From Clostridiales bacterium (GTDB lineage: Bacteria; Bacillota; Clostridia; Oscillospirales; Acutalibacteraceae), in the NCBI GenBank assembly GCA_024697575.1, contig JAILFM010000133.1, positions 1 through 33,029 on the forward strand: a DNA stretch of 33,029 nt. The letters are read 5' to 3'. Under the pieces are notes generated by a model that saw only the letters and a list, made by a program, of their open reading frames with translations, searched no databases and was not told the DNA's origin. Positions 1-33,029 of the stretch are shown in pieces (within the stretch, counting starts at the first letter, position 1; the number at the start of each line of letters is the position of its first letter). The position numbers and the translations under genes were made by a program.

Positions 1-1
1 T

Positions 2-70
2 GTATTAGCTGAGGAAGCTATCAAATCCGCTTTGGAAGACTATCAGGCGAGAACCGGAGAAAAAATATAA
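2..70 (+). CDS. C-terminal tail of an unidentified upstream gene (partial)
   Basis: A reading frame is open from the window edge (second base) to a TAA at 68-70. It gives 22 residues ending ALEDYQARTGEKI. The acidic, helical, hydrophilic composition and the stop just before a clear promoter suggest a real protein terminus. Too little is present to name a family. A regulator of the Rrf2 type would be a natural neighbour of metY-cysK, but nothing visible proves it. Confidence 0.5.
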   Translation, partial: VLAEEAIKSALEDYQARTGEKI

Positions 71-80
71 AAAATCCCAC

Positions 81-117
81 AATACCTATTGACATAATAG
101 GAATTATATGATATAGT
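81..117 (+). promoter_or_regulatory. metY promoter with overlapping inverted repeat
   Basis: The -35 TTGACA (89-94) and -10 TATAGT (112-117) are separated by 17 bp, with transcription expected near 124. An inverted repeat, CCTATT (85-90) and AATAGG (96-101) around a 5-nt centre, overlaps the -35 box; outer bases AAT (81-83) and ATT (103-105) extend it with one mismatch. Its position suits a repressor operator, possibly for a sulfur-responsive Rrf2/CymR-like protein; the identity of the regulator is inference. Confidence 0.7.
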
Positions 118-149
118 ACCGTCAACTTGATTGAAAAGGAGTTTATGTT

Positions 150-1433
150 ATGAGTAAATACAAATTTGAAACATTACAACTGCATGTCGGGCAGGAGCAG
201 GCTGACCCGGCAACCGATTCAAGAGCGGTGCCTATCTATCAGACTACATCTTATGTTTTTCACAACAGTAAGCACGCGGCTGACCGCTTCGGCCTTGCAG
301 ATGCCGGAAACATCTACGGAAGGCTGACAAATTCCACACAGGATGTGCTTGAGAAAAGGCTGGCGGCTCTTGAGGGCGGCAGCGCCGCATTAGCAGTTGC
401 GTCGGGAGCTGCGGCGATATCCTACACTATTCAGGCGCTCGCGGCAAACGGCGGTCATATCGTGGCTCAGAAGACTATTTACGGTGGAACCTTTAACCTT
501 CTTGCGCATACTCTGCCTCAGTACGGTATTGAGACGACATTTGTTGACGCGCATAATCTTTCGGGGGTTGAAGAAGCTATCGGTGAAAATACAAGGGCTG
601 TTTTTCTTGAAACTCTCGGTAATCCAAACAGTGATATTCCGGATATCGACGCAATATCTGAAATAGCTCACAAGCACGGTATTCCGGTTGTTATTGACAA
701 CACCTTCGGAACACCGTATTTGATAAGACCGATTGAGCACGGGGCAGATATTGTTGTGCATTCAGCTACCAAATTTATCGGTGGACACGGTACGACCCTC
801 GGTGGTATAATAATTGAGTCCGGAAAGTTCAACTGGAAAACATCCGGGAAATATCCGAATATCGCCGACCCGAATCCGAGCTACCACGGCGTGTCTTTTT
901 ATGACGCTGTCGGACCGGCCGCTTTCGTGACCTATATCCGCGCTATTCTTCTTCGCGACACAGGGGCGAGCATTTCTCCGTTTAACGCGTTCCTTCTTCT
1001 TCAGGGAGTGGAGACTCTTTCACTGCGTCTTGAAAGACATGCGGAAAACACAAAGAAAGTTGTTGAATACCTTTCAAACAATCCCTTGGTTGAGAAAGTC
1101 AACCATCCGTCGCTTAAGGACCACCCCGACCATGCGCTTTATGAAAAGTATTTCCCGAACGGGGGCGGATCAATATTTACTTTTGATATAAAAGGCGGTC
1201 AGGAGGAAGCGTGGAAGTTTATCGACAATCTTGAGATATTCTCTTTGCTTGCGAATGTGGCGGATGTTAAGAGCCTTGTTATCCATCCGGCGTCGACCAC
1301 TCACTCACAGCTTTCCGCTGAGGAACTTTTCGATCAGGGTATAAAGCCGAATACAATACGCCTTTCTGTCGGAACGGAACATATCGACGATATCATCGCC
1401 GACCTTGAAAAAGGTTTTGCGGCTGTAAAATGA
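150..1433 (+). CDS. metY: O-acetylhomoserine aminocarboxypropyltransferase / cysteine synthase (MetY)
   Basis: A PLP-dependent enzyme of the Cys/Met metabolism family. It uses sulfide (or methanethiol) with O-acetyl-L-homoserine to make homocysteine (or methionine) in the cytosol. The 427-residue length is typical for MetY and longer than cystathionine gamma-synthase (about 380). Visible signatures are an N-terminal [11 protein letters not shown] segment, the cofactor-contacting YGRLTNST region, and the PLP lysine in [11 protein letters not shown] around residue 210, followed by the MetY-type insert near residues 225-250. The start is an ATG preceded by AAAGGAG. The gene has its own promoter and is followed 54 nt later by cysK, so the two probably form a sulfide-fixation operon. 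Cystathionine gamma-lyase-type activity is less likely given the length and insert. Confidence 0.93.
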
Positions 1434-1487
1434 GAAAATACATACAATCGGAATTATAAATACAATCCGGGAAAGTGAGAAAATACC

Positions 1488-2420
1488 ATGTCAAATATAT
1501 ACAAAGGGACACTCGGTCTGATAGGGAATACTCCGCTGGTTGAAGTGGTAAATATCGAAAAAGAGCTTGGGCTTGAGGCAACAGTTCTTGTTAAGCTGGA
1601 GTATTTTAACCCGGCGGGGAGTGTGAAAGACCGTATAGCCAAAGCAATGATTGAGGACGCGGAGAAAAAGGGGCTGCTCAGGGAAGGCTCAGTTATCATT
1701 GAGCCGACATCCGGTAATACCGGCATAGGGCTTGCATCAATAGCCGCCGCCAAAGGCTACCGCATAATCCTTACCATGCCGGAGACTATGAGCGCGGAGC
1801 GCAGAAATATTCTGAAGGCATACGGGGCGGAGCTTGTTCTCACAGAGGGCTCAAAGGGAATGAAAGGAGCTATTGCAAAGGCTGAGGAGCTCGCGCGGGA
1901 AATCCCCGGCAGCTTTATTCCGGGGCAGTTTGTTAACCCCGCTAACCCAGCAATGCATAAGGCAACAACAGGTCCGGAAATCTGGAACGATACGGACGGC
2001 AAGGTCGATATCTTTATTGCCGGTGTCGGAACGGGAGGAACGCTGACCGGCACGGGCGAATACCTCAAAGAGCGTAATCCCGATGTAAAGATTGTTGCGC
2101 TTGAGCCTGAGGATTCGCCTGTCCTTTCGGAAGGCAGAGCGGGCGCTCATAAGATTCAGGGTATAGGCGCGGGATTTGTGCCGGATGTTTTGAACACAAA
2201 GATATATGATGAGGTCTTCAAAGCTCCGGCTCAGGAATCGTTTGAAACAGCAAAGCTTCTTGCAAAGAAGGAAGGCATTTCGGTCGGTATTTCTTCAGGA
2301 GCCGCATTGTTCGGGGCTATTCAATTGGCAAAAAGAGCGGAGAATAAAGGCAAAGTAATTGTCGCATTGCTTCCGGACAGCGGAGACAGATATTACTCAA
2401 CCGCTTTGTTCACAGAATGA
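1488..2420 (+). CDS. cysK: Cysteine synthase A (O-acetylserine sulfhydrylase)
   Basis: A cytosolic fold-type II PLP enzyme that makes L-cysteine from O-acetylserine and sulfide. At 310 residues it has the standard CysK length. The PLP lysine lies in [11 protein letters not shown] (about residue 44), the substrate loop is [11 protein letters not shown] (about residue 70), and the phosphate-binding glycine loop is [10 protein letters not shown] (about residue 177). The C-terminal SSGAA segment is also present. It lies 54 nt after metY in the same direction with no terminator between. Its Shine-Dalgarno is weak (GGGAAAGTGAG, 1468-1478), which may lower its translation relative to metY. Three bases after the stop begins a half copy of a MITE-like repeat whose GC hairpin and T-run could serve as terminator. 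Confidence 0.95.
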
Positions 2421-2422
2421 AC

Positions 2423-2525
2423 TTAGGGAAACGCTGATTAAATCGCCGCACTCATAACGGCGGCATTTTTTCCGCCTGATTTTGTCTCAAATCTTGAAAT
2501 AAACAAATTATTTCTGCTATTTTTC
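2423..2525 (+). mobile_element. Half copy of a MITE-like inverted-repeat element (copy A)
   Basis: These 103 bases match the reverse complement of 13508-13610 with two mismatches and no gap. The left end carries TA followed by GGGAAACGCTGATTAAATCG, the terminal inverted repeat of the full-length copy at 13446-13607. The other end is missing: homology stops at 2525, 10 bp before the paaK -35 box. Inside, CGCCG (2444-2448) and CGGCG (2458-2462) form a short hairpin followed by T6, so the remnant may terminate metY-cysK transcription. No transposase is encoded. Confidence 0.8.
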
Positions 2526-2535
2526 AAAAAAACTC

Positions 2536-2564
2536 TTGACAAACGGAAACTGAGGGCTTATACT
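2536..2564 (+). promoter_or_regulatory. paaK operon promoter
   Basis: TTGACA (2536-2541) and TATACT (2559-2564) are spaced by 17 bp, which places the start near 2571. The transcript then has a leader of about 256 nt before paaK, holding a small Phe-rich open reading frame and an intrinsic terminator. Confidence 0.85.
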
Positions 2565-2627
2565 GACCGCATATTAAGCGCTTAAGATATTTGCAGAAAA
2601 TAAACATTGACTTGACGGAGAAATCCA

Positions 2628-2726
2628 ATGAAAAGTAAGCTTAACGTTAACAGCATTTTCGGCTTTAGCTTTAACTTCTTTTGGCGTGGTTCAAAAGAGG
2701 TTAATTTGCTATGCGAAAAAGTGTGA
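2628..2726 (+). CDS. Phe/Trp-rich leader peptide of the paaK operon
   Basis: A 32-codon frame starts with ATG at 2628, 7 nt after GGAG (2617-2620), and ends with TGA at 2724-2726. It contains the run IFGFSFNFFW, with five Phe codons and one Trp codon between 2658 and 2684. The last Phe and Trp codons sit inside the 5' arm of a 13-bp hairpin (2671-2704). This is the arrangement expected for a leader peptide that senses charged tRNA-Phe (and perhaps tRNA-Trp) by ribosome stalling. Alternatives are a chance reading frame or an unrelated small protein. The promoter upstream and terminator downstream argue against chance. Confidence 0.8.
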   Translation: MKSKLNVNSIFGFSFNFFWRGSKEVNLLCEKV

Positions 2727-2788
2727 GAGTTAAGCTGTAACAGAATTCACACAGGGTGTAGCACTTTAACCGGTGTTACACCTTTTTT
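2671..2788 (+). promoter_or_regulatory. Transcription attenuator with alternative hairpins
   Basis: Three mutually exclusive pairings are visible. Hairpin 1:2 pairs 2671-2683 with 2692-2704 (13 bp, one G-U, 8-nt loop) and covers the Phe-Phe-Trp codons. The antiterminator 2:3 pairs GGTTAA (2699-2704) with TTAACC (2766-2771) and TGCTA (2707-2711) with TAGCA (2759-2763) across a 2x2 internal loop. The terminator 3:4 pairs 2755-2764 with 2773-2782. A ribosome stalled on the Phe/Trp codons would open 1:2 and free region 2 to capture region 3, blocking the terminator. The folding was read by eye; energies were not computed. Confidence 0.75.
2755..2788 (+). terminator. Intrinsic terminator in the paaK leader
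   Basis: GGTGTA-G-CAC (2755-2764) pairs with GTG-T-TACACC (2773-2782) through nine Watson-Crick pairs and one G-U, with the 8-nt loop TTTAACCG. Six T residues follow (2783-2788), then GTTTT. It lies 38 nt upstream of the paaK start codon, so it must be bypassed for the operon to be expressed. Confidence 0.85.
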
Positions 2789-2826
2789 GTTTTCTTTGAA
2801 GTTTTTTAAAATTGAAAGGGGATATC

Positions 2827-4131
2827 ATGGAAAAGTATTATCAGCCGGAAATTGAAACCGCTTCTTATGAAGAGATAAGACGGATTCAAAACGAAAAGAT
2901 TGTCAAACAGGTTCGATATGTTTATGACAATGTGCCTTATTACCGCAATCTTATGGATAAAAAGGGGGTTAAACCCGACGATATCAAGAGTGTTGACGAT
3001 ATAAAGAAGCTTCCTTTTCTTTCAAAGGATGATTTGCGCGAAGCTTATCCATATGGCTTGCTTGGCACCGACCTTAAAAATGTGGTGCGTATTCATTCCA
3101 CTTCGGGTACAACCGGTAAGCGTGTGGTAGCGTTTTACACTCAGCATGATATTGATTTGTGGGAGGATTGCTGCGCAAGGGCAATCGTTGCAGCGGGTGG
3201 TTCTGATGAGGATGTCTGCCAGGTTTGCTACGGCTACGGCTTGTTCACCGGAGGCTCAGGACTTCACGGCGGTTCACACAAGGTTGGATGCATGACATTG
3301 CCCATGTCTTCGGGCAATACGGACAGACAGATTCAGTTCATGATGGATCTCGGCTCTACGATTCTTTGCTGTACACCATCCTATGCAGCATATATCGGCG
3401 AATCACTTGCGGAAAAGGGATATAAGCCGGAGGATAATAAACTGAAAGCCGGTATTTTCGGCGCGGAGCCGTGGACGGAAGAAATGCGTCAGGGTATTGA
3501 AAAGTCTCTCGGTATCAAGGCCTATGATATCTACGGCCTTACCGAAACATCGGGACCCGGCGTTGCGTTTGAGTGCAGTGAGCAGACGGGAATGCATATA
3601 AATGAGGATCATTTCTATGCCGAAATCATTGATCCCGAAACGGGTGAGGTTCTGCCTGAGGGCTCAAAGGGAGAGCTGGTTTTCACTTCTCTTGACAAAG
3701 AAGGTTTCCCGCTTCTTCGCTACAGAACAAAGGATATCTGCATTTTATCTCGCAAAAAATGCTCCTGCGGACGCACGCATATCAAAATGACCAAACCGCT
3801 TGGCAGAAGCGATGATATGATGATTATCCGCGGCGTGAATGTATTCCCGAGTCAGATAGAAACCGTGCTTCTCAAAGAGGGATTCCCGCCTAACTATCAG
3901 ATTGTTGTTGACCGTGTGAATAATAACGACACATTTGATATTTATGTGGAGTGCCCGCCGGAACTGTTTTCCGATAAAGTGGCAGAAATGCAGAATCACG
4001 AGAAAAATCTTAATGCGGCAATGCGGTCAATGCTCGGCATAGGTCCGAAAATTCACCTTGTCGCTCCTAAATCCATTGAACGCTCCGAAGGCAAAGCCGT
4101 CAGAGTTATTGATAAACGTAAATTACATTGA
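2827..4131 (+). CDS. paaK: Phenylacetate-CoA ligase family (arylacetate/arylalkanoate-CoA ligase)
   Basis: An adenylate-forming enzyme (ANL superfamily) that activates aryl acids such as phenylacetate or indoleacetate to CoA thioesters using ATP. The protein is 434 residues, normal for PaaK. The phosphate-binding loop HSTSGTTGK lies near residue 92, the YGLTETSGPG motif near 235, and the hinge and C-terminal domain GRSDDMMIIRGVNVFPSQIE near 327. I chose the ATG at 2827 because GAAAGGGG lies 5 nt upstream; a TTG at 2812 in the same frame has no such site. It is the first gene of a three-gene unit with an ACT-domain gene and trpB2. In amino-acid-fermenting anaerobes PaaK homologues act with aryl-pyruvate oxidoreductases, but none is in this window, so the substrate is uncertain. 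Confidence 0.88.
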   Translation: MEKYYQPEIETASYEEIRRIQNEKIVKQVRYVYDNVPYYRNLMDKKGVKPDDIKSVDDIKKLPFLSKDDLREAYPYGLLGTDLKNVVRIHSTSGTTGKRVVAFYTQHDIDLWEDCCARAIVAAGGSDEDVCQVCYGYGLFTGGSGLHGGSHKVGCMTLPMSSGNTDRQIQFMMDLGSTILCCTPSYAAYIGESLAEKGYKPEDNKLKAGIFGAEPWTEEMRQGIEKSLGIKAYDIYGLTETSGPGVAFECSEQTGMHINEDHFYAEIIDPETGEVLPEGSKGELVFTSLDKEGFPLLRYRTKDICILSRKKCSCGRTHIKMTKPLGRSDDMMIIRGVNVFPSQIETVLLKEGFPPNYQIVVDRVNNNDTFDIYVECPPELFSDKVAEMQNHEKNLNAAMRSMLGIGPKIHLVAPKSIERSEGKAVRVIDKRKLH

Positions 4132-4145
4132 GGAGGGGTTAAAAC

Positions 4146-4580
4146 ATGGCTGTTACGCAATTATCAGTTTTTCTGGAAAACAGACCCGGCATGCTTGATA
4201 AAACCGTCGCCGCAATTACAGCTGCCGGCATTAATATCCGTGCTCTCAGTTTAGCTGACACCAAGGATTTCGGAATACTGAGAATGATAGTATCGGATAT
4301 TGAAAAAACCAAAGCTGCCGTAAGCGGTGACACGGTAATTAAAGAAACCCATGTTATTGCCATCGGTATGGATGACAAGTCGGGAGCGTTGAACAACATT
4401 CTTCGCATATTGAGTGCTGACGGTATTAATATTGAATATGTTTATGCCTTTACCGGTGCGGTTCGCGGCAAAGCATATGTTGTTCTGAGAGTTGATGACG
4501 TCGGACATGCGGAAAAAACGCTTTCTGCAAACGGCATAGAAACCCTAAGCGATTGTGATATAAAAGAATTTCTTGAATAG
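4146..4580 (+). CDS. Tandem ACT-domain protein
   Basis: A 144-residue protein made of two ACT folds and nothing else. The first spans about residues 1-68 (QLSVFLENRPGMLDKTVAAI) and the second about 70-140 (VIAIGMDDKSGALNNILRIL). The paired PGML and SGAL turns are the usual ligand-binding positions for amino acids at the dimer interface. AGGAGGGG (4131-4138) overlaps the paaK stop codon and lies 7 nt from the ATG, so translation is probably coupled. Such stand-alone ACT proteins commonly follow paaK in Clostridia. An aromatic amino acid is a reasonable ligand given the Phe-rich leader upstream, but that is inference. There is no catalytic domain, so it is likely an allosteric partner or sensor. 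Confidence 0.88.
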   Translation: MAVTQLSVFLENRPGMLDKTVAAITAAGINIRALSLADTKDFGILRMIVSDIEKTKAAVSGDTVIKETHVIAIGMDDKSGALNNILRILSADGINIEYVYAFTGAVRGKAYVVLRVDDVGHAEKTLSANGIETLSDCDIKEFLE

Positions 4581-4593
4581 GAGGAAAACAGCA

Positions 4594-5970
4594 ATGTCAG
4601 AAGAAAGAAAAATCCCGTACAAAATTTATCTTGAAGAAGATGAGATGCCGAAAGCATGGTACAATGTCAGGTCTGCTATGAAAAACAAGCCGGCGCCTCT
4701 TCTTAACCCCGCCACACATCAGCCGATGACAGCGGAGGAGCTCGGCGGAGTTTTCTGCTCGGATTTGGTTGCTCAGGAGCTGGATAACGACAGCGCTTTT
4801 ATCGAAATACCTCAGGAGATAAGAGAGTTCTATAAGATGTATCGCCCTTCACCGCTTGTCAGGGCATATTATCTTGAGGAAAAACTCGGAACCCCGGCGG
4901 AGATTTACTACAAATTTGAGGGCAACAACACAAGCGGAAGTCACAAACTCAACTCCGCAATAGCCCAGGCATATTATGCCAAAAAACAGGGTCTTAAGGG
5001 CGTTACTACCGAGACGGGCGCCGGTCAGTGGGGAACCGCGCTTTCAATGGCTTGTTCATATTTCGGACTTGACTGTAAAGTATATATGGTTAAGGTGTCT
5101 TATGAGCAAAAACCGTTCAGACGCGAAGTTATGAGGGTTTACGGAGCGAGTGTAACGCCGTCACCTTCAATGAGCACTCAGGTGGGTAAAAAAATCAATG
5201 CCGAGCATCCCGGCACAACGGGTTCCCTCGGCTGCGCTATCAGCGAAGCGGTTGAGGATGCCGTTACCCATGAAGGCTACAGGTATGTGCTCGGCTCCGT
5301 TCTCAACCAGGTTTTGCTTCATCAATCAGTAATCGGACTTGAAACAAAGATTGCACTTGACAAATACGGTATTAAACCCGATATGATTATCGGTTGCGCG
5401 GGCGGCGGCTCAAATCTCGGCGGATTGATCTCTCCGTTTATGGGTGAAAAGCTTCGCGGAGAAGCCGATTATGATATTATTGCCGTTGAGCCTGCGTCCT
5501 GCCCAAGCTTCACAAGGGGTAAGTATGCATATGACTTCTGTGATACGGGTATGGTGTGTCCTCTTGCGAAGATGTACACTCTCGGCGCAGATTTTATTCC
5601 CTCTGCCAACCACGCCGGCGGCCTGAGATACCACGGGATGAGCCCTGTTCTTTCACAGCTTTATGATGACGGACTGATGAGGGCGGTTTCGGTTGAACAG
5701 ACTAAAGTCTTTGAGGCTGCCGAGACATTTGCGAGAGTTGAAGGTATTCTTCCCGCACCGGAGAGCTCACACGCTATTCGCGTAGCGATTGACGAAGCGC
5801 TGAAATGCAAAGAAACCGGAGAAAAGAAAACAATTGTTTTCGGTCTTACCGGAACCGGCTATTTTGATTTGGTTGCATATGAGAAATTCCATAACGGCCA
5901 GATGAGCGATTATATTCCGACCGATGAGGAACTTGCACAGTACGCTTCAAGGCTTCCGAAAGTTGACTGA
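4594..5970 (+). CDS. trpB2: TrpB2-type tryptophan synthase beta-like PLP enzyme
   Basis: A fold-type II PLP enzyme related to the TrpB2 branch of tryptophan synthase beta subunits, which condense indole with serine (or phosphoserine) without a TrpA partner. The protein is 458 residues, longer than TrpB1 (about 400) and typical of TrpB2. The PLP lysine is in NTSGSHKLNSA, the catalytic glutamate region is TETGAGQWGTALS, and the phosphate loop is GCAGGGSNLGG. The ATG at 4594 is preferred because AGGAGG (4579-4584) lies 9 nt upstream and overlaps the previous stop; the in-frame codon at 4573 is inside the ACT gene. No trpA or other trp genes are nearby. The role may be indole salvage or another beta-substitution reaction. 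Confidence 0.87.
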   Translation: MSEERKIPYKIYLEEDEMPKAWYNVRSAMKNKPAPLLNPATHQPMTAEELGGVFCSDLVAQELDNDSAFIEIPQEIREFYKMYRPSPLVRAYYLEEKLGTPAEIYYKFEGNNTSGSHKLNSAIAQAYYAKKQGLKGVTTETGAGQWGTALSMACSYFGLDCKVYMVKVSYEQKPFRREVMRVYGASVTPSPSMSTQVGKKINAEHPGTTGSLGCAISEAVEDAVTHEGYRYVLGSVLNQVLLHQSVIGLETKIALDKYGIKPDMIIGCAGGGSNLGGLISPFMGEKLRGEADYDIIAVEPASCPSFTRGKYAYDFCDTGMVCPLAKMYTLGADFIPSANHAGGLRYHGMSPVLSQLYDDGLMRAVSVEQTKVFEAAETFARVEGILPAPESSHAIRVAIDEALKCKETGEKKTIVFGLTGTGYFDLVAYEKFHNGQMSDYIPTDEELAQYASRLPKVD

Positions 5971-5987
5971 TATTACCGAATGATATG

Positions 5988-6025
5988 AAATGCGGCACGG
6001 GTGTTCAAACTCGCGCCGCATTTTT
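5988..6025 (+). terminator. Terminator after trpB2
   Basis: ATGCGGC (5990-5996) pairs with GCCGCAT (6015-6021), continued by CG (5998-5999) with CG (6012-6013) across one A-C mismatch. T5 follows. It ends the paaK operon and lies between convergent trpB2 and dapL. The opposite strand has only a short T-run, so it is mainly a plus-strand terminator. Confidence 0.8.
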
Positions 6026-6064
6026 ACCATTGCTAACGGAAAATTACAAATAATAAAATCGCTT

Positions 6065-7246
6065 TTATCCGAGGAGTTTCAGAAGCCTTTTTGCCGCTTC
6101 GTTTGTGTCTGCCGGTTTGCCGAAGGTTGAAAAGCGGAAAAAGTTTTTGCCGCATGTGCCAAAGCCTTCGCCGGGTGTGCCGACGACCTGTATCTCATTC
6201 AGCAACAAGTCAAAAAACTGCCAGCTGTCCATACCATTCGGACATTCCAGCCATACATAAGGCGCATTCTTTCCGCCGGTATACCATATTCCTGCTTTAT
6301 CAAGCGCTTTCATTATTGTTTTTGCGTTTTGCTTGTAAATTGAAAGCGTGTTATGAATCTGTTTCTGACCTTCATCGGTAAAAACCGCCGCAGCTCCTCT
6401 TTGCAGAATGTATGAAATGCCGTTTGTTTTTGTAGTGCGGTTGCGCACCCACATTGAGTTGAGATTCATTTCACCGCGCACAATTGTTTTCGGAACAATT
6501 GTGTAACCGCATCTTGTTCCCGTAAAGCCTGCCGTTTTTGAAAGAGAACAGATTTCAATTGCACAGGTTTTCGTACCGGGTATCTCATAAATACTGTGAG
6601 GAATGTCTTCCTCTTCTATGAATGCTTCATATGCTGCGTCAAAAAGTATTATTGCCTGAATGTTATTTGCGTATTCCACCCATTTTTTCAGTTTTTCACG
6701 GTTGAACACCGCGCCTGTCGGGTTATTAGGTGAACAGATATATATTATATCTATGCTTCTGTTTTCGGGAGGTTCGGGTAAAAAACCGTTTTCTCTTCCG
6801 GAGGGAAGGTGAACTATTGTATTGCCTGCCATAATATTTGCGTCAACATATGCCGGATATGCGGGTTCGGGGATAAGAACTGTTTTACCGCGGCCGAAAA
6901 GATCAAGAATATCGCCGAGCTCGTCACTTGCTCCGCTGGAAACAAAAACTTCATCCGTGTCAAGTTCTATACCGCGCTTTGAATAGTATCCGGCTATGGT
7001 TTCTCTGAGAAAAGGCGCACCGCATTCGGGCATATATCCGTGAAATGTTTCGATGTGTGCCTGATCTTCAACCGCATTTTTAAGTTCTTCAATAACCGCG
7101 GGGCAAAGCGGCTGTGAAACATCGCCTATACCCATACGCAACAGTTGCTTACCCGGATTGTTTTCAAGATATGCCGCGGTTTTTTGAGCTATGTTATAAA
7201 AAAGATAAGAGTCTTTAAGATTGCCGTAATTTGTATTCGGTATCAC
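6065..7246 (-). CDS. dapL: LL-diaminopimelate aminotransferase
   Basis: A class I/II PLP aminotransferase that converts tetrahydrodipicolinate directly to LL-diaminopimelate with glutamate as donor, bypassing the acyl-intermediate steps of lysine and peptidoglycan synthesis. Family features are the N-terminal NYGNLKDSYLF, RMGIGDVSQPL, the CSPNNPTGAVF loop, and the PLP lysine in CSLSKTAGFTGTRCGY. I chose the GTG at 7246-7244, which overlaps the dapF stop (GTGA) and follows GAGGTGG by 5 nt. This gives 393 residues and an N terminus aligned with known DapL proteins. An upstream ATG at 7261 has no Shine-Dalgarno. It is the last gene of the asnB-pyrG-dapF-dapL run, and pairing with dapF supports the assignment because DapF uses the DapL product. 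Confidence 0.92.
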   Translation of the reverse strand: MIPNTNYGNLKDSYLFYNIAQKTAAYLENNPGKQLLRMGIGDVSQPLCPAVIEELKNAVEDQAHIETFHGYMPECGAPFLRETIAGYYSKRGIELDTDEVFVSSGASDELGDILDLFGRGKTVLIPEPAYPAYVDANIMAGNTIVHLPSGRENGFLPEPPENRSIDIIYICSPNNPTGAVFNREKLKKWVEYANNIQAIILFDAAYEAFIEEEDIPHSIYEIPGTKTCAIEICSLSKTAGFTGTRCGYTIVPKTIVRGEMNLNSMWVRNRTTKTNGISYILQRGAAAVFTDEGQKQIHNTLSIYKQNAKTIMKALDKAGIWYTGGKNAPYVWLECPNGMDSWQFFDLLLNEIQVVGTPGEGFGTCGKNFFRFSTFGKPADTNEAAKRLLKLLG

Positions 7247-8031
7247 ATTTCCACCTCGCATTCACAAACTTTTGTCGCGGGTCCCTGCATAATAACGGTG
7301 TTATCGTCAAGAACCGTTACAGTAAGTTTTCCGCCATCGAGTATGACGGTTATTTCTTCGTTTTTATTGCAGAAGCCCGCTTGAACCGCTGCAGCCGCCG
7401 TTGCGCACGAGCCCGTGCCGCAAGCCATTGTTATGCCGCTTCCTCGTTCCCACACGCGCATTCTTATTGTATTTTTGCCGATTATCTGCGCAAATTCCGC
7501 GTTTACTCCGTCGGGGAAATACGGATGTTTTTCGAGAGCAGGTCCCGTGGTGGTGAGTGGAGCATTTTCAGCATCGTCAACAAATGTTACGGCGTGAGGA
7601 TTTCCCGTTGAAACAGGCGTTGTGGTGATTTTTTTACCGTCTACGTTAAGGATAACAGGCTCGGAAACAACGGCTTTACCCATATCCACGCGCGCGGATT
7701 TAACCTTACCGTCAGCCACATTAAGTTTAAGTGTTTTGATACCCGAAAGAGTTTCGATTTTCAGTTGTGTTTTGTCGGTATATCCTTTGTCGTAAACATA
7801 TTTGCCGACACACCGTATGCCGTTGCCGCACATTTTTGCCTCACTGCCGTCCGCGTTGAAAATACGCATTTTAAAATCGGCAGAATCAGAAGGCAAAATC
7901 AGAATAATTCCGTCCGAACCTATTCCGAAATGGCGCTCGGAAAGCTTTATTGAAACGGCGGCAGGGTCGCTGAGTTCACCGTAATGATACAAATAATCGT
8001 TACCGAGGCCTTCCATTTTTGTAAAATGCAT
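7243..8031 (-). CDS. dapF: Diaminopimelate epimerase
   Basis: A cofactor-independent racemase that turns LL-diaminopimelate into the meso form used for lysine and cell-wall synthesis. The two catalytic cysteines are visible in CGNGIRCVGKY (first half) and MACGTGSCATAA (second half). The N terminus MHFTKMEGLGNDY is the standard DapF start. The ATG at 8031 follows CGGAGGCG by about 5 nt and lies 14 nt after the pyrG stop. A longer in-frame ATG at 8073 would add a basic extension overlapping pyrG and is unlikely. At 262 residues it is slightly short of the usual 270-280. Its stop codon overlaps the dapL start, indicating translational coupling. Confidence 0.95.
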   Translation of the reverse strand: MHFTKMEGLGNDYLYHYGELSDPAAVSIKLSERHFGIGSDGIILILPSDSADFKMRIFNADGSEAKMCGNGIRCVGKYVYDKGYTDKTQLKIETLSGIKTLKLNVADGKVKSARVDMGKAVVSEPVILNVDGKKITTTPVSTGNPHAVTFVDDAENAPLTTTGPALEKHPYFPDGVNAEFAQIIGKNTIRMRVWERGSGITMACGTGSCATAAAAVQAGFCNKNEEITVILDGGKLTVTVLDDNTVIMQGPATKVCECEVEM

Positions 8032-8044
8032 TTTACGCCTCCGT

Positions 8045-9652
<1,608 letters not shown>

Positions 9653-9665
9653 TCATTTACACTTA

Positions 9666-11243
9666 TTATTTGCCGCTGTCTCCGTAGTTGGACAGGACTC
9701 TTGCGGACGGGTCGTTGACGTTACATCCTTCCCATTCTTTATTGGGCATCCAGAAATCCTTTATCATTTCGCCCTGACCGGGATAGTATTTTTCAAAAAT
9801 CTCTCTGTAAAGAAGCGATTCCTTTGTGAACGGCTTTGCGTGTGAGTACTTTGCGGAAAGTGCGGTGAACTCTTCATCTGTGTATTTTCTTTCCGCGAAG
9901 TCTTTAAGGTAATCAACCATTGAATGACCGACGGCATCCGAAAAAGCGGCTTTTTCACGCATAAGAATACTCTGCGGAAGGTAGTCACCTTCGAACGCGT
10001 GTCTTAAAAGATATTTACCTTTGTTATAGGTGTTGAGCTTTCTTTCGGGGTTAATTGACATAACATATTTCACAAAATCAAGGTCGCCGAAAGGTACTCT
10101 CGCTTCCATTGAGTGAACGGAGATACATCTGTCTGCTCTCAAAACATCATACATGTAAAGTTCTCTTATTCTCTTTTGGGCTTCTTTTTGGAAAGCGGAC
10201 GCATCGGGAGCAAAATCAGTGTATTTGTAGCCGAAAAGTTCGTCGGATATTTCGCCTGTCAGCAGAACACGCACATCGGTTGTCTCGTGAATTGCTTTGC
10301 AGATAAGATACATTCCCATGCTTGCGCGCACGGTTGTTATGTCAAAAGTGCCGAGAGCGGCAATTACATCCTCAAGCGAGCTTATTACATCCCGAGCGGT
10401 AATAATTATTTCCTTATGATCGCTGCCGATATAATCCGCAACCTCTTTTGCATATTTCAGGTCAATGGCGTCTTCACTCATGCCGATTGCAAATGTCTTT
10501 ATCGGCTTTTTAAGAAGCTTTGCAGAAACGGCGCAAACCAAAGAACTGTCAAGTCCGCCGCTTAAAAGAAAACCGAGAGGCGCGTCTGCATCAAGGCGCT
10601 TTTCTATACCTGCGACGAGTTTGTCGTGAATGTTTTTGCAGATTTCTTCAATTTCTCCGTCAACATATTCATCAACTGCCGCTATATCGTTGTAGCAGAC
10701 GAATTTTTCACCGTCGTAGTAGTGCCCCGGGGGAAACGGCATCACTTTATCCGTCAAATCCACAAGGTTTTTTGCTTCGCTCGCAAACATTATTTTTCCG
10801 TTTGTGTCGTAAGCGTAAAACAGCGGCCTTATTCCTATGGGGTCACGGGCGGCTATGAGACAATCCTTTTTGCCGTCATATATTACCAGAGCGTATTCGG
10901 CATCAAGCATACGGAACATTTCAAAGCCGTGTTTTTCATACAGGGGCAAAAGTATTTCACAGTCGGACTCACTGGCAAATGTGTACTCTTTCTCAAGTTC
11001 CTTTTTTATCTTTCTGAAGCCGTATATTTCACCGTTACAAACGAGCTTGTTGCCGTTAAGTTCAAAGGGCTGCATTCCTTTGGGCTCAAGGTCCATAATT
11101 GCGAGGCGGTGAAAGCCGAGAAGACCGTTGCCCGCCTTTATCACCTTTGTATCGTCAGGACCTCTGGACTTTGTTTTGTTGAATGATTTTTCAAATGCAT
11201 CATACTCATCGGGATATGAAAGCAAACCGACAACAGAGCACAT
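9666..11243 (-). CDS. asnB: Asparagine synthase (glutamine-hydrolysing)
   Basis: Transfers the amide nitrogen of glutamine to aspartate using ATP. The N-terminal Ntn-hydrolase glutaminase domain (about 1-190) begins MCSVVGLLSY, so Cys2 is the nucleophile after Met removal, and carries SRGPDD and the FHRLAIMD substrate loop. The synthase domain (about 200-500) has the pyrophosphatase motif LLSGGLDSSL and LLTGEISDELFGYKY. The total of 525 residues is close to the E. coli AsnB type (554). The ATG follows AAGGAGGCGG. It is the first gene of the asnB-pyrG-dapF-dapL run, has its own promoter, and has a strong terminator-like hairpin in its 5' leader. It diverges from the glutamine synthetase gene. 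Confidence 0.95.
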   Translation of the reverse strand: MCSVVGLLSYPDEYDAFEKSFNKTKSRGPDDTKVIKAGNGLLGFHRLAIMDLEPKGMQPFELNGNKLVCNGEIYGFRKIKKELEKEYTFASESDCEILLPLYEKHGFEMFRMLDAEYALVIYDGKKDCLIAARDPIGIRPLFYAYDTNGKIMFASEAKNLVDLTDKVMPFPPGHYYDGEKFVCYNDIAAVDEYVDGEIEEICKNIHDKLVAGIEKRLDADAPLGFLLSGGLDSSLVCAVSAKLLKKPIKTFAIGMSEDAIDLKYAKEVADYIGSDHKEIIITARDVISSLEDVIAALGTFDITTVRASMGMYLICKAIHETTDVRVLLTGEISDELFGYKYTDFAPDASAFQKEAQKRIRELYMYDVLRADRCISVHSMEARVPFGDLDFVKYVMSINPERKLNTYNKGKYLLRHAFEGDYLPQSILMREKAAFSDAVGHSMVDYLKDFAERKYTDEEFTALSAKYSHAKPFTKESLLYREIFEKYYPGQGEMIKDFWMPNKEWEGCNVNDPSARVLSNYGDSGK

Positions 11244-11261
11244 TTTTACCGCCTCCTTAAA

Positions 11262-11301
11262 TTAAAAAGCGGCAAAGGCACCCGAGCAGGGCGCCTTTGC
11301 C
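11262..11301 (-). terminator. Terminator-like hairpin in the asnB leader, overlapping an AAAGGC hexaloop
   Basis: Read on the minus strand, GGCAAAGGC (11301-11293), a G-U position and CCC pair with GGG and GCCUUUGCC (11279-11271) around a 5-nt loop, giving a 13-bp stem. GC and five T residues follow (11268-11264). Only the minus strand has a T-run, so it acts on asnB, between the predicted start near 11308 and the ATG at 11243. The 5' arm can alternatively fold as GGC-AAAGGC-GCC (11301-11290), a small hairpin with an A1/G4 hexaloop of the kind recognised by ANTAR proteins. Confidence 0.75.
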
Positions 11302-11314
11302 TTAGAACAAGGTG

Positions 11315-11343
11315 ATTTTATCATTGCAGAAATACATTGTCAA
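11315..11343 (-). promoter_or_regulatory. asnB operon promoter
   Basis: On the minus strand, TTGACA (11343-11338) and TAAAAT (11320-11315) are spaced by 17 bp. Transcription should begin near 11308, only about 7 nt before the terminator-like hairpin. Confidence 0.8.
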
Positions 11344-11426
11344 GTGGGTTTTTCCTGTTTTCAGACTGTTTAACATTTTTAACAACATTTAATTTCAAAA
11401 GTCAATATTTTTTGTGCAAGTGTGAA

Positions 11427-11445
11427 ATTCGGATTAAATCCGAAT
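11427..11445. promoter_or_regulatory. Perfect 19-nt palindrome in the asnB/glnA divergent region
   Basis: ATTCGGATT and AATCCGAAT flank a single central A (arms 9 bp, no mismatch). It lies 18 bp upstream of the glnA -35 box and about 84 bp upstream of the asnB -35 box. No T-run follows on either strand, so a terminator is unlikely. A DNA operator for an unknown regulator fits better. It does not match the GlnR/TnrA half-site pattern. Confidence 0.5.
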
Positions 11446-11463
11446 GAAAAAGCAAGAAAACTG

Positions 11464-11492
11464 TTGACCGTACATAAGATTAGTTATATAAT
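11464..11492 (+). promoter_or_regulatory. glutamine synthetase promoter
   Basis: TTGACC (11464-11469) and a perfect TATAAT (11487-11492) are spaced by 17 bp. Transcription is expected near 11499, leaving a leader of about 74 nt before the ATG at 11573. Confidence 0.85.
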
Positions 11493-11498
11493 ACATCC

Positions 11499-11549
11499 GA
11501 ACAAAGGCGTTCATTGATTGGGTGTTTATTCGGTCAATGGGGGCTTTTT
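11499..11549 (+). terminator. glnA leader: AAAGGC hexaloop hairpin overlapping an imperfect terminator
   Basis: The first predicted nucleotides fold as GAAC-AAAGGC-GTTC (11499-11512), a hexaloop with A at position 1 and G at position 4. A competing longer hairpin pairs 11503-11520 with 11531-11548. Its core is CATTGATTG with CGGTCAATG, with G-U pairs and one G-G mismatch lower in the stem, and AAAGGC pairs with GCTTTT. T5 (11545-11549), GAC and another T5 follow. The two folds cannot coexist. This is a plausible antitermination switch for an ANTAR protein; energies were not calculated. Confidence 0.55.
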
Positions 11550-11572
11550 GACTTTTTAAGGAGCCTTAGTGT

Positions 11573-12781
11573 ATGAATTTGCAGATTCAGGATGTCAGGG
11601 ACTTCATTGAGCAGGAAGATATTTCGTTTATACGGCTTGCATTTTGCGATGTCTTCGGAAGGCAAAAGAATGTTTCTGTTATGAAAACAGAGCTTGACAG
11701 GGCATTTGAAACGGGCATTGCAATTGACGCGTCGGCTGTCAAGGGTTTCGGAAGTGAAGAAAAAAGCGATCTTTTTCTTTTCCCGGATCCTTCAACTCTT
11801 GCCGTCCTTCCCTGGAGACCCTCCGAAGGCGGCGTAGTCCGTATGTATTGTGATATTCGCTATCCCGACGGAACTCCTTTTGAAATGGATTGCAGAAGAA
11901 TACTGAAAAATGCCGTCGGGTATTCGAAATCCAGGCATCTTAATATAAGCTTCGGCGCGGAGTATGAGTTTTATCTTTTCAAAACGGATGATGACGGGTA
12001 CCCCACAAAACAGGTTCATGATAAGGCGGGGTACATGGATATAGCGCCGGACGACAGGGGAGCCAATATACGCAGAAGCGTTTGCCTGACGCTGAGTGAA
12101 ATGGGAATTATACCCGAAAGTTCTCATCACGAAGAGGGTCCCGGGCAGCATGAAATCGATTTCAAATACGGTGAGCCTCTTTCTTCGGCGGATAATTCGA
12201 TTACTTTTAAATCGGCGGTTTCGACGATAGCCCAGCAGTACGGGCTTTTTGCCGATTTTTCACCGAAGCCTCTTGAAAATGAGAGCGGAAACGGTCTTCA
12301 CATTAACATCTCCGTAAAATCGGATGATGGTAATGATTATCTTGAAAAATTTATGGCGGGGATAATGAACAGAATAAAGGAAATGACCGCTTTCCTGAAT
12401 CCCGTCAGTGCGTCCTATGGAAGACTTGGCGTCAAGAAAGCGCCGAGATACATCACCTGGTCAAAAGAAAACCGCTCACAGCTTGTCAGAATCCCCGCCG
12501 GAAAAGGTGAATACCGCAGAATGGAGCTTCGTTCACCCGATCCTATGACAAATCCGTATATAGCTTATGCACTTTTGATTTATGCGGGAATTGAGGGAAT
12601 TGAGAAAGATATACCCGTTCCGGCTTCAACGGATATAAACCTTTACAGCGCGGATGAAGAAACCCTGAGTAAGATTGAGAAATTACCCGAAAGCCTTGAA
12701 GAAGCAAATAAAGAGGCAAGAAACAGTAATTTTATAAAATCGGTTCTTCCGCAGAGAGTTATTGATACATACACCCTATGA
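11573..12781 (+). CDS. glnA: Glutamine synthetase (short type I-like)
   Basis: Makes glutamine from glutamate, ammonia and ATP. The N-terminal beta-grasp region (about 1-100) includes LAFCDVFGRQKNVSV. Metal and substrate residues are present: E130/E132 in GAEYEF, the HHEEGPGQHEID block near 185-196, GNGLHINIS (H243), ENRSQLVRIPA (R301) and RRMELRSPDP (E318, R320). At 402 residues it is about 40 shorter than ordinary bacterial GSI-alpha (about 444), mainly at the C terminus. There is no adenylylation-loop tyrosine motif that I can recognise. AAGGAG lies upstream of the ATG. It is followed 24 nt later by an ANTAR regulator. A specialised GS-family ligase acting on another amine is possible, but the catalytic residues look complete. 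Confidence 0.85.
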   Translation: MNLQIQDVRDFIEQEDISFIRLAFCDVFGRQKNVSVMKTELDRAFETGIAIDASAVKGFGSEEKSDLFLFPDPSTLAVLPWRPSEGGVVRMYCDIRYPDGTPFEMDCRRILKNAVGYSKSRHLNISFGAEYEFYLFKTDDDGYPTKQVHDKAGYMDIAPDDRGANIRRSVCLTLSEMGIIPESSHHEEGPGQHEIDFKYGEPLSSADNSITFKSAVSTIAQQYGLFADFSPKPLENESGNGLHINISVKSDDGNDYLEKFMAGIMNRIKEMTAFLNPVSASYGRLGVKKAPRYITWSKENRSQLVRIPAGKGEYRRMELRSPDPMTNPYIAYALLIYAGIEGIEKDIPVPASTDINLYSADEETLSKIEKLPESLEEANKEARNSNFIKSVLPQRVIDTYTL

Positions 12782-12805
12782 TGTGATTTTTAAGAGGAGA
12801 AGTGA

Positions 12806-13390
12806 ATGCCACCGGAGAGAAGACGCTTCAGCGTGCTCATAGTATCGGGGAAAAAGCAAAATGCCGCAATGCTTTCGGCAATGCTTGACTCCTCTGTCTA
12901 CACACCTGTTGACCTGGCAGTCAGTGCAGGCGAAGCTAAACGGAAGCTGCTCACAGGTGTTTTTGATATTATAATTATCGATCCGCCTCTTCCGGATGAA
13001 TTCGGCGCCGATTTTGCGGTTGATATTTCCGAGACAACTTCATCGGGTATTATGATTATCGTAAGAAGCGATTTATTTGAGCTTATAACCTCAAAAGTTG
13101 AAAATGCCGGTGTATTGACTCTCTCAAAACCGCTTTCGCGAAAAGATTTTTACACTGCGTTAAAGCTGATAACCGCAACAAGCGCGCGTATTCTCAATGG
13201 TGAGAAAAAGGTGCGCAGGCTTCAGGAAAAGCTTGAGGAAATAAAGCTTGTCAGCAGAGCAAAATTTATTCTTATGGAAAATCAGAAGCTTTCGGAGCAG
13301 GAAGCTCACAGGTACATTGAAAAAGAAGCAATGAACCGAAGGATTACCAAAAGCAAGATGGCTCTTGAGATAATAGACAACAGCTTATAA
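12806..13390 (+). CDS. ANTAR-domain RNA-binding antiterminator with receiver-like N terminus
   Basis: A 194-residue protein with a receiver-like fold (about 8-118), a coiled linker (about 128-148), and a C-terminal ANTAR three-helix domain (about 150-192; SEQEAHRYIEKEAMNRRITK). ANTAR proteins bind paired small RNA hairpins with A1/G4 hexaloops and stop terminators from forming. The phospho-acceptor-like aspartate is present (IIIIDPPLP, D59), but the acidic pair usually found at the start of receivers is replaced by SG in VLIVSGKKQ. Phosphorylation may therefore be lost and control may come from a partner, possibly glutamine synthetase. AGAGGAG lies before the ATG. Gene order GS-ANTAR is recurrent in Clostridia. 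Likely targets are the two divergent leaders at 11262-11308 and 11499-11549. Confidence 0.85.
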   Translation: MPPERRRFSVLIVSGKKQNAAMLSAMLDSSVYTPVDLAVSAGEAKRKLLTGVFDIIIIDPPLPDEFGADFAVDISETTSSGIMIIVRSDLFELITSKVENAGVLTLSKPLSRKDFYTALKLITATSARILNGEKKVRRLQEKLEEIKLVSRAKFILMENQKLSEQEAHRYIEKEAMNRRITKSKMALEIIDNSL

Positions 13391-13443
13391 AACTCAAATT
13401 TATATGTTTGAATAATTAATGAAAATGCAATGGCGCATTATTC

Positions 13444-13609
13444 TAAGGAAACGCTGATTAAATCGGGGTGTTTAGAACGGCGAGCAGGTTTTTCGGCTGA
13501 TGAAGTCGAAAAATAACAGAAATAATTTGTTTATTTCAAGATTTGAGACAAAATCAGGCGGAAAAGATGCCGCCGTTATGAGTGCGGCGATTTAATCAGC
13601 GTTTCCCTA
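13444..13609. mobile_element. Full-length MITE-like element (copy B)
   Basis: A 162-bp non-coding element (13446-13607) is bounded by 20-bp terminal inverted repeats, AGGAAACGCTGATTAAATCG on the left and the complement of GGGAAACGCTGATTAAATCG on the right (one mismatch), and flanked by TA on both sides. A TA target duplication is typical of IS630/Tc1-type elements, so mobilisation by such a transposase is a reasonable inference. Its right 100 bp matches copy A at 2423-2525. It separates the ANTAR gene from the permease/HD-GYP gene, whose ATG lies 20 bp beyond the right TA. Confidence 0.82.
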
Positions 13610-13628
13610 AGTGAAAGAAGTGAAAAAC

Positions 13629-16007
13629 ATGTCACCCTCTCAAGAAAACACCAATGAACTAACCCCTTTTATTTCACCGCTGACCGCCACGGCATTCGCC
13701 GTCGGTACCAGTCTCGGCTGGGGTTCGCTTGTCGTCACAAGCAACACATATCTTAAAAAGGCAGGTCCGTGTGGCAGCGTCCTCGGCATAGTCATCGGCG
13801 CTGTTATTATGCTGCTCATATGCCGAAGCTATCATTACATTTCCAACAGGCTTTCCGACAGTTCGGATGTGTATTCCTACGCAAAGAATCTTTTCGGATA
13901 TGACCGTGCTTTCATAGTTTCATGGTTTGTATTCTTGCTGTATTTCGCGATTTTTCTCGCAAACGCGACAGCTGTTCCCCTTTTTGTCCGTTACATTTTC
14001 GGGGATTTTTTCCGGTTCGGCTACCTTTACACGATATTTGACTATGATGTATATACCGGAGAAATATTGCTGACCGTTGCCGTCGTCGGACTTTCTTTAC
14101 TGCTTTTAACCAAAAGCAAACGGGCTGCGACGGGTCTTATGGTCGGCCTTGTCGCTGTGTTTACACTCGGAATAACGGTATGCTTTGCCGTTGCAATTTT
14201 CCGCAATATTTCGGGAAACACAGGTTTTAACCCCGGGTTTGTTCCGGGCAGCGCACCTGTAAAGCAGATTGCGGGAATAGCCTGTATTTCCCCGTGGGCG
14301 TTTGTAGGTTTTGAAGGCGTAACGCATTCTTCCCCGGAATTCAAATTTCCAAAAACAAAAATTTTTAAAATTCTGGCGACATCGGTTGTTATATCGACGG
14401 CACTTTATATTTTTGTAACGCTTTTAAGCGTAACCGCCTATCCACCGAGATATTCAAACTGGCTCGAATATATCAACGACCTTGATAATCTCAGCGGTTT
14501 TGAAGCGATACCGGCATTTTACGCAGCGGGGCGTCATCTCGGCAATGCAGGACTGATAATACTGATTTGCTCGCTGTTTGCTTTGGTTGTCACAAGTCTT
14601 ATTGCAAACATGTGGGCATTGAGCAGATTGATAAAGGCTGCCGGTCAGGATTCAATATTCTCTGAAAAATTTACCAAGCTCAACAAAAAAGGAGTACCGG
14701 CAAACGCAATACTCCTGGTTGCCGGCATCTCATTTTTCATGATTTTTCTCGGGCGTTCCGCTATCGGCTGGATTGTTGACGTTACCACACTGATCGCAAC
14801 ACTCCTTTACGGGTTTGTTGCCGCATCGGCAATGAAATGCGCTAAAACAAACGGTGACAGAAAAGACTATTTCATCGGTCTTGCTGTGCTGATTGTTATG
14901 GTTTTATTCGGCACAATAATGATTCTTCCCGGGCTGTTTTCAGAATCCATGGAACCGGAAACATACCTGCTGTTTATACTGTGGTTGATTCTCGGTATGG
15001 TCTTCTTTCACCGGGTCATCACTAAAGATCACGCCCGTCATTTCGGTAAAGCAATAATAGTCTGGCTTGTCCTCATATCCATGATTATTGTTATGGGTAT
15101 AATCTGGATGGAAAGAGTTGAAAAGTCGGTTGCAGCAAATATATTCACCGAAATTAACAATTATCATGATGGTATCGCACCGCAGAGTGCGCTTAACATG
15201 AGTGAGAGCGAATACCTTGCGATTTTGGACCGCCGGCTTGATACGACAAGTATTATAAGCACATTTGTTGTTCTCGGTCTGGTTGCCATATCTATAGGCG
15301 GATTTGTAAGTAATTATTTTTCCATGCGCAAATATGAAAATCTGCTGGAAAAGGACGTTGCCGCAAAAACCGAACACATAATCAAAATGCAAAATGACCT
15401 TGTTATCGGCATGGCGACAATGGTTGAAAGCCATGACAATTCCACCGGCGGTCATATCAAACGAACGAGCGATGTAGTACAAATACTTGTTGATGAAATT
15501 AAAAAAGACAAACGTTTCAGTATGCCGGACGATTTTTATGATAATGTGATAAAAGCCGCGCCCATGCATGACCTTGGCAAAATTGCCGTTGATGACGCCA
15601 TACTGCGAAAACCGGGCAGATTCACTCCCGAGGAATATGAAATTATGAAATCCCACGCAAAGGAAGGCGCAAGGATTGTTAAAGAAATCACGAAAAACAT
15701 CGATGACAGCGGGTTAAGCAGTATTGCCGAAAACATGGCCCATTATCACCACGAATGGGTCAACGGCTCCGGATATCCAGAAAAACTAAAAGGTGATGAA
15801 ATCCCGCTTGAAGCGCGTATTATGGCAATTGCAGATGTATACGACACGCTTGTTTCAAAACGTGTTTATAAAGAAAAGATGGGATTTGACGAAGCTGATA
15901 AGATTATCGTGAGCGGAATGGGCACGCAGTTTGACGCTGACCTTCTCCCCTGCTATGAGGCGGCTCGCCCGAAGCTTGAAGCATACTACAAATCCGTGCA
16001 GGATTAG
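13629..16007 (+). CDS. APC-family amino acid permease fused to an HD-GYP phosphodiesterase domain
   Basis: A 792-residue membrane protein. Residues about 10-440 resemble an amino acid/polyamine/organocation permease with about 12 membrane spans (TATAFAVGTSLGWGSLV near the N terminus). Two further spans (about 475-495 and 540-565) enclose an outside loop of about 45 residues. A short coiled segment leads to an HD-GYP domain (about 586-780) with VESHDNSTGGHIKR, the HD dyad in APMHDLGKIA (about 647-648), HHEWVNGSGYP (GYP about 715-717), and the typical ADVYDTL. HD-GYP domains hydrolyse c-di-GMP. The fusion suggests that substrate binding or transport is read out as c-di-GMP turnover. The ATG at 13629 follows AAAGAAGTG; a GTG at 13611 sits against the MITE end without a ribosome site. 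No convincing promoter was seen between 13391 and 13628. Confidence 0.87.
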   Translation: MSPSQENTNELTPFISPLTATAFAVGTSLGWGSLVVTSNTYLKKAGPCGSVLGIVIGAVIMLLICRSYHYISNRLSDSSDVYSYAKNLFGYDRAFIVSWFVFLLYFAIFLANATAVPLFVRYIFGDFFRFGYLYTIFDYDVYTGEILLTVAVVGLSLLLLTKSKRAATGLMVGLVAVFTLGITVCFAVAIFRNISGNTGFNPGFVPGSAPVKQIAGIACISPWAFVGFEGVTHSSPEFKFPKTKIFKILATSVVISTALYIFVTLLSVTAYPPRYSNWLEYINDLDNLSGFEAIPAFYAAGRHLGNAGLIILICSLFALVVTSLIANMWALSRLIKAAGQDSIFSEKFTKLNKKGVPANAILLVAGISFFMIFLGRSAIGWIVDVTTLIATLLYGFVAASAMKCAKTNGDRKDYFIGLAVLIVMVLFGTIMILPGLFSESMEPETYLLFILWLILGMVFFHRVITKDHARHFGKAIIVWLVLISMIIVMGIIWMERVEKSVAANIFTEINNYHDGIAPQSALNMSESEYLAILDRRLDTTSIISTFVVLGLVAISIGGFVSNYFSMRKYENLLEKDVAAKTEHIIKMQNDLVIGMATMVESHDNSTGGHIKRTSDVVQILVDEIKKDKRFSMPDDFYDNVIKAAPMHDLGKIAVDDAILRKPGRFTPEEYEIMKSHAKEGARIVKEITKNIDDSGLSSIAENMAHYHHEWVNGSGYPEKLKGDEIPLEARIMAIADVYDTLVSKRVYKEKMGFDEADKIIVSGMGTQFDADLLPCYEAARPKLEAYYKSVQD

Positions 16008-16038
16008 CATTTTTAACAAATATTCCGGGAAAACAGAA

Positions 16039-16075
16039 AATGGGGTTGTCAAATCAAGGCAGCCCCATTGTTTTT
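16039..16075. terminator. Bidirectional terminator between convergent c-di-GMP genes
   Basis: AATGGGGTTG (16039-16048) pairs with CAGCCCCATT (16060-16069) through nine Watson-Crick pairs and one wobble. GT5 follows on the plus strand. The minus strand reads TTTTCTGTTTT after the stem, so it can end both the permease/HD-GYP transcript and the minus-strand EAL transcript. Confidence 0.85.
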
Positions 16076-16086
16076 ATATGACCCGA

Positions 16087-19005
16087 TCAGTGTTTTACTA
16101 TAAACTCGGTTTCAAACTCTTCCGGCGGCAGCGGCTCAGAGAGCAAAAACCCCTGAACCATTGCGCAGCCGTAATCTTTCAGCATTTGCAACTGCCCGGG
16201 TGTTTCCACACCCTCTGCGATAACAGGCAAACCCAGATTCTTCGCTATTTCAAGAATCAGTTTTACAACCTGCGCGTCCTTTTCGCTGTTTTCGATATCC
16301 CGTATGAAAGTCCTGTCCATTTTTATGACATCAATCGGCAAAGATGTAAGCTGGTTGAGCGATGAATACCCGGACCCGAAATCATCCATTTCTATCTCAT
16401 ATCCTCTTTTACGCAGGCTTTCCATAACGCTGATAAACTGAAATGTATTCTCGGAATACGCAGTCTCAGTAACCTCGAGTTGGAGCGAAGCCGTTTCCAG
16501 ACCGTATTTTCTGACGATGCTATCAATCGTTGACACAAGCTTAGGTTCGAGCACGTCGATACGTGACAGATTGACGGAAACAGGAATCGTTACGCCGTAT
16601 TTATCACGCCACAAGGCAATCTGCCGGGCAACTTCCTCCCAGACATAGCTGTCAATCAGAACAATCTGACCGTTTTTCTCGAAAAGAGGAATAAAGTCAC
16701 CGGGCGGGACAGTTCCCAGTTCAGGATGTTTCCACCGGACAAGAGCCTCAGCACTCTTAAGAACGGGCGGGTCGACGGTAATGTCAAATTTCGGCTGATA
16801 ATGAACAACAAACTCCCTGCGGCTGATTGCATCGTGAAGCCCGCTGATCAGGTGCTGCTCATAATTCTCACGCTCACGCAAGACATCATCAAACACGATA
16901 AGGCGATCATTATGCTGTCCACGGGTACGGTTGCACGCTATCAGAGCCTGTTCGACAAGCTGTTGAGGTTTTGTGTTTTCCTGCCACGGCATAACTCCCA
17001 TGCGCAGCATTATGCCGATGTTAGCTGAAAGTCTGTCAAGCTTTCCCTGAAGGCGGGAAAGCAAAGCACGGGGATCACTAAGCTTTGAGCAATAGACAGC
17101 AAAGCAATCCGCTTCAATGCGGCATCCGATGCCGCCCTGTTCATTCAGAAAATCTTTTAACTCACTGCCGATAATTCTCAGAATTCTATTGCCGTAATCC
17201 CTGCCGTACAGAGCATTCACCGAATGAAACTGTTCAATATTCAGCACAACGGCGTCCATTGGTCTGTCAGGGTTTTCCCGATAAATACGCTCAGAATAGA
17301 TGAAGAAATAGTTTCTGTCATAAAGGTCTGTAATCTCATCATTTTCGGTTTTGTTGATAATACGCTGTTTTTCTTTGGAAATCCTTTCTTCCTTTGTATT
17401 TCGGCGTATGAGAAACACAATAGCGGAAACAGCCATTGCAAACACACAAAACACAATGCCGTAATACGGTCTGAACATATCAACAAGCACGGTTTTAGCG
17501 TCCTGCGAAGAATAGTAGGACAGAGCGGAGTGGACAGTAGGCAAAGGCACAATTTCCGTCACCTTTGCCAAAATCGAATAAAGCGTCGTATTTTCCCGCC
17601 CGACAGCAAAACAATAGTCCATTTCCACACCGGTGGAAACGGTTGACAGCTTAAGTTTTTTACAAATCTTTTCGATATTGCTATAGCGGTAATTGCTGAT
17701 AATCACGCAATCCGCCTTTCCGTCGGCAACAGCGTTCAGGCATTCCGTCGTATCTTTAAAATAGATTGTACGCCATTCGGGAAAATGATCCAGAAGGAAC
17801 ATATCATAGTTTGGATTGCCGGCGTTGACAGCGACAGTTACACGCTCTTTTTTAAAGAATGTTGTCTTCGACGATTCCTGCACCACCGCATACATATCCG
17901 TACGCATAAGCGGCGGCGTCATAAACATTCCCTGCGCTTCACCGTCATAATCTGTCAGATTTGCAGGGAACATACAGTCCACATCGCCGTTTTTGAGGGC
18001 TTCCATGGCATCATTGGCGGTGGGAAAAGCGACCGTCTCAAAAATCAAATGTTCATTTTCAAAAGCATCCGCAGCGTAGTTAATATAATCCTTCAGCGCG
18101 CCGATCAGTTCCCCGCTCCTCGGGTCCTTAGCACAAAAAGCAAGATAATTATCCTGATATCCCACGCGAATGACTTTATGTTCAGATATCCAGCGCTTTT
18201 CTTCCTGGCTCAGAAAGTAGTTTGTGCCCACAGTCGTCATATATTCGGCGGTAAGCTTTTGGTTATAATTCGGGTCTTCTTCAAGAATGCGGTTCATTGC
18301 GTTGTTAAGTTCCTGCACAATCTCCGGTCTTGATTCGTTTACCGCAAAGAAGAAGTCGGAAGAACCTATTTTACAAAGAGGCACAACACGCTTGCTGTCA
18401 AGGAAAGCGTCGATTGTGATATATGCGTCAATGTTTTTGCGTACCACCTTTTCAATGTTAGCTTCTTCTGTTCCGTTCAGTTCCACAAGCTGAGCGTCAA
18501 CGCCGTTCTTTTCAGCCCAATCGTTAAAGCAGTCTATCATTACGCTGCCTTTGTTCACGCCGATCTTTTTTCCGTTAAGAGTCGAAAAATCTTCTTTCAG
18601 GATCTGTTCGTTGCCGTCGGATACAAAGATATAATATTCCTCAGACCCCATCGGAGATGCGGAAAAAAGCATAGACTCCGATCTTTCGGGCGAGTAAGAA
18701 ACGTCGCTGAGCAAATCTATCTTTCCCTGCTCCAGCATCTCCATCAATCCGGACCAGCTGCCATGCACATATTCATAAGTCCAACCGGTATAAGCCGCTA
18801 TCTTCTGCTGATATTCGTAGGCATAACCGGAACGCCTGCCGAGTGAATCTGTCTTATTGAACGGCGACTCATACCAACCTACGCGCACAATTCTCCCCGC
18901 GCTTTGAGAAAGCACGGCGAAATGCGGTAAAAAAACAGGAATTAATATGAGAGCCGATATAAAAAATGAAACTATCCGCCTGTTTAAACGCTTTCCTTTG
19001 TTCAT
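16087..19005 (-). CDS. Membrane c-di-GMP phosphodiesterase with two solute-binding sensor domains (SBP-SBP-TM-GGDEF*-EAL)
   Basis: A 972-residue protein: N-terminal membrane anchor or signal (about 10-32), two type-3 solute-binding domains (about 38-262, starting RIVRVGWYESPF; about 272-500, starting KVIRVGYQDNYL), a membrane span (about 515-537), a GGDEF-like domain (about 565-710), and an EAL domain (about 719-965). The GGDEF signature is degenerate (RIEADCFAVY), so cyclase activity is probably lost. The EAL site looks complete: EALVRW, NLSR, EVTET, MDDFGSGYS, IKMDR, AEGVET and VQGFLLSEP. The outer domains resemble ABC-transporter amino acid receptors, so an amino acid or similar ligand probably controls c-di-GMP breakdown. 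I chose ATG 19005 because AGAGGA lies 6 nt upstream; it abuts the ATG at 19011. It lies 70 nt after the GGDEF gene, likely the same transcript. Confidence 0.9.
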   Translation of the reverse strand: MNKGKRLNRRIVSFFISALILIPVFLPHFAVLSQSAGRIVRVGWYESPFNKTDSLGRRSGYAYEYQQKIAAYTGWTYEYVHGSWSGLMEMLEQGKIDLLSDVSYSPERSESMLFSASPMGSEEYYIFVSDGNEQILKEDFSTLNGKKIGVNKGSVMIDCFNDWAEKNGVDAQLVELNGTEEANIEKVVRKNIDAYITIDAFLDSKRVVPLCKIGSSDFFFAVNESRPEIVQELNNAMNRILEEDPNYNQKLTAEYMTTVGTNYFLSQEEKRWISEHKVIRVGYQDNYLAFCAKDPRSGELIGALKDYINYAADAFENEHLIFETVAFPTANDAMEALKNGDVDCMFPANLTDYDGEAQGMFMTPPLMRTDMYAVVQESSKTTFFKKERVTVAVNAGNPNYDMFLLDHFPEWRTIYFKDTTECLNAVADGKADCVIISNYRYSNIEKICKKLKLSTVSTGVEMDYCFAVGRENTTLYSILAKVTEIVPLPTVHSALSYYSSQDAKTVLVDMFRPYYGIVFCVFAMAVSAIVFLIRRNTKEERISKEKQRIINKTENDEITDLYDRNYFFIYSERIYRENPDRPMDAVVLNIEQFHSVNALYGRDYGNRILRIIGSELKDFLNEQGGIGCRIEADCFAVYCSKLSDPRALLSRLQGKLDRLSANIGIMLRMGVMPWQENTKPQQLVEQALIACNRTRGQHNDRLIVFDDVLRERENYEQHLISGLHDAISRREFVVHYQPKFDITVDPPVLKSAEALVRWKHPELGTVPPGDFIPLFEKNGQIVLIDSYVWEEVARQIALWRDKYGVTIPVSVNLSRIDVLEPKLVSTIDSIVRKYGLETASLQLEVTETAYSENTFQFISVMESLRKRGYEIEMDDFGSGYSSLNQLTSLPIDVIKMDRTFIRDIENSEKDAQVVKLILEIAKNLGLPVIAEGVETPGQLQMLKDYGCAMVQGFLLSEPLPPEEFETEFIVKH

Positions 19006-19075
19006 TTTCATTCCTCTGACTGTTTTGCTGAAAAATCATCAATCGGCACCGCAAGGCTCCGGAATTGCTTCTGTC

Positions 19076-20704
19076 TTATCTTCTCAGTTTTTTACGCTGC
19101 CGCTTGTGTTCATACATTATCCTGTCAGCATTTCTGACAACATCGGAAACAGCTTTATCATGCCGCGGGTCATAAACTGCGATACCGTATGAAATCTGAA
19201 CCTGTTCCCATTGGTCTGAAGATGAAGAGTTTATCCTCATTACCGCTTTTTCAAGCTGATTCACCAGCAAATCCCTGTTTTCATAATCCTCGTTCCGGAG
19301 TATAACCGCAAACTCGTCCCCGCCGATGCGAAACACCGGACTGTGCTGGAAAACGCCGCAAATCGTATGGCTTGCCACTTTGAGATAGGCGTCGCCTTTT
19401 TCATGGCCGTAATGGTCGTTAATATATTTGAGATCGTCGCAGTCGAAAACACCTATCGCAAACTCGATATTATCTTCACCGTTATCAATCTTGTTTTGCA
19501 GGTCGGTTTCGTATGACACAAACGCGCCTTTGTTTTTCACATGGGTAAGCGCATCAACATAAACCTGTTTATTCAGATTTCTGATACTGTCTCTCATATG
19601 ACTTGCCATAAGTTTAAAGGTCTTTGTAAGTCTGCCGACCTCATCATCTTTGTCATAGTCAAGGAAATATTCAAAATTGCCCATGTAAGCCTGTTCGGCA
19701 GCTTCGTTCAACTGCTCTAAAGGCTTAACAATTCGCTTGACAACCATCAGTGAGATGAAAATAGTCGCCGCAAGAATTACAGCCGCAAGAATTAAAATAT
19801 CCAGCATAAGTTTCTGCCAATCGCCTTCTGTTTCCGAAAGCGGAGCACATACATTAAGCCGCATACCGTTGCTCAAAGGCAGCCAGACCGCTTCTTTTTC
19901 CTCACCCTGGAAGCTGTATCTGAGGAATGTGCTTTCATCGACAGCGCCGTCAGGCAGATCGGGCTTTGTTTCTTCATTCAGATTTGAAACATCAATGCGC
20001 GGATGATAAAAGAGATTGCCCTCCGAGTCGCTCAGAAAAGCATATCCGTTACTGTAAAGGCGTATGCTGTCCACCTGTTCCGCCATTGTGGAGTAATCTA
20101 TCTCAATACCGATAACGCCGACAAACTGACCCCGCAAGTATACCGGTACATTGTAAGAAATAACCCTTACATCAAGATTGTCGGTTATATAAGGCGGCAG
20201 CCAGATAGCTTCCCCGTTATACTTCGGGACAGTGAACCAGACAAGCTTTGAAGTGTCCTGAGTATCATATTTTGTTATATCCGTAACTTCGTGAGGAACA
20301 AAGCCGGAGCCGTCAAGATCAGTGTACCAAAATCCCTTAACCTTTTTCGAAACATCCGGGTCGATTCGGTAATAATAGGTCAATACACCGTTTGTTTTAG
20401 AAGCAATTTCGTCAAAATAGTCCCCGACACGCTCCACATGTCCGGCAAGTTTCTCATCATCCAGGCCTTCCATATCCGCTTCCGCAAACGCCGAAACCTT
20501 AACGACAGACTTTTGCACGCTGTTGAAATAATACTCAAGGTTTCTCTCACCCGTTTCGCATAAAAGAAGCAGAAGCTGGTCAGACTTTCGCTGCTCATTT
20601 TTGCGTATAAAGTGTGCGCTTGCAAATGAAACAAGCAAAACGGCTAAAATCACCAATCCGGTTGTTAAAAACGATATTTTTTCGCGCAACGAACGCATAT
20701 GCAT
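19076..20704 (-). CDS. Membrane diguanylate cyclase (dCache-HAMP-GGDEF)
   Basis: A 542-residue protein: membrane span (about 13-33), a double-Cache extracellular sensor (about 35-295), second span (about 303-325), HAMP linker (about 326-380) and GGDEF domain (about 385-540). The catalytic motif RIGGDEFAVIL (461-465) is intact, with DVLTHVKNK-like entry (YVDALTHVKNKGAF) and FDCDDLKYINDHYGHEKGD. No RxxD inhibitory site is visible in the residues before GGDEF, so product inhibition may be absent. Cache domains usually bind small metabolites such as amino acids or carboxylates. GAGGTG lies 8 nt before the ATG. The gene heads a minus-strand pair with the EAL protein, so synthesis and breakdown of c-di-GMP are probably co-expressed but separately sensed. 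Confidence 0.92.
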   Translation of the reverse strand: MHMRSLREKISFLTTGLVILAVLLVSFASAHFIRKNEQRKSDQLLLLLCETGERNLEYYFNSVQKSVVKVSAFAEADMEGLDDEKLAGHVERVGDYFDEIASKTNGVLTYYYRIDPDVSKKVKGFWYTDLDGSGFVPHEVTDITKYDTQDTSKLVWFTVPKYNGEAIWLPPYITDNLDVRVISYNVPVYLRGQFVGVIGIEIDYSTMAEQVDSIRLYSNGYAFLSDSEGNLFYHPRIDVSNLNEETKPDLPDGAVDESTFLRYSFQGEEKEAVWLPLSNGMRLNVCAPLSETEGDWQKLMLDILILAAVILAATIFISLMVVKRIVKPLEQLNEAAEQAYMGNFEYFLDYDKDDEVGRLTKTFKLMASHMRDSIRNLNKQVYVDALTHVKNKGAFVSYETDLQNKIDNGEDNIEFAIGVFDCDDLKYINDHYGHEKGDAYLKVASHTICGVFQHSPVFRIGGDEFAVILRNEDYENRDLLVNQLEKAVMRINSSSSDQWEQVQISYGIAVYDPRHDKAVSDVVRNADRIMYEHKRQRKKLRR

Positions 20705-20756
20705 AACAGCATCACCTCATCAACTGATTTTCAACGCCGGATATTACTCATTTTCT

Positions 20757-20790
20757 GAGGAAACACTGGCTTTATCAGCGTTCACCCAAG
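20757..20790. repeat. Possible degraded remnant of the MITE terminal repeats
   Basis: AGGAAACACTGGC and TTTATCAGCGTTCACCC stand side by side and resemble the left and right ends of the element at 13446-13607 with the interior removed. Several mismatches make this tentative. It lies in the predicted 5' leader of the dCache-GGDEF gene and could instead be a native hairpin. Confidence 0.3.
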
Positions 20791-20826
20791 CGTTTTCCTG
20801 AATCTGTGCACAAAACTTCAGTTTAT

Positions 20827-20855
20827 AGTATAGCAAAAAAATCAGGATAATTCAA
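20827..20855 (-). promoter_or_regulatory. dCache-GGDEF gene promoter
   Basis: On the minus strand TTGAAT (20855-20850) and TATACT (20832-20827) are spaced by 17 bp. Transcription near 20820 gives a leader of about 115 nt. I see no GEMM-type c-di-GMP riboswitch sequence in it. Confidence 0.7.
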
Positions 20856-20870
20856 GACGGTTTATTATAT

Positions 20871-20920
20871 CCGTTATTTGAAAATTTGTTGTTTTCCGTT
20901 ATTTGAAAATTTGTTGTTTT
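20871..20920. repeat. Exact 25-bp tandem duplication upstream of ileS
   Basis: The 25-bp unit CCGTTATTTGAAAATTTG plus TTGTTTT occurs twice head to tail (20871-20895 and 20896-20920) with no mismatch. The second unit ends 4 bp before the ileS -35 box. The AT-rich unit could act like an UP element or may be a recent replication slippage product. Confidence 0.9.
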
Positions 20921-20924
20921 TTAC

Positions 20925-20953
20925 TTGCATACGAAGAATGCGTTTGTTATAAT
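20925..20953 (+). promoter_or_regulatory. ileS promoter
   Basis: TTGCAT (20925-20930) and a perfect TATAAT (20948-20953) are spaced by 17 bp. The start near 20960 leaves a leader of under 50 nt, too short for a T-box. Confidence 0.85.
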
Positions 20954-21007
20954 AAACCGATTTTTTAAAAAAGTTTGTACACAGTGGATTTTACGGAGGA
21001 TGCAGCG

Positions 21008-24000
21008 ATGTATGAGAAGGTTTCGACAAACCTGAACTTTGTCGACAGAGAGAAAAAGACTCTTGACTTCTGGAACAAAAACGGAATTTTTGAAAAGAGT
21101 ATAGAAAACCGCGCGGGTCACCCGACATATACTTTTTATGACGGACCGCCGACCGCCAACGGCAAGCCGCACATCGGTCATGTTCTGACCCGCGTTATCA
21201 AAGATATGATTCCGCGCTACCGCACCATGAAGGGATATATGGTCCCGAGAAAAGCGGGGTGGGACACTCACGGACTGCCCGTTGAGCTTGAAGTTGAAAA
21301 AATGCTCGGCATCAACGGCAAGGAACAGATTGAAGAGTACGGAATCGAGCCGTTCATAGCCCACTGCAAAGAAAGCGTGTGGAAATACAAGGGCATGTGG
21401 GAGGATTTTTCCGGAACTGTCGGCTTTTGGGCGGATATGAACGACCCGTATGTCACATACCATAACGATTTTATCGAATCTGAATGGTGGTCGCTTAAAG
21501 AAATCTGGAACAAAGGGCTTCTATACAAGGGATTCAAGATTGTACCCTACTGCCCGCGCTGCGGCACACCGCTGTCATCACACGAAGTGGCTCAGGGCTA
21601 CAAAACCGTAAAGGAGCGCTCCGCAATCGTTCGCTTCAAAGCCAAAGATGAGGACGCTTATTTCCTCGCGTGGACAACAACCCCGTGGACACTGCCGTCA
21701 AACCTCGCCCTTTGCGTTAATCCCTCGGAAACCTATTGCAAGGTCAAAGCAGCCGACGGCTTCACATATTATATGGCAAAAGCCCTTCTTGACACCGTTC
21801 TGGGTAAACTCGGCGACAAGGAGAACGGCGTTGCTCCGTATAAGATTATCGAAAGTTTTACAGGCACCGACCTTGAGGGCAAAGAATATGAGCCTCTTTT
21901 CGCCTGCGCAGGCGAAAGCGCCGCAAAGCAACACAAAAAGGCGCATTTTATCACAGTAGATAACTATGTCACAATGACTGACGGCACAGGTATTGTTCAC
22001 ATTGCCCCCGCCTTCGGTGAAGACGACGCCAGAATCGGGCGTAAATATGACCTGCCTTTCGTACAGTTTGTTGACGGCAAGGGCAATATGACAAGCGAAA
22101 CGCCCTACGCCGGCGTGTTTGTTAAAAAAGCGGATCCGCTCGTTCTTGAGGACCTTGACAAACAGGGCAAGCTTTTTGACGCGCCGAAGTTTGAGCATGA
22201 ATACCCGCACTGCTGGCGCTGTGACACTCCGCTTATCTACTACGCCCGTGAGTCATGGTTCATCAAGATGACGGCCGTGCGTGACAATCTGATTAAGAAC
22301 AACAACACCGTAAACTGGATTCCCGAAAGCATAGGCAAGGGAAGGTTCGGCGACTGGCTTGAAAACATTCAGGACTGGGGAATAAGCCGCAACCGCTATT
22401 GGGGCACACCGCTCAATATTTGGGAATGCGAATGCGGTCACAGACACGCTGTAGGCTCCATTGCCGAACTTAAAGAAATGAGCGACAACTGTCCGGACGA
22501 CATTGAGCTTCACCGCCCGTTTATCGACAATGTGACGATTAAGTGCGAAAAGTGCGGCGGACAGATGAAGAGAGTCCCCGAAGTCATCGACTGCTGGTAT
22601 GACTCCGGCTCAATGCCTTTCGCCCAGCACCACTATCCGTTTGAAAACAAAGAACTCTTTGAGCAGCAGTTCCCGGCGGCGTTCATATCCGAGGCGGTCG
22701 ACCAGACGCGCGGCTGGTTCTATTCCCTGATGGCGATTTCAACCCTGATATTTGACAAAAGTCCTTATGAAAACGTCATTGTTTTAGGTCTTGTTCAGGA
22801 TGAAAACGGTCAGAAGATGAGCAAATCAAAGGGCAACGCAGTCGACCCGTTTGACGCTCTGAAGGCATACGGCGCAGACGCCATAAGGTGGTATTTCTAT
22901 TCTAACTCCGCGCCGTGGCTGCCCAACCGTTTCTACGGAAACGCCGTTGTCGAGGGGCAGCGCAAGTTTATGGGCACGCTGTGGAACACTTACGCGTTCT
23001 ATATTCTCTATGCCGATATCGATAAATTTGACCCGTCAAAATATACTCTCGATATTTCAAAGCTCGGCACAATGGACAGATGGATGCTTTCAAAGCTTAA
23101 CACTTTGATTGAGACCGTTGACAAATGCCTTGACTCTTATCAGATACCCGAAGCGGCAAGAGCGCTTGAAACCTTTGTGGACGATATGAGCAACTGGTAT
23201 GTGCGCCGCTGCAGAGAGCGTTTCTGGGCAAAGGGACTTGAAGAGGATAAGGTCAACGCTTATATGACCCTTTACACCGCGCTCGAAACGGTTATTAAGC
23301 TTGCCGCTCCCATGATTCCCTTCATGACGGAGGATATTTATCAAAACCTTGTGCGCACCTGCTTTAAAGACGCGCCGGAAAGTATTCACCTTTGCGACTA
23401 CCCGGTTTGTGACAAGACGCTGATTGATAAAGATCTTGAAGCATCAATGGACGAGGTGCTCAATGTTGTTGTCCTCGGCAGAGCGGCAAGGAACAGCTCA
23501 AACATCAAAAACAGGCAGCCCCTGAGCCGGATTTATGTCGGCGCGGCGAAGGTGCTTTCAAGAGAGATGTGCGAAATTATCGAAGAGGAGCTGAATGTCA
23601 AGTCACTCGAATTTGTCGAAGACTCCGCCGACTTTGTGTCATACAACTTCAAGCCGCAGCTGAGGACTCTCGGCCCCAAATACGGCAAGCTTCTGGGCGG
23701 TATAAGAAACGCTCTGTCCACCCTTGACGGCGCGAAGGCGAAAAAGGAACTTAATGAAAACGGCAAAATCAGGCTGAATGTTAACGGCACCGATATTGAG
23801 CTCACCGCGGAAGACCTGATAATCGAAACAGCTCAGCGAGAAGGATATCAGGCAGAAAGCAACAACGGAGTTACGGTTATCCTTGATACCGCGCTTTCAC
23901 CGGAGCTTATCGAAGAAGGCTTTGTCAGAGAGCTTGTTTCAAAGATACAGACCATGCGTAAAGACGCCGGTTTTGAAGTAACTGACACAATCAAAGTGTT

Positions 24001-24160
24001 TGTTGCCGGCAACATTAAAATTGCGGGCATATTTGAACGCAACAAAGAATCAATCAGCCACGATGTTCTTGCGACCGAAATTATCGACGGAACCGGTGAA
24101 AACGCAAAAGAATGGGATATTAACGGCGAAAAAGTCACCCTTTGCGTTGAAAAAAACTGA
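21008..24160 (+). CDS. ileS: Isoleucyl-tRNA synthetase, type 2 (long form)
   Basis: Charges tRNA-Ile in the cytosol. The 1050-residue protein has the class I signatures PHIGHV (about residue 56) and KMSKSKGNAV (about 605), a large editing domain between (about 190-400; TTPWTLPSN, GTGIVHIAPAFGEDDARIG), and an anticodon-binding region ending in the long C-terminal extension. Its N terminus (NFVDREKKTLDFW, YDGPPTANGKPHIGHV, GWDTHGLPVE) matches the eukaryote-like IleRS2 branch, not the roughly 920-residue IleRS1 of Bacillus. That branch is generally insensitive to mupirocin. The ATG at 21008 follows GGAGG by 8 nt; a TTG at 20975 in frame lacks a site. It has its own promoter and probably forms a monocistronic or leading unit before the oxidoreductase gene 102 nt downstream. 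Confidence 0.95.
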   Translation: MYEKVSTNLNFVDREKKTLDFWNKNGIFEKSIENRAGHPTYTFYDGPPTANGKPHIGHVLTRVIKDMIPRYRTMKGYMVPRKAGWDTHGLPVELEVEKMLGINGKEQIEEYGIEPFIAHCKESVWKYKGMWEDFSGTVGFWADMNDPYVTYHNDFIESEWWSLKEIWNKGLLYKGFKIVPYCPRCGTPLSSHEVAQGYKTVKERSAIVRFKAKDEDAYFLAWTTTPWTLPSNLALCVNPSETYCKVKAADGFTYYMAKALLDTVLGKLGDKENGVAPYKIIESFTGTDLEGKEYEPLFACAGESAAKQHKKAHFITVDNYVTMTDGTGIVHIAPAFGEDDARIGRKYDLPFVQFVDGKGNMTSETPYAGVFVKKADPLVLEDLDKQGKLFDAPKFEHEYPHCWRCDTPLIYYARESWFIKMTAVRDNLIKNNNTVNWIPESIGKGRFGDWLENIQDWGISRNRYWGTPLNIWECECGHRHAVGSIAELKEMSDNCPDDIELHRPFIDNVTIKCEKCGGQMKRVPEVIDCWYDSGSMPFAQHHYPFENKELFEQQFPAAFISEAVDQTRGWFYSLMAISTLIFDKSPYENVIVLGLVQDENGQKMSKSKGNAVDPFDALKAYGADAIRWYFYSNSAPWLPNRFYGNAVVEGQRKFMGTLWNTYAFYILYADIDKFDPSKYTLDISKLGTMDRWMLSKLNTLIETVDKCLDSYQIPEAARALETFVDDMSNWYVRRCRERFWAKGLEEDKVNAYMTLYTALETVIKLAAPMIPFMTEDIYQNLVRTCFKDAPESIHLCDYPVCDKTLIDKDLEASMDEVLNVVVLGRAARNSSNIKNRQPLSRIYVGAAKVLSREMCEIIEEELNVKSLEFVEDSADFVSYNFKPQLRTLGPKYGKLLGGIRNALSTLDGAKAKKELNENGKIRLNVNGTDIELTAEDLIIETAQREGYQAESNNGVTVILDTALSPELIEEGFVRELVSKIQTMRKDAGFEVTDTIKVFVAGNIKIAGIFERNKESISHDVLATEIIDGTGENAKEWDINGEKVTLCVEKN

Positions 24161-24262
24161 TTAACCTGAATTAACGAGATTAATCAACCGACTCTATCAC
24201 AACACACAATAATCATGCGTAATATATACGGCGGTAAGGTATGCGCCGCCGGAGGGGGAACT

Positions 24263-25333
24263 ATGGTTAACGGAAAATACGGTTTTGCGGTTATAGGATA
24301 CGGCGGCATGGGCAGCTATCACTGCAGAAGAGTCAGAGATGACCTTGCACAGCATGCAGTTGTTGCCGGTATCTATGACATTAATCCCGAAAGAGGAAAA
24401 GTTGCCGAAGAAAACGGCTTTCATTCATACAAAACACGCGAAGAGCTGCTCAGCGATGAAACAATCGACCTTGTCACCGTTGCAACTCCGAACGATTACC
24501 ATATGGAAATTGTAATTGACGCGTTAAATCACGGCAAAAACGTTATCAGCGAAAAGCCCGTCGCTCTCTCGGGCGAAGAACTTGAAAAAATGATTTGCGC
24601 CGCAGAAAAAAACGGCAAGCTGTTCACCGTTCATCAGAACAGACGCTGGGACGAGGACTACCTTGCGATAAAAAAGACCTTTGACAACAACACGCTCGGC
24701 AATGTTTTCAGAATCGAGTCAAGGGTTCAGGGTTCAAGAGGCATACCCGGTGACTGGCGCAACCGTCCCGAACACGGCGGCGGCATGGTCTATGACTGGG
24801 GAATCCACCTTCTTGACCAGGCGCTTATGATGACAATGCCAAGAAAGCTCAAAACCGTTTACGCGGAACTGACAAACGTTACAAACGAAATGTGTGACGA
24901 CGGTTTCCGCACAACACTGATTTTTGACGACGGACTGTCGTTCTATGTTGAAGTGACAACAAGCAATTTTATCTCCCTGCCAAGGTGGTATATGCTCGGT
25001 GAAAACGGCTCGGCGGTTCTGCCCGACTGGAAGAGCGTGGGAAAAATCGTCATGGTTTCCGACTGGGAAAACAGAGACGCAGTGCCCATCATTGCAGGCG
25101 CAGGTATAACAAAAACAATGGCCCCCAGAACCGATGAAACCATCAAAGAATATCCCCTGCCCATAGCCGACACAAACTGGACAGGCTATTACAAAAATAT
25201 TTTCGCTGTTCTTGACGGTAAAGAAAAGCCGATAGTCACCCATAACCAGCAGCGCAGACTTATGCACCTTGTTGAAACTATTTTTGAAAGCGGCGCAAAA
25301 AACAAGGTTATTGAATTTGACGACAATTTATGA
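24263..25333 (+). CDS. Gfo/Idh/MocA family NAD(P)-dependent oxidoreductase
   Basis: A 356-residue dehydrogenase of the glucose-fructose oxidoreductase/inositol dehydrogenase family. The Rossmann motif is VIGYGGMGSYHC near the N terminus, and the family lysine is in ISEKPVALSGEELEKM (about residue 97). The C-terminal half (about 125-350) is the beta-sheet substrate domain, with HQNRRWDEDYLAI and the DWGIHLLDQAL histidine motif. The substrate is probably a sugar, inositol or amino sugar, but cannot be told from sequence. The ATG at 24263 follows GGAGGGGG by 5 nt. A CGGCGG/CCGCCG hairpin (about 24229-24252) lies just before the ribosome site and may affect translation. It is 19 nt upstream of the aminotransferase, likely the same operon. 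Confidence 0.88.
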   Translation: MVNGKYGFAVIGYGGMGSYHCRRVRDDLAQHAVVAGIYDINPERGKVAEENGFHSYKTREELLSDETIDLVTVATPNDYHMEIVIDALNHGKNVISEKPVALSGEELEKMICAAEKNGKLFTVHQNRRWDEDYLAIKKTFDNNTLGNVFRIESRVQGSRGIPGDWRNRPEHGGGMVYDWGIHLLDQALMMTMPRKLKTVYAELTNVTNEMCDDGFRTTLIFDDGLSFYVEVTTSNFISLPRWYMLGENGSAVLPDWKSVGKIVMVSDWENRDAVPIIAGAGITKTMAPRTDETIKEYPLPIADTNWTGYYKNIFAVLDGKEKPIVTHNQQRRLMHLVETIFESGAKNKVIEFDDNL

Positions 25334-25352
25334 TTGACGGAGGTGTTTAACC

Positions 25353-26531
25353 GTGGAATACAAATTTTCAGACGCTCTTGCTTCTCTAAAGCCCTCCGCT
25401 ATCAGGGAAATTCTTAAAAACTCCGGCACTTCAATCCCCCTTTCAGCCGGCAATCCCGCGCCGGACGCGTTCCCGGTAAGCGACCTGACGGAAATTATCA
25501 AAAAAATCATGGAAGAAGAGCCGATTCTTGCCCTTCAATACGGCATCACCGAGGGCTACGCTCCGTTAAGGGAAAGTCTTTCGGTTCTTGCAAAAGACAG
25601 ATACCGCGCTAAGAGCGATAACGACAGCGTTATTATCACAAGCGGCGCGCAGCAGATTATGTCCCTTATGAGCCAGGCGTTCATAAACGAGGGCGACACC
25701 GTCATATGCGAAGAGCCGTCGTTTATCGGCGCGCTCAACTGCTTCAGGGCAAACGGCGCGCGCCTTCGCGGCGTACCCGTTCAGAAAGACGGTATGGATA
25801 CAGACGAACTTGAAAAGGCGCTTAAAGAAGAAAAAAGGGCAAAATTTATCTACACCATCCCAAACTTTCAAAACCCCGCAGGCGTTACAATGTCGCTTGA
25901 AAAAAGAGAAAAAATATATAACCTTGCGAAAGAGTACGGCGTTATCGTGCTTGAAGACAATCCCTACGGCGACACAAGAACAGCCGGTGAGGAAATTGAC
26001 CCGATTAAGTCCTTTGATAAAGATGGCACAGTCGTTTACGCAGGCTCCTTTTCAAAAATAATCGCCCCGGGTATACGCGTAGGATTCACCGTTGCGCCAA
26101 AAGAAATTGCCGCAAAGCTGACCGTAGCAAAGCAGACGCAGGATGTTCACACTCCCCTTTTGTCTCAGCTTCTTGTTTATCACTGGCTGAAGGATTACAG
26201 CATTGAGGAGCATGTTAGTAAAATCAAAGCAATTTATAAGCGCAAGCTGAATCTTCTTTGCGATAAGCTGGACGAGCTTATGAGCCCCTATATCGAATAC
26301 GAAAAACCCGAGGGCGGTCTTTTCGTGTGGGTTAAACTTAATGACAATATCGATATGCTACAGTACTGCAAAAAATGCTCCGAAGCGGGCGTTTCCGTTG
26401 TGCCCGGCACTGCGTTTCTGACAGACGACACCGCGCCCTGCCAATATATCCGTCTTAATTTTTCCACACCGACTGACGAGGGCATTGTCAGAGGCGTTGA
26501 GCTTATGAAAGAAGTCGCGCTCACTTTTTAA
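25353..26531 (+). CDS. PLP-dependent aminotransferase, class I/II (2-aminoadipate/aromatic aminotransferase-like)
   Basis: A 392-residue fold-type I aminotransferase of the same subgroup as LysN/ARO8-type enzymes and the catalytic half of MocR regulators. It lacks the GntR DNA-binding part. Signatures are ISLSAGNP-like SIPLSAGNPAPDAFP at the N terminus, YGITEGYAPLRESL, ITSGAQQIMSL, TIPNFQNPAGVTMS, LEDNPYGD and the PLP lysine in AGSFSKIIAPGIRVGF. The start is GTG at 25353, 7 nt after GGAGGTG. It lies in a tight run with the oxidoreductase (19 nt upstream) and trpS (12 nt downstream). The substrate is unproven; branched-chain, aromatic or aminoadipate-type amino acids are all possible for this subgroup. 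Confidence 0.87.
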   Translation: MEYKFSDALASLKPSAIREILKNSGTSIPLSAGNPAPDAFPVSDLTEIIKKIMEEEPILALQYGITEGYAPLRESLSVLAKDRYRAKSDNDSVIITSGAQQIMSLMSQAFINEGDTVICEEPSFIGALNCFRANGARLRGVPVQKDGMDTDELEKALKEEKRAKFIYTIPNFQNPAGVTMSLEKREKIYNLAKEYGVIVLEDNPYGDTRTAGEEIDPIKSFDKDGTVVYAGSFSKIIAPGIRVGFTVAPKEIAAKLTVAKQTQDVHTPLLSQLLVYHWLKDYSIEEHVSKIKAIYKRKLNLLCDKLDELMSPYIEYEKPEGGLFVWVKLNDNIDMLQYCKKCSEAGVSVVPGTAFLTDDTAPCQYIRLNFSTPTDEGIVRGVELMKEVALTF

Positions 26532-26543
26532 CGGGAGGGTTTT

Positions 26544-27560
26544 ATGGAAAACACAGCTTCTCAGAAGAAAGGAAAAAAGCCGGTGGTTCTCAGCTGTATT
26601 CAGCCGACTTCCGTACCGACTTTGGGCAACTACTTAGGCGCTCTGAAAAACTGGAAAAAAATGAGCGAAGAGTATGACTGCGTTTTTGCTGTTGCCGACC
26701 TCCACGCATTAACGGTTCATCCGGAGCCTGCAAAGCTCAGACAGCAGATTCTTGAAATGTACGCAATAATGCTTTCAATCGGTCTTGACCCGGAAAAGAA
26801 CATCACTTTTATACAGAGTCAGGTCCACGCCCACGCGGAGCTTGCATGGATTCTTAACTGCTACACGCAGTTCGGCGAAGCGTCAAGGATGACACAGTTC
26901 AAAGAAAAAAGCCAGAAGCACGCTGACAACATCAATGTCGGGCTGTTTTCGTATCCCGTTCTCATGGCGGCGGATATTCTGCTTTATCAGGCAAATTACG
27001 TACCCGTCGGCGCTGACCAGAAACAGCATCTTGAAATCGCAAGGGATATAGCCGCAAGGTTCAATCAAATCCGCGGCGAGACCTTCACCCTGCCCGAACC
27101 TTATATTGCAAAGGTTGGCGCAAAGGTAATGTCCCTTCAAGACCCGACGCAGAAAATGTCAAAAAGCGACCCGAATCCAAAGGCGTCGATTTCACTGCTT
27201 GACACGCCGGATGTCATAATTAAAAAATTCAAATCCGCCGTTACGGACAGCGAAGCGTGCGTGAGATACGCCGAGGGTAAAGACGGCATCAATAACCTTA
27301 TGGGCATTTATTCATGCTGCACCGGGCTTGACTTTGACCAAATCGAAAAAGAATTTGAAGGCAAGGGCTACGGCGACTTCAAGGTTAAAGTGGCTCAAGC
27401 GGTTATTGAAGAGCTCAAACCCGTTCAGGAGAATTTCAGCCGCTATATGAGTGACAAAGCATACCTGCTTGACACCGCGAAAAAAGGCGCAGAAAAGGCG
27501 GAAGCAATTGCTGCCAGAACACTTTACAAAGCGAAGAAAAAGGTCGGTCTGCCGATCTGA
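26544..27560 (+). CDS. trpS: Tryptophanyl-tRNA synthetase
   Basis: A class Ic synthetase charging tRNA-Trp. At 338 residues it has the standard length. The HIGH-equivalent is PTLGNYLGAL near residue 27, a TIGN-like version known in Firmicutes. The KMSKS loop is KMSKSDPN near residue 203. Other typical segments are DLHALTVHPEP, FIQSQVHAHAELAWILNC, and PVGADQKQHLEIARDIA. GGGAGGG lies before the ATG. It sits 12 nt after an aminotransferase and 12 nt before a D-2-hydroxyacid dehydrogenase, so it is expressed in a metabolic operon without its own T-box leader. Confidence 0.96.
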   Translation: MENTASQKKGKKPVVLSCIQPTSVPTLGNYLGALKNWKKMSEEYDCVFAVADLHALTVHPEPAKLRQQILEMYAIMLSIGLDPEKNITFIQSQVHAHAELAWILNCYTQFGEASRMTQFKEKSQKHADNINVGLFSYPVLMAADILLYQANYVPVGADQKQHLEIARDIAARFNQIRGETFTLPEPYIAKVGAKVMSLQDPTQKMSKSDPNPKASISLLDTPDVIIKKFKSAVTDSEACVRYAEGKDGINNLMGIYSCCTGLDFDQIEKEFEGKGYGDFKVKVAQAVIEELKPVQENFSRYMSDKAYLLDTAKKGAEKAEAIAARTLYKAKKKVGLPI

Positions 27561-27572
27561 AAGGATAAAAAA

Positions 27573-28520
27573 ATGAAGATTGTTATTCTTGACGGAATAT
27601 GCGAAAACCCCGGCGATTTAAGCTGGGAATGGCTTAAGGAATACGGTGAATTAACGGTATATGACCGCACGCCGAAGGATAAAATCATTGAGCGCAGTGA
27701 AGGAGCCGAGATTATACTGACAAACAAGACTCCGCTCAATGCTCAGACGCTCTCGCTTCTCCCCGACCTTAAGTTCATTGCCGTTATAGCGACGGGATAT
27801 AACATTATTGACACTCAATACTGCAAAGAGCACGGCATAACCGTAAGCAACATTCCCTCTTATTCAACGGATGCGGTTGCGCAGAATGTTTTTGCTCACA
27901 TTCTTGAGCACACAAACCACCTGCATTCATACAGCGAATCGGTTCACAACGGCGACTGGTCGGCGTGCCCCGACTTCTGCTACCAGACATTCCCGATTTT
28001 TGAGCTTAAAGATAAAACTATCGGTATTTTCGGCTACGGCAAAATCGGCAAACAGGTAGCGAGAATCGCTCTCGCGTTCAATATGAAGGTTCTGGTGCAC
28101 ACATCCCACCCGGGAAATCAGGACGGGATTACCTTCACTGACCTTGACACACTCATCAGAGAAAGCGACTTTATCACTCTTCACTGCCCGCTGACAGAAA
28201 AAACAAACGGTCTTGTGAACGAAGAATTTCTTTCAAAAATGAAAAAAACCGCCGTTATCATCAACACTTCGCGCGGACCTGTCATTGACGAAGCCGCGCT
28301 TGCCGCCGCCCTTCACGAGGGCAAAATTGCAGGAGCAGGCATTGACGTAATGGCTGTTGAACCGCCGAAAGCCGATAATCCGCTGATTAAAGAAAGCAAC
28401 TGTTCAATAACGCCGCATATTGCGTGGGCGGGCTTTGAAACACGCGCTCGCCTTATGGATATTATGAAAGACAATGTCAGAGCTTTTGTAAGCGGCAGCC
28501 CCATTAATGTTGTTATTTAA
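27573..28520 (+). CDS. D-2-hydroxyacid dehydrogenase (glycerate dehydrogenase-like)
   Basis: A 315-residue NAD-dependent dehydrogenase reducing a 2-keto acid to a D-2-hydroxy acid. The NAD-binding motif is GIFGYGKIGKQVA (about residues 148-160). The catalytic Arg is in NTSRGPVIDE, the Glu in the region VMAVEPP, and the His in TPHIAWAG. The glycerate/hydroxypyruvate reductase subgroup is the closest visible match (YNIIDTQYCKEHGI, NIPSYSTDAVAQ). An aryl-lactate role is possible given the aromatic metabolism elsewhere in the window, but that is inference. It is the last gene of the plus-strand run. Its stop overlaps that of the convergent nadE by 4 bp, with no terminator between them. Confidence 0.88.
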   Translation: MKIVILDGICENPGDLSWEWLKEYGELTVYDRTPKDKIIERSEGAEIILTNKTPLNAQTLSLLPDLKFIAVIATGYNIIDTQYCKEHGITVSNIPSYSTDAVAQNVFAHILEHTNHLHSYSESVHNGDWSACPDFCYQTFPIFELKDKTIGIFGYGKIGKQVARIALAFNMKVLVHTSHPGNQDGITFTDLDTLIRESDFITLHCPLTEKTNGLVNEEFLSKMKKTAVIINTSRGPVIDEAALAAALHEGKIAGAGIDVMAVEPPKADNPLIKESNCSITPHIAWAGFETRARLMDIMKDNVRAFVSGSPINVVI

Positions 28521-29239
28521 TCATATTCAAATGAAGGCATTAACCGGAGTTTAAAAAGATTCTGAGCGTGTTTTTTATCAATCAATTCTTTTATCTCAGG
28601 GTTATCAATCACTCCCTGTCTGATATAGCGGTCAAGAACGGCGTATGTGAAGCCGAGGTTGTCCTCATCCGTTTTGCCGCAAAGACCGTCGGCAGGCGTT
28701 TTGTTCACAAGGCGGTCAGGCAAGCCCAAAACGGCTCCGATTGCCTTGACCTCCTGAACCGTCAGGTTTGAAAGAGGGCTGAAATCACCGGCGCTGTCAC
28801 CGTAACGGGTTGAATAACCAACCCAGTCTTCGCTGAGGTTGCAGGTGTTGACAACTCTGCCGTTGTGACTTTGAGCAACAGCGTAAAGCGTTGTCATTCT
28901 GATGCGGGGCGGGATGTTTGTCACAGTCTGCGCCGTCATTTCAAACGGCAGGCTGTTTTTAACGCCGTCAACAGCGTCTTTAATGTTAATAATATAATGT
29001 TTTATACCGAGGCAGCTGACAAGCAGCTTTGCGTCATCAATGTCGCTTTGTTCGCCGCAGGGCATAAGAACGCCGATAACCCTGTCTTTTCCCAAGGCTT
29101 CACAGCAGAGAGCGGCGACAACGGAGCTGTCTTTTCCGCCGGAAATGCCGATAACGGCGTTGCAACCCTCACCGTTATTCTTAAAAAAATCTCTTATCCA
29201 GGCAACACAGTCATTTTTAACCTTCAACGCGTCAAACAT
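28517..29239 (-). CDS. nadE: NAD+ synthase, ammonia-dependent
   Basis: The last step of NAD synthesis: amidation of deamido-NAD with ammonia and ATP. It has 240 residues and no nitrilase-type glutaminase domain, so it must use ammonia. The ATP pyrophosphatase P-loop is GISGGKDSSVVAAL near residue 33. Other family segments are VLMPCGEQSDIDDA, NTCNLSEDWVGYSTRYGDSAGDFSPL and KTPADGLCGKTDEDNLGFTY. The ATG at 29239 is chosen because GGGGTGA lies just upstream; a longer frame to 29275 has no comparable site. The gene converges with and overlaps the dehydrogenase at 28520 by 4 bp. Confidence 0.94.
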   Translation of the reverse strand: MFDALKVKNDCVAWIRDFFKNNGEGCNAVIGISGGKDSSVVAALCCEALGKDRVIGVLMPCGEQSDIDDAKLLVSCLGIKHYIINIKDAVDGVKNSLPFEMTAQTVTNIPPRIRMTTLYAVAQSHNGRVVNTCNLSEDWVGYSTRYGDSAGDFSPLSNLTVQEVKAIGAVLGLPDRLVNKTPADGLCGKTDEDNLGFTYAVLDRYIRQGVIDNPEIKELIDKKHAQNLFKLRLMPSFEYD

Positions 29240-29316
29240 ATATTTCACCCCATAGATTCTGTAAAAATAATTCATCCAGTGTAAAAGCCGGTGAACACAA
29301 GGTAATATTCTATTTT

Positions 29317-29349
29317 AAAAAGCGTCTGCGTAACAGCGGACGCTTTTTT
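29317..29349. terminator. Bidirectional terminator after the epimerase pair
   Basis: AAAAAGCGTCTGC (29317-29329) pairs with GCGGACGCTTTTT (29336-29348) with one wobble and the 6-nt loop GTAACA. Both strands have T-runs. It ends the minus-strand epimerase transcript that stops at 29360 and separates it from nadE. Confidence 0.9.
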
Positions 29350-29359
29350 ATGCCCGGAA

Positions 29360-30208
29360 TTATTCCGACATTTTTCTTAAGTTTTCAAGCCCCGCTTCAA
29401 TGCCGTAAAAGCAGTCTTCAACGCCCTCAAATTCAACGCTGATAAAGCTGTCATAGCCACTGTTCTTGATAAGCTGAACGCACTGGTAGACGGGCACATT
29501 GCCCTGGCCGATAACAGCGCCCCTGAGGTAATTGCCGCCGCCCGATTTAAAAAATCCCCTGCCCGGGTTAAACTCGCTGCCGCTTTTGATATGAAAATCC
29601 TTCGCGTGAATATGCTTTGCGAAGGGCAGAAGACGCCTGACGGCGTCCGTGCAGTTTTCATCAACGCAGGTGAAATTGCCTATGTCAATCAAAGCGCCGA
29701 AATTTACGCTGTTAACCGAAGAAATGATTTTTTCAACCCTGAGGCTGTTCTGACAGAAATAGCCGTGATTTTCAATCATTGTGACAATACCAAGGGATGA
29801 AGCGTAATCATTAACAGCCCTACAGCCCTTTGCGATAACGGGAAGGGCGTTTTCAAAGGTGTAATAATCCTTCACACTCCACGCGGCGTCATGGCGCATA
29901 CAACCTGCGCCGAGTACGGAAGCGATGTCAGCCTTTTTGCACACCCTTTCAACCTCACTGTCAAGCCCGCTGTCACTTAGCATATCGGCAGAAACAGTGT
30001 AAGCAATAACGGGCAAGCCGACTTTCTCGCACTCCTCACGAACTATAGAAGCGTATTCGGCTTCTGTAAGCCCTTGCGGAACATCAAGGTCAACAAACTC
30101 AATGCCGTCAAAGCCCATTTCTTTGGCTTTGGAGATAATCGAAAGCTGAGTTTCCCTGCCGCTTTGCAGCGCCTGATTAAAGCTGTAGCTCGAAACACCG
30201 ATTTTCAT
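29360..30208 (-). CDS. Sugar phosphate isomerase/epimerase (xylose isomerase-like TIM barrel), copy 1
   Basis: A 282-residue protein of the AP endonuclease family 2 TIM-barrel group, which contains inosose dehydratases, IolI/IolE-like enzymes and sugar epimerases. Metal-site segments include GFDGIEFVDLDV, IENHGYF, GALIDIGNF, HAKDFHIK and FISVEFEG. The ATG at 30208 follows GAGGTGA. It lies 9 nt after a second gene of the same family, so the two are co-transcribed and may form a two-step isomerisation or two paralogues with different substrates. No kinase, transporter or regulator for a sugar is next to them, so the pathway is not identifiable from this window. Confidence 0.85.
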   Translation of the reverse strand: MKIGVSSYSFNQALQSGRETQLSIISKAKEMGFDGIEFVDLDVPQGLTEAEYASIVREECEKVGLPVIAYTVSADMLSDSGLDSEVERVCKKADIASVLGAGCMRHDAAWSVKDYYTFENALPVIAKGCRAVNDYASSLGIVTMIENHGYFCQNSLRVEKIISSVNSVNFGALIDIGNFTCVDENCTDAVRRLLPFAKHIHAKDFHIKSGSEFNPGRGFFKSGGGNYLRGAVIGQGNVPVYQCVQLIKNSGYDSFISVEFEGVEDCFYGIEAGLENLRKMSE

Positions 30209-30217
30209 CAACTCACC

Positions 30218-31057
30218 TCAGATCAGCTCTTTAAGGAAAGTAACGGCCTTACGGATATCCTTTTCCGGGTCGTCGCCGACCTCGCGCTCAATGGTCAGAA
30301 AGCCGCTGTAACCGATGCTTTCGAGCGCAGAGAGATATTCTTTCCAGTTAACCTGACCCTCGCCAAGGGGAACTTCTTCAAAAGAGGGGCCGGTAACAAG
30401 AGCGTCTTTAACAACGCCGTAAACGATTTCCGGATCCTTGTAAAAAATCTGTCTGCCGTCTTTGGCGTGGGTGTGGACTATATATTTCTGAAGGTTAATG
30501 ACAGCCTTTGCCGGGTCGTCACCGGTAACCATTACAAGATTCGCGGGATCAAGGTTGACGGCAACGCCGGTTGAATCAAGAGCGTCAAGAAATTCTTTTA
30601 ATACAGCCGACGTTTCGGGACCGGTTTCAATGGCAAAATGCGCGTCGATACTGTCGGCATAGCGTGACAGCTCAAAGCACGCTTCATGCATAATCTTATA
30701 TCTGTCATGATTTTTGTCGCCGGGAACAACACCGATGTGCGTTGTAACAACATCGGTCCCAATCTCTTTTGCAAGGTCAAGAATGCGCTTGCTTTTTTCA
30801 ATCTTAGCGGGATTATCATCCTTGTTGCCGAAGCCGCCGCCAAGGTCGCCGCAAAGCGCGCTGACCTTAAGACCGCAGGAAGCGACAAGGTCCCTGAACT
30901 GCGCGATTTTCGAAGCAGTCATATTCTCAGGCGCCATCTCGCCGCGGGTTGCATAAACCTGAATACCCTGAGCGCCGACAGCCGCCGCCTTTTTCACAGC
31001 CGTGGGAATATCCGTTCTGAAAGAGTCGATAATAACACCAATCTGAAAGTTGCTCAT
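30218..31057 (-). CDS. Sugar phosphate isomerase/epimerase (xylose isomerase-like TIM barrel), copy 2
   Basis: A 279-residue member of the same TIM-barrel family as the neighbouring gene, but clearly diverged. Visible metal-site segments are GAQGIQVYATRG, VTTHIGVVPG, FAIETGPE, AVNLDPANLV, VHTHAKDGRQ and FLTIEREVG. The ATG at 31057 is preferred since GAGGTGG lies 7 nt upstream; a GTG at 31066 in frame overlaps that site. It is the first gene of the pair and has a promoter of its own at 31098-31125. Possible functions include inosose isomerase, hydroxypyruvate isomerase or a sugar epimerase. Confidence 0.86.
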   Translation of the reverse strand: MSNFQIGVIIDSFRTDIPTAVKKAAAVGAQGIQVYATRGEMAPENMTASKIAQFRDLVASCGLKVSALCGDLGGGFGNKDDNPAKIEKSKRILDLAKEIGTDVVTTHIGVVPGDKNHDRYKIMHEACFELSRYADSIDAHFAIETGPETSAVLKEFLDALDSTGVAVNLDPANLVMVTGDDPAKAVINLQKYIVHTHAKDGRQIFYKDPEIVYGVVKDALVTGPSFEEVPLGEGQVNWKEYLSALESIGYSGFLTIEREVGDDPEKDIRKAVTFLKELI

Positions 31058-31097
31058 AACAGCCACCTCATTTATTTCTGAATATTTGATTTTGTTT

Positions 31098-31125
31098 ATT
31101 CTATCATACCGCCGGAAAAATGCAA
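31098..31125 (-). promoter_or_regulatory. Promoter of the epimerase pair
   Basis: On the minus strand TTGCAT (31125-31120) and TAGAAT (31103-31098) are spaced by 16 bp, just downstream of the trmO stop. Confidence 0.6.
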
Positions 31126-31128
31126 TAA

Positions 31129-31800
31129 TTATTTCTGTTTTTCAGCCGATATGATTTGAACGGTATTTTCAAAAAAGCGGAATTTTATGTTATAGTCATA
31201 AAAATTCATACCGTATATTCTATCATCATTGTGATAGCCCGGCCGCGGGTCGCATTTAAGGATATCACACAACAATTCAACTTTATCTTCTCCGAGTTCC
31301 TTAATTATGCTCTCCGATACACTGACCTGACGGTCTTTATTATCAGACAGCGCAAACCCGTTTGACGCATCCTCCCGGCAGTCCGCATATTTCAAATAAG
31401 GCTTAATATCATAAACGGGCGTTCCGTCCATAAAATCCCCGCCGGAAACGGTGAGAGATACTCCGCCTTTTGAATCACAATCAACTTTAACAAGCTTTAC
31501 GCAGGTAAGTCCCAGGGAATTGGGTCGGTAGGGTGAACGGGTGGAAAATACGCCGATCCTTTTGTTGCCGCCGAGCTTTGGAGGCCTTACAGACTTCTTC
31601 CAGCCGGAGGTATTACATTTATCAAAGCCCCAGATAACCCAGATATAGTTAAAGCTGTCAATGCCTTTAAATGCATTAATATCGCCGTAATCGTCAAAAA
31701 AAGTGATAACGGATTCTTCTTCAATAAGACCGCTCTGCCTTGGCACACCGAATTTTGATGTGTAGCAGTTATGTATAACGCCGATTTCGTTAATAACCAT
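31129..31800 (-). CDS. trmO: tRNA (t6A37)-N6-methyltransferase TrmO (TsaA/VirR-type)
   Basis: A 223-residue protein of the TrmO (formerly YaeB/TsaA) family, which uses S-adenosylmethionine to methylate t6A37 to m6t6A37 in threonine tRNAs. The family hallmark GVFSTRSPYRPNSLGLTCVKL region is near residues 83-103, with the earlier FKGIDSFNYIWVIWGF and the later DGTPVYDIKPYLKYAD. A C-terminal subdomain (about 155-215) includes DPRPGYHNDDRIYGM. GGGAGA precedes the ATG. Only 46 nt separate its start codon from the encoded CCA end of tRNA-Thr(GGT) upstream, and a terminator fills most of that space. It therefore has little room for its own promoter and is probably expressed by read-through from the tRNA promoter. 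Confidence 0.9.
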   Translation of the reverse strand: MVINEIGVIHNCYTSKFGVPRQSGLIEEESVITFFDDYGDINAFKGIDSFNYIWVIWGFDKCNTSGWKKSVRPPKLGGNKRIGVFSTRSPYRPNSLGLTCVKLVKVDCDSKGGVSLTVSGGDFMDGTPVYDIKPYLKYADCREDASNGFALSDNKDRQVSVSESIIKELGEDKVELLCDILKCDPRPGYHNDDRIYGMNFYDYNIKFRFFENTVQIISAEKQK

Positions 31801-31817
31801 TCAATATCTCCCGAAAC

Positions 31818-31846
31818 AAAAAAGAGGATGTGTAAAACACACCCTC

Positions 31847-31847
<1 letters not shown>
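31818..31847 (-). terminator. Terminator between tRNA-Thr and trmO
   Basis: On the minus strand AGAGG-G-TGTGT (31847-31837) pairs with ACACA-T-CCTCT (31833-31823) with one G-U and a 3-nt loop, followed by T-run 31823-31818. The stem begins at the last base of the tRNA CCA end, so tRNA and terminator abut directly. Confidence 0.85.
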
Positions 31848-31922
<75 letters not shown>

Positions 31923-31943
31923 ATCTCCCAATCAACAGATGGT

Positions 31944-31972
31944 ATTCTACCATAACAGGTCACTTTTTTCAA
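31944..31972 (-). promoter_or_regulatory. tRNA-Thr promoter
   Basis: On the minus strand TTGAAA (31972-31967) and TAGAAT (31949-31944) are spaced by 17 bp. The start near 31937 leaves about 15 nt of 5' leader before the tRNA. Confidence 0.75.
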
Positions 31973-32010
31973 GTATTTTATAAAAATAAATTGATATTTT
32001 CTTATATATA

Positions 32011-32038
32011 TTGACAAAATATTGATTGAGGGTATAAA
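32011..32038 (+). promoter_or_regulatory. yebC promoter
   Basis: TTGACA (32011-32016) and TATAAA (32033-32038) are spaced by 16 bp, 35 bp upstream of the yebC start codon. Confidence 0.75.
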
Positions 32039-32072
32039 ATGAAAAAGTTAAAAAAGACTGCGAGGTTATCAT

Positions 32073-32801
32073 ATGTCAGGACATTCAAAATGGAGCACCA
32101 TTAAAAGAAAGAAAGAAAAAACCGACAATGCGCGCGCAAAAATTTTCACAAAAATCGGCCGCGAAATAGCTGTTATTGTCCGCGAAGGCGGTCCGGACCC
32201 GGCAAACAACTCAAAGCTGAAAGACGCTATCGCAAAAGCGAAAGCTAACAATGTGCCGAATGACAATATAGAAAGAATTATCAAAAAAGCAGCCGGCGAA
32301 GGCGGCGGAGCAAACTATGAAACAATCGTATATGAAGGCTACGGTCCCAAGGGCATAGCAGTTGTTGTGGAGGCTCTGACTGATAACAGGAACAGAACAG
32401 CCGGAGATGTGCGCCACTATTTTGACAAATTCGGCGGCAAAATGGGTCAGAGCGGCTCGGTTGCTTTTATGTTTGAAAAACAGGGGCAAATTCTTATTGA
32501 AGCCGAGGGTATTGACGAAGAAAAGCTGATGGAAGACGCTCTTGAAGCCGGCGCAACCGACTTTTTAACGGACGAAGGTATTTTTGATATCAGAACCGAT
32601 CAATATGACTGCGGCGCTGTCAGCACCGATTTAAGCGAAAAAGGCTACACCTTCCTTTCTGCCGAAGTCGCTTATATCCCCTCAACCTACACCTCACTTG
32701 AGGACCCTGAAGACATTAAAAACATGTCAAGAATGCTTGAAATGTTTGAAGACAATGACGATATTCAGGGTGTTTGGCACAATTGGGAAAATGCGGAATA
32801 A
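32073..32801 (+). CDS. yebC: YebC/PmpR family protein
   Basis: A 242-residue conserved protein of the YebC/PmpR (TACO1) family, long annotated as a DNA-binding regulator and linked more recently to translation of difficult proline-rich stretches. The start MSGHSKWSTIKRKKEKTDNARAKIF is truncated here to its hallmark MSGHSKWSTIKRKK. Other conserved segments are GREIAVIVREGGPDP, NVPNDNIERIIKKA, YEGYGPKGIAVVVEALTDN and FGGKMGQSGSVAFMF. The length is standard. GAGGTT lies before the ATG, and the gene has its own promoter. It diverges from the tRNA-Thr/trmO unit across a short intergenic region of about 150 bp. Confidence 0.96.
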   Translation: MSGHSKWSTIKRKKEKTDNARAKIFTKIGREIAVIVREGGPDPANNSKLKDAIAKAKANNVPNDNIERIIKKAAGEGGGANYETIVYEGYGPKGIAVVVEALTDNRNRTAGDVRHYFDKFGGKMGQSGSVAFMFEKQGQILIEAEGIDEEKLMEDALEAGATDFLTDEGIFDIRTDQYDCGAVSTDLSEKGYTFLSAEVAYIPSTYTSLEDPEDIKNMSRMLEMFEDNDDIQGVWHNWENAE

Positions 32802-32825
32802 AAAGCGGATATTTACTATGTTCAA

Positions 32826-32859
32826 GGGGCTGTAGCAAAATAGTTTTTTGCACAGCCCT
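32826..32859. repeat. Inverted repeat downstream of yebC
   Basis: GGGCTGT (32827-32833) and GCAAAA (32835-32840) pair with TTTTGC (32846-32851) and ACAGCCC (32852-32858), with one bulged A and a 5-nt loop. No T-run follows the stem, so it is not a standard terminator; the T-rich stretch is inside the stem. It resembles the end of a small transposable element. The remaining bases to 33029 hold a lysine-rich frame from about 32869 to 32977 that I cannot assign. Confidence 0.5.
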
Positions 32860-33029
32860 GAATTTTATGAGGTATGAGGCACTGAAAACAAAAAAGAAAC
32901 AGCAAAATCAGCTGTTTCCGGATAAAATTGAGTATAATCAACAAGAGCATATCCCAAAAAGACAAGCTCTGATTTAAGAGTTATTCACTTTTGTGAGAAT
33001 TAAGCTGAGTTTTTTATGAACAACTGCAT

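Follow-up and report, generated by a model that had tools for sequence, protein, structure and literature searches.

A predicted Phe-codon leader-peptide attenuator upstream of paaK-ACT-trpB2 in a clostridial bacterium, and related leaders before other aromatic amino acid genes

The paaK-ACT-trpB2 genes of a Clostridiales bacterium are very probably under the control of a ribosome-mediated transcription attenuator whose signal is charged tRNA-Phe, perhaps with charged tRNA-Trp as well. The leader was found in a stretch of 33,029 nucleotides (the window; G000:C179) from a 2.16-Mb draft genome of 179 contigs, between paaK and a cysteine-synthase-like gene that was assigned by reading the translation of its open reading frame (ORF). 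The decisive evidence that the predicted attenuator is real is its conservation in relatives.

Organization of the leader

The leader consists of an ORF with a ribosome-binding site and cognate codons, followed by a terminator that lies between the leader and the first gene (Table 1). A scan of 4.5 kb gave 14 promoter-like sites where 6.7 were expected. The leader promoter scored highest among them, and its position places the inferred transcription start near 2571. A preliminary description of this DNA, which gave the attenuator as 2571-2826, had listed a promoter with 17-bp spacing, a 32-codon peptide with a good ribosome site, a 13-bp hairpin at 2671-2704, an antiterminator formed by 2699-2711 with 2759-2771, and a terminator at 2755-2788. 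The promoter was confirmed, just outside that span, as were the peptide with its ribosome site and the antiterminator, which has 11 of 13 pairs and two internal mismatches. The hairpin stands at the position described but has 14 pairs when G-U is counted. The terminator is likewise present, with 13 pairs and a T-rich tail, but its stem runs from 2753 to 2784.

Table 1. Features of the leader and the downstream operon (window coordinates)
Feature	Position	Strand	Remarks
Sigma-70-type promoter, TTGACA-17 nt-TATACT	2536-2564	+	11 of 12 consensus matches
Ribosome-binding site, GGAG	2617-2620	+	7 nt 5' of leader ATG at 2628; read from sequence
Leader-peptide ORF, MKSKLNVNSIFGFSFNFFWRGSKEVNLLCEKV	2628-2726	+	32 codons plus stop; stop TGA at 2724-2726
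Regulatory codons, F11 G F S F N F F W19	2658-2684	+	5 Phe, 1 Trp
Protective (1:2) hairpin	2671-2704	+	14 pairs including G-U; spans last Phe and Trp codons
Antiterminator 5' arm, GGTTAATTTGCTA	2699-2711	+	Six bases overlap 3' arm of 1:2 hairpin
Antiterminator 3' arm, TAGCACTTTAACC	2759-2771	+	Built from terminator 5' arm and loop
Intrinsic terminator stem-loop	2753-2784	+	13 pairs, loop of 6; T-rich tail 3' of stem
paaK, phenylacetate-CoA ligase-like	2827-4131	+	434 aa; TIGR02155, 518.5 bits, below cut-off of 646.3
ACT-domain-pair protein	4146-4580	+	144 aa; PF19571 (ACT_8)
trpB2, TrpB-like PLP enzyme	4594-5970	+	458 aa; NF009057 and TIGR01415 above cut-off

We infer that the leader peptide is translated, that ribosomes stall on it, that antitermination is kinetic, and that the switch responds to Phe or Trp. 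With ample Phe, the first ribosome would run on to the stop codon and mask some of the antiterminator 5' arm; the 1:2 hairpin could then re-form, and the terminator would end transcription. When Phe is short, the ribosome would stall at the Phe-Phe-Trp codons, opening the 1:2 hairpin and freeing 2699-2711, which would pair with 2759-2771 once the latter is transcribed. The terminator would then come too late, and paaK-ACT-trpB2 would be transcribed.

The Phe/Trp-rich ORF by itself is suggestive only, because a similar ORF (15 to 60 codons, a ribosome site, and at least six Phe or Trp codons in 12 codons) appeared in 132 of 20,000 Markov shuffles of 2571-2826 when no hairpin was demanded. The terminator scan alone was not significant either (7 found versus 5.0 expected, standard deviation 2.0). 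Both results would agree with a Phe-rich ORF and two hairpins having come together by coincidence. Compared with 200 dinucleotide shuffles, the fold of 2571-2795 is more stable than their mean by 17 kcal/mol (z = -4.26). Coincidence is already contradicted by the relatives, in which covariation and recurrence before aromatic genes make it hardly credible.

Relatives with the same leader before paaK

Relatives of paaK were collected from the family (105 of 150 genomes matched at 1e-80), from the genus (38 of 45 genomes matched at 1e-150), and from a named collection in which 80 loci were kept among at least 597 matches. Six of the 137 paaK loci scanned, which overlap between searches (L014 is L102) and are not counts of independent genomes, carry a Phe-rich leader of the window type within 450 bases 5' of paaK: L002 (the window), L003, L032, L059, L060, and L061. 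Their PaaK proteins are at least 87% identical. Leaders homologous to the window ORF are present in L003, L032, and L059 to L062. Two further loci, L019 and L022, had an equal aromatic score but no resemblance to the window leader and were set aside.

The preliminary description had proposed looking for conserved Phe codons and compensatory changes upstream of related paaK-ACT operons, and Phe runs, terminators, and compensatory changes do recur there and also before other aromatic genes. In the six aligned paaK leaders the terminator and the antiterminator are both kept, with compensatory changes that include some in the terminator stem. The stretch GGTTAATTTGC is common to the six, except that L060 has GGTTGA there, and its loop carries the corresponding change. 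In L003 and L032 the stop codon of the leader falls within this stretch, and the other four leaders read Val-Asn/Asp-Leu-Leu-Cys there. Because the same stretch holds a stop in two leaders and sense codons in four, its conservation is at the RNA level.

This pattern bears on the alternative that the ORF product is a small peptide with a function of its own and the hairpin an ordinary constitutive terminator. The peptide is indeed similar among close relatives, but across the related leaders it is not kept outside the aromatic run (judged by eye), the conserved 3' stretch is not consistently coding, and the terminator loop covaries with the leader. We therefore consider a functional peptide very improbable.

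The exact leader core was found in 3 of the 45 genus genomes. A search of these 45 genomes for GGTTAATTTGCTAT with one mismatch returned 14 sites in 11 genomes, versus 18 for the reversed control. The exact motif occurs only in G000 (the genome of the window), G015, and G163, and a genus-wide element was therefore rejected.

A wider family of 36 leaders

Covariance models with the terminator as their sole structure were built from 6 members (R1), 14 members (R2), and 32 members (R3). Matches were accepted by hand if an ATG-initiated ORF with an aromatic run lay directly 5' of the terminator, and the downstream genes were checked afterwards. Under these strict filters the leader is uncommon. 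It was accepted in 7 of 398 genomes of the family (18 matched by R1 at E 0.01), in 20 of 394 genomes of the order (28 matched by R2), and in 5 of 398 genomes of the phylum (6 matched by R3 at E 0.001), with the window included each time and, at the order level, with L158, which like the window is an R2 training member. Four more loci (L062, L116, L073, and L076) were accepted when R1 was applied to 86 sources.

Matches without an aromatic leader were rejected: 11 of the 18 for R1 (L159 to L162 and L164 to L170), 8 of the 28 for R2 (L181, L184, L186, L189 to L192, and L196), and 1 of the 6 for R3 (L261). In tblastn searches with PaaK, ACT, TrpB2, AroF, TyrA, and PheA as queries, none of the six genes was found in 16 of these 20 rejected loci or in the whole of L265, nor was any of them found downstream of L167, L170, L192, L196, or six weak partial R3 matches. 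Three weak R1 matches (E 1.5 to 4.2) were left out. A second R3 match in the genome of the window (G000:C69, E 0.518) is partial and without a leader, and it was rejected as a second copy.

In total, 36 related leaders including the window were obtained. Seven are from the named collection (L059 to L062, L073, L076, and L116), and three of the others are from outside the order (L257, L258, and L259). An aromatic codon run is present in the 35 leaders besides the window, its presence having been the acceptance criterion. The first gene after the leader encodes AroF/DAHP synthase in 18 cases, PaaK in 9, TrpB2 in 6, an SSF symporter followed by paaK in 2, and an MFS transporter in 1. Among the 26 order-level R2 matches beyond the training members, 17 adjoin AroF or TrpB2, one (L194) adjoins a transporter, and 8 are the rejected matches. 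Thus, R2 matches fall before aromatic genes although the models contain no gene information.

The symporter genes (PF00474, sodium:solute symporter) lie between the leader and paaK-ACT at L116:1230-2783 and L076:3351-4907; their products are candidate arylacetate importers under the same Phe/Tyr leader. At L194 (L232:3-863, minus strand) the MFS transporter (PF07690) is directly behind a leader that has Phe codons and no Tyr or Trp codons. This protein is possibly a Phe or aryl-acid transporter.

Covariation of the alternative helices

Both the terminator helix and the antiterminator helix covary in the aligned sequences. For the terminator in 14 members, 98.1% of cells are paired and both partners changed in 8 of 11 pairs, values reached on every measure by 0 of 500 shuffles. 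In 32 members, 97.1% of cells are paired (0/500 shuffles), and all 11 pairs changed on both sides (6/500) in 108 cells (0/500). Both alignments were fitted to the terminator structure and hence lean towards the terminator.

The antiterminator is part of none of the covariance models. In 14 members, 91.3% of its cells are paired (0/500 shuffles), versus 16.0 to 46.8% when the arms are slid, and changes in both partners affect 4 of 12 pairs (a count of 4 was attained in 15 of 500 shuffles) and 9 cells (0/500). Predicted binding of the antiterminator arms was also stronger within members than between them: -15.5 kcal/mol for own arms versus -11.2 kcal/mol for swapped arms in 14 members, -16.9 versus -11.1 kcal/mol in 32 members, and -15.5 versus -11.2 in the 18 order-level members alone (0 of 20,000 permutations in each case). 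Because related members have the same partner, the own one does not stand alone at the top of the 32 in most cases. The weak duplexes are those of L178 (-9.2 kcal/mol), L193 (-9.5 kcal/mol), and L179 (-11.0 kcal/mol), in which the own partner ranks 19th, 10th, and 13th of 32. The members are related, and the shuffle counts here and the Fisher counts below therefore overstate independence.

Predicted folding of the switch

The leader was folded with the bases beneath a modelled ribosome kept unpaired. With the ribosome at Phe17 or Trp19 of the window leader and the RNA 3' end at 2771, the minimum-energy fold contains 11 of the 13 antiterminator pairs. When the ribosome is placed on the stop codon, or left out, there are 0 antiterminator pairs and the 1:2 hairpin has 14 of 14 pairs; when the terminator 3' arm is added, the terminator forms with 13 of 13 pairs. 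The antiterminator of the window is thus predicted to exclude the terminator in a manner that depends on the position of the ribosome. The preliminary description had suggested this comparison, and the folds predicted with RNA polymerase just past the loop agree with it. A correction is required for the whole window transcript, in which the terminator is favored at equilibrium even with a stalled ribosome. If the predictions are right, the switch must therefore act during transcription, by kinetic antitermination. Textbook attenuators likewise act during transcription.

Across the 32 members the folds were mixed. At least 7 antiterminator pairs were predicted in a co-transcriptional fold for 26 members when the ribosome was stalled, for 12 when it stood on the stop codon, and for 21 when it was absent. 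In the same test the window has 14 antiterminator pairs with a stalled ribosome and 0 in either of the other states. The members without the antiterminator under a stalled ribosome are L003, L073, L116, L163, L179, and L187, and L003, with 0 pairs, is among the closest relatives of the window. Single-sequence folding predictions thus back the switch clearly in the window and only in part in the family.

Leader codons and operon content

The codons of the leaders largely match the product of the controlled operon, with exceptions. Trp codons are present in all 7 leaders with trpB2 downstream and in 6 of the other 29 (Fisher P = 0.0002); the latter group includes leaders for which little downstream sequence was available (e.g., L157, L193, and L194). 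Three or more Tyr codons are present in 13 of 13 leaders with tyrA versus 5 of 16 without (P = 0.0001), a comparison that omits 7 leaders with less than 4 kb downstream and no tyrA seen, among them L174 and L178, which have short downstream sequence and 3 and 4 Tyr codons. Where pheA directly follows aroF (L158 and L260), the leaders are Phe rich and have 0 and 1 Tyr codons.

The exceptions are of two kinds. Trp codons are found without trpB2 detected downstream in L003, L032, L059, L156, L157 (only 556 bases downstream), and L188 (whose Trp codon comes at the very end of the ORF, beyond the run). Three or more Tyr codons occur with no tyrA detected in L116, L076, L171, L172, and L187, the last with pheA 3.8 kb downstream. 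At L116 and L076, where paaK is behind the symporter, the Tyr-rich leader could fit 4-hydroxyphenylacetate.

All nine leaders directly before paaK have at least 5 Phe codons, and Trp is missing from three of them (L060, L061, and L062). Of the Phe/Trp signal originally proposed, the Phe part thus held for every paaK leader and the Trp part for six of the nine.

Other arrangements upstream of paaK

A T-box just upstream of paaK reached the Rfam gathering score in 4 of 20 loci (L003 to L022). The motif GGTGG(T/C)AC lies within 450 bases of paaK in 21 of 137 loci, one of them in the same genus as the window (L033, G174), and in 20 of these 21 loci GAA-TTC lies 121 to 132 bases 5' of the motif. 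By T-box anatomy, we take the TTC after GAA to be at the position where the specifier is expected, and the position of this triplet suggests that the T-boxes before paaK in relatives have a Phe-like specifier. Full-length iorA ends 616 to 664 bases before paaK in 8 of the 19 genus genomes searched, and the ORF ends upstream of paaK read as iorB-like in many loci. Two unrelated Phe-sensing devices, as well as iorAB operons, therefore appear to serve paaK in relatives.

Homologous leaders lacking the Phe run or the terminator had been named in the preliminary description as evidence that would count against attenuation. Most homologous operons do lack the leader, and some paaK genes have a T-box and others iorA upstream. 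We read this absence as replacement by other arrangements, not as refutation.

The presence of T-boxes before the paaK genes of relatives raises the alternative that the window operon is under a T-box, or under some other leader that binds tRNA or a ligand, and that the short ORF is incidental. However, the window leader matches no Rfam family, T-box RF00230 included, at E up to 1, and a scan of 27 of the 36 leaders (the window at E up to 1, the rest at the gathering score) gave no match in a leader. In addition, all 36 leaders have an aromatic-codon ORF, which was the basis of acceptance, and the codons follow the operon. We give control by such a binding leader only a slight chance.

Attenuation could also be real but respond to Trp, or to translation stress in general, instead of Phe. 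A Trp signal would agree with the Trp codon of the window stall site, with trpB2 in the operon, and with the Trp codons in the leaders of all trpB2 operons. Against it, three of the nine paaK leaders do without Trp while all are rich in Phe, and the specifier-like triplet in the T-box loci of relatives is one for Phe. A signal other than Phe is therefore unlikely, and we favor Phe as the amino acid sensed by the window attenuator.

Several other elements were encountered. T-box matches elsewhere in the genome of the window are at G000:C96:1834-2046 and, 2.6 kb apart, at G000:C121:3939-4179 and 6590-6832, the last below the gathering score. In G145, a relative in the genus, a T-box (L010:3340-3559) is downstream of a paaK lacking the leader. 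An azaaromatic (yjdF) match, a ZTP match, and two TPP riboswitch matches lie near paaK loci (L116:6035-6158, L076:6911-6991, and L016:733-993, minus strand). No leader-plus-terminator arrangement was recognized upstream of iorA in the genome of the window (L207, 418 bases, largely taken up by the end of a different gene) or in G163 (L208 and L209). In L208 a Phe-rich frame lies inside the T-run that follows a terminator-like hairpin.

Function of the operon

Rumen bacteria can obtain aromatic amino acids from arylacetates through reductive carboxylation. We infer that paaK-ACT-trpB2, together with indolepyruvate oxidoreductase encoded at another locus, serves aromatic amino acid supply from arylacetates, not degradation, and a Phe-starvation switch fits the direction of synthesis for the paaK operon. 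A full-length indolepyruvate oxidoreductase alpha gene is present elsewhere in the genome of the window (G000:C147). DAHP synthase of the P0002 type was not found at 1e-80 in G000, G015, or G163, the three genus genomes that carry this leader before paaK. All of them encode chorismate synthase, however, and the idea that the host lacks aromatic biosynthesis was therefore dropped. Elsewhere in the window, a Gut-1 RNA match below threshold (11386-11455; 27.2 bits, gathering score 50, E 0.21) is flanked by ORFs that read as asparagine-synthase-like and glutamine-synthetase-like.

Comparison with known systems

The trp, pheA, and pheST leaders of Proteobacteria encode a peptide with cognate codons, followed by a 1:2 hairpin and an antiterminator that uses the terminator 5' arm. 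The window leader has the same peptide-hairpin-antiterminator plan. Its family differs in having no Rfam match (27 leaders scanned), in the genes controlled, and in the phylum of the host. The Phe-type T-boxes before paaK in relatives share with the window leader the gene and the probable amino acid signal, but a T-box binds tRNA directly, and no leader peptide of the window family was seen at the T-box loci.

The statement in the preliminary description that ribosome-mediated attenuation is unusual in Firmicutes proved too strong, because several such leaders have been published. Amino acid leader-peptide attenuators have experimental support in Listeria (Rli60; PMC5864092) and in Staphylococcus aureus (ilv-leu; PMC5794164). 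Both are Firmicutes leader-peptide attenuators like the window leader, but with branched-chain codons and operons. His leader peptides replace T-boxes in some Firmicutes lineages (PMC2965389, PMC9413887); these have His codons and precede hisS/hisZ and his operons, unlike the window family. A similar motif is uORFC-13-1, predicted in Acholeplasma as a uORF with a Phe codon that precedes aroF; an intrinsic terminator adjoins it, and attenuation was proposed (PMC8632094). It comprises 24 sequences, only from Acholeplasma and environmental sources, with at least one Phe codon (PMC8632094). Compared by description only, uORFC-13-1 resembles the window family in having a short Phe-codon ORF before a DAHP synthase gene with a terminator next to the ORF, whereas the window family occurs in other lineages, has aromatic runs, and also precedes paaK, trpB2, and transporter genes. 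A literature search covering mainly the main texts of openly available papers returned no report of the window leader family or of leader control of paaK. Thus, the attenuation mechanism is known, and the leader family and its targets look new.

Implications

We favor, with moderate confidence, the view that these leaders form an undescribed aromatic regulon of leader-peptide attenuators in clostridial gut bacteria, in which one RNA architecture has had its codons retuned for each operon: Phe for aroF-pheA and paaK-ACT, Phe and Tyr for aroF-tyrA, and Trp added where trpB2 is present. Such a regulon would stand in for the Phe T-boxes of relatives and would mark paaK-ACT as an arylacetate supply route rather than a degradation route.

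The predicted attenuator offers a way to read from sequence which amino acid bears on genes whose direction would otherwise be hard to tell. T-box and leader-peptide control are found before orthologous genes within one family and even within one genus, and leader codons that change with the operon offer a natural series for the study of attenuator retuning. For the organisms themselves, the placing of a Phe-starvation switch in front of paaK points to synthesis of Phe and Trp, not breakdown of phenylacetate, as the role of phenylacetate-CoA ligase in gut and rumen clostridia.
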